Assembly: GCA_017433125.1 (NCBI GenBank)
Contig: JAFRHT010000028.1
Coordinates: 1-38,216 of the forward strand
Length of the DNA stretch: 38,216 nt
Direction: 5' to 3'
Source of the DNA: Solobacterium sp.
GTDB lineage: Bacteria > Bacillota_I > Bacilli_A > Erysipelotrichales > Erysipelotrichaceae
Below, one piece after another: positions 1 to 38,216 of this stretch. Position numbers and translations under genes: made by a program. Position 1 is the stretch's first letter; the number at the start of each line of letters is the position of its first letter. The notes beneath the pieces were generated by a model. That model saw only the letters and a program-made list of their open reading frames with translations. It was not told the DNA's origin and made no database searches.

Positions 1-1
1 C

Positions 2-106
2 ATTTCAGACTATATCTATTACTACAATCATCAGCGTATCAAAGAACGTTTAAAAGGCCTCACTCCTCTCGAATGGAGAGAAATGAGGTCTCTGGTTCAA
101 ATCTAA
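2..106 (+). CDS. IS3-family (IS150 group) transposase, C-terminal end (partial, cut by window edge)
   Basis: The reading frame entering at base 2 and ending with TAA at 104-106 encodes the last 34 residues of an IS3-family DDE transposase. The diagnostic tail of the integrase core is visible: DYIYYYNHQRIKERLKG followed by LTPLEWR and a short end. In this family that stretch follows the catalytic glutamate. Everything upstream, including the DDE residues, is outside the window, so it cannot be told whether the element is intact. The typical terminal inverted repeat 9 bases downstream supports the call. Confidence 0.88.
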   Translation: MSDYIYYYNHQRIKERLKGLTPLEWREMRSLVQI

Positions 107-114
107 TATTTATC

Positions 115-139
115 TGTCCAACTTTTGGGGATCAGTACA
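115..139. repeat. Right terminal inverted repeat of the IS150-group element
   Basis: The element end reads TGTCCAACTTTTGGGG then ATCAGTACA. Its reverse complement, starting TGTACTGATCCCC, is the usual tip of IS150-group IS3 elements (recalled family knowledge). The left end and any target duplication lie outside the window. Confidence 0.8.
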
Positions 140-163
140 TCGTATCCCGCTTTTTTTCTTTTC

Positions 164-1336
164 TCAGGCCTGCCCGGTAGCTTTCAGATAGAAAGCCAGT
201 TCGCATTCCAGGGCGATATCCAGCATGTCTTCATCCAGCATGAAGCCCTTGCTGTGGTGCGGCGAGTACGTCCGCGGGTCAGCCGGGTTGGCGCCGCCGA
301 CATGGATATAGACACACGGCTTTTCCAGGGCATAGTACGCGAAGTCTTCCGCCCCGAGGTTCTGCGGCGGGACAACGATTTCATAGCCCAGTTCGTCGAC
401 CGTCTTCTTCGCCAGATCGATCAGTTTCGCATCATTGACATTGGCCGGATAGCCCCTGATGAAATCGACATCACAGGCAGCGCCCCAGGCTTCCACGATA
501 CCCCTGGCAATCTTTTCAATCTGGCTGATGATGACTTCAAGATCGTCGTTGTGCAGTACGCGGATGTTGCCGCCCAGTACGGCTTCTGCCGGGATGATGT
601 TCGGGATGGTGCCGCCGTGGACATACGCCACCGTTACGGTTGTACCGTGCAGCGGGCTGATCTTTTCCGGCCGGAGCTGGTTAAGGGCAGTGCCGACGAG
701 GCAGGCAATCGGCATCGGGTTGATGGTATTGCTGGAATTGGAACCATGGCCGCCCTTGCCGTGGATTCTGACTTCATAGGTGCCGACCGCCGCCGAGTCG
801 ATCTCGGCGATCTCCACCTTCCCCAATTCAACCCCGGCGGCGCTGTGGAAACCGAAGCCGAAGTCGACATCGTCCATGACCCCGTCCTTGACGAGCTGGA
901 CCGCGCCGCCCGGCAGTTTTTCCTCAGCCGCCTGGAACACAAGTTTGACTGTGCCCCGGACCAGTTCAGGATGCTTTACAAGAACTTCCGCAAAGGAAAG
1001 CAGGGTCGCCGCATGGGTATCATGACCGCAGGCGTGCATGACATTCGGGACAACGCTCTTATACGGAAGATCATTTTCCTCATCGACCGGCAGGGCGTCG
1101 AAGTCTGCCCGGCAGGCAATCACCGGACCGGCCTGTTCCCCTTTGATAATGCCGACAACGGAAGTGCCGGTAATGCCTTCCGCCAGCGGAATGCCCAGTT
1201 CCGCCAGCTTTGCCTTGATATAGGCAGAGGTTTCATACTCCTCAAAGCTCAGTTCCGGATGCATATGCAGATAGTGTCTGGTTTCCCGCAGCGTTTCCTT
1301 CTGTTCAGCCGCGAGCTGTTTGACGAATTCTTTCAT
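164..1336 (-). CDS. M20 family amidohydrolase (N-acyl-amino-acid/hippurate hydrolase type)
   Basis: This 390-residue protein is a complete M20D metallopeptidase-type amidohydrolase, a cytoplasmic enzyme expected to remove an acyl or aminoacyl group from N-acylated amino acids or related amides. The metal-site motif HACGHDTHAAT, the catalytic-glutamate region QAAEEK, the dimerisation segment GKGGHGSNSSNTINP and the C-terminal LGAEDFAYY are all present and in order. A longer frame would add 21 residues, but ATG at 1336 has the ribosome binding site GGGAGAA and matches the family N terminus (EFVKQLAAEQ then RHYLHMHPELSFEE). It lies behind the ileS terminator with its own -10 (TATAAT, 1367-1372), so it is a separate unit. 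Its stop is only 25 bases from the IS end. A second, diverged M20 paralogue lies at 36329-37600. The exact substrate cannot be read from sequence. Confidence 0.9.
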   Translation of the reverse strand: MKEFVKQLAAEQKETLRETRHYLHMHPELSFEEYETSAYIKAKLAELGIPLAEGITGTSVVGIIKGEQAGPVIACRADFDALPVDEENDLPYKSVVPNVMHACGHDTHAATLLSFAEVLVKHPELVRGTVKLVFQAAEEKLPGGAVQLVKDGVMDDVDFGFGFHSAAGVELGKVEIAEIDSAAVGTYEVRIHGKGGHGSNSSNTINPMPIACLVGTALNQLRPEKISPLHGTTVTVAYVHGGTIPNIIPAEAVLGGNIRVLHNDDLEVIISQIEKIARGIVEAWGAACDVDFIRGYPANVNDAKLIDLAKKTVDELGYEIVVPPQNLGAEDFAYYALEKPCVYIHVGGANPADPRTYSPHHSKGFMLDEDMLDIALECELAFYLKATGQA

Positions 1337-1366
1337 ATTCAGATTCTCCCTTTCTGCGATAAATTC

Positions 1367-1372
1367 ATTATA
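1367..1372 (-). promoter_or_regulatory. Promoter -10 for the M20 amidohydrolase
   Basis: On the minus strand TATAAT lies between the ileS terminator and the amidohydrolase start, giving a leader of about 25 nt. No good -35 is visible, so the call rests on position and the perfect -10. Confidence 0.45.
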
Positions 1373-1383
1373 TTCCGGGAAAG

Positions 1384-1411
1384 AAAAAAACCGAAGCAAT
1401 CGCTCCGGTTC
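1384..1411 (-). terminator. Rho-independent terminator of ileS
   Basis: On the minus strand the stem AACCGGAGC / GCTTCGGTT has a four-base loop and is followed by at least seven T residues. It starts 9 bases after the ileS stop. Confidence 0.85.
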
Positions 1412-1419
1412 TTGATTCC

Positions 1420-4146
1420 TCAGCGGCGGGACAGCGCCAGGGCCATGCGGCAGCGCGGGCAGAGGCCGTCTTCGTCAGCTTCTTCGGTGTAGTTCCAGCA
1501 CCGCGGGCACTTGGTGCCGGGCGCCCGGTCAACGGTGACGCTTCTTTCAGCTGCTTCCCTGAAGACAACCTTGGAAACGATCAGCCACTGTGCCACTTCC
1601 CCGTTCAGGGCCTTTTCCAGCAGTTCCTTTTCGGCAGCCGGGCAGGCAATGGTTACCATGGCTTCCTGGGCCGACGCGATCAGTTTCTCGTTTCTTGCGT
1701 CTTCCAGGGCTTTCAGGACATCATCACGGACTGCCTTGGCAGCGGCGAAGGTTTCAGCCAGTTCTTCCTGGTCGGCATATACAACCGGTTCCGGGAAGTT
1801 CATATAATGAACGGAATCCTCGGCATTGTTGCTGAAGTGCTTCCAGACTTCCTCGGCGGTGTAGGCCAGGAACGGCGCCCACAGTCTGACCAGCACGTCG
1901 CAGGCGTGCCAGTAAACTGTCTGCACCTGGCGGCGGCGCTTGTCATCGGCAGCGCTGCAGTACAGGATGTCCTTCGTGAAGTCACAGTAGTAGGAACTCA
2001 GGTCATTGGTCATGACATTCATCAGGATCTTGTTGGCCAGGACATAGTCATAGCGGTCAACTGCTTCCCGGACGGTTCTGACCGTCTCATTGAGAATGTT
2101 CATGATATCGCGGTCAACCGGCTCGAGATCCTCATAGGCAACCATGTCCTTCTGCGGATCAAAGTCTTCCGGATTGATATTGCCGAGCAGGAAGCGGAAG
2201 GTATTGCGGACCTTGCGGTACTGTTCCGAGACCTGCTTGATGTTGGCATCGCCCAGACGGACATCCTGGGTAAAGTCGGAAATCATAACCCACAGACGGA
2301 ACACATCCGCGCCGTTGACGTTGATGATATCCATCGGGTCAACACCATTGCCCAGGGACTTGGACATCTTTTCACCCTTGGAATCGCAGACATAACCATG
2401 GGACAGGACGGCCTTGTACGGGGCCCCGCCGTTGGTGGCTGTGCCGACGATCAGCGAAGAATTGAACCAGCCTCTGTACTGATCCGAACCCTCGAAGTAC
2501 AGATCACACGGATAGTCATAGCCGCGGGCCTGCAGTTCATTGTGTGACGAACCGGAATCGAACCAGACATCCATGATGTCCTTTTCCTTCACGAACAGGC
2601 CGTGCGGGGACTTTTCGTTGGTATAGCCTTCCGGCAGGAGGTCCTTCGGTTCCCGGTCGAACCAGACGTTGGAACCGTACTCGTCAAACAGGCCGGCGAT
2701 GTGGTCAAAGACTTCCTTTTCCATGATCGGGCTGCCGTCTTCGTTGTAGATGATCGGGATCGGCACACCCCACAGGCGCTGTCTGGAAATACACCAGTCA
2801 CCGCGCTCCTTGATCATGTTGTACATGCGGATCTGGCCCCATTCGTTGTACCAGGTCACGTGGTTCTGGATCTGATCCAGCAGTTCTTCCTTGATCTTTT
2901 CAATGGAACAGAACCACTGTTTGGTTGCCCGGAAGTAAACCGGCTTCTTCAGACGCTCGTCATGCGGATAGCTGTGCACGACATTTTCCACGCCCAGCAG
3001 TGCACCGCGCTCATTGAGCATCGTGATGACTTTCTTCGAGCAGTCCTCAACGAACAGTCCTTCCAGTTCCGGCCCGGCTACGGCAGTCATGCAGCCGCGC
3101 TCATCAACCGTCTGCAGCAGGCCGATGTTGTACGGCTGGCTGACATAGAAGTCGTCAAGACCATGGTCAGGGGCGATATGGACACAGCCGGTACCGTCCT
3201 CGGCACTGACATAGTCGGCCAGGATGACAAGTCCCTCACGGCCGTACAGCGGATGGGCAACCTTTACCCGTTCCAGTTCACGCCCGCTGAAGGAACGCAG
3301 ACGCTCGGCCTTCTCCAGGTGCAGCTTTTCCGTCAGCACCGGCAGGAGGTCCCGGGCGAATACGAGCTTGCCGTGCTCCGTCAGCACTTCAACATACGGC
3401 AGATCCGCATTGACCGCGATCGCCTGGTTTGCCGGAATCGTCCACGGGGTCGTGGTCCAGATGACAATCCGGTCATCGGTATCCAGGATGCCGTTGCCGT
3501 CCACCACATCGAATGCTACGTAGATTGTCGCGTCCTTCTTGTCAAAGTACATGATTTCCGAGTCGGCTACAGCTGTTTCACTGTACGGTGACCAGTAAAT
3601 CGGCTTGAGGCCCTGGAAGATCAGGCCGTCCAGAGCCATCTTGGCAAAGGAGCGGATCTGTCTGGCTTCAAAGTGTTTGTCAAGGGTGATATAAGGATTA
3701 TTGAATTCGCCGATCTGGCCCAAACGCTTTTCGGTTGCCATCTGGATCTTGATCTGCTGCTTGGCATATTCTTCGCACTTTGAACGGAATTCAGCCGGCG
3801 ACAGGGTCTTGCGGTCTACCCCCAGCTTCTGAATCGCATTCTCAATCGGCAGGCCGTGGGTATCCCAGCCCGGGAAGAATTCCGCATTGTAACCGCTCAT
3901 GAAATGACTGCGGACAATGAAATCCTTGATGACCCGGTTCATGGCTGTGCCGGCATGCAGGTTGTTGTTGGCATACGGCGGACCGTCATGCAGGATGAAC
4001 GGTGTCTGTCCCTGATGCCGCTTTACGATTTCATGGTAGAGATCCTTCTCTTCCCATTCTGCCAGAATGCCCGGTTCCTTCTTGGCGAGGTTGCCCCGCA
4101 TTTCAAAACCGGTCTTCGGCATGTGCAGTGTATCCTTGTAGTCCAT
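1420..4146 (-). CDS. ileS: Isoleucyl-tRNA synthetase
   Basis: The 908-residue product is a full-length class Ia IleRS, charging tRNA-Ile in the cytoplasm. HDGPPYAN (53-60) leads into the class I signature, which here reads HAGT (64-67) instead of HIGH; the KMSKS loop is intact (GEKMSKSLGN, about residue 590). The CP1 editing domain is recognisable from TTTPWTIPANQAIAVN and GTGCVHIAPDHG. The tail has a four-cysteine zinc site, CPRC and CPRC separated by about 14 residues, as in bacterial-type IleRS. The start has GGGAGGATAG in front. A T-box leader precedes it, so expression should rise when uncharged tRNA-Ile accumulates. The neighbours divIVA, ylmH and sepF give the order commonly seen at the end of the division cluster of Bacillota. 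Confidence 0.97.
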   Translation of the reverse strand: MDYKDTLHMPKTGFEMRGNLAKKEPGILAEWEEKDLYHEIVKRHQGQTPFILHDGPPYANNNLHAGTAMNRVIKDFIVRSHFMSGYNAEFFPGWDTHGLPIENAIQKLGVDRKTLSPAEFRSKCEEYAKQQIKIQMATEKRLGQIGEFNNPYITLDKHFEARQIRSFAKMALDGLIFQGLKPIYWSPYSETAVADSEIMYFDKKDATIYVAFDVVDGNGILDTDDRIVIWTTTPWTIPANQAIAVNADLPYVEVLTEHGKLVFARDLLPVLTEKLHLEKAERLRSFSGRELERVKVAHPLYGREGLVILADYVSAEDGTGCVHIAPDHGLDDFYVSQPYNIGLLQTVDERGCMTAVAGPELEGLFVEDCSKKVITMLNERGALLGVENVVHSYPHDERLKKPVYFRATKQWFCSIEKIKEELLDQIQNHVTWYNEWGQIRMYNMIKERGDWCISRQRLWGVPIPIIYNEDGSPIMEKEVFDHIAGLFDEYGSNVWFDREPKDLLPEGYTNEKSPHGLFVKEKDIMDVWFDSGSSHNELQARGYDYPCDLYFEGSDQYRGWFNSSLIVGTATNGGAPYKAVLSHGYVCDSKGEKMSKSLGNGVDPMDIINVNGADVFRLWVMISDFTQDVRLGDANIKQVSEQYRKVRNTFRFLLGNINPEDFDPQKDMVAYEDLEPVDRDIMNILNETVRTVREAVDRYDYVLANKILMNVMTNDLSSYYCDFTKDILYCSAADDKRRRQVQTVYWHACDVLVRLWAPFLAYTAEEVWKHFSNNAEDSVHYMNFPEPVVYADQEELAETFAAAKAVRDDVLKALEDARNEKLIASAQEAMVTIACPAAEKELLEKALNGEVAQWLIVSKVVFREAAERSVTVDRAPGTKCPRCWNYTEEADEDGLCPRCRMALALSRR

Positions 4147-4173
4147 ACTTCTATCCTCCCTGACTATCTGATA

Positions 4174-4203
4174 TAAAAAGCGCCCTTATCTTCTAAGGAC
4201 GCT
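4174..4203 (-). terminator. T-box regulated terminator hairpin
   Basis: Stem AGCGTCCTTA / TAAGGGCGCT with one G-T pair and a GAAG loop runs into TTTTT on the minus strand. Its 5' arm overlaps the antiterminator strand CCTTAG, so the two folds exclude each other. Confidence 0.9.
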
Positions 4204-4362
4204 TTCGTGCGCGGTACCACCTTAGTTCATGAATTGCTTCATGCCCTCGACTTCTCCTTAACGCGGAGACAACGACTGCTCCCAGGTGATGTCCGTTTCA
4301 GAGTTCCGTCCTGCTTGCACCATCCGCAGGCTCTCTATACTTCCGTCTGACCGGCGCGTCCT
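4174..4362 (-). promoter_or_regulatory. T-box riboswitch leader of ileS (isoleucine specifier AUC)
   Basis: The minus-strand leader contains the Stem I hallmarks AGAGAGCC and GATGGTGCAAGCAGG, an ATC codon followed by A at 4288-4290 that fits an isoleucine specifier, and the T-box sequence AAGGTGGTACCGCG at 4210-4223. The antiterminator pairing CTAAGG with CCTTAG is visible and competes with a terminator hairpin (4179-4203) followed by a T run. Uncharged tRNA-Ile would stabilise the antiterminator and allow ileS transcription. The leader begins immediately after the divIVA stop; no separate promoter is obvious, so transcription may enter from divIVA. Confidence 0.93.
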
Positions 4363-4364
4363 GT

Positions 4365-4847
4365 TCAACGCATCTTCTTTTCTGCTTCCTGAAGCCATCT
4401 CAGGTCAGGCATCCGCGGCAGCCGGAATTCATCCAGCTCGTGAAGCAGCCCTTCCAGTTTGGCCCGGGTTGTAGCCTTGACACTGTCCGCATCGCCGTAC
4501 AGTTTCGACAGATCCGTCAGGATCAGCCGGGCGGTGCTCAGTGCCTCCCTTATAATCGCATCGGCATTGTGCTGTGCCGTATCTATAATGTCATTCGCTT
4601 CCCGCAGTGACAGCCGGGCGATATTGTCCGCTGCCTGCCGTCTGGCTTCCAGGGAATTCTCCAGATTCTGATACTGGCTCAGAAGATCCCGGTAACGCTG
4701 TTCGGCGTTGACGAGTTCCTGCTCATACAGGGCCATCTTCTGCTGCAGCTGTTCTACCTGCCGGGCATACCGCTCCACAGCATCATCGACCGCAAACCGG
4801 TCATATCCGTTTTTCATGACCCTGAATGTGGGCCTTGGTGCTGTCAT
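4365..4847 (-). CDS. divIVA: DivIVA-domain cell division/polarity protein
   Basis: This 160-residue protein has the short N-terminal DivIVA lipid-binding head (FRVMKNGYDRFAVDDAVERY, about 8-27) followed by a long heptad-rich coiled coil (about 28-125, e.g. QVEQLQQKMALYEQELVNAE) and a basic tail. DivIVA/GpsB proteins bind negatively curved membrane at septa and poles and recruit wall-synthesis factors. It is 14 bases downstream of ylmH and upstream of the ileS T-box, the conserved order sepF-ylmH-divIVA-ileS. Length is near the usual 150-230. A GpsB identity is less likely because of the position, but the head domain alone does not exclude it. Confidence 0.88.
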   Translation of the reverse strand: MTAPRPTFRVMKNGYDRFAVDDAVERYARQVEQLQQKMALYEQELVNAEQRYRDLLSQYQNLENSLEARRQAADNIARLSLREANDIIDTAQHNADAIIREALSTARLILTDLSKLYGDADSVKATTRAKLEGLLHELDEFRLPRMPDLRWLQEAEKKMR

Positions 4848-4861
4848 GGTCTGTCCCCTTT

Positions 4862-5602
4862 TCAGATAAACTGCTCGAATTCCACAACACAGCGGTCTTT
4901 TTTCGTTTTCCGCAGCACTTCTTTCAGCACAAAACGACCCGATCCGCGGATGGAAATCGTACAGTTATTATTGCATACTTCATCCGCATCGGCAAGCGTG
5001 ACATGGTTCAGCTGCACCAGTCCCCGGCGGATCAGATCCTTGGCATCAGCCCGGCTGCATTCCGCCAGGGCCGCCACCACCGCGTCTGCTCTGACACTGC
5101 TGATTACCTTCTCAAAGGTCCGGGTCCGGAAGACCTGTACCGGGTGTTCGTCAATCACGGAAAACGACACGGAATGAGAGCCGATCCGGTTCAGTTCCTG
5201 ACAGAGAAAGCGTCCCATGACCGCGGTTGTGTACAGGTAGATATGTCTGTCATCGACCCAGAAATCACCGAAGGAATGACGGTCGATCTGCAGATGCATC
5301 AGGGCCCCGAGCACATCCCGGTGGCCGATTGGCCGGAAGCGGTTGTCAATCTCCGCCATCAGGCAGACAATATCAGAAAAGTCATCTTCCCCTTCCGGGC
5401 TGAAGATGACTTTTTTCTTCCGGGCTTCCTGGTATCCGCCGTCATACCGCACGGTTTCCGACGGAAAAAATACCTTCTGCGCCGCCGCCAGTTCTTCTTC
5501 GTTCAGAAAGAACGATTCGGTCTGTTTCTGCCAGCGCATGCTTTGTTCCTGCAGATCGTGAAGACGGATCAGCACCGCCTCCGTTTCCGCATGATCAGTC
5601 AT
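4862..5602 (-). CDS. ylmH: YlmH-type S4-domain RNA-binding protein
   Basis: The 246-residue product matches the YlmH family encoded in Gram-positive division clusters. The C-terminal S4 RNA-binding domain is at about 175-240 (ECSRADAKDLIRRGLVQLNH, then a GSGRF turn), preceded by a large alpha/beta region with FRPIGHRDVLGALMHLQI and FGDFWVDDRHIYLYTT. YlmH binds RNA and has been linked to rescue of stalled ribosomal complexes in Bacillus (recalled). The start overlaps the end of sepF by 8 bases, indicating translational coupling. Confidence 0.88.
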   Translation of the reverse strand: MTDHAETEAVLIRLHDLQEQSMRWQKQTESFFLNEEELAAAQKVFFPSETVRYDGGYQEARKKKVIFSPEGEDDFSDIVCLMAEIDNRFRPIGHRDVLGALMHLQIDRHSFGDFWVDDRHIYLYTTAVMGRFLCQELNRIGSHSVSFSVIDEHPVQVFRTRTFEKVISSVRADAVVAALAECSRADAKDLIRRGLVQLNHVTLADADEVCNNNCTISIRGSGRFVLKEVLRKTKKDRCVVEFEQFI

Positions 5603-6020
5603 CGGAATTGTCGAGCGAAATCACGCCGTCAACACCGATGGACCGCGGTGTGCACAGAATGACATTATGACCAATCTTCTGGATTGTGCCGTCAAGCGCG
5701 AAGACAACACCGGTCAGGAAATCGATGGTGCGCTGCGCATAGTCACGCTGCAGCTTGTGCAGGTTGACAACCGCTGCCCTTCTCTGCTTGAGGTGGCGGG
5801 CGATTTCCTCCGCTTCCTCAAAACTGCGCGGTTCAAACAGAACCATCTTTGTATCAGCGGAAACCTGCTTCTGCACCTTGGCATTCTTCGGTGTTTCGTA
5901 CGTGCTGACAGGCTTTGTCTCACTCTGTCTGTATTCTACTTCTTCTGTTTCCTCGTATTCTTCGTCATCTTCCTCATCAACAGGTGCGACGAAGTTTCTG
6001 AGTTTGTCCACAACTCCCAT
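5595..6020 (-). CDS. sepF: Cell division protein SepF
   Basis: The 141-residue protein begins MGVVDKLRNFVAP, followed by an acidic, low-complexity linker (about 15-50) and the SepF core (VLFEPRSFEEAEEIARHLKQ, then LDFLTGVVFALDGTIQKIG-like segments ending ILCTPRSIGVDG). SepF assembles into rings, anchors FtsZ to the membrane through an N-terminal amphipathic helix and acts in septation. The ATG at 6020 is chosen over an upstream in-frame ATG because AGGAGG is correctly spaced before it. An extended -10 promoter lies just upstream, so this is the first gene of sepF-ylmH-divIVA-(T-box)-ileS. ylmG, usual between sepF and ylmH, is absent. Confidence 0.93.
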   Translation of the reverse strand: MGVVDKLRNFVAPVDEEDDEEYEETEEVEYRQSETKPVSTYETPKNAKVQKQVSADTKMVLFEPRSFEEAEEIARHLKQRRAAVVNLHKLQRDYAQRTIDFLTGVVFALDGTIQKIGHNVILCTPRSIGVDGVISLDNSDD

Positions 6021-6048
6021 GATTAAAAATCCTCCTGAAATCAAAAGT

Positions 6049-6057
6049 ATTATAGCA
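6049..6057 (-). promoter_or_regulatory. Extended -10 promoter of sepF operon
   Basis: The minus strand carries TGCTATAAT about 29 bases before the sepF start. The extended TGn compensates for a poor -35. Confidence 0.65.
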
Positions 6058-6133
6058 TACTTACAGCATCCGGCATTTACTTATTCATCTTTTATCCCAT
6101 CTGAAATCCTGTAGAATAATGACAGGTGATTGT

Positions 6134-6229
6134 ATGGAAATGATATCTGCGTATATGGGAAAAGCGGTTTTCTACAGTGCTGATTCACCGGAACACAAGG
6201 ACCGGCAGGAGGCTCTGTCATGGCACTGA
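6134..6229 (+). CDS. Possible 31-codon leader ORF overlapping the DUF3899-like gene
   Basis: ATG at 6134 follows AGGTGA by seven bases and opens a 31-codon frame (MEMISAYMGKAVFYSADSPE...) ending TGA at 6227-6229, ten bases inside the next gene in another frame. It contains that gene's ribosome binding site, so translation of one could affect the other. A -10-like TAGAAT sits at 6112-6117. No homologue is recognised and the frame may be chance. Confidence 0.3.
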   Translation: MEMISAYMGKAVFYSADSPEHKDRQEALSWH

Positions 6230-6561
6230 ACGCTGAGAAGCGGACGGTCCTGCGCTATTGTGCCGGTGTTGTTGTCCTTGCCGCGCTGTACGGCAATCTG
6301 CAGGCACCATTCCTGCTGCGGTTTGTTGATGCCCTGTCGGTCCTTTCCGGCCTGCTGGCGGTCTGGGGCTTCATCATCTTTCTCTGGAAGGACGGGATCT
6401 TCAGTTTCTTTACCTGGCGCAGCAGCGGCAGTTCCTATACGGCGTACCAGGAGCGTCTCCGCAGTGAGCGCGGCGCCCAGCCCTACCCTGCCCTGCCGGC
6501 CGGCCTGATCATGCTGGCCATCGCTGTGATCCTGACGGTCATCTATGTTCTCATGTATTAA
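6220..6561 (+). CDS. Small membrane protein, DUF3899-like
   Basis: The 113-residue protein has three hydrophobic segments (about 12-30, 36-56 and 92-112). The layout (a first helix, then FVDALSVLSGLLAVWG and the FKxGFF-like segment LWKDGIFSFFTW, a charged loop and a final helix) resembles the DUF3899 family of small Bacillota membrane proteins. No function is established for that family as far as I know. AGGAGG lies 7 bases before ATG. It is transcribed divergently from sepF and ends at a hairpin shared with the opp operon. The family call is from memory and uncertain; its existence as a gene is well supported. Confidence 0.72.
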   Translation: MALNAEKRTVLRYCAGVVVLAALYGNLQAPFLLRFVDALSVLSGLLAVWGFIIFLWKDGIFSFFTWRSSGSSYTAYQERLRSERGAQPYPALPAGLIMLAIAVILTVIYVLMY

Positions 6562-6600
6562 AAAACGGTCGCTGCCGCCAGGCAGAAACCGTATTTTTTT
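6561..6600. terminator. Bidirectional terminator between the DUF3899-like gene and oppF
   Basis: ACGGT..CTGCC pairs with GGCAG..ACCGT around a GCCA loop. Seven T residues follow on the plus strand and five on the minus strand, so it can end both convergent units. Confidence 0.8.
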
Positions 6601-7567
6601 ATTGCTGTTCGAGATGCTCCAGAACCTTTTCGTATTCGGCCCGTTCCCGGTCATTCATGAAGACGAAGTGACCCGGGCGGATTTCCTGCAGCAGCGGCTT
6701 GGGGCCGGAGAGATCCCGGCTTGATTCATCATAGATAACCAGTTCCTTGGCCTTCTCGATTTCCGGGTCCGGCATCGGCACAGCCTGCAGCAGGGAGTGC
6801 GTATAGGGATGCAGCGGATACTTGAACAGGACATCGGAAGGCGCCACTTCGACAATCCGGCCGTTGTGAATGACGGCGATCCGATCTGCGAAGTAGCGGA
6901 CCACGCTGAGGTCATGGGCGATGAACATATAGGTCAGCCCGCGCTCTTCCTTGAACTTGTTCATCAGGTTCAGAACCTGGGCCCGGATGGAAACATCCAG
7001 GGCGGAAATCGGCTCATCGGCGATGATGAACTCCGGCTCCATGATCATGGCCCGGGCAATACCGACCCGCTGCCGCTGGCCGCCGGAAAATTCATGCGGA
7101 TATCTGGACTTGTGCTCCGGCAGAAGACCGACTTCATTCAGCGCCCGGTCCACCTTGGCTTCCCGGTCCGCCTCATCCTTGAACAGGTTGAAGTTGTACA
7201 GGCCTTCGGAAACACAGTAGTCAATCGTCGCTCTTTCGTTCAGGGACGCAGCCGGATCCTGAAAGATCATCTGGATGTTGCGCTGGACCCACTTCTTGTC
7301 TTCAGCCGACAGTTTGCCGTTGATCTTCTTGCCCTTGAAGATGATATCGCCGGCACTGGTATCGTTGAGCCGGATAATGGCCCGGGCAATCGTTGTCTTG
7401 CCGGAGCCGGATTCACCGACCAGGGCAAATGTCTCGCCCTTGTAAATCTTGAAGTTGGCGTCCTTGACCGCCCGGAAGCGGTGCTTGCGGCTGTTGTTGA
7501 ACGTGACTTCGAGGTGCTCAACGGAAAGCAGTTCTTCTTTTTCGTTCATGGTCTCATTCACGCTCAC
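6599..7567 (-). CDS. oppF/amiF: Oligopeptide ABC transporter ATP-binding protein (OppF/AmiF)
   Basis: This 322-residue ATPase is one of two nucleotide-binding subunits of the oligopeptide importer. Walker A is GESGSGKTT (51-59), the signature is [15 protein letters not shown], Walker B ends FIIADEP, and the C-terminal Opp/Dpp extension follows ([22 protein letters not shown]). It starts with GTG: AAAGGAGG sits eight bases upstream, better than the internal ATG six codons later. It overlaps oppD by 14 bases, the last gene of the operon. Length agrees with streptococcal AmiF (about 308). Confidence 0.94.
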
Positions 7568-8630
7568 CGTAAGTCCCTCCTTTCGCCGTCAGGGCCAGCA
7601 TCCGCGCATGCAGTTCCTGCACCGCGGCCGGCGGCTCCACATGCGGGGCCCGCGGATCCAGCAGCCATGTCTTGGCATAATGGGTGTCCGACACCTTGAA
7701 GAACGGCGGTTCCTCTTCGTAATCGATCTTCATCGCGTAGTTGTTGCGGGGCGCAAAGGCATCGCCTTTGATCTCCTCGAACAGCGACGGCGGCGTACCG
7801 CGGATGGCAAAGAGTTCCTCGCCCTTCTCACCCAGCTGCGGCAGGGAGGACATCAGCCCCCATGTATACGGGTGCCGGCTGTCATAGAAGATCTCATCCA
7901 CCCTGCCGTACTCGATAATCTGACCGGCATACATGACCGCGACCGTGTCGGCCACATTGGCCACCACGCCCAGATCATGGGTAATGTAAATCGTTGTAAA
8001 GCCGTATTCCTGGGCCAGGTCCTTGATCAGCCGGATGATCTGGGCCTGGATGGTCACATCCAGAGCTGTTGTCGGTTCATCACAGATCAGGATCTTCGGC
8101 CGGCAGGCCAGGGCAATTGCGATGACAATACGCTGGCGCATGCCGCCGGAATACATGAACGGATATTCATCGAAACGCAGTTCCGGATTATGAATGCCGA
8201 CTTTGGCCATCAGGTCGATCGCCACCTGCTTCGCTTCACTCTTTGATTTTCCCTGATGCTTGATGATGACCTCGGAAATCTGGTCACCGATGGTCTTGAC
8301 CGGGTTCAGGGAAGTCATCGGATCCTGGAAGACCGTCGCGATCTTCTTGCCGCGGATCTTTTCCCACTCGGCCGGATTCGTGATCTTGGCCAGATCCTGG
8401 CCTTCAAACCAGATTTCCCCCTGGGAGACTTCACCGTTGATTTCCAGCATGCCGGTGAAGGTTTTTGTAAAGACTGACTTGCCGGAGCCGGATTCACCGA
8501 CGATCGCCACAACCTTGCCCTCCTCAAAATCCATGGAGATATTGCGGATGGCAGTCAGGATCCGGTCTCTGACCTTGAACTTCACTTCGAGGTTCTTAAC
8601 TGACAGAATGATATTCCTGTTTTCTGACAT
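7554..8630 (-). CDS. oppD/amiE: Oligopeptide ABC transporter ATP-binding protein (OppD/AmiE)
   Basis: The 358-residue ATPase carries Walker [10 protein letters not shown], a Q-loop in [13 protein letters not shown], the signature [16 protein letters not shown] and Walker [13 protein letters not shown]. The C-terminal oligopeptide-transporter extension ([17 protein letters not shown]) is intact, though its cysteines typical of some Dpp/Opp proteins with Fe-S clusters are not evident. It lies 11 bases downstream of oppC with a perfect GGAGG, and pairs with OppF to energise peptide import. Confidence 0.95.
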
Positions 8631-8641
8631 AAGGCACCTCC

Positions 8642-9571
8642 TTAGACCATGTGCGTGCGCGGATCACTGGCATCTGCCAGGGTCTGGCCGACAATGTAAA
8701 GTGAAACGGAAATTACCGCCGATACGGCAACCGGGATCCAGAACAGATACGGGGTGCTGATCAGGTACGGGCTGTAGTCACGGATCATCTGGCCCAGTGA
8801 CGGAATATCACGGTTCAGGCCGACGCCGACCATGGACAGGAAGACTTCATAGGAGATGAAGCCCGGCACGTCACGGCTGATGATCGTCATGATGACCGAA
8901 ATCAGATACGGCAGGACATTGTGCGTGATGATCTTCCAGGTCGGGGTGCCCAGGCACCGGCTGGCCAGGTTGTATTCACGGTCACGGATGATCATGACCT
9001 GGACACGGATGAAATACGCCGTGCCGATCCAGCTGGTGACCGACAGGGCAAAGATCAGCGAGCCCATGCCGGAACCGATGGCATAAACCAGGATCATGGC
9101 AATAAGCAGCGTCGGGATGTTGGCGATGACATTGTAGACTTCGATCATAATGACATCGACCTTTTTGGAGAAACCCCACCACATGCCGACAGCCACACCG
9201 ACAACCGTTGAAATGGCAGTCGCGGCAAAGGCCACAATCAGGGAGCTGCGGGTACCCGCCCATACAGCGTCAAACAGGGAGTTTCCCTTGTCATCCGTGC
9301 CGAACCAATAAGTGCTGTTGGGGCGGATGTATTTCATTTCCGGCCGGTTGATATTCGGGGTAATCCGCGGGGAGTATCCGGAGATCATCGGCTGGAAAAT
9401 GGAAAGCAGGATAATCGTGCCGGCCAGGATCAGCATGGCAATGGCCAGCTTGGAAGAGAAAAATTTGCGGAACACGGATTTCCAGTAGGAATACCGCGGC
9501 GCGGCAATGTGCTCCGAAGCGGTATCTTCGGCCCGCTGGAACGTGAAGCGGTCGTCCTGTAATGTGCTCAT
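8642..9571 (-). CDS. oppC/amiD: Oligopeptide ABC transporter permease (OppC/AmiD)
   Basis: This 309-residue membrane protein has a cytosolic N-terminal arm, a first helix (about 40-60) and five more in the binding-protein-dependent transport domain. The EAA coupling loop is recognisable (RDREYNLASRCLGTPTWKII). The periplasmic segment between helices 1 and 2 carries the usual STYWFGTDDKGNSLFDAVWAG motif of OppC/DppC. It is two bases downstream of oppB with AAAGGAGG, and the length equals that of AmiD. Confidence 0.94.
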   Translation of the reverse strand: MSTLQDDRFTFQRAEDTASEHIAAPRYSYWKSVFRKFFSSKLAIAMLILAGTIILLSIFQPMISGYSPRITPNINRPEMKYIRPNSTYWFGTDDKGNSLFDAVWAGTRSSLIVAFAATAISTVVGVAVGMWWGFSKKVDVIMIEVYNVIANIPTLLIAMILVYAIGSGMGSLIFALSVTSWIGTAYFIRVQVMIIRDREYNLASRCLGTPTWKIITHNVLPYLISVIMTIISRDVPGFISYEVFLSMVGVGLNRDIPSLGQMIRDYSPYLISTPYLFWIPVAVSAVISVSLYIVGQTLADASDPRTHMV

Positions 9572-9573
9572 GA

Positions 9574-11055
9574 CTACTCGCCTCCTTTAGCGGTCAGGGA
9601 AATCCGCGGGTCAACGGCAACCATCAGCAGGTCGCCGATCAGCACGGCCAGGATGGACAGTGCCGTAAAGATGAATGTCAGGGTAATGACCATGTTGTTG
9701 TTGAGCTGGTTGATGGCATTCGGCAGCATCTTTCCCATGCCCGGTACGGCAAAGGCCGACTCGGTGATCAGCGCGCCGCTGATGCAGAGAATGATGGAAC
9801 TCGGAATGCCGTTGACGATCGGGATGATCGCGTTGCGCAGGATATGGTGACGGAAAATCTCCTTCTCCGACAGACCCTTGGCCCGGGCAAACTTGACATA
9901 GTCCGCGTTGGACTGGTCAATCATGTAGCGCCGCAGCCACATCATCAGGCTCGGTGTGCTCAGCAGGGCCAGGATCACCGTCGGCATGATCCACGAACGG
10001 ATATCACCGAAGCCCAGCTGCGGGAACTTGTCCGGCAGGCCAAGCTTGGTGCCGATGGAACGCATGAAGAAGATAAAGGCCATGGACGGCAGTGCCACCA
10101 GCAGGTTGATATAGGCAATGCCCAGTTTGTCACGGAACTTGTCCTTGTGCTGGGCCATGTCAATCGCAGCCGGGATGCCGAAGGCATAGGCGATGATCAG
10201 CGAAATGATCCCCATCAGGTAGGAAGTTCCGACCATGGAAGGAGATTCATGCGCCGACAGGCAGCTGGCATAGTGATCTGAGAACCGCTTGCTGTCAAGT
10301 TTGTCAAGGGTCGGCTTGTACTGGCAGCTGGTCTGGATCAGCGCGCTGCTTTCCGTCAGGCCCGTGTCAAACGTCTGTTCATAAGGTTTGATGGCACCCT
10401 GGCCCTCATTGATGACCTGGACCGTAGGAATGCCCTGGTTGCTCGGGTAGGAATTGCCGAAGTTGAACGTGATCTTGTTCTGGTGAATAAACGGGAACGA
10501 GCCGTTGAAATACAGCTGGTACTTGTACTGGCAGCCGCTGCAGAGAATGGCCGGCGTCCCGTTGGCCGGGTTCTTGCCGATATAGTAGCGCCGCTCCAGA
10601 TCCGGATTGGCTTCATCCTGCACTGCGTTCTTGCTGTCCACCACGATCAGCTGGGAATAGAAATGACCCAGCAGTTCCAGGGCGGAATAGTCATGATAAA
10701 CAAGCGGGTCCCCGCTCTTGAGATATTCTACGGTATAGCCCTTTCGTTCCCAGACACCGAGCGCTTCCCCCTGCTTTTCGGAGCCGTTCACCAGGCAGGC
10801 ATTATAATCCGATGCATCGTCATACACGCCCTTGCAGAGATCCACTTTTCTCTGGTAGTCCATGTAGCCGAGCTCATCGTACTTCTTGTAGATGTACGTG
10901 GTCCTGGCATCTCCCTTCTGCTTCTTCAGGACCGGGTCATTCTCAAAAATCTTGGTTCTGTCGATCATCGTAAACAGCATGACGATAATGATCGATACGA
11001 CAGCGAATATCGACAGAATCGATTTGAGAATTCTTGTCAGTATATATTTTCTCAT
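9574..11055 (-). CDS. oppB/amiC: Oligopeptide ABC transporter permease with large extracytoplasmic domain (OppB/AmiC)
   Basis: The product is 493 residues, against about 305-315 for ordinary OppB. After the first membrane helix (about 8-30) comes a 240-residue extracytoplasmic domain, then five helices with the EAA loop (FARAKGLSEKEIFRHHILRN). The same architecture occurs in streptococcal AmiC (about 498 residues), and remembered segments such as NPDLxR and KYxLYFNxxFPFxHQN align. Six cysteines lie in the ectodomain (74, 87, 172, 175, 244, 265), two of them as CSGC; I recall none in streptococcal AmiC. ATG at 11055 is chosen over a start 22 codons upstream because AAGGGG precedes it and MRKYILTRIL is the family start. 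Confidence 0.93.
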   Translation of the reverse strand: MRKYILTRILKSILSIFAVVSIIIVMLFTMIDRTKIFENDPVLKKQKGDARTTYIYKKYDELGYMDYQRKVDLCKGVYDDASDYNACLVNGSEKQGEALGVWERKGYTVEYLKSGDPLVYHDYSALELLGHFYSQLIVVDSKNAVQDEANPDLERRYYIGKNPANGTPAILCSGCQYKYQLYFNGSFPFIHQNKITFNFGNSYPSNQGIPTVQVINEGQGAIKPYEQTFDTGLTESSALIQTSCQYKPTLDKLDSKRFSDHYASCLSAHESPSMVGTSYLMGIISLIIAYAFGIPAAIDMAQHKDKFRDKLGIAYINLLVALPSMAFIFFMRSIGTKLGLPDKFPQLGFGDIRSWIMPTVILALLSTPSLMMWLRRYMIDQSNADYVKFARAKGLSEKEIFRHHILRNAIIPIVNGIPSSIILCISGALITESAFAVPGMGKMLPNAINQLNNNMVITLTFIFTALSILAVLIGDLLMVAVDPRISLTAKGGE

Positions 11056-11124
11056 ATCGAATCCCCTTATCCGGCTTCGATTAATTTGCAGGGTACACAA
11101 AAAAATCAGCCGATGAACCAAAAT

Positions 11125-11133
11125 ATTATATCA
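11125..11133 (-). promoter_or_regulatory. Extended -10 promoter in front of oppB
   Basis: The minus strand has TGATATAAT about 70 bases before the oppB start, downstream of the oppA terminator. It predicts a leader of roughly 60 nt. The -35 is weak. Confidence 0.55.
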
Positions 11134-11251
11134 CAGACAACTATACCGTAATCATGAAAGTGTCGTAAAGTTCAGGAATACTCCATGCAGAAGATCCTGC
11201 CGAAAAGGCGGTGTACGGTGCCCTCACAGCCATGGCCGGTCCGGCGGACAT

Positions 11252-11285
11252 AAAGAAAACCGGATTTCTCCGGTTCTCTTCATTT
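11252..11285 (-). terminator. Terminator/attenuator between oppA and oppB
   Basis: On the minus strand AGAACCGG and CCGGTTTTCT pair around AGAAAT and lead into TTTCTTT, 20-50 bases after the oppA stop. Such a hairpin commonly lets the binding protein exceed the permease in amount. Confidence 0.7.
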
Positions 11286-11304
11286 CTGCTTGTTCAGACA
11301 GTGA

Positions 11305-13344
11305 TTATTCACCAGCCATCCAGGCGTCGTAGGCAGCCTTGTAATCATCAGCTGTAACGATGTCTTCCTGGAGCTTCAGGCCCTTGTACTTGTATTCTGT
11401 CAGGCCGGTTGTGGAATAAACCCGTGTGAACGGAACCGCGTGGGTAACGCGGACACTGCGGGTCTGCTGCTGACCCGGCAGGAAGAAGGCCCTGCTGATC
11501 AGGTAAGCATCAGCCTTGGCAAATGCTTCGTAACGGGCATCCATGTCATCAGTGATGGCATCAGCTTCGCGGTACAGTCTTTCATATTCATTCAGACCGA
11601 CAGTTTCCTTGATCTCGTCATCATCACCGAAGTCTTCACTGTTGGCGTCTGTCAGGCCCATGGAGCACATGTAGTAGCCGCTTGTCGGGCTGTAGATGTC
11701 AACGAAGCTCTTCGGGTCAGCATAGTCCGGGGACCAGCCTGTGAATGTGGAGATGTCGTAGTCGCTTTCTTCATGCAGTGTGTTGTAGTAAGCAACGTTG
11801 CGGATTGTGTCATTGTCAGCCATGACCAGTTCGATGATGATCTTGCCGTCGGTGTTGTCTTCAACGGACTTCTTCATGGACTGGGCCTGGTCAACCAGAC
11901 GCTTGCTTGTTTCCTGAACCAGCATATCGAGGTGGATCGGGAAGACAATGCCTTCCTCTTCTGCCTTGGCGATGTAATCCAGGGCAGCGTCCTTGCTCAG
12001 CCACGGATCCTGGCCGTCGCTCAGGTCAACTGCTTCACCGGTCATTTCAGCATAAGCTGCAGTTACCAGTTCGCCGTATGTCCGGCCATCGGATGTACGG
12101 ACAACCTGCGGGTCGTTGTTGATGTTGCGCAGGGTAGCGTCAGCCAGCAGCTTCGGCGCACTGACCTGCAGGTAGATGCTGCGGTCGAACGCAGCCCGCA
12201 GAGCCTTGCGGAAGTTGTCGTTCAGCAGGGCTGCCCGGGTGTTGGCCCGCAGTGTTTCATCAGATGCGTAATTTGTCAGATCGAACTTTTCGCGGTTCAT
12301 GTTGAAGACGACACCGAAGACTGTCGGGTTCGGCAGGGATTCGGTTGTATAGCCGCTGTACTTCTCCATGTACTGGTCGAAGTTTTCCCACTGGGCGCTG
12401 ATCGGCGCGGCAACGTAGATACCCTGTTCGAAGGAACGGATGCCGGAATACGGATCGGAACCATCGTCATAGATACGCTTGACGCTCTTCAGATAAACAT
12501 GCTCGGCATCCCAGTAATTGTCATTCTTAACCAGAGTGATCTGGGAATCCTGGTCATAGGATTCGAGGATGAAACCGCCGTTGTACAGAATGGAATCAGC
12601 TGCGGTTGTACCGAAGGAGCAGGCACTCTCGTCCGGGGCACCCAGCTTGCAGCCTTCACCCTGGGCTTCCAGGAATGTCCGGTTGACCGGATACAGGACT
12701 GCATATGTTGTCATGGAATCAAAGTACGGTGTCGGAGTTTCAAGAGTATATTCGACTGTGTAGTCATCCAGGGCCTTGATACCGACCTTTTCGAATTCCT
12801 CATCAGAGAAATCGGATCCTTCATATTCTGTGTAGTACTTGATGACGCCTTCCATCAGCCAGCCGGTGCCGGAAGCGAATTCCGCACCATGCCGCAGACC
12901 GGCAACGAAGTCATCAGCCTTTACTTCGTCATATTCCTCACCGGTGCTGGTGACCCACTTGACACCCGGACGCAGGTGGAATGTCCAGACTGTGGAATCC
13001 TCATTGTGTTCCCAGGATTCAGCCAGGCAGGCTGTCAGGTTGCCGAAACGGTCGTTTTCGAGCAGGCCATCAACGAAGTTGGCATTGTACTCATGGTCTT
13101 CAGCCAGCGCTGTGACCAGGTAGTCCAGCTGCTGGATCTGATAGCTCGTGTATTCAACGAGATTTTCTGTATCCGCAAGCTTGATGGAAGCGGCAGCGAC
13201 ATCAGACATGTAAACTTCAGGTTCTTCTGTTGCTTCTGCCGTTTCTTCTTCTTTCGGTTCCGGCGTCGCGGCAGAACTGCTGGAGCAGGCTGCCAGGCTC
13301 AGAGCCATCGTTGCGGAAAGTAATGCGGCATAAAACTTTTTCAT
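11305..13344 (-). CDS. oppA/amiA: Oligopeptide-binding lipoprotein (OppA/AmiA)
   Basis: The 679-residue product is the peptide-capturing lipoprotein of the importer. A lipoprotein signal peptide ends LAAC with lipidated Cys20, followed by a Ser/Glu/Thr-rich tether (about 21-45). The mature part is a family 5 solute-binding protein: NLTACLAESWEHNEDSTVWTF-type entry into FHLRPGVKWV, VKADDFVAGLRH, NLNxxxFR-like segments and the C-terminal WSPDYADPKSFVDIYSP. Length matches streptococcal AmiA (about 659) rather than the 540-residue OppA of enterobacteria. It is the first gene of the operon with TAGGAGGAAAGAA before ATG and a good promoter. Confidence 0.95.
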   Translation of the reverse strand: MKKFYAALLSATMALSLAACSSSSAATPEPKEEETAEATEEPEVYMSDVAAASIKLADTENLVEYTSYQIQQLDYLVTALAEDHEYNANFVDGLLENDRFGNLTACLAESWEHNEDSTVWTFHLRPGVKWVTSTGEEYDEVKADDFVAGLRHGAEFASGTGWLMEGVIKYYTEYEGSDFSDEEFEKVGIKALDDYTVEYTLETPTPYFDSMTTYAVLYPVNRTFLEAQGEGCKLGAPDESACSFGTTAADSILYNGGFILESYDQDSQITLVKNDNYWDAEHVYLKSVKRIYDDGSDPYSGIRSFEQGIYVAAPISAQWENFDQYMEKYSGYTTESLPNPTVFGVVFNMNREKFDLTNYASDETLRANTRAALLNDNFRKALRAAFDRSIYLQVSAPKLLADATLRNINNDPQVVRTSDGRTYGELVTAAYAEMTGEAVDLSDGQDPWLSKDAALDYIAKAEEEGIVFPIHLDMLVQETSKRLVDQAQSMKKSVEDNTDGKIIIELVMADNDTIRNVAYYNTLHEESDYDISTFTGWSPDYADPKSFVDIYSPTSGYYMCSMGLTDANSEDFGDDDEIKETVGLNEYERLYREADAITDDMDARYEAFAKADAYLISRAFFLPGQQQTRSVRVTHAVPFTRVYSTTGLTEYKYKGLKLQEDIVTADDYKAAYDAWMAGE

Positions 13345-13362
13345 TTCTTTCCTCCTAAATCT

Positions 13363-13388
13363 ATGCAGACGCGAAAACGTCTACGCAT
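13363..13388 (-). promoter_or_regulatory. Hairpin in the oppA 5' leader
   Basis: In the predicted leader, ATGC-(GT)-AGACG pairs with CGTCTGCAT around TTTTCG, leaving a two-base bulge. It sits just upstream of the ribosome binding site and could affect message stability or initiation. Confidence 0.4.
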
Positions 13389-13389
13389 A

Positions 13390-13420
13390 ATCTTAGTATA
13401 TTTTAACTGCCTAGGCAATT
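13390..13420 (-). promoter_or_regulatory. Promoter of the opp/ami operon with a palindrome over the -35
   Basis: On the minus strand -35 TTGCCT, 17 bases and -10 TAAGAT give a good sigma-A promoter. The perfect 10-base palindrome TGCCTAGGCA (13408-13417) covers the -35 and could be an operator. Confidence 0.65.
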
Positions 13421-13472
13421 GGATTTTCACAAATTCAACACAATTTCCCCTCTGTAAACAGCGTGACCGTGC

Positions 13473-14750
13473 TCAGCCGGCAATTCCGGTTACGGTCACT
13501 CCGGACAGACGCAGCACCGCAGGCACCAGCATGCGGTCATACTGCACCTGATTGACCGACATGCACAGGTACGCGGCCAGCTCCCGGACCGACCCGGAAA
13601 CCGAGCCGCCCGACACGATCCGCACCTTTTCCCCGTCATGGTAATAGGCCAGACGGATCTCGCCGGCCATGTCGCCGTTGAACGGGCTGACCTGGAAGTC
13701 CGAGAACTCCACCACTTCCAGATACCGGCCCTGGCGCAGCTGTGCTTCTGTGCGGGTGCCGCCGGAAACAGTGAAGTTGCCCGGGATAAAGGTGTTGTCC
13801 AGGCCCAGATAGCAGGCGTATTGGCGGGCGCCCCAGAAGTTTTCCGCAATGCCGTCCCTGATCAGTGTAAGGTCCCGCACCGGTGCGCCTTCACTGTCAT
13901 ACGAGCGGTTGGCGGAAGAATTCGGCAGATACCTGGCCGCCGACACACTCAGCCTGTCACCGGCCATCCCCGGAACGACCTCATCCCCGATACTGATATC
14001 GGAAATGCCCTGGTACTTCATCCGGACATTGACCCGGTTCAGGAAGTACTCATAGATCTGCAGGGCGGCATCCGTGGAGAAGACCACATCGCAGGTGCCC
14101 AGTTCCGGTGTGCTTTCCGCCCGCAGCTTGTCCCGGCCGGTCTGCAGCGTGCGGCTGATTTCCTTCTTCAGCATCTCCCGGTCGCAGGTACCGGATGTGT
14201 ACATGCGGTACAGTTCGATCTCCTGTCTGTCCTGACGGGCATTGACTACGACTTCCAGTGACGCTGATGGATAGACCATGGTCACGGCGGTACCGGCGGA
14301 AGTGATGAACCGCCTGGTATTCTCCGTGGTGAAAATCTCATACGAGTTGATGTCTTCCGTTTCGGTTTCCGGCAGATCCTGCATGACTTCGATGAAGTCA
14401 CGGGCAATCGTGCCGATCTCCGGCAGCGTCTCCTCATCTTTGTGCTGCACAGCCGGATTGAGCGTATATTCCGGATTGCGGATCAGCAGGGCGCGTTCCT
14501 GCAGTTCCCCGATCAGCTTCTGCATCGCCTCCCGGTCACTGCCCGGCATGACTTCCGCGCTCGCGCTGCCCAGGAAACCGTCAAACCGGCGGTACACCTT
14601 CAGGGTCACATGCCTGGTATCGCGGATGCGGTTCTGATCCAGCCGGTGCCGGATGAAGTAAAATTCGTAGGCCAGGGTTTTCAGATCGGTGATTTCCCAG
14701 GCATCTGTTCCCGCTTCTTTCAGCAGTTCCTTCAGTTCTTCAAGCATCAT
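13473..14750 (-). CDS. tldE: TldE/PmbA-family metalloprotease subunit
   Basis: This 425-residue protein is the non-catalytic partner in a TldD-TldE pair, a heterodimeric zinc protease that degrades unfolded or modified peptides in the cytoplasm. The C-terminal half is the PmbA/TldD fold (GTCDVVFSTDAALQIYEYFL, GARQYACYLGLDN, GNFTVSGGTRTE). It lacks the HExxxH of its partner, as expected for TldE. Its start overlaps tldD by four bases (ATGA). The stop is followed only by a weak GTGACCG/CGGTCAC stem. Assignment within the superfamily rests on the missing zinc motif and pairing with TldD. Confidence 0.9.
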   Translation of the reverse strand: MMLEELKELLKEAGTDAWEITDLKTLAYEFYFIRHRLDQNRIRDTRHVTLKVYRRFDGFLGSASAEVMPGSDREAMQKLIGELQERALLIRNPEYTLNPAVQHKDEETLPEIGTIARDFIEVMQDLPETETEDINSYEIFTTENTRRFITSAGTAVTMVYPSASLEVVVNARQDRQEIELYRMYTSGTCDREMLKKEISRTLQTGRDKLRAESTPELGTCDVVFSTDAALQIYEYFLNRVNVRMKYQGISDISIGDEVVPGMAGDRLSVSAARYLPNSSANRSYDSEGAPVRDLTLIRDGIAENFWGARQYACYLGLDNTFIPGNFTVSGGTRTEAQLRQGRYLEVVEFSDFQVSPFNGDMAGEIRLAYYHDGEKVRIVSGGSVSGSVRELAAYLCMSVNQVQYDRMLVPAVLRLSGVTVTGIAG

Positions 14751-16180
14751 CCGAGCCTCGCTTTCGTCTTCAGATACGGGCCGCCGTCACTGACCTTGAC
14801 CCACTCCTTGTAGCCCTTGCCGCAGCCGCCGGTGCCGAACACTTCGGTCTCACGGCTGGCCATGGTGATATTGCCGAGCACATCCGGCACATACCCGGTC
14901 ATGATGATCGGGGTGACAACTCTGCCGGTCAGCCTGCCGTCCCGGATTTCATAACCACGTTCGATAATGCACTGGATACCCCAATGCTTCGGGTCTTCCA
15001 TGCCCGACTGCATGCCGGCCAGCAGGTAACCATAGTCAATCGAGGCGATCATGTCGTCGAGGCTGTCATTCCCCGGCTCGAAAATCGTGTTGGTCATGCG
15101 GGTGTAGGCTTTGTGCTCAAAGTTCTCCCGCTTGCCGTTGCCGGTCGGCTGCACGCCCAGGCGCAGGGCCGAAAGGGCATCGCATACGCCGGTCTTCAGG
15201 ATGCCGTGATCGATCTCGATGACATCCCCGGCTGCTGTTCCTTCATCATCAAAGGCATAGGAAGCCACGTTGACCGCAGCCAGTGCCCCTTCGTGCATGG
15301 TCACCAGATCCGAACCGACCCGCTTGTCAATATACTCTTTGCCCAGGGCGCGGTTCTTGACAAACATGTCCATCTCCACCCCATGGCCGAAAGCCTCATG
15401 TGCAATCAGCCCGGACACTTCCGGTGTAGTGATGACATCATATTCACCCGGTTCAATCCGCTCGGCAGTAAGCAGTTCTTCGGCAATACGGACCGCTTCC
15501 TGCATTTTGTCCCGCAGGCCGGCAAAAATCTCCGGCCCCTGCCGTTCCGCCACACCGGCATAGGCGTATTCCATGCGGCCGTCCTTCATGGCCATCGGCA
15601 TGACTGTTCCTTCGGAATAGACGTAGCTCTGTCTCAGGTCCCGGTTCGGGGTCAGGAACATCTTGCATACATGCGTGGACTGGGCAGTCAGCCGGCAGTC
15701 AATCAGGTGTTCCCCCTGCTTCATGGCCGCATCGGACACGGCTGTCAGTTCCTTCACCAGACTGTCAAGGTCAGCATCTTCCGGCATTGTCCCGGTCTCC
15801 ATCTCAACGAACAGCTCCTGGGGTTCATCCGCCAGTTTCCCTGTTTCATAAACTTCCGTGCCTGTCAGCCGGAGCAGCTCAATTTGTTTCTCCAGCGCCT
15901 GCCGGATGGTTTCGGCCTGTGCTTCCGGATGCGCAAGGTCCGGTTCGTTGAAGGCATATTCACTGTACAGACCGTCCCGGTAAACCCGGATGACATTACC
16001 CCGTTCCGTCATCATCGTTTCCGATGAGATATCCCGGGCTTTCTGGCTGATGGAAATCCGGAAGCCGGTTGAATCCGTTGCCAGGACACTGACATAATCA
16101 AAGTGTTCCTGCAGCCGGGCAATCATTGTCCTGATTGCCGGGGCTGTCTGTGTCAGGTATTCTGAAAACTCTGCTTTCAT
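14747..16180 (-). CDS. tldD: Metalloprotease TldD
   Basis: The 477-residue subunit carries the zinc motif HEAFGHGVEMD with HExxxH at 261-266 and the later glycine-rich segment (EVFGTGGCGKGYKEW) of TldD. In characterised systems TldD/TldE trims microcin and CcdA-like peptides; the substrate here is unknown. AAAGGAA precedes ATG at 16180. It is the first gene of tldD-tldE, and divergent from tRNA-Ser. Confidence 0.94.
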   Translation of the reverse strand: MKAEFSEYLTQTAPAIRTMIARLQEHFDYVSVLATDSTGFRISISQKARDISSETMMTERGNVIRVYRDGLYSEYAFNEPDLAHPEAQAETIRQALEKQIELLRLTGTEVYETGKLADEPQELFVEMETGTMPEDADLDSLVKELTAVSDAAMKQGEHLIDCRLTAQSTHVCKMFLTPNRDLRQSYVYSEGTVMPMAMKDGRMEYAYAGVAERQGPEIFAGLRDKMQEAVRIAEELLTAERIEPGEYDVITTPEVSGLIAHEAFGHGVEMDMFVKNRALGKEYIDKRVGSDLVTMHEGALAAVNVASYAFDDEGTAAGDVIEIDHGILKTGVCDALSALRLGVQPTGNGKRENFEHKAYTRMTNTIFEPGNDSLDDMIASIDYGYLLAGMQSGMEDPKHWGIQCIIERGYEIRDGRLTGRVVTPIIMTGYVPDVLGNITMASRETEVFGTGGCGKGYKEWVKVSDGGPYLKTKARLG

Positions 16181-16203
16181 ATCAAATTCCTTTCTGCCTG
16201 ATG

Positions 16204-16209
16204 ATTATA
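16204..16209 (-). promoter_or_regulatory. Promoter -10 of tldDE
   Basis: The minus strand shows TATAAT 24 bases before the tldD start. No convincing -35 is seen. Confidence 0.5.
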
Positions 16210-16247
16210 CCCCGTTTTACGAAAACATGGTATGTTCAGCCGGGTTA

Positions 16248-16256
16248 TGCTATAAT
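16248..16256 (+). promoter_or_regulatory. Extended -10 promoter of tRNA-Ser
   Basis: TGCTATAAT ends 12 bases before the mature tRNA 5' end, a suitable distance for a short 5' leader. Confidence 0.7.
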
Positions 16257-16268
16257 CTTGTTTGCGCT

Positions 16269-16357
16269 GGAGATATACCCAAGTGGTTGAAGGGACTGGT
16301 TTCGAAAACCAGCAGACGTGCGAGCGTGCGGGGGTTCGAATCCCTCTATCTCCGCCA
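16269..16357 (+). tRNA. tRNA-Ser (anticodon CGA)
   Basis: An 89-base class II tRNA with acceptor stem GGAGATA/TATCTCC, anticodon stem CTGGT/ACCAG and loop TTCGAAA, giving anticodon CGA for UCG codons. A long variable arm and T loop GGTTCGAATCC are present, and CCA is encoded at 16355-16357. Confidence 0.97.
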
Positions 16358-16364
16358 GTTGTAA

Positions 16365-16397
16365 AAAAACTCTCATCTGCATGAGAGTTTTCTTTTT
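16365..16397. terminator. Bidirectional terminator after tRNA-Ser and the XRE gene
   Basis: AAAACTCTCAT and ATGAGAGTTTT form an 11-base stem around CTGC, with T-rich sequence on both strands. Confidence 0.85.
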
Positions 16398-16407
16398 GTT
16401 CCCTGCT

Positions 16408-17202
16408 TTAATTGGATTCATTTCTTCTTTCGTAAAGAAGAACAGAATGATCGTACAGCTCTGTCAAATCATCTTTAGCCGGATTGATCCGCAGCAGATC
16501 ATCCCTGGATAAAGAGCCGACATAGTAGTATACGTGCCGTATTTTCTGTGTCTCCCGAAGGGATGTGGACAGATTGAATGAATGTGTCATCATTGCTTGT
16601 CTGCTGAACTCTGCCCACCGCCATGTAAAACCCCAGAAAAATATGTCGCAGTCTCCATCTTTGTTCACATAGTTGTTTATCTGGCAGTAAAACGAATCTG
16701 CCGGGCTGTTCATATCCAGAACAATAATATCTCCGATCTTCTGGCAGATAATATTGGGGACCGGCTTCTCCTCTTCTGCCGGGATTTCTTCTTCACCGTA
16801 ATAACTGATCGGAACAATCTCTCTTTTCATTACATTTATATGATTATATCCAGCGAAGAGAATCCCGCCGAACAACAGGATTATGATCAGGATTGTATGT
16901 ACAGTCCGTTTTGCCAGGTGATGGCGTTCCTGTTCTTTTGCCGCATGAGCAAGCAGCTGAAACGATTCCTTCATCTCCGGTGTTTGGTCAACAGTTTCTC
17001 CTTTCAGCAGTTCAGCAATGCTGAGGTTCAGACAGTCTGCCAGCGGCAAAAGCAAACTGATATCCGGCATTCCCTTGCCCGTTTCCCATTTTGAAACCGT
17101 AGCCCTTGATATATGCAGTTTATCAGCCAGTTCCTGTTGGGAAAGATGAAGTTTTTGCCTGGAATTTTTTATCAGTGTTCCTGTTTTATAAACGTCAATC
17201 AT
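16408..17202 (-). CDS. Membrane-anchored XRE-family regulator
   Basis: The 264-residue protein has an N-terminal Cro/C1 helix-turn-helix (about 7-62: LIKNSRQKLHLSQQELADKL, ISRATVSKWETGKGMPDIS), a linker with several charged residues, one membrane helix (about 101-119) and a C-terminal domain of about 145 residues that should lie outside the cell. The outer part is acidic near the membrane (EEEIPAEEEKPVP) and has three cysteines. This one-component design could convert an external signal into transcription. Its ATG shares one base with the stop of the secreted-protein gene (TAATG) and has no ribosome binding site of its own, so it is translationally coupled. The outer domain matches no family I recognise. 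Base composition is more AT-rich than the neighbours, suggesting acquisition. Confidence 0.82.
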   Translation of the reverse strand: MIDVYKTGTLIKNSRQKLHLSQQELADKLHISRATVSKWETGKGMPDISLLLPLADCLNLSIAELLKGETVDQTPEMKESFQLLAHAAKEQERHHLAKRTVHTILIIILLFGGILFAGYNHINVMKREIVPISYYGEEEIPAEEEKPVPNIICQKIGDIIVLDMNSPADSFYCQINNYVNKDGDCDIFFWGFTWRWAEFSRQAMMTHSFNLSTSLRETQKIRHVYYYVGSLSRDDLLRINPAKDDLTELYDHSVLLYERRNESN

Positions 17203-17618
17203 TAATAAGCATCAACAATTGTTGAATAATATGGGAGCATGTAACCTGACGGACAAGAAAGATTGCATGTGACACGTATACCACCTGATATATAACCTGT
17301 TGAGTAACTTGTTACTGTCATCGCCGATGGATTTGATGTGTACACACTGGTTATGGTTCCACTGACAAGTGTCCCGTTATTGTTAAATGTACCGGTGCCA
17401 TTAGCATAAACGGTAACATATACAAATTCTGCATTTCCATCAGACTTTTGATGAGCCAGTTTTACTGTTGTAGAGCCCGCAATACTTCTGACTACATATG
17501 GATCAGGGTCAATTGGATCTGCAGGGGTATCTGCATTTTCTGCAAATACCGACGTTACAAGAGCGATTAGAAATGGGATAATAACAAACAAGTTAAGAAT
17601 ACATCTTTTCTTTTTCAT
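17202..17618 (-). CDS. Small secreted protein of unknown function
   Basis: The 138-residue product has a signal peptide (KKKRC then hydrophobic 8-24, likely cleavage after VFA at 26), an acidic Pro/Asp spacer (TPADPIDPDP) and a Ser/Thr/Gly-rich, probably beta-sheet domain (about 42-138) with repeated TVT, GTGTF and SGT patterns. Two cysteines (118, 122) form CNLSC. No lipobox or anchor is present, so it is likely released. ATG at 17618 follows AAGAGGG and is preferred over a start nine codons upstream. It is coupled to the membrane XRE regulator, which suggests one functional unit. No known family is recognised. Confidence 0.75.
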   Translation of the reverse strand: MKKKRCILNLFVIIPFLIALVTSVFAENADTPADPIDPDPYVVRSIAGSTTVKLAHQKSDGNAEFVYVTVYANGTGTFNNNGTLVSGTITSVYTSNPSAMTVTSYSTGYISGGIRVTCNLSCPSGYMLPYYSTIVDAY

Positions 17619-17750
17619 AAACCCTCTTTTCCAGATGAACAACATGTCATTTCATCAACCCAAATATAGCGCAAAAAAGAGATACGCTTCAGCAACGCTC
17701 CGTAACATCCGTGGCCCAAAAAGGCAGAAAAGAAAAGTATTTTTACAGAT

Positions 17751-17764
17751 ACAGTACATACTGT
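17751..17764. promoter_or_regulatory. Perfect palindrome, possible XRE operator
   Basis: ACAGTA-CA-TACTGT is a 6+6 inverted repeat with a two-base centre, the size and symmetry often bound by Cro/C1-type dimers. It lies about 130 bases upstream of the secreted-protein/XRE pair. Confidence 0.4.
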
Positions 17765-17882
17765 GATTGTTTTGCAAAAAAACCTTTTATATCTATTGTT
17801 GTAAGAAACAATCCCTGTTTCTACACTTTAACGGGAAGAAGTAGTTTATATAAGAGATTCGGAAAAGACAACCGCACAGATA

Positions 17883-17911
17883 ATGACAATTTTGCAGGCA
17901 AAGAATATAAT
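17883..17911 (+). promoter_or_regulatory. Promoter of the rhomboid gene
   Basis: -35 ATGACA, a 17-base spacer and -10 TATAAT; start codon 26 bases downstream. Confidence 0.72.
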
Positions 17912-17936
17912 CTGTAGTCATAAAGGAGGTCTCCGC

Positions 17937-18464
17937 ATGAATCTGATGAATCTGGTTTCCGGCTGTCCGGTGACGATTGTGACCATCCTGATCTGTGCCG
18001 TTGTCTATTTCCGGCAGAATTCAGATCCTTCCTTTACCGGCAAGTACCTGTGCAACACTTATATGATTCAGCAGGGGCAGTATTACCGGCTGCTGACCGG
18101 CGGCTTTCTGCACGGCGGCCCTTGGCATATCATGATGAATCTCTATTCCCTGTACAATCTCGGGCCGTGGATGGAGCGTATGCTGGGACCGGCAAAATTC
18201 CTGCTTCTGCTGTACGGCGGGGTGCTGGCCGGCAATCTGTTCTGTTATCTGTTCAAAGTCAGGTCATCGCTCGGGCTTTCCGGCGGCCTGTATGCCGTGA
18301 TGTTCTTTTACTTTATGCTGCTGACATCCTATGCCTCGGTTTCCTGGGCGAGCATCCTGCAGAACAACATTGCCAATATCATCATCAACTTCATGCCCGG
18401 TGTAGCCTGGCAGGCCCACCTTGGCGGGGCCCTGTTCGGTATTCTGGTATCATTCCTGTTCTGA
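17937..18464 (+). CDS. Rhomboid-family intramembrane serine protease
   Basis: This 175-residue protein has six predicted membrane helices. The rhomboid motifs are complete: HGGPWHIMMN (H59, H64, N68) in helix 2, the nucleophile in GLSGG (Ser115) and the catalytic histidine in AHLGG (His161). It should cleave single-pass membrane proteins within the bilayer; the substrate is unknown. ATG at 17937 is chosen because AAAGGAGG precedes it. It stands alone between its own promoter and a strong terminator. Confidence 0.93.
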   Translation: MNLMNLVSGCPVTIVTILICAVVYFRQNSDPSFTGKYLCNTYMIQQGQYYRLLTGGFLHGGPWHIMMNLYSLYNLGPWMERMLGPAKFLLLLYGGVLAGNLFCYLFKVRSSLGLSGGLYAVMFFYFMLLTSYASVSWASILQNNIANIIINFMPGVAWQAHLGGALFGILVSFLF

Positions 18465-18486
18465 CAGGCTCTTCTCCGTATAACAC

Positions 18487-18513
18487 AAAAGAGGCTGCGG
18501 CAGCCTCTTTTTA
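18487..18513. terminator. Bidirectional terminator between rhomboid and HD genes
   Basis: AAAGAGGCTG and CAGCCTCTTT pair around CGG; T runs follow on both strands. Confidence 0.85.
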
Positions 18514-18548
18514 TGTTATTGATTTGACCGGCGGTGCATGTCATAGAT

Positions 18549-19154
18549 TCAATAATGATCCACCGTGTTCCCGCCGCAGGAAAGCAGATAGATGTCGCTT
18601 CCTGTTTTTTTATTGAAATAATCAACCAGGGCAAGTGTCCGGTTCCGCTTTTCTTCCGGATAGTGATGATAGCGGGCCGCGATATCGGCAATCCGGTCTT
18701 CCATGCGCATAATGCCGGAAGCCCCGCTGATGTTGTCGCACAGCTGGATCAGCCGGTCATAATCATCGTAGACAATGCTCTCCAGTGCAGCACGCATTTC
18801 CTCGATCTGTTCCGCGGTCAGATCAAATGCGCCGCCGTAGGCAGTGAGTTTCTGCATCGCGAACGAATGTGTCAGGCAGACCCTGCCGATCAGCGGATAA
18901 CCGCATTCTTCCATGTATTTCCAGCCATGGTATATGTGGGCAAGCTGGACCTGGCCCTTGAAGCGGCCGATATCGTGCAGCAGCCCGGATACATAACACC
19001 GGTCAGGATCCAGACCGGCTGCCCTGCCGATCGCTTCCGCACTGACGGCAGCTTTGCGGGAATGGGCACCCCATTTCCCCGGGTTTTTCTCCAGCGCAGC
19101 CGCCAGGATACTTTCCGCTTCTTCCCGGGAAGGTATTCTGTCATAAGTGTTCAT
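18549..19154 (-). CDS. HD-domain hydrolase
   Basis: The 201-residue protein is a single HD phosphohydrolase domain. The histidine of the first helix (WGAHSRKAAV), the HD pair in GLLHDIGRF, the later histidine of LAHIYHGWKY and the aspartate in LIQLCDNISG make a complete metal site. Such proteins hydrolyse nucleotides or phosphorylated metabolites; the substrate cannot be assigned. ATG at 19154 is chosen rather than TTG five codons upstream, although neither has a good ribosome binding site. It follows the lipoprotein gene by 18 bases and is probably the third gene of that operon. Confidence 0.82.
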   Translation of the reverse strand: MNTYDRIPSREEAESILAAALEKNPGKWGAHSRKAAVSAEAIGRAAGLDPDRCYVSGLLHDIGRFKGQVQLAHIYHGWKYMEECGYPLIGRVCLTHSFAMQKLTAYGGAFDLTAEQIEEMRAALESIVYDDYDRLIQLCDNISGASGIMRMEDRIADIAARYHHYPEEKRNRTLALVDYFNKKTGSDIYLLSCGGNTVDHY

Positions 19155-19172
19155 GGTACAGTCGGCCAAAGA

Positions 19173-19625
19173 CTACTCAAGCAGGGCTTTTTTTGCTTCC
19201 TGGATGTCCTCACAGATGATCAGGAAAGCATATGTCCCGTTGTTTCCGACATAGCCGCCGGCAATCGTTTCCAGTTCTTCCGGCCGGTACATGGCTGCTG
19301 AATTCACCAGGGTGGAAAGATAATCATTCATCTTTTCCTCCGCTTCCATGGCGTGGTCTTCACTGTCCGCCTCAATAATCAGGATCCGTCTTTCGGTATG
19401 CTCATCTTCGAAGTAACCAGCCGCGTTGACAACAGTTTCCGGATCCACATCCAGCATTTTTGCCACCTGGTCTTTGTCCAGCGTGCTGCATTTTTCATCC
19501 AGGAACGGTGTCAGGATTGCTTCATAGTCCTGAAATGTTTTTCCTGCCGGGGCAGTTTTTTCCGGCTTTGCGCCGCATCCGCCCAACAGTAAGCAGATGG
19601 CGGCAGCCATTATCAGCTTTTTCAT
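19173..19625 (-). CDS. DUF4358-like lipoprotein
   Basis: This 150-residue lipoprotein has the lipobox LGGC (Cys17) and a compact domain beginning at about residue 30. Segments such as LDVDPETVVNAAGYFEDEH, an alternating ILIIEADSEDHAMEAEE stretch, YRPEELETIAGGYV and YAFLIICEDIQEAKKALLE follow the pattern I recall for DUF4358, a family of lipoproteins of unknown role in Clostridia and relatives. It overlaps the SGNH gene upstream by four bases (ATGA), so the two are coupled and may act together at the cell surface. The family name is from memory. Confidence 0.75.
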   Translation of the reverse strand: MKKLIMAAAICLLLGGCGAKPEKTAPAGKTFQDYEAILTPFLDEKCSTLDKDQVAKMLDVDPETVVNAAGYFEDEHTERRILIIEADSEDHAMEAEEKMNDYLSTLVNSAAMYRPEELETIAGGYVGNNGTYAFLIICEDIQEAKKALLE

Positions 19626-20818
19626 TTGACTCCCTCAACTTTCAGATATGAGCGGATATGATCCGTGAACAGGTCATAATACATGCCGGCCAGGTGATAA
19701 CCGTCCGCCCGGAAAAACTCCATGTCTGCGCAGCCATCTTCCCCATACAGATAACTCGGCACGTCAAACATGGACAATCCCTCTTCCTCACACAGCTTCA
19801 GCAGGTAGTAGTTCGTCTTGTTGACCTGTGCCTGTGACACGTGTACTTCGTTTTCCGCGGCACTCACGGGAAACAGGGATGATACATAAATGATTGTATC
19901 AGGCGTGACCTCCCGGATCTCCCGGATGAGCTGCCCATACTGTTTTTTCAGCTGGATGGGGTTGCCTGCCCCGCTCTGGGTCAGCCCGATATCCATCAGG
20001 ATACACCTGGGCTGCAGGTCAGCCAGCAGTTCCAGCAGGGTCTTGTCCGTCTGCTCATTGTTGTACGTGACCGGCAGGTCCGCGGAATTCGGCGATAACG
20101 CAAATCTCCCGATCACCCGGTCAGCAGGATATCCCCCTTCCTTGGCCAGGTTGAGATAATTGGAATCTCCCACCAGCCAGATCTGACTGTATTCTTCGTC
20201 TGATATATATTCTTCATTGATCCCGAGGATAACATGACCGGTGTCATAGTTGTACAGATGAAAGTTCGCAGGCAGGAAATCTTCTTCCCGCATTTCTCCA
20301 ACTTCCACCGCCACGCTCTTGACGGAACAGTTGCCGGAAACGTCACAGGCCTTGATCTGCAGTTTATATTCGCCGGCCGTATCTATATCCACCTCTCCCA
20401 GCACCTCCACCGTGATATCCTCGGAAGCGTCATAACTGTCTTCAATCGTAAACTCCGGCAGGACGAATTCATCATGCGTGCGGATAAAGTATACGGATCC
20501 TTCCGGCATGCTGATAACCGGGCTGTCGACATCCAGAACAGTCACCGGGACATGCACCGTTTTCCGCAGCGGCGGTATGAACCGAAACGAATAGTCAATG
20601 CTGTATTCGCCGGCATGGTAATAGTCAATGTTATCGGTCACGGCCAGCCGGTCATGGATATCCCTGCCGAAAAAAGTGGCCCGGCACGGCGGATACTCTG
20701 CCAGCACATCTCCCGCAAGCAGCTGCAGATGATCCGTTTCCGGCTCTATATCAACAGAAAAAAACACTCCTGCCGCCGCGGCGATCAACAATGTCAATAC
20801 TGTCAGTAATTTTTTCAT
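19622..20818 (-). CDS. Surface SGNH/GDSL-like hydrolase with Ig-like domains
   Basis: The 398-residue protein has an N-terminal hydrophobic anchor (about 4-20), two tandem Ig-like modules (about 30-95 and 97-175; the second ends TAGEYKLQIKACDVSGNCS, typical of DUF5011-type folds) and an SGNH domain (about 212-398). The nucleophile block is WLVGDSN (Ser219) and the catalytic pair is DGYH (Asp372, His375). SGNH enzymes of this surface type add or remove acyl groups on wall polymers, but the substrate is unknown. ATG at 20818 has AGGGG in front; a start 15 codons earlier is less likely. A DUF4358 lipoprotein and an HD hydrolase follow. Confidence 0.8.
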   Translation of the reverse strand: MKKLLTVLTLLIAAAAGVFFSVDIEPETDHLQLLAGDVLAEYPPCRATFFGRDIHDRLAVTDNIDYYHAGEYSIDYSFRFIPPLRKTVHVPVTVLDVDSPVISMPEGSVYFIRTHDEFVLPEFTIEDSYDASEDITVEVLGEVDIDTAGEYKLQIKACDVSGNCSVKSVAVEVGEMREEDFLPANFHLYNYDTGHVILGINEEYISDEEYSQIWLVGDSNYLNLAKEGGYPADRVIGRFALSPNSADLPVTYNNEQTDKTLLELLADLQPRCILMDIGLTQSGAGNPIQLKKQYGQLIREIREVTPDTIIYVSSLFPVSAAENEVHVSQAQVNKTNYYLLKLCEEEGLSMFDVPSYLYGEDGCADMEFFRADGYHLAGMYYDLFTDHIRSYLKVEGVK

Positions 20819-20850
20819 ATCCCCTGTCCAGTGTCTGTTATCACTGCATG

Positions 20851-20876
20851 TGTATCTTATCACAGAAACAGACCGG
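20851..20876 (-). promoter_or_regulatory. Promoter of the SGNH-DUF4358-HD operon
   Basis: The minus strand carries an extended -10 TGATAAGAT; ATGGCA, 18 bases upstream, is a plausible -35. Confidence 0.5.
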
Positions 20877-20969
20877 TGCCATTACATAATCACCCGCTTC
20901 CGCAAAAGCTTTATTATTCCACCATAAAGGAAATGGCTGTTTCATGACTGCGCAGACATCCTCCGGCGC

Positions 20970-20997
20970 AAAAGAAATACGTACACAGCCGTGTACG
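20970..20997 (-). terminator. Terminator of the FAD oxidoreductase gene
   Basis: On the minus strand CGTACAC and GTGTACG pair around GGCT, followed by a T-rich run (TATTTCTTTT). Confidence 0.65.
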
Positions 20998-21008
20998 CCT
21001 TCTTCTGC

Positions 21009-22358
21009 TTAATACATCTTTTTAAAACCTGCGTTGAGCTCTGCCGAACTGAACCGGATATGTGTCTTGTGCTGATACCTGGGATCCGCTTCCACTGTGG
21101 TCGGCTGGCCGGCATTGCCTTTCATTTCATCCGGAATGTGGATAACGACATGGTTTGCCGCAAGGACCTCCTGCAGCTTTGCGATATCAAGTTTCTGCGC
21201 GGTGGTATTCTGGTCGATTGCCTGGGCGGCCGCCGTACCGGCTGCTTCACCGGTCAGAGCACAGGCCGGAATCAGCCGCATCATCTCCCAGCCCATCTTC
21301 TCATCACAGGCCACGGTTCTGCCGGCCGCATAGACATTTTCTATCTTATGGTCGATCAGTCCGCCGTAGGGATATTCATACGGCTCAACCACAGGACCGC
21401 CGATCCCGTTGGAAATAATCCCGATGGAATCGTCTCTGTACCGCTCGGCATCCGTTTCATAGTCCAGTGTCTCCACCCCGGTGATATGCCGGCTGGTGCG
21501 GAACTGCGCCATGGTCGGCAGCGTCAGCATGCAGTAGTCATCACTGAAGTTCTTCTTCAGATAATCACGGGCCATGCGCCGGCTGGTCTTGAGATAGCCG
21601 TTGACGCCGTCAATCGTCGTCCCGGAGAAGGTCGGCACCGGATAGGCATCCAGGTCCCCGCCGTGCGGCCGGGCCCCGAACAGCCGCAGCTGCATCATGT
21701 CGACAACCCCCTTGCCCTCCGCCAGCGCTTCCTTTGCGGTTTCCGTTGAAGTTTCATAGGCCCAGTGCGAGCAGATGCTGTCCTTGGTGCTGGTGTCCGC
21801 CCCGGCCCGGGCCATCAGGTCCGCATCGCCGGACGCGTCCACGAACTGCTTTCCGAGCACTGCCACCCGGCCCTGCTTGGATTCCACAATGACGCCTTCC
21901 ACCCGGCTGCCGTTCATGACCGGCGCCGAGAAGACAACGTCAAAGATAGTCTCGACCCCTTCCTCTTCGCACAGCTCATCATATGCGAGGATCGCGGCCG
22001 GAATGTTGAAGGTTGTCTCATAGCGGCCCTGCGGGTGTTCAGCATACGCAGTGCGGAATTTCCACTGCGGTGCCATGGTGTTATAGCTGTAGCGGATACT
22101 GGTATAGAGCAGTTCTTCCGCCAGGCCGCTGGCGACCCGGTGGCCCCGGCCGTCATCCAGCGGCAGGTAGATGCATACATGCCCCAGCGTAGCCAGGCCG
22201 CCCAGGGCACTGTTCTTTTCCAGCAGGATCGTTTTCTTTCCCTGGCGGGCAGCGGCGACTGCCGCCGCAATGCCGGCAATCCCGCCGCCGACCACAACCA
22301 CATCCGCTTCCCTGTAAACGGGAACCCGTTCTGCATCTGCCACTACATATTTTTCCAT
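21009..22358 (-). CDS. FAD-dependent oxidoreductase (FAD_oxidored type)
   Basis: The 449-residue flavoprotein has an N-terminal Rossmann site VVVGGGIAGIAAAVAA (GGGIAG 24-29), the acidic ribose-binding LLEKNSALGG, the ATG-like motif QFVDASGDADL and the FAD-closing C-terminal VYAAGRTVACD / ALTGEAAGTAAA. It fits the large family of FAD-dependent dehydrogenases that act on varied carbon substrates; no iron-sulphur cysteine cluster is visible. The substrate is unknown. AAGGA lies before ATG. It is divergent from ruvX, the two promoters sharing an 80-base region. Confidence 0.88.
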   Translation of the reverse strand: MEKYVVADAERVPVYREADVVVVGGGIAGIAAAVAAARQGKKTILLEKNSALGGLATLGHVCIYLPLDDGRGHRVASGLAEELLYTSIRYSYNTMAPQWKFRTAYAEHPQGRYETTFNIPAAILAYDELCEEEGVETIFDVVFSAPVMNGSRVEGVIVESKQGRVAVLGKQFVDASGDADLMARAGADTSTKDSICSHWAYETSTETAKEALAEGKGVVDMMQLRLFGARPHGGDLDAYPVPTFSGTTIDGVNGYLKTSRRMARDYLKKNFSDDYCMLTLPTMAQFRTSRHITGVETLDYETDAERYRDDSIGIISNGIGGPVVEPYEYPYGGLIDHKIENVYAAGRTVACDEKMGWEMMRLIPACALTGEAAGTAAAQAIDQNTTAQKLDIAKLQEVLAANHVVIHIPDEMKGNAGQPTTVEADPRYQHKTHIRFSSAELNAGFKKMY

Positions 22359-22402
22359 GAGTTTCTGTTCCTTTCCCCCGGACGGGGCAGTTATTCAATT
22401 TA

Positions 22403-22408
22403 ATTATA
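22403..22408 (-). promoter_or_regulatory. Promoter -10 of the FAD oxidoreductase
   Basis: TATAAT on the minus strand lies 44 bases before the start. The -35 is unclear. Confidence 0.45.
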
Positions 22409-22443
22409 TTCTGCCGGAAGTGGCGTACACCAGCGGAATTGGG

Positions 22444-22449
22444 TATAAT
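22444..22449 (+). promoter_or_regulatory. Promoter -10 of ruvX, predicting a leaderless mRNA
   Basis: TATAAT ends seven bases before the ruvX ATG, so the expected start of transcription falls on or beside the start codon. No ribosome binding site is present. Confidence 0.5.
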
Positions 22450-22456
22450 GTCAGTC

Positions 22457-22873
22457 ATGAAATATATCAGTCTTGACCTTGGCAGTGTCACCTGCGGCAT
22501 TGCGAAATCCGATACCGGGCTGCTGGCCCAGCCGGTGAAAACCATCCGCTTCCGGCGGGAGGACTACAATGATGCGATTCTCCGCATCCTGGAATATACC
22601 GATGCCGAAAAACCGGATGTCATTGTCATGGGCTACCCGCTCCTCGAAAATGATGACGAAGGTCCGCGGGCAAAGCTTTCCCGGGAAGTGGCGGAGATCA
22701 TCGAGCAGGAATCCGGCATCCCCGTTGTCCTGCAGGATGAGCGTTCAACCACGAAGGATTCCGAGGAGTTCCTGATTATGGCCAATGTATCACGGAAAAA
22801 GCGGAAGAAGGTTATCGACCAGCAGGCTGCCGTCCGGATCCTGCAGTACTATCTGGACCGGAAAGACCGCTGA
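22457..22873 (+). CDS. ruvX: Putative pre-16S rRNA nuclease / Holliday junction resolvase RuvX (YqgF)
   Basis: The 138-residue protein is an RNase H-fold nuclease of the YqgF family, required for final maturation of 16S rRNA. The catalytic aspartate is in ISLDLGSVTCGIA, with the conserved VMGYPL, the DERSTT motif (LQDERSTTKDSE) and IDQQAAVRILQ containing the third acidic residue. I start at the ATG of MKYISLDLG, the family start; TTG and ATG codons just upstream would fall inside or before the -10 box. Confidence 0.93.
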   Translation: MKYISLDLGSVTCGIAKSDTGLLAQPVKTIRFRREDYNDAILRILEYTDAEKPDVIVMGYPLLENDDEGPRAKLSREVAEIIEQESGIPVVLQDERSTTKDSEEFLIMANVSRKKRKKVIDQQAAVRILQYYLDRKDR

Positions 22874-22878
22874 CAGAT

Positions 22879-22913
22879 AAACCGGCATACTGTGACTGCA
22901 TGCCGGTTTTTTT
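22879..22913 (+). terminator. Terminator of ruvX
   Basis: AACCGGCAT and ATGCCGGTT pair across an 11-base loop and are followed by seven T residues. Confidence 0.85.
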
Positions 22914-22914
22914 C

Positions 22915-23493
22915 TTATTCGAATGTAGCCGCGATGATCTCCAGATAGATCTGTTTCAGTTTCTCCTGCTGCTCAGCACTCAACTGTTCGGTTTCGTAGG
23001 CAGGATGGAAATCATCCACCAGGGACAGATGGTGCCCGGTGATTGTTCCGTTCCTGACCCCGATTACCTCCGGCACCTTGAAGTCGGGTTCACCCTTGTC
23101 ATCGTGGTTGATAATGTCATCGATGCATTCCATCAGGGCATAGTATTCTTCGGCATCAGCCGAATGCCCCTTGCCGTACACATTGACGTAGTAGACCGTT
23201 GTTCCGGTCTCCCGGGCTGCCTCATTCAGCTGCGGCACGGCCCGCTGGCAAAACGGGCAGTCAATATAACCGTAGTAAAGAATCCCGGTCCCGCCCTCTT
23301 TGAAAAACCGGATGGATTCTGCCCAGGTAATCTCCTGAAAATCCGCTGTCTCCCCCTGCAGCCAGCGGTAAGCGCTCATGTCCGCCGGTTCCGACTCTGC
23401 TTCAAAGGGCGGGTTTTCCGGCTCCGGTTCTTTCCCGGAACATCCGCACAGGATAACGGCCAGTCCCAATGCCAGCCACAGTTTTTTCTTCAT
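22915..23493 (-). CDS. Thioredoxin-like lipoprotein (bacteriocin transport accessory type)
   Basis: The 192-residue protein has a signal peptide with a lipobox ending CGC (likely Cys18), a Glu/Pro spacer and a thioredoxin fold with the redox motif CPFC (79-82) in YYGYIDCPFCQRAVPQLNEA. The pattern resembles the PedC/BrcD family of thiol proteins described as bacteriocin transport accessory proteins, but no bacteriocin gene is nearby, so a general extracytoplasmic thiol role is as likely. The cis-proline region may be VPEVIGVRNG. ATG at 23493 follows GGAGG at nine bases. A single-gene unit with its own promoter. Confidence 0.82.
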   Translation of the reverse strand: MKKKLWLALGLAVILCGCSGKEPEPENPPFEAESEPADMSAYRWLQGETADFQEITWAESIRFFKEGGTGILYYGYIDCPFCQRAVPQLNEAARETGTTVYYVNVYGKGHSADAEEYYALMECIDDIINHDDKGEPDFKVPEVIGVRNGTITGHHLSLVDDFHPAYETEQLSAEQQEKLKQIYLEIIAATFE

Positions 23494-23521
23494 ACTACGC
23501 ATCCTCCGCATGGCAAAAAGG

Positions 23522-23530
23522 ATTATAGCA
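23522..23530 (-). promoter_or_regulatory. Extended -10 promoter of the thioredoxin-like gene
   Basis: TGCTATAAT on the minus strand, about 29 bases before the start codon. Confidence 0.65.
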
Positions 23531-23570
23531 CAATCCGGTAAAGCCGCACGGTTTCCCGCAATCTCATCAC

Positions 23571-23599
23571 TTGTTTACTGATTCTGATTCCGATAGAAT
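23571..23599 (+). promoter_or_regulatory. Promoter of the aldo/keto reductase gene
   Basis: -35 TTGTTT, exactly 17 bases, -10 TAGAAT; start codon 32 bases downstream behind AAGGAGG. Confidence 0.65.
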
Positions 23600-23631
23600 T
23601 TAATTAACAAGATCACAGAAGGAGGATCATC

Positions 23632-24630
23632 ATGAAGTATCAGAAACTCGGAAAAACTGACCTCAACGTTTCCGTGGTATCATTCGGCGCCTGGGGCATC
23701 GGCGGCGGCATTGTCTGGCCGGACATGAATCTCGGTGTGGAAAATGTTAAGTCCCTGCTGGATGAAGCCAAGGATCTCGGCATCAACTACATTGATACGG
23801 CTCCTGTCTACGGTACTTCCGTATCCGAAAAGCTGCTTGGCGAAGCCCTGAAGGGACGCCGGGATGACTTCATCCTGCAGACCAAGTGCTCGCTGAACTG
23901 GCGCGGCGACGGCGGCAACTTCCACTATTCCAGAGACGGTGTCACCGTCAATAATGACACCAGTGCCAGAGCGGTCAAGCAGGACGTCGAGGACTCCCTG
24001 CTTCGTCTGCAGACTGACTACATCGATTCCATCGTTGTCCACTATGTATGCAAGAGCTGGCCGGTCGAAGAGACCATGGGCGCCCTGCAGGACCTGATCA
24101 AGGAAGGCAAGATCCGCGCTGTCTGCCTCTCGAACTCCCAGCCGGCGGATCTGGAAGAATATGAAAAGTATGGCCATGTCGCTGCCGTTCAGGAATTCTT
24201 CAGCCTGCTGTCCCCGTTCCATGGCTATGACTACTTCGAAAACTGCACAAAGTACGGGACAACCTTCCAGGTTTACGGATCGCTGGAAGAAGGCTTCCTG
24301 ACTGATCCGAAGTTTGTCGACAAGACCTTCCCGAAGGGTGATGTCCGCGGCAAGCTCCCGTGGATCGAGGAACCGATCAAGGGAGCCATCCATACACTGT
24401 TCGACGAAACCCTGACCCCGTTAACCGAAAAGTACAACTGCTCCTATGCCAACCTGATCCAGGCCTGGACGCTGAAGCAATATCCGAACCTGAACCTGCT
24501 GACCGGGTTCCGGCGGGCGGAAACCATGCGGGATACCGTCAAGTGCTTCGACATTGACCTGAGTGACGAAGACTGCAAGCTCATGAGCGAGAAGGCAGCC
24601 CCGGCCCAGGTTCCTGTCCTCGACAAATAA
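23632..24630 (+). CDS. Aldo/keto reductase
   Basis: The 332-residue protein is a (beta/alpha)8 NADPH-dependent reductase. The catalytic aspartate and tyrosine lie in YIDTAPVYGTSVSEKLLG, the lysine in FILQTKC and the histidine in SIVVHYV; the cofactor-binding end (NLLTGFRRAETMRDTV) is intact. It resembles the subgroup of YhdN/general stress AKRs; the substrate is unknown. AAGGAGGATCATC precedes ATG, and codon use is of the highly expressed type. It stands alone between its promoter and a terminator. Confidence 0.93.
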   Translation: MKYQKLGKTDLNVSVVSFGAWGIGGGIVWPDMNLGVENVKSLLDEAKDLGINYIDTAPVYGTSVSEKLLGEALKGRRDDFILQTKCSLNWRGDGGNFHYSRDGVTVNNDTSARAVKQDVEDSLLRLQTDYIDSIVVHYVCKSWPVEETMGALQDLIKEGKIRAVCLSNSQPADLEEYEKYGHVAAVQEFFSLLSPFHGYDYFENCTKYGTTFQVYGSLEEGFLTDPKFVDKTFPKGDVRGKLPWIEEPIKGAIHTLFDETLTPLTEKYNCSYANLIQAWTLKQYPNLNLLTGFRRAETMRDTVKCFDIDLSDEDCKLMSEKAAPAQVPVLDK

Positions 24631-24641
24631 TCATTCCCGAA

Positions 24642-24674
24642 GAAAAATGACCGGTACATGCCGGTCATTTTTTT
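24642..24674. terminator. Bidirectional terminator after the aldo/keto reductase
   Basis: AAATGACCGG and CCGGTCATTT pair around TACATG, with T runs on both strands. It overlaps the last codons of the convergent flavodoxin-like gene. Confidence 0.85.
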
Positions 24675-26017
24675 CTGGCTTTTTCAATGACTGCCCGGTA
24701 TGGCATCAGCATCCCTTCGGTCATGCTGACGCCGCTCTTTTTCTGCAGCGCCGGGCTGTTCATCAGCGCTGACACCAAGTACATGCCGGCCACCCGGGCC
24801 GGATGCTTCTGGGGGAAGTCGTAGAAACCGTGTTCCTTATAGAACCGGTGGTCTTCCTTCATCAGTCCCTGCATCTGCCAGATCAGGTCCCGGAAGATTT
24901 TCATCCCGCCGACCCCGTAGAAATCCGCCGGCTGTCCGTAATGGTTTTCCCGGGCATATTCCAGGGTCCTGGCCAGCTGTTCGAGCGCGGTATCCGGATC
25001 GTGTTCATCCGTAACGATGCCGGCGGGATAATTCCCGCCGACCTGGGCCCGGGCGTGCATGACCGTACGCAGGTTTTCCTCGGCGGCAAGGCTGCCGGAA
25101 ACCAGGTAGCCGACCGGCTTGCCCATGGTCACTGTCCGGTGCCCGTTGCAGAACTGGCGGTCATCATATGTCTTGAAGATGCTGCCCATGCTGTGATCCC
25201 TGACCGTGAAGGCATAGACGATGACATCAGCGCTGTTGATATGCTCCCGCAGATACGTATCGAACCCGTCGCGGTGGAAGCACTTGCCGTCGGAAGCACA
25301 GCGGAAACAGCCGATACAGCCGCCCGCAAAGGGAAAATCGTGCAGATTGACCAGTTCACAGTCCATGTTCAGGACACTGACAAACCGCCGGATCATGGCC
25401 TGCAGGTACGGGTTGGGATGTTCACTGTCATCATCATAGACCAGGGCTGCCCGGCCTCTTTTTTTCATCATGTTCAGGCACGGGGCCGAAGCCTTATGGC
25501 GCACACTGCTGCCGGCATGGATCACCGGGTCCTGCGCGTAGCCGTTTTCCATCTGCCACAGGACAAAGCGGAAAAAGGACACAGCTTCCTGCTGTCCTTT
25601 CTCATGAAGCAGGTCCTCCATGTCTGCCGACAGGCCGCCGGCATACTTCAGGCCGAGGTCCGCGCAGTTGTCAATGATGAACTGATGGGCTGTGACATCA
25701 TAGAAATGCTTGGAAGTCGTGATCTGGGCCGCGTACCGGCCGCGGACATCGACCTGGTTTTCCTTCATCAGTTCGATAAACCGGTGGAGCTGGGCCGGCA
25801 CCAGGAAAGTATAAACCGGATAACAGAAGAGGATCAGGTCCGCTTCCTGCAGGGCTTTGGCATAAGGGCTGAAGTCCCGCTCGATTTTCCTGATTTCCCG
25901 TCCGACGTGACAGATCTCCATATCCCCTGTGAGACCGCATGCCTGCAGGTAATGCACCGTCTGCAGGGTAATGCTGTCGGGACCGGCCGGGGAGCCGTTA
26001 AGTACCAGTATTTTCAT
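24665..26017 (-). CDS. Tandem flavodoxin-fold NAD(P)H-dependent oxidoreductase with cysteine motif
   Basis: The 450-residue protein seems to hold two flavodoxin-like domains. The first (1 to about 160) begins KILVLNGSPAGPDS, the FMN phosphate loop, and has LFCYPVYTFLVPAQL. The second (about 188-330) begins RAALVYDDDSEHPNPYLQAM and contains GCIGCFRC...KC (Cys 234, 237, 240, 246), the cysteine arrangement of iron-sulphur flavoproteins, followed by ADVIVYAFTVRDHSMGSIFK. A C-terminal helical tail of about 100 residues is unassigned. It probably transfers electrons from NAD(P)H through FMN; no partner is encoded beside it. Confidence 0.78.
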   Translation of the reverse strand: MKILVLNGSPAGPDSITLQTVHYLQACGLTGDMEICHVGREIRKIERDFSPYAKALQEADLILFCYPVYTFLVPAQLHRFIELMKENQVDVRGRYAAQITTSKHFYDVTAHQFIIDNCADLGLKYAGGLSADMEDLLHEKGQQEAVSFFRFVLWQMENGYAQDPVIHAGSSVRHKASAPCLNMMKKRGRAALVYDDDSEHPNPYLQAMIRRFVSVLNMDCELVNLHDFPFAGGCIGCFRCASDGKCFHRDGFDTYLREHINSADVIVYAFTVRDHSMGSIFKTYDDRQFCNGHRTVTMGKPVGYLVSGSLAAEENLRTVMHARAQVGGNYPAGIVTDEHDPDTALEQLARTLEYARENHYGQPADFYGVGGMKIFRDLIWQMQGLMKEDHRFYKEHGFYDFPQKHPARVAGMYLVSALMNSPALQKKSGVSMTEGMLMPYRAVIEKARKK

Positions 26018-26057
26018 ATGTGCCTCCGTTGTCTGCTATCAGTCTATCATCCGGAAC

Positions 26058-26087
26058 GGAAAAAGGTACACCCTTTCGGGTGTACCC
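26058..26087 (-). terminator. Terminator of the PPi-phosphofructokinase gene
   Basis: On the minus strand GGTACACCC and GGGTGTACC pair around GAAA and run into TTTTT. Confidence 0.88.
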
Positions 26088-26103
26088 TGATGACTGCGGT
26101 GAA

Positions 26104-27309
26104 TCAGCGCATGTAGTATGGTGTTACGTATGCCGGCAGGCCATCCTTCATGATGATGTCCGGGGTGCCTTCGATCAGCGGCCGCAGATAGCTGTAGCCT
26201 TCTTCCGTGATACCCTTCATATCCGGCAGGATCCATTCCTTCGGGAAGTTCTTGACGAAGTTGGCAACCTTGTCGGCGTCGATAGCGAAGTATTCGACAT
26301 CATACTTCTCCCCGTCCTTGCGGCGGATCCCGACCATCTTGCCGGTGAAGACGCCGTCAGCGGAACGCATATGCGCGGACATGCCGAGGTTGAAGGATTC
26401 GGTCACGTCAACCAGGGACTGTTCACTGGCGTGGCAGCGCTGGGCTGTGGAGAGATCCTGCACCTTGCAGCGGCTGGCTGTGTTGGTGGTCAGAATCATG
26501 TTCTCAAGCGCCTTGCCGGCCCCGCCGAGAACTGCGTGGCCGAAGCCGTCATTCTTGGCTTCGCCCGCGGCGATGTATGTACCGTCAGCGTAGTGCGCGC
26601 CTTCCGAAACAACGATATAGCACTTGTTCTTTTCAGCGATGCATTCGTCAACCCGCTTCAGGAATGCTTCCTTGTCGAAGTCCATTTCCGGCAGGATCAG
26701 GATATCCACATGTCCGGACAGGCACGCGCTGGCCGCCAGCCAGCCGGCATCCCGGCCCATGGTTTCAAGAATGAAGACTTCCTGACGGGTATAGACGTTG
26801 ACATCCAGCCAGGTCTGCAGCGCTGTTGTCGCAATGAACTTGGCAGCGGACGCAAAACCCGGGCAGTGGTCTGTTTCCATCAGGTCATTGTCAACGGTCT
26901 TCGGGCAGCCGACAAACCTTCTGCCGGTAATGCCATGATTGCGGGCATATTCGCTCAAAGCCGCAACCGTATCCATCGAGTCGTTGCCACCGGTGTAGAA
27001 CAGTGTTTCGACATCGTATTTCTCCATGATTTTGATCAGCTTTTCGAAGTCTGCCACATTATCCCGCTTGAGCTTGTAACGGCAGGAACCCAGAGCCGAA
27101 GACGGTGTCTGCCGGAGAATCCGGTTTTCTTCCTCACTCATGTATGTCAGATCATAGAAGCGTTCATTCAGAATCCCTTCAATACCATTCAGACCGCCCA
27201 GCACCTTGTCATAGACCGGGTTCATCTGATTTGCCCGGACGATGCCGGCGATAGTTGCGTTGATAACCGAAGTCGGGCCTCCGGACTGTGCAACAATGCA
27301 GTTTGCCAT
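26104..27309 (-). CDS. pfp: Pyrophosphate-dependent 6-phosphofructokinase
   Basis: The 401-residue enzyme phosphorylates fructose 6-phosphate in glycolysis, most likely with PPi. The phosphate-donor loop is GGNDSMDT (107-114): ATP enzymes have GGDGS, and an acidic residue in place of the second glycine marks PPi-dependent ones. PKTVDND (136-142) with Lys also fits the PPi type. The sugar-phosphate site ETMGRDAGW is intact. AGGAGG precedes ATG and an extended -10 lies in the 52-base gap after the ABC-F gene. A terminator follows. Donor specificity is inferred from motifs only. Confidence 0.92.
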   Translation of the reverse strand: MANCIVAQSGGPTSVINATIAGIVRANQMNPVYDKVLGGLNGIEGILNERFYDLTYMSEEENRILRQTPSSALGSCRYKLKRDNVADFEKLIKIMEKYDVETLFYTGGNDSMDTVAALSEYARNHGITGRRFVGCPKTVDNDLMETDHCPGFASAAKFIATTALQTWLDVNVYTRQEVFILETMGRDAGWLAASACLSGHVDILILPEMDFDKEAFLKRVDECIAEKNKCYIVVSEGAHYADGTYIAAGEAKNDGFGHAVLGGAGKALENMILTTNTASRCKVQDLSTAQRCHASEQSLVDVTESFNLGMSAHMRSADGVFTGKMVGIRRKDGEKYDVEYFAIDADKVANFVKNFPKEWILPDMKGITEEGYSYLRPLIEGTPDIIMKDGLPAYVTPYYMR

Positions 27310-27339
27310 AATTAAAATCCTCCTGTATATGCTTTTATC

Positions 27340-27348
27340 ATTATAGCA
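27340..27348 (-). promoter_or_regulatory. Extended -10 promoter of the PPi-phosphofructokinase gene
   Basis: TGCTATAAT on the minus strand, 30 bases before the start codon. Confidence 0.65.
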
Positions 27349-27361
27349 GTTTCAGACGCGC

Positions 27362-29221
27362 TTAACTGCTCAGTTTTTCCCACTCGTCATAGAGATGCGC
27401 CAGCTCGTTGTGAATCTCATCAATCCGCTCGTCCAGCTGGTTCATCTTCTGATAATCCTGATAGTATTCCGGTTCGAACCGCAGGGCCCGCATGTCTTCC
27501 AGTTCGGTTTCCTTCTCCGTAATTTCCTTTTCCAGCCGGGCAATCATGCGCCGCTGTGACTCAGGAGAGAGCCGCTTTTCCCTGACTTCGGCAGCCGGCG
27601 CGGCAGCCGCTGCCGGAACGGCAGGTTCCCGCTCACTCTGCCGGTCAGCCATGTATTCCGTGTAGGTCATGGGTATATACCGGGCCCCGGTTTCATCGAT
27701 AAACAGCAGGGCCGTGGCCAGCTGGCTGATGAAATACCGGTCATGGGATACAAACAGAATGGTTCCGCTGAAGGATCTCAGGGCATCTTCCAGAGCTTCC
27801 TTGCCGGGAATGTCGAGGTGGTTGGTCGGTTCATCCAGGATCAGGAAATTGGCATGCTGAAGCAGCAGCCGGGCCAGGGCCAGACGTACTTTTTCACCGC
27901 CGGACAGCACATCCACGGTCTTGAACACATCGTCGGCCGAGAACAGGAACTGCCCCAGCACCGAACGGATGGTGGTGCGGTCCAGGTCCGGATATTCGTC
28001 CCACAGTTCCTCCAGCACGGTTTTGCCGGAAGAGAACTGGGCCAGCTGCTGATCAAAATAGCCCGTTTCGATCTGGTGTCCGTACAGCATACTGCCGCCC
28101 AGAGGGGGAAGAAGCCGCATCAGGGTCTTCACCAGGGTGGATTTGCCGGTGCCGTTGGGCCCGATAATGGCCACCCGGTCTCCCCGGCGCAGTTCCATCG
28201 TCACGGTGCAGAGCGGACGGTCATAGCCAACCGCAAGCCGGTCTGTTTCCAGCACCCGTTCCCCGCCCTTGATCCGCGGGGTAAAGACCGCATGGAATGT
28301 CCGGTCATCCGCCGCTTTGACCGGATCGATCTTCTCCATCCGGTCCAGATATTTGATCTTGGACTGGGCAAAGGCTGCTTTGTTCTTCTTGTAGCGGAAT
28401 TTTTCAATCAGCGCTTCCAGCCGCTCGATATCCTTCTGCTGGCGGTTATAGGCTGCCTGCTGGCGTTCCAGGCTGTTCTGCTTCTGCTGCACATAGGATG
28501 TATAGTTGCCGGTATAGCGGGTCATCTTCCCGTATTCCAGATCATAGACAACATCGACAACCCGGTCCAGGAACATCCGGTCGTGGGAGACAATAACGAC
28601 AGCTTTGGGATAGTTCTTCACATAGCCTTCCAGCCATTCGATGGTCTCCAGATCCAGGTGGTTGGTCGGCTCATCCAGCACCAGGATATCCGGTTTGGAC
28701 AGCAGCAGCCGGACAAACGCGATCCGGGTCTTCTGTCCGCCGGAAAACTCCCCGATCCTCCGTTTCAGGTCTTCCGGTCCGAACCCGAAACGGGTAAACA
28801 CCGTCCGCATTTCCGTATCCCAGTTATAGCCGTTAAGCGCCTCGAATTTCTCCTGCGCTTCGGCATACCGGTTCAGCAGTTTTTCGCTGACCTCACCCTG
28901 CATCTGCGCTTCCATCTCCTGCATCTGCCGCTGCAGCGCAAAAACCGGCGCGAACACCTTCATCAGTTCCTGTTCCACCGTGCTGCCATCGTCCTCCAGC
29001 ACTTTCTGGGCCAGATAGCCGATCGTGGTGCCGTTGACCATGGACACATTGCCACGGTCAAAGGCATATTCACCGCACATGCAGCGCAGAAAAGTCGTCT
29101 TGCCGCAGCCATTGCGGCCGACGATGGTTATCTTTTCATTTGACTTGATCTCAAACTGTACATCTTCGAAGACGGCGTCAGCGCCGAAGTACTTGGATCC
29201 ATGACTGACCTGATAGAGCAT
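27362..29221 (-). CDS. ABC-F family ribosome-associated ATPase
   Basis: The 619-residue protein has two ATPase domains and no membrane segment. Domain 1: Walker A VGRNGCGKTT, signature FSGGQKTRIAF and ILVLDEPTNHLDLETIEWLE. Domain 2: IIGPNGTGKST, LSGGEKVRLALA and FLILDEPTNHLDI. The charged interdomain linker (about 240-310) and a C-terminal coiled coil (about 555-619), preceded by an Ala/Pro-rich stretch, give a YdiF/Uup-like layout. ABC-F proteins act on the ribosome, in translation or sometimes antibiotic protection. ATG at 29221 is chosen because MLYQVSHGSKYFG is the family start. No ribosome binding site is visible, and the -10 is eight bases upstream. Confidence 0.92.
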   Translation of the reverse strand: MLYQVSHGSKYFGADAVFEDVQFEIKSNEKITIVGRNGCGKTTFLRCMCGEYAFDRGNVSMVNGTTIGYLAQKVLEDDGSTVEQELMKVFAPVFALQRQMQEMEAQMQGEVSEKLLNRYAEAQEKFEALNGYNWDTEMRTVFTRFGFGPEDLKRRIGEFSGGQKTRIAFVRLLLSKPDILVLDEPTNHLDLETIEWLEGYVKNYPKAVVIVSHDRMFLDRVVDVVYDLEYGKMTRYTGNYTSYVQQKQNSLERQQAAYNRQQKDIERLEALIEKFRYKKNKAAFAQSKIKYLDRMEKIDPVKAADDRTFHAVFTPRIKGGERVLETDRLAVGYDRPLCTVTMELRRGDRVAIIGPNGTGKSTLVKTLMRLLPPLGGSMLYGHQIETGYFDQQLAQFSSGKTVLEELWDEYPDLDRTTIRSVLGQFLFSADDVFKTVDVLSGGEKVRLALARLLLQHANFLILDEPTNHLDIPGKEALEDALRSFSGTILFVSHDRYFISQLATALLFIDETGARYIPMTYTEYMADRQSEREPAVPAAAAAPAAEVREKRLSPESQRRMIARLEKEITEKETELEDMRALRFEPEYYQDYQKMNQLDERIDEIHNELAHLYDEWEKLSS

Positions 29222-29229
29222 ACGATGAT

Positions 29230-29235
29230 ATTGTA
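29230..29235 (-). promoter_or_regulatory. Promoter -10 of the ABC-F gene, predicting a nearly leaderless mRNA
   Basis: TACAAT on the minus strand ends eight bases before the ATG. The -35 region is only T-rich. Confidence 0.4.
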
Positions 29236-29242
29236 TCTGATT

Positions 29243-29275
29243 TGGCAAAAAAGAAAACAGCCTTTGCAGGCTGTG
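29243..29275 (-). terminator. Terminator of the rex/AsnRS-like operon
   Basis: On the minus strand CAGCCT and AGGCTG pair around GCAA, followed by TTTTCTTTTTT. Confidence 0.8.
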
Positions 29276-29278
29276 ATA

Positions 29279-30145
29279 TCACGCATCGTACAGACACGCC
29301 AGCAGATCATCCAGTGACAGGGTAATCAGCGTATAGGCATATTCCCCCGCTTCCGGACTGATGCAGGTTCCGGCAAATGCCCGGCCCTCCAGCTGCAGGG
29401 CAAAGCGGGCGCCGTTCACCTGCTTCTGCCACGTCAGGAGCGGCTGATCCCCGGCAGATTCAACGGTCTGCTTCCGCTCGATCACGGTTTCCAGCAGCTG
29501 TCTGAGCCGCCGCATGCGGCCGTTCCGGTTCAGGCACTGCATCTCGGTCTGACAGTTCTCCAGCACATAGGAAACACAGAACTTGGCCAGGTCCTCGAGC
29601 AGATCCATGCCGTCATCCTCATCCGCAAAGGCCATTGCCGTCTGCAGATACCACCGGCCGTCCTCCGGCAGAACCGCATAGACATCCCGGAAATTCATGG
29701 TCAGAATCCCGGCATTCTCCAGCAGGCTGTCATACAGCATGAAGCCCTGGCTCTGAAAGAATTCATGTACCGCCATGAACAGGCTCGAACGGATCCGGCG
29801 CCGGCTGATCTCACGGTCTCCGGCAAACTGCTCCGGGCGCCCCTTCGCCTCACAGGTAACTTCTGACGCGTCCACAAAGAAACGGCCGTCCTTCCCGGTT
29901 TCACAATACCGCCCGACAACAGAAACTGCCGCTCCGGCTGCGGGACAGGCACTGCCCGCCGGCATGCGCACTTCCGCAAAGCCGAGGCAGGTACCGTCAC
30001 TGATTTCGGCAATCACAAAACCATCTTCCTGCCGGCAGGTTCTGATCCATCCCTGCAGAAAAACCGTATCAATCTGGTCCTTTTCCATATCCGAACCGCT
30101 GCGGAACAGATCAAACAATTCCCTCACTGTGATCTCAATAGCCAT
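29279..30145 (-). CDS. Degenerate asparaginyl-tRNA synthetase-derived protein, probably without aminoacylation activity
   Basis: The 288-residue protein is a shortened relative of AsnRS (normally about 460). An N-terminal OB-fold of the anticodon-binding type (about 24-100: VFLQGWIRTCRQEDGFVIAE) is followed by a motif-1-like helix (RRRIRSSLFMAVHEFFQSQG, 115-134) but without its invariant proline. The AsnRS segment after motif 2 is recognisable (AMAFADEDDGMDLLEDLAKF, 170-189), whereas the motif 2 FRxE region and about 40 residues before it are deleted, and motif 3 (GxGxGxxR) is absent. It follows rex by 20 bases with GGAGGAAGCGTT before ATG, and a terminator follows. The open frame and good signals argue for a working gene with a new role, such as RNA binding. 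Confidence 0.72.
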   Translation of the reverse strand: MAIEITVRELFDLFRSGSDMEKDQIDTVFLQGWIRTCRQEDGFVIAEISDGTCLGFAEVRMPAGSACPAAGAAVSVVGRYCETGKDGRFFVDASEVTCEAKGRPEQFAGDREISRRRIRSSLFMAVHEFFQSQGFMLYDSLLENAGILTMNFRDVYAVLPEDGRWYLQTAMAFADEDDGMDLLEDLAKFCVSYVLENCQTEMQCLNRNGRMRRLRQLLETVIERKQTVESAGDQPLLTWQKQVNGARFALQLEGRAFAGTCISPEAGEYAYTLITLSLDDLLACLYDA

Positions 30146-30165
30146 AACGCTTCCTCCGGATGCTG

Positions 30166-30789
30166 TTATTTCTGCATCGAATTGGCTTCAAAAACAAGTT
30201 CCTGAATACTTGAGACAACATCGATTTCCTTGACATGCACACCTTCCGGCACAGAGAAATGCTCAGAAGTGAAATCAACAATCCCATTAATGCCGTTGGC
30301 GATCAGAAGATCCACCGTTTCCTGCACATCCCTGGAGATGCACAGGATGGCAATCCGGCAGCTCTCCGGTTTTTTCCCGGCAATGTCCCGCAGATCATAG
30401 ACCGGCACACAGGCATCCTTCACCTTCTCCGGTTCCAGGTCAAAAGCACATTCGATCTCTCCGACAACGTGGTCCCAGTTATTGTAATTCAGCAGGGCTT
30501 TACCGAGATTCCCGCAGCCGACCAGGATGATTTTCTCCTGGAAATTCATCCCGAGTTCATTGGAAAAAATCCGGATAATCGTGTCAACATCATATCCGTA
30601 TCCCTGTTTGCCGAGACTCCCCAGGAAACTGAAATCCCTTCTGATGGTTGTCGGCTCAATGGAAACATATTCTGCCAGTTCCTTTGACATAATCCTTGTT
30701 TTCCCGCCGGCCCGCAGTTTCCGAAGTGCTTTCAGATATACAGGATATCTGTGCAGTGTTGCTTTCGGTACCTGTTTCTTATTACTCAT
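30166..30789 (-). CDS. rex: Redox-sensing transcriptional repressor Rex
   Basis: The 207-residue repressor senses the NADH/NAD+ ratio. An N-terminal winged helix (about 10-75: ATLHRYPVYLKALRKL, ELAEYVSIEPTTIRRDFSFL, then a GKQGYGYDV wing) is followed by a Rossmann domain with VGCGNLGKAL (GxGxxG) and a C-terminal domain-swap helix (SIQELVFEANS). In fermenters Rex represses NADH-reoxidising genes when NADH is low. It has its own promoter downstream of tsaD and is co-transcribed with the AsnRS-like gene. Confidence 0.95.
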   Translation of the reverse strand: MSNKKQVPKATLHRYPVYLKALRKLRAGGKTRIMSKELAEYVSIEPTTIRRDFSFLGSLGKQGYGYDVDTIIRIFSNELGMNFQEKIILVGCGNLGKALLNYNNWDHVVGEIECAFDLEPEKVKDACVPVYDLRDIAGKKPESCRIAILCISRDVQETVDLLIANGINGIVDFTSEHFSVPEGVHVKEIDVVSSIQELVFEANSMQK

Positions 30790-30811
30790 ATGAATATCCC
30801 TACCTTGATCA

Positions 30812-30841
30812 ATTATATAATCAAATCTTCAGCAATGTGAA
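30812..30841 (-). promoter_or_regulatory. Promoter of rex
   Basis: On the minus strand -35 TTCACA, 18 bases, -10 TATAAT. TTGAT...ATCAA flanks the -10 as an inverted repeat. The -35 overlaps a sequence resembling a Rex half site. Confidence 0.65.
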
Positions 30842-30845
30842 ATTT

Positions 30846-31859
30846 TCAGGATTTTTCACCAGGCATTTCCAGAGCGGGATCCGCTGCCGCGGAAAGATCG
30901 CCGGTCAGTCCGTGCTTCCAGGCAACGGTACCGGCCGCACCGATCATGGCCGCATTGTCGGTGCAGCACCACATCGGCGGAATGACCAGTTCGGTATCCG
31001 GATAAGCTGCCATCTCTTCCGTAATCATCTGCCGCAGACGGGAGTTGGCAGCCACACCGCCGGCGAGCACCAGCATTGCCGGTTTGTACTCCTCCACAGC
31101 CTTCAGCGTCCTGCTGATCAGCTGACGCAGGGCAGTCTCCTGGAATGAGCAGGCCAGATCCTCCGCCTTCACTTCATTGCCATGCCGGCGTTCCCGGTCA
31201 ACCAGCTGCAGGACGGCCGTCTTGAGACCGGAAAAGGAAAAATCCAGTTCCCCGGCCGCTTTCGGCTGCGGCAGCCTGTAGAGCGGCTGTCCGGTTTTGG
31301 CCATCCGGTCAATCACCGGCCCGCCCGGATAGCCCAGATCCAGCACCCTTGCCACTTTGTCATAGGCTTCTCCGATCGCGTCATCCATGGTTGATCCGAG
31401 TACTTCAAAAGACCAGTCATCCTTCATCCTGACCAGTTCGGTATGCCCGCCCGATACCACCAGGGCCAGCAGCGGGAACTTCAGGTCCGTCACAAAGGCA
31501 TTGGCATAGATATGCCCGGTCAGGTGATGCACCGGCACCAGCGGCTTGTGAAATGTCCAGGCCAGGGTCTTCGCCGCCTGCACGCCGACATGCAGGGATC
31601 CGATCAGTCCGGGCCCCCGGGTATAGGCAATGGCATCGATATCAGCCATCGTGACGCCGGCTTTGCGGACCGCTTCCGAAATCACCGCGGAAATATTCTC
31701 CACATGGATCCGGCTCGCCACTTCCGGCACCACGCCGCCGTACAGCGTATGTACATTGATCTGACTGGAAACAATGTTTGAAAGAATCTCATTGCCGTCC
31801 TTCACCACGGCGCAGGCTGTCTCATCACAGCTTGTTTCAATCGCCAGTATCATCGTCAT
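30846..31859 (-). CDS. tsaD: tRNA N6-adenosine threonylcarbamoyltransferase TsaD
   Basis: The 337-residue enzyme transfers threonylcarbamoyl to A37 of ANN-decoding tRNAs (t6A) in complex with TsaB and TsaE. The ASKHA fold is seen in ILAIETSCDETACAVV, the iron-binding HHLTGH (HxxxH) and the phosphate motif VVSGGHTELV; the second half has FSFSGLKTAV and LAGGVAANSRLR, and the C-terminal CTDNAAMIGAAG. GGGAGG precedes ATG at 31859. It overlaps rimI by 23 bases, the last gene of tsaE-tsaB-rimI-tsaD. Confidence 0.97.
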   Translation of the reverse strand: MTMILAIETSCDETACAVVKDGNEILSNIVSSQINVHTLYGGVVPEVASRIHVENISAVISEAVRKAGVTMADIDAIAYTRGPGLIGSLHVGVQAAKTLAWTFHKPLVPVHHLTGHIYANAFVTDLKFPLLALVVSGGHTELVRMKDDWSFEVLGSTMDDAIGEAYDKVARVLDLGYPGGPVIDRMAKTGQPLYRLPQPKAAGELDFSFSGLKTAVLQLVDRERRHGNEVKAEDLACSFQETALRQLISRTLKAVEEYKPAMLVLAGGVAANSRLRQMITEEMAAYPDTELVIPPMWCCTDNAAMIGAAGTVAWKHGLTGDLSAAADPALEMPGEKS

Positions 31860-32307
31860 CTTCGTATCCTCCCAGGGGTTTAACCATCAGATAGGCATCT
31901 TCCCCGTTATCCGTATAGTAATGGCACCGGATATTCGCCTGTATGAAGCCGTTTTTTTCATAAAGCCGGATCGCTTTTTCATTGGAGACCCGCACCTCCA
32001 GGCTGATCACTTCGCAGTGTGCTTCTTCGGCTCTTTTTATCATTTCATCCAGCATGAGCTGGGCAATGCCTTCCCGGCGGCAGTCTTCCCGTACCCCGAT
32101 CGTCGCCACCTGGGCCTGCTCATACAGGATCCAGAGGTCACAGTAACCGGTAATGCCGCGCTCATCCTCCGTCACATACAGCTGTGCGAAGGGATTGCTG
32201 CGCAGTTCATCCCGGTAAGCCTTCAGCGGCCATGGTGACGAAAAGATCCGCTTTTCGATCGGCATGATTTCCGCAAGATCCTCTTCCCGCATTTCCCGGA
32301 TCATCAT
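31837..32307 (-). CDS. rimI: Ribosomal-protein-alanine N-acetyltransferase RimI
   Basis: The 156-residue GNAT acetyltransferase has the acetyl-CoA loop VREDCRREGIAQLML and the C-terminal SNEKAIRLYEKNGF motif of RimI, plus the N-terminal IFSSPWPLKAYRDEL. Family members acetylate the N terminus of ribosomal protein S18; whether this one does is inferred. Its start overlaps tsaB by four bases. It ends with an acidic tail that overlaps the tsaD start. Its place between tsaB and tsaD is the usual one in Bacillota. Confidence 0.93.
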   Translation of the reverse strand: MMIREMREEDLAEIMPIEKRIFSSPWPLKAYRDELRSNPFAQLYVTEDERGITGYCDLWILYEQAQVATIGVREDCRREGIAQLMLDEMIKRAEEAHCEVISLEVRVSNEKAIRLYEKNGFIQANIRCHYYTDNGEDAYLMVKPLGGYEDDDDTGD

Positions 32308-32900
32308 TTTGTCCGGTATGCCTCAATGGATTTCAGATACTCCGGAGTCACCAGGTCCGGATTTTCCGCTTTGATCCACTTGTCACGGACAGCCATGAAA
32401 CGGGCCGCCAGATCGGGAATATTATCTGCCCGGTCAACCAGATGCCCGTCCCCGATGACCAGATCATCCGCTTTCAGGGCATTCATGATTTCTTCCGTCG
32501 GCAGTGCTTCCGGCCCGCTGAGCCGCTTCCCGGCTTCATACACGGCGGTATAGGCCCGGTGACTGCGCGCATCCAGAACAACCGTGCAGGTCTCCGTCCC
32601 GGCAAACAGATCCGCCGTCGGCACTGTATAGAGCGGTATGCCGCGCAGGGAGCACATGACCTTGGCAATGGTCATGGCAATCCGCACCCCGGTGTAACTG
32701 CCGGGGCCGGAGGTGATGACCACTTCATCGATATCCTCCGGATCCAGGCCGGCTTCCGCCATCATTGTTTCCAGGCATGGAAAGATTTCCTCGGACTGTT
32801 TTTTCCAGCATTCCTTCTGCACCGAACCCAGCAGCTGCCCGTCCCGGTACAGCGCAAGAACCAGAAAGATATGGCTCGTATCCATGCAAAGTGTAATCAT
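32304..32900 (-). CDS. tsaB: tRNA threonylcarbamoyladenosine biosynthesis protein TsaB
   Basis: The 198-residue protein is the non-catalytic ASKHA partner that activates TsaD. N-terminal LCMDTSHIFLVLALYRDG, the conserved VVITSGPGSYTGVRIAMTIA and VVLDARSHRAYTAVYE mark the family. It overlaps tsaE by four bases. Length is a little below the usual 220-235, the C-terminal segment being short. Confidence 0.94.
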   Translation of the reverse strand: MITLCMDTSHIFLVLALYRDGQLLGSVQKECWKKQSEEIFPCLETMMAEAGLDPEDIDEVVITSGPGSYTGVRIAMTIAKVMCSLRGIPLYTVPTADLFAGTETCTVVLDARSHRAYTAVYEAGKRLSGPEALPTEEIMNALKADDLVIGDGHLVDRADNIPDLAARFMAVRDKWIKAENPDLVTPEYLKSIEAYRTK

Positions 32901-33349
32901 GCAAATACCTCCAGCAGTTTTTCATATGCTTCCCCGGATGCTTCCAGTTCGATTCTTCTTCTGTCTTCGGCTTCCAGGTGCAGCGAGATGCTCAGATGTT
33001 CCTCAGGAATCAGGTCCGGCACAAACTGGGACCACTCAATGACAGTCAGGCCATCATCATTCAGGAATTCCTCGAAGCCGAGGTCCTGGCTGACCCCTTC
33101 GAGCCGGTAGGCATCGATGTGATACAACGGCATCCGTCCTTTGTATATCTTGAGCAGATTGAATGTCGGGCTGGTGACGTGCCTGGCAATACCCAGGCCT
33201 CTGGCCATACCCTGTGTCATCGTGGTCTTGCCGGCCCCGAGATCACCTTTCATCAGGAATACCATGTTCGGTTCGGCAGCTGCCGCCAGCTTTGCCCCGG
33301 CCGCCCTGGTTTCCTCAGCATTTTCCGTATAAATAACCAATTTTTTCAT
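32897..33349 (-). CDS. tsaE: tRNA threonylcarbamoyladenosine biosynthesis ATPase TsaE
   Basis: The 150-residue ATPase drives the turnover of the TsaBD complex. Walker A is KGDLGAGKTTMTQGMARGLG, followed by SPTFNLLKIYKGRMPLYHIDAYRL and a Walker B-like VIEWSQFVPDLIPEEHLSI. First gene of the t6A operon. ATG at 33349; the ribosome binding site is weak (GGGTGTCTGAAT). Confidence 0.95.
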   Translation of the reverse strand: MKKLVIYTENAEETRAAGAKLAAAAEPNMVFLMKGDLGAGKTTMTQGMARGLGIARHVTSPTFNLLKIYKGRMPLYHIDAYRLEGVSQDLGFEEFLNDDGLTVIEWSQFVPDLIPEEHLSISLHLEAEDRRRIELEASGEAYEKLLEVFA

Positions 33350-33369
33350 ATTCAGACACCCGTCTTATT

Positions 33370-33375
33370 ATTATA
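33370..33375 (-). promoter_or_regulatory. Proximal -10 promoter of the tsaE operon
   Basis: TATAAT on the minus strand, 20 bases before the start codon. The -35 is weak. Confidence 0.45.
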
Positions 33376-33405
33376 CGCCAAAGTATGTCCTGCGCCGCAT
33401 GGAAA

Positions 33406-33441
33406 ACAAACCGTATGTTCCGGTTTGTCAGCACCGGAACA
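33406..33441 (-). promoter_or_regulatory. Two mutually exclusive hairpins upstream of tsaE
   Basis: TGTTCCGGT/ACCGGAACA (9 base pairs, 33416-33441) and ACAAACCG/CGGTTTGT (8 base pairs, 33406-33428) share a strand. In the minus direction the second is followed by TTTTCC. An upstream TATAAT (33445-33450) could start an RNA containing both. Confidence 0.4.
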
Positions 33442-33590
33442 GGCATTATATTATCTGGAATTTATATCATATAAATTTATTTAAAGATTTTACCATTTAT
33501 GTATATTTATATACCTGACTATATTATTAGTGAACACGCCTCCAGGAAGACATATTCCGGCAGGCACACTCAGGAAGCGAGGAATCTTCC

Positions 33591-34739
33591 ATGAATGATC
33601 TGATTACCATCTTCTGCATTATTTCCCTTGGCTATCTGCTCGGCAGCATATCCGTCAAAGGCCTGTCCCTCGGGACCAGCGGGGTTCTGCTTGTTGCCCT
33701 GGTCTTTGGCCATTTCGGGGCGGTTGTGCCGTCCATTCTGCGCAACTTTGGCCTGGCCCTGTTTGTCGGTTCGGTCGGTCTTCTGTCCGGCCCGGTTTTC
33801 TTCAAAAGTCTGCGGGCCAAGGCCAGGGAATATGTCATCCTGGGAATTCTGATCGTGGTCAGCGGTGCCCTTACCACCCTGCTGGTCGGCAAGCTGATGG
33901 ATGTCCGCTTTGACCTGGCCATCGGGATTTTCACCGGGGCCCTGACTTCCACACCCGGCCTGGCGGCAGCGACGGAAGCCACTTCGGCAGTCCTCGCCCA
34001 GGGCGGTACAGACGCAGTTTCCCTGGCTTCCATCGGCTATGGCATTGCCTATCCGTTCGGGGTGGTCGGCATTGTTCTGTTCATCCAGCTGTATCCGCGG
34101 CTTGTGCACTGCGACATCGAAGCCGAATGCCGCAAGCTGCACGAAAGTCTGTACGATGAAGAAGAAACCGTCCAGTCAGATCAATATATCCGGGTCGATA
34201 TGTTCGGCCTGATGATATTGTCCTTTGTCATGGTGCTGGGGCTGAAGCTCGGATCCATCTCCTTCCCCCTGCCCGGCGGGATGAGCTTTACCCTCGGCAC
34301 GGCCGGCGGACCGCTGTTTGTCGGTCTGCTGATCGGGCATTTTGACCACTTCGGAAAGTATTCCCTGCAGGCCCCGGAAACCACGATCAAAGTCCTGCGG
34401 GAGATCGGCCTTTGCCTGTTCCTGCTCGGTTCCGGTACGGAAGCGGGGGCCGGCTTTGTGGAAACCATTTCCACCCAGGGTCCGAAACTGTTCCTGCTGG
34501 GGATCATCATCACCCTGCTGCCGATGATCATTGCCTGTCTGCTGGCCAGGTTTGTCTTCCGCATGGATACCTTGATCACGCTTGGCTCGGTCTGCGGCGG
34601 GATGACTTCCACCCCGGCCCTGGGCGCGCTGATATCCCTCTCCGGCTCTGAGGATGTCGCCGCCTCCTATGCCTCAACCTATCCCGTTGCGTTGATCCTG
34701 ATGGTGCTGGGCGCGCAGATTCTCGCCATGATCTGGTAA
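33591..34739 (+). CDS. AspT/YidE-type membrane exchanger lacking TrkA-C domains
   Basis: The 382-residue membrane protein has about 10-11 hydrophobic segments in two related halves. Each half has the TSTPGLAA/TSTPALGA signature (about 119-126 and 343-350) of the aspartate:alanine exchanger family, with GxGYxxxYPFGVVG and YASTYPVALILMVLG at equivalent places. AspT, YidE and YbjL are about 540-560 residues and carry two TrkA-C domains between the halves. Here the loop is only about 35 residues (168-203). It probably exchanges a carboxylate or amino acid across the membrane. GCGAGGAA precedes ATG. It is a single-gene unit with a strong terminator. Confidence 0.85.
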   Translation: MNDLITIFCIISLGYLLGSISVKGLSLGTSGVLLVALVFGHFGAVVPSILRNFGLALFVGSVGLLSGPVFFKSLRAKAREYVILGILIVVSGALTTLLVGKLMDVRFDLAIGIFTGALTSTPGLAAATEATSAVLAQGGTDAVSLASIGYGIAYPFGVVGIVLFIQLYPRLVHCDIEAECRKLHESLYDEEETVQSDQYIRVDMFGLMILSFVMVLGLKLGSISFPLPGGMSFTLGTAGGPLFVGLLIGHFDHFGKYSLQAPETTIKVLREIGLCLFLLGSGTEAGAGFVETISTQGPKLFLLGIIITLLPMIIACLLARFVFRMDTLITLGSVCGGMTSTPALGALISLSGSEDVAASYASTYPVALILMVLGAQILAMIW

Positions 34740-34740
34740 C

Positions 34741-34785
34741 AAAAAAAGAGTTCAGCTGTATCTCACAGCTGAGCTCTTTTTCTTC
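34741..34785. terminator. Bidirectional terminator after the AspT-type gene
   Basis: AAAGAGTTCAGCTGT and ACAGCTGAGCTCTTT pair around ATCTC; T or A runs border both sides, serving the convergent pepD gene too. Confidence 0.88.
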
Positions 34786-34791
34786 TGATTC

Positions 34792-36228
34792 TTACTTGCA
34801 GGCGGCGATGATGGCGAGCAGGATATCCCATGCCCGGTCAAAGGAAGCCAGGTCAAGCCGTTCGTCCGGTGTATGCGCGCCTTCTGCTACCGGACCGCAG
34901 CAGATAATATCCATATCCGGGACCAGTCCCTTGAAGACACCGGTTTCCAGACCGCCGTGGGTAGCGTGGGTAATCAGTTCCTTGCCCTGCTTCTTCAGGA
35001 CATCGGCATAGATATCACGCAGTCTGGACTCCGCCGCATAATTCCAGCAGAAGATCCGGTCGGTCGCGTCTGCCTGCATATGGCAGAGTTCAGCCAGCAC
35101 GTGCATGCGCCAGCCGTTTGATTCACTGTAGGACTCAATGGCGGAACGGGCCAGGACATCGCCGCGGAACTCCCCATCCTTTGTGACAACCACGCCGAGG
35201 TTGCTGGAAGCCAGGGTCAGGCCTTCAATAGCCATGGACTTGTGCTGGAAGCCATTCGGGATCAGATAGACAAAGTTCAGGATGTCTTCGCTGCACTGCT
35301 TTGTCATGCGCTGTTCCGCCGTATCGAGCTTTTCAAATTCAAGCCGGAAATCCGGATCACTGAATTCCAGCTGGGTGGCGATTTCCGCCGCCTTCTTATC
35401 CAGTTCAGCCTTGAGTGTATCTGCGTCTTCGGCCGCGGTAAAGACAACGTCAGCTTCCCGCGGGATGGCATTGTACTTCAGACCGCCGTCAAAACTGACC
35501 AGCTGGACCGGGTGGCCTTCCAGTTCCGCTTCTTTCAGGATAGTTGCCGCAATAATGATGGAGTTGCCCAGTTCCAGGTGGATCAGGCCGCCTGAATGAC
35601 CTCCCTTGAGGCCGCGCACCCGGATGGCATAGGTGTTCTCTGAATTCGGCTCATAATCGATCTTCTTTTTGATGACAACGTTGACGCCGCCGGCCGAGGA
35701 AACCGCAGTTTCCAGTTCACCGCCGCCGTCCAGGTTGATCATCTGATGGGCATGCAGGTCTTCTGCCTTGATCTGCATCGCGCCGAGCAGGCCGACTTCT
35801 TCCATGGTGGTAAACCAGCACTGCAGGGCCGGATGCGGGATGTCATCGCTTTCAAGAATGGCCATCATGTAGGCAACACCGTAGCCGTCATCGCAGCCCA
35901 GGGTTGTGCCGCGGGCCCGCAGCCAGCCGTTTTCGTCCACATACAGGTCAAGCGGGTCCTTTTCAAAGTCATGCTCAACGCCCTTGTTCTTTTCGCAGAC
36001 CATATCCAGATGCGCCTGCAGAATCAGCGGATCGGCATTCTCATAACCCGGGGTAGCCGGTTTTTCAACATATACATTCCAGACGTGGTCCTGCTTGTAG
36101 GTCAGGCCGTGTGCCTTGGCAAATTCACATACCCAGTCACTGGCAGCCTTTTCATTCCGGGAACCACGCGGAATTTTGGCAAGTTCGTTGAAGTAGTAGC
36201 AGTATCTTTTATTCAGATCGAATTCCAT
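34792..36228 (-). CDS. pepD: Aminoacyl-histidine dipeptidase PepD (M20C)
   Basis: The 478-residue zinc dipeptidase cleaves Xaa-His and other dipeptides. Metal-site motifs are LQAHLDMVCEKN, LGCDDGYGVAYMMA and FTTMEEVGLLGAM (catalytic glutamate); the lid domain follows (GLKGGHSGGLIHLELGN) and the C terminus reads ATHGGLETGVFKG. ATG at 36228 is used because GGAGG sits eight bases before; a start five codons upstream overlaps that site. Together with the adjoining M20 hydrolase and the Opp importer it fits peptide catabolism. Confidence 0.95.
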   Translation of the reverse strand: MEFDLNKRYCYYFNELAKIPRGSRNEKAASDWVCEFAKAHGLTYKQDHVWNVYVEKPATPGYENADPLILQAHLDMVCEKNKGVEHDFEKDPLDLYVDENGWLRARGTTLGCDDGYGVAYMMAILESDDIPHPALQCWFTTMEEVGLLGAMQIKAEDLHAHQMINLDGGGELETAVSSAGGVNVVIKKKIDYEPNSENTYAIRVRGLKGGHSGGLIHLELGNSIIIAATILKEAELEGHPVQLVSFDGGLKYNAIPREADVVFTAAEDADTLKAELDKKAAEIATQLEFSDPDFRLEFEKLDTAEQRMTKQCSEDILNFVYLIPNGFQHKSMAIEGLTLASSNLGVVVTKDGEFRGDVLARSAIESYSESNGWRMHVLAELCHMQADATDRIFCWNYAAESRLRDIYADVLKKQGKELITHATHGGLETGVFKGLVPDMDIICCGPVAEGAHTPDERLDLASFDRAWDILLAIIAACK

Positions 36229-36269
36229 AAAACTATCCTCCATTGTCTTATATTTTATTCATTTGTGAA

Positions 36270-36316
36270 AAATATGAAAGTGCTGTCAGAATAATTTCCC
36301 CAGCACTTTCATAAGT
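36270..36316 (-). terminator. Terminator between the second M20 gene and pepD
   Basis: On the minus strand ATGAAAGTGCTG and CAGCACTTTCAT pair across a 15-base loop, followed by ATTTTT. Confidence 0.75.
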
Positions 36317-36328
36317 TATATGTTTTTG

Positions 36329-37600
36329 TCAGTCAAAGAATTTGGCTGCGTTCGGACGGTACTTATGGATGAATTCCTTGATATCCCCGGCATAGACCCG
36401 GTCAGATGTATCCGGCCCTTCCGTCAGGAACTTCATTGCGTATGCCATATGCATCGCACAGCCGAGCTTCAGCACGCCTTCATCCGGATCCTGGCATTCG
36501 GAATGGTTCAGTGCGGTTCTGCCCATGGCTTCATTGCGCACACCGGCCCGCATGAAGACACCCGGCCACAGTTTTGAAGTGATCGCGAAGCTTTCACTTG
36601 CCATCAGCGGCAGGATTTCATTGACATCATGGCCAAAGGTTTCATTGACAACTGTGCGGGCCAGCTCGGCACATGCCGGATCATTGTATACGCAGAGGGA
36701 CGGACCGCTGACTTTGATTTCACCGGTGCAGTCATACAGGGCCGGGATGGACTCCGCCGCCGCAACCAGTTTGTCCTTGATTTTCAGACCGTCATCAAAG
36801 TTGAACAGACGGAAGCTGCCGCTGAAGGTCAGATCCGGCGGAATGATATTGGAAGCGGTGCCGGCATGCAGTGTACCGACCGAGAAGACCATCGGGTCAT
36901 ACGGATTGGCATACTTCATCCGCAGCGACTGCATGAAGGAATAATACTCGTTGAACGCGTCAATCGGGCTGTGGCCGACATACGGCTGTGAACCATGCGC
37001 GGCCTTGCCGGTGATCTTCATGTTGTAGCCCATGGCCCCGGCCATCAGGTTCCCGCTGACCCAGCCGAATTCGCCGACCGGGATGGACGGATCGACGTGC
37101 ATGCCGAAGCTGCCGTCGATATGCAGGCTGTTGTCAAACGCGTACTTCAGCAGCGCGCCGAGGCCTTCGCCGCCTTCTTCACCGCGCTCGAACATCAGGA
37201 CAACCCGTCCCGGGATTTCGTCTTCGATGCTCTTGAGACCCTTGGCAGCACCCAGCAGCATCGCCGCGTGGCAGTCATGGCCGCAGGCGTGGGCAATTCC
37301 TTCCACTTCGGACACAACCGGCTTTTCAATGCCGCCGGCGTTGACTTTCGATTCCCTGACCGGCAGGGCATCGATGTCGGCTCTCAGCAGGACCGTGCGG
37401 CCTTTCGCCTCATCGCCCAGGAAAGCGAAGACGCCGCCGAACGGGACATTAACATGCTCGATGCCGAGGGCTTCCAGTTCCTTGCAGATATACGCAACCG
37501 TATTTTCTTCCTTATCGGAAAGTTCCGGATGCTTATGCAGGTAGCGGCGGTGTTCGGTAATGTATGATTCCAGTGATTCAGCCAGTTTCAGAAAATCCAT
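36329..37600 (-). CDS. M20 family amidohydrolase (second paralogue)
   Basis: The 423-residue protein is an M20D amidohydrolase. HACGHDCHAA and FERGEEGGEGLG mark the metal site and the acid catalyst, with the dimerisation segment GKAAHGSQPYVGHSPIDA and the C-terminal NHSECQDPDEGVLK. It is distinct from the paralogue at 164-1336: the cysteine after GHD, the longer N-terminal half and the C-terminal region differ, so substrates probably differ. GAGAGGTG precedes ATG. It lies between the 5S terminator and pepD. Confidence 0.9.
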   Translation of the reverse strand: MDFLKLAESLESYITEHRRYLHKHPELSDKEENTVAYICKELEALGIEHVNVPFGGVFAFLGDEAKGRTVLLRADIDALPVRESKVNAGGIEKPVVSEVEGIAHACGHDCHAAMLLGAAKGLKSIEDEIPGRVVLMFERGEEGGEGLGALLKYAFDNSLHIDGSFGMHVDPSIPVGEFGWVSGNLMAGAMGYNMKITGKAAHGSQPYVGHSPIDAFNEYYSFMQSLRMKYANPYDPMVFSVGTLHAGTASNIIPPDLTFSGSFRLFNFDDGLKIKDKLVAAAESIPALYDCTGEIKVSGPSLCVYNDPACAELARTVVNETFGHDVNEILPLMASESFAITSKLWPGVFMRAGVRNEAMGRTALNHSECQDPDEGVLKLGCAMHMAYAMKFLTEGPDTSDRVYAGDIKEFIHKYRPNAAKFFD

Positions 37601-37682
37601 AATTTACACCTCTCTTTAAATTTATATTACAGGAAAGAGGGCCTGCCTGTCTTAACTTTTACTTATACCGTATAAGAAACAT

Positions 37683-37711
37683 AAAAAAACCCGATTCAAT
37701 AAAGAATCGGG
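37683..37711 (-). terminator. Terminator of the rRNA operon
   Basis: CCCGATTC and GAATCGGG pair around TTTATT, followed by seven T residues on the minus strand, right after the 5S gene. Confidence 0.92.
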
Positions 37712-37713
37712 AA

Positions 37714-37824
37714 CCCGGCGACGTGCTCGGTTCACTATGGCAGGCATAGCTATGTTCGCCCCAGGAGTGCTTAACTTCTGTGTTCGGGATGGGAACAGGT
37801 GTGGCCACTCCGGTATCGCCACCA
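37714..37824 (-). rRNA. rrf: 5S ribosomal RNA
   Basis: The minus strand starts TGGTGGCGATACCGGAGTGG and contains the conserved CACACCTGTTCCCATCCCGA and ACACAGAAGTTAAGC core, ending near CGTCGCCGGG. Ends are placed to within a few bases. Confidence 0.93.
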
Positions 37825-37924
37825 GATCTTTCAGGGTATTCCCTGAAAACTGAATAACAGTTTCTGACTTCCTTGTCTTTCCTCAAGGCTGTGCTGACGC
37901 GTTCTTGTTCTCGTGTGTTTTCGT
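37825..37924 (-). other. 23S-5S intergenic spacer
   Basis: About 100 bases with no tRNA. TCAGGGAATACCCTGAAAG near the 5S end forms a processing-type stem. Confidence 0.7.
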
Positions 37925-38216
37925 GATTAAACCCTCGACCTATTAGTATCAGTCAACTCAACATATCACTATGCTTCCATCCCTGACCTATCAACCTCGT
38001 CGTCTTCAAGGGGTCTTACTTTGTTGAACAAATGGGAAGTCTCATCTTGGAGTCGGTTTCACGCTTAGATGCCTTCAGCGTTTATCCGGTCCGTACTCAG
38101 CTACCCAGCTATGCCACTGGCGTGACAACTGGTGCACCGTCGGTACGTCCACCCTGGTCCTCTCGTACTAGGGGCAGCGCTCCTCAAACTTCCAACGCCC
38201 ACAACAGATAGGGACC
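37925..38216 (-). rRNA. rrl: 23S ribosomal RNA, 3' end (continues beyond the window)
   Basis: The minus strand shows the sarcin-ricin loop AGTACGAGAGGACC and the closing part ending CTAATAGGTCGAGGGTTTAAT. Only the last 290 bases or so are inside; the mature 3' end is placed to within about 10 bases. Confidence 0.95.

Follow-up and report, generated by a model that had tools for sequence, protein, structure and literature searches.

An asparaginyl-tRNA synthetase very probably retired in place and maintained as a non-catalytic protein in Solobacterium and related rumen and gut bacteria

Introduction

What is the function of a protein that descends from an aminoacyl-tRNA synthetase (aaRS) and has lost the residues needed for catalysis? 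The question is raised by a gene of Solobacterium sp. that lies downstream of rex, in the stretch of DNA considered here (the window: 38,216 nucleotides of contig JAFRHT010000028.1). A sequence-only reading regarded the gene as a derivative of asparaginyl-tRNA synthetase (AsnRS), co-transcribed with the redox-sensing repressor, and proposed for it a role as a regulator or RNA-binding factor tied to redox state. Below, we describe the locus and its occurrence in related genomes, the residues that the shortened protein (the stump) has lost and kept, and the route of Asn-tRNA synthesis in the organisms that carry it. It should be noted that the genomes compared are partly fragmented assemblies. 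Our conclusion is that this lineage of rumen and gut bacteria has, with high probability, retired its own AsnRS in place and maintained it as a non-catalytic protein, and that the protein probably has a second job.

The asnS locus

The order tsaD–rex–asnS is constant across the genus, and a gene for an ABC-F ATPase adjoins asnS in most of the loci whose sequence extends that far. Most relatives have an intact AsnRS of 461–465 residues at this tsaD–rex–asnS–ABC-F locus; the window has the stump (Table 1). Since the stump occupies the ancestral asnS locus and is the only AsnRS-derived gene found in its genome, it is taken to be the orthologue reduced in place, and not a duplicate. The other matches to AsnRS profiles in that genome are AspRS and, judged by sequence and distribution, LysRS; a full-length asnS, which the sequence-only reading had thought worth seeking, was not found elsewhere in the genome.

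Table 1. Features of the window that are discussed in the text
Feature	Position	Strand	Remarks
Stump	29279..30145	(-)	AsnRS-derived, very probably non-catalytic; 288 aa; ancestral asnS locus
N-terminal helix and OB domain of stump	29839..30145	(-)	Helix, residues 1–36, highly conserved; OB domain, residues 37–102
Motif-1 helix and following segment	29726..29797	(-)	Residues 117–140; class II dimer-interface element, strongly conserved
Collapsed motif-2 hairpin and helix	29528..29698	(-)	Residues 150–206; FRDVY...W...AFAD..ED
Ribosome binding site region	30146..30159	(-)	CCGGAGGAAGCGTT, ahead of stump ATG
Terminator-like hairpin and T-run	29257..29274	(-)	TTTCTTTTTT, directly 3' of stump; consensus scan
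rex	30166..30789	(-)	Redox-sensing repressor; upstream neighbour of stump; NF003989, 205.7 bits, over cut-off
Promoter-like site	30812..30841	(-)	5' of rex; TTCACA-18-TATAAT, 11/12
ABC-F ATPase	27362..29248		Adjoins the asnS/stump locus
450-aa protein	24665..26017		Weak profile matches

The frame of the stump is open and begins with an ATG, 20 nt after the stop codon of rex, behind a strong Shine–Dalgarno sequence, as had been read from the letters. The promoter-like site upstream of rex probably drives both genes, and the hairpin after the stump is likely to mark the end of a rex–stump transcript. A consensus scan found one terminator-like site where shuffled sequences gave 1.6, so that the argument for the hairpin is its position; its sequence is identical in two other stump loci (L039 and L041). 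Most relatives, including those with a normal AsnRS, share a TTCACA(A) element ahead of rex. It is conserved at the –35 region of the rex promoter and may belong to a Rex operator (autoregulation).

Two neighbouring genes may be mentioned here. The best NCBIfam match of the ABC-F protein is OptrA, at 573 bits (cut-off 1450), and it scores over the cut-off of the general ribosomal-protection-like family; its conserved position beside asnS suggests that it is probably a housekeeping protein. The 450-residue protein has only weak matches, to flavodoxin- and azoreductase-like profiles.

Distribution and origin of the stump

An intact asnS scoring over the cut-off was present in 16 of 22 genomes tested, and in none of the five stump genomes among them (G000, G006, G019, G026 and G029); none was found in G027 either, which is 70% complete. 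With G176, G179 and G159, the genomes that carry a stump number eight (further loci are L010/L039, L011/L041, L040/L133, L012, L013, L136 and L138/L142). Where measured, the proteins have 288–340 residues, ranging from 333–340 in L012/L013 to 288 in the clade of the window. All eight genomes form one clade, with a support of 98/100, in a tree of seven markers from 44 genomes (in which G176 is row L040). Two independent reductions had been suggested by a tree of Rex and TsaD that parted the two main groups of stumps; a single origin is preferred because seven genes from 44 genomes unite all eight.

Short AsnRS frames in G091, G143, G154, G190 and G194, each of which stops at the end of a contig or close to it, were excluded from the count. 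Neither AsnRS nor AspRS was matched in G079 and G096, which were left out as controls; they are given as 98–99% complete, and a gap in the data or the search is the likely reason. G150, a 1.1 Mb genome of the same family, has one AspRS and no AsnRS-like match at an E-value of 1e-8; it may have lost AsnRS and kept no stump.

Kinship with AsnRS and the residues lost

The stump matches the AsnRS profiles NF003037 (E=2.2e-15, 56.6 bits; cut-off 414) and TIGR00457 (E=1.4e-12, 47.2 bits; cut-off 342.6), in both cases far below the cut-off for the functional family, and matches PF00152 at E=0.076 only. No Pfam match reached the gathering score; weak matches to RMI2 and Peptidase_A2B below it were judged to be chance. 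The AF2 model, of moderate confidence (pLDDT 75, pTM 0.60), is nearest to AsnRS structures (VIA Z 19.6–21.0), a likeness of fold that is partly expected from the presence of intact AsnRS in the input alignment. Synteny, the class IIb fold and the profile matches place the stump in the AsnRS lineage, and the kinship read from the letters is upheld.

Losses were assessed at positions that are invariant in 24 intact relatives. The motif-2 loop FRAEN...H..E is excised in the stumps, in agreement with the deletion of the FRxE region reported earlier. Also missing are the SGQL segment with its Gln, the first Glu of EPE and the Arg of GGSQRE. Motif 3, which had been read as absent, remains as a degraded segment (GFGLGFER to TLSLDD), its Arg being replaced by Asp in six stumps and by Ala in G159. 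The loss of the motif-1 proline claimed for the window holds throughout its clade (Leu) and does not extend to L012/L013. A functional AsnRS has the ATP-binding Arg/Glu loop of motif 2 and the Arg of motif 3; the stump has neither.

Most of the anticodon contacts have also gone. These we take to be the positions equivalent to R28, F35, Q46 and E93 of E. coli AspRS, of which the window clade retains the Arg only. The other three are Ile, Glu/Cys/Ala and Phe in this clade (I45, E58 and F90 in the stump of the window), and it lacks most of the anticodon contacts expected of a functional AsnRS. The Gln is lost from all six stumps tested; L012 and L013 retain the Glu, and L012 also the Phe.

What has been kept

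Residues invariant in intact AsnRS are unevenly kept in the five stumps compared: all five retain eight of the 11 that fall within the N-terminal 37 residues, nine of 23 around motif 1 and a single one of the 43 in the C-terminal 71 residues. Among the stumps of the window clade, residues 117–206 have a low dN; high values are seen for the OB domain, the linker and residues 207–250. Constraint therefore falls on residues 1–36, 117–164 and 165–206, with the OB domain among the fastest-evolving parts, and HEFFQxQGF, FRDVY and AFA..ED are present in all three stump sublineages.

The dN/dS of the stump is 0.11–0.24, as against 0.013–0.033 for intact AsnRS and about 0.01–0.14 for the neighbouring genes. 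No stop or indel was found among four genomes over a dS of 0.4–0.56, and none of the stumps of the eight genomes has an internal stop, which disposes of decay in a single strain. When neutral evolution was simulated over the same dS, the frame remained open in none of 2000 runs, with a mean of 7.7–9 stops. The dN/dS, the open frame and the simulation together indicate a constrained protein and not a pseudogene. The regime of constraint is nonetheless a relaxed one; that its dN/dS is several-fold above that of intact AsnRS implies a selected role that tolerates much change. It has the features of a non-catalytic aaRS-like protein, namely an aaRS fold, loss of the catalytic residues and maintenance of the gene, and the earlier claim of an intact, selectively maintained protein without catalysis is borne out.

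An indirect route to Asn-tRNA

In the five of the eight stump genomes that were searched for them (G000, G006, G019, G026 and G029), AsnA, AsnB and GlnRS are absent; the 14 other genomes tested for AsnA all have it. What the stump clade does carry is a second AspRS and a second GatCAB. Operons of the order aspS2–gatC2–gatA2–gatB2 are found in G029 (L086), G179 (L163) and G159 (L162), and partial ones in G000 and G006. AspRS2 was found in five of the eight stump genomes, as against none of 23 AsnRS-positive genomes. G019 (92% complete) and G176 (77%), both incomplete assemblies, yielded none, and G026 has a GatCAB2 operon with no aspS2 on its contig.

AspRS2 carries the motif RDHGG, as do mycobacterial tRNA(Asp/Asn) ligases, and AspRS1 has Leu or Phe at the same position; the His of this motif is presumably the mark of a non-discriminating AspRS. 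T-boxes lie upstream of the operons in G000, G026 and G179, with the specifier AAC (Asn) according to the Rfam alignment; in the G159 stretch none reached threshold. It appears, then, that direct charging of Asn-tRNA in the stump clade has been replaced by tRNA-dependent amidation.

In G179 there are two tandem operons (L163, 4809–13625), gatCAB2b alone and aspS2–gatCAB2a, each with its own AAC T-box; if the GatCAB1 of close relatives is added, this genome would have three GatCABs. In G000, AspRS2 is split across the ends of contigs C114, C34 and C120 (L082, L083 and L084), and two different GatCAB2 sets follow the broken gene, probably two copies of the cassette that were collapsed by assembly.

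Possible functions of the stump

The course of events that we favour is as follows. The non-discriminating AspRS2 would form Asp-tRNA-Asn, which GatCAB2 would then amidate, and this swap from direct to indirect synthesis would have made the catalysis of AsnRS dispensable. The AsnRS gene was then very probably shortened in place, with its catalytic loops cut out in frame and the residues for ATP and the amino acid lost, while purifying selection held a trimmed core sheet together with the helices of the N-terminus and of motif 1. The retention of these elements under selection indicates that the product is folded, non-catalytic and probably dimeric. The conserved class II dimer helix and the lost anticodon contacts point to protein contacts and not to the reading of tRNA; we infer that the stump dimerises and acts in that way.

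What it might contact is a matter for more tentative proposals. The molecular role that we would guess at first, with low confidence, is that of a scaffold or accessory subunit of the replacement route, binding AspRS2, GatCAB2 or both as a transamidosome helper. Rather more speculatively, the former AsnRS, stripped of catalysis and of anticodon reading, could be a structural third component that brings AspRS2 and GatCAB2 together as an Asn-transamidosome. The stump and the AspRS2/GatCAB2 genes are on different contigs and not in one operon, so that the link between them is genomic co-occurrence, which, lying within one clade, counts as one evolutionary event.

An alternative of about equal weight, although again one we would not call probable, is that the stump keeps a moonlighting role that AsnRS already had, performed by the N-terminal helix and the dimer core and unrelated to tRNA charging, and that this role saved the gene when the enzyme became redundant. 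In several pairs of intact AsnRS conservation is lowest over the N-terminal 36 residues, and in the stumps it is highest there (L012/L013, 86% against 57% for the OB domain; window/L014, 69% against 25%), and the eight invariants kept there fit the same view. Against it, no other relative that lacks AsnRS has been seen with such a piece (G150 gave no match).

The redox-linked regulator or RNA-binding factor of the sequence-only reading, expressed with rex and binding tRNA or other RNA through its OB fold, is unlikely. The probable rex–stump transcript, a TTCACA that could belong to a Rex site and the OB fold predicted by the AF2 model speak for it. However, rex and asnS were neighbours ancestrally and are so in the same way in relatives with an ordinary AsnRS, most of which also have the TTCACA(A) element, so that linkage to rex is not specific to the stump and is no particular argument for a redox role. 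The RNA-binding fold stood as a predicted fold, and did not stand as an anticodon reader, given the loss of three of the four contacts and the fast evolution of the domain. A new enzymatic or ligand-sensing activity, such as the sensing of asparagine or an adenylate, is more unlikely still: there is a precedent in HisZ, a regulator of HisG that is paralogous to HisRS and has no adenylation activity (PMC9437257), but the substrate residues of SGQL, EPE and GGSQRE and the Arg residues of motifs 2 and 3 have all gone. Least probable is a functionless relic, its frame open by chance or through selection on operon spacing, for while the stump evolves faster than its neighbours (84–88% against 92–99% identity) and has shortened progressively between L012/L013 and the window clade, its dN/dS, the lack of stops and indels and the simulations argue against decay, as do its retention in three deeply separated sublineages and deletions that preserve the frame and fall mostly within catalytic loops.

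Relation to known systems

The usual account of aaRS-like proteins is that they are products of duplication, with the original enzyme still at work. Here, it appears, the sole copy was retired once the route of asparagine decoding had changed, and was then kept in non-catalytic form; a search of open-licence papers turned up no account of an AsnRS reduced in this way. The stump is orthologous to bacterial AsnRS (TIGR00457/NF003037) by synteny and sequence, and shares its OB domain and class IIb core. It differs in length and in having lost the motif-2 loop, the motif-3 Arg, the substrate residues and most anticodon contacts. Because one genus holds intact, intermediate and most reduced forms, the worth of a synthetase fold without catalysis, and the recruitment of a replaced enzyme by the indirect route, become testable.

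AsnA and the archaeal AS-AR, an AsnRS-like asparagine synthetase, also come from the AspRS/AsnRS lineage. They kept the catalytic core and lost the anticodon domain; the stump is the reverse, the OB fold being kept and catalysis lost. In function the closest precedent is HisZ, the regulatory subunit of HisG, which resembles class II synthetases; it likewise has the fold without adenylation and is maintained for another role. HisZ, however, arose as a paralogue and its catalytic partner is known, whereas the stump is the sole orthologue converted. Possible models for an accessory role in a two-step route to aminoacyl-tRNA are Hp0100, the Asn-transamidosome helper of Helicobacter pylori (PMC8406222), and, as an analogue, SepCysE of methanogens (PMC5688128); on present evidence neither is homologous to the stump.

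Control of tRNA-dependent amidation by a T-box, as in the AspRS2–GatCAB2 operons, has reportedly been described in Clostridium acetobutylicum by Saad et al. in 2012 (cited in PMC4206432), where, to go by the title, the routes are redundant. In the stump clade, by contrast, the direct enzyme has gone and the stump is left. As regards glutamine, in those genomes of the genus that were tested for both (G001–G035), GlnRS and GatCAB1 exclude one another, which may represent a second switch between direct and indirect routes inside one genus.
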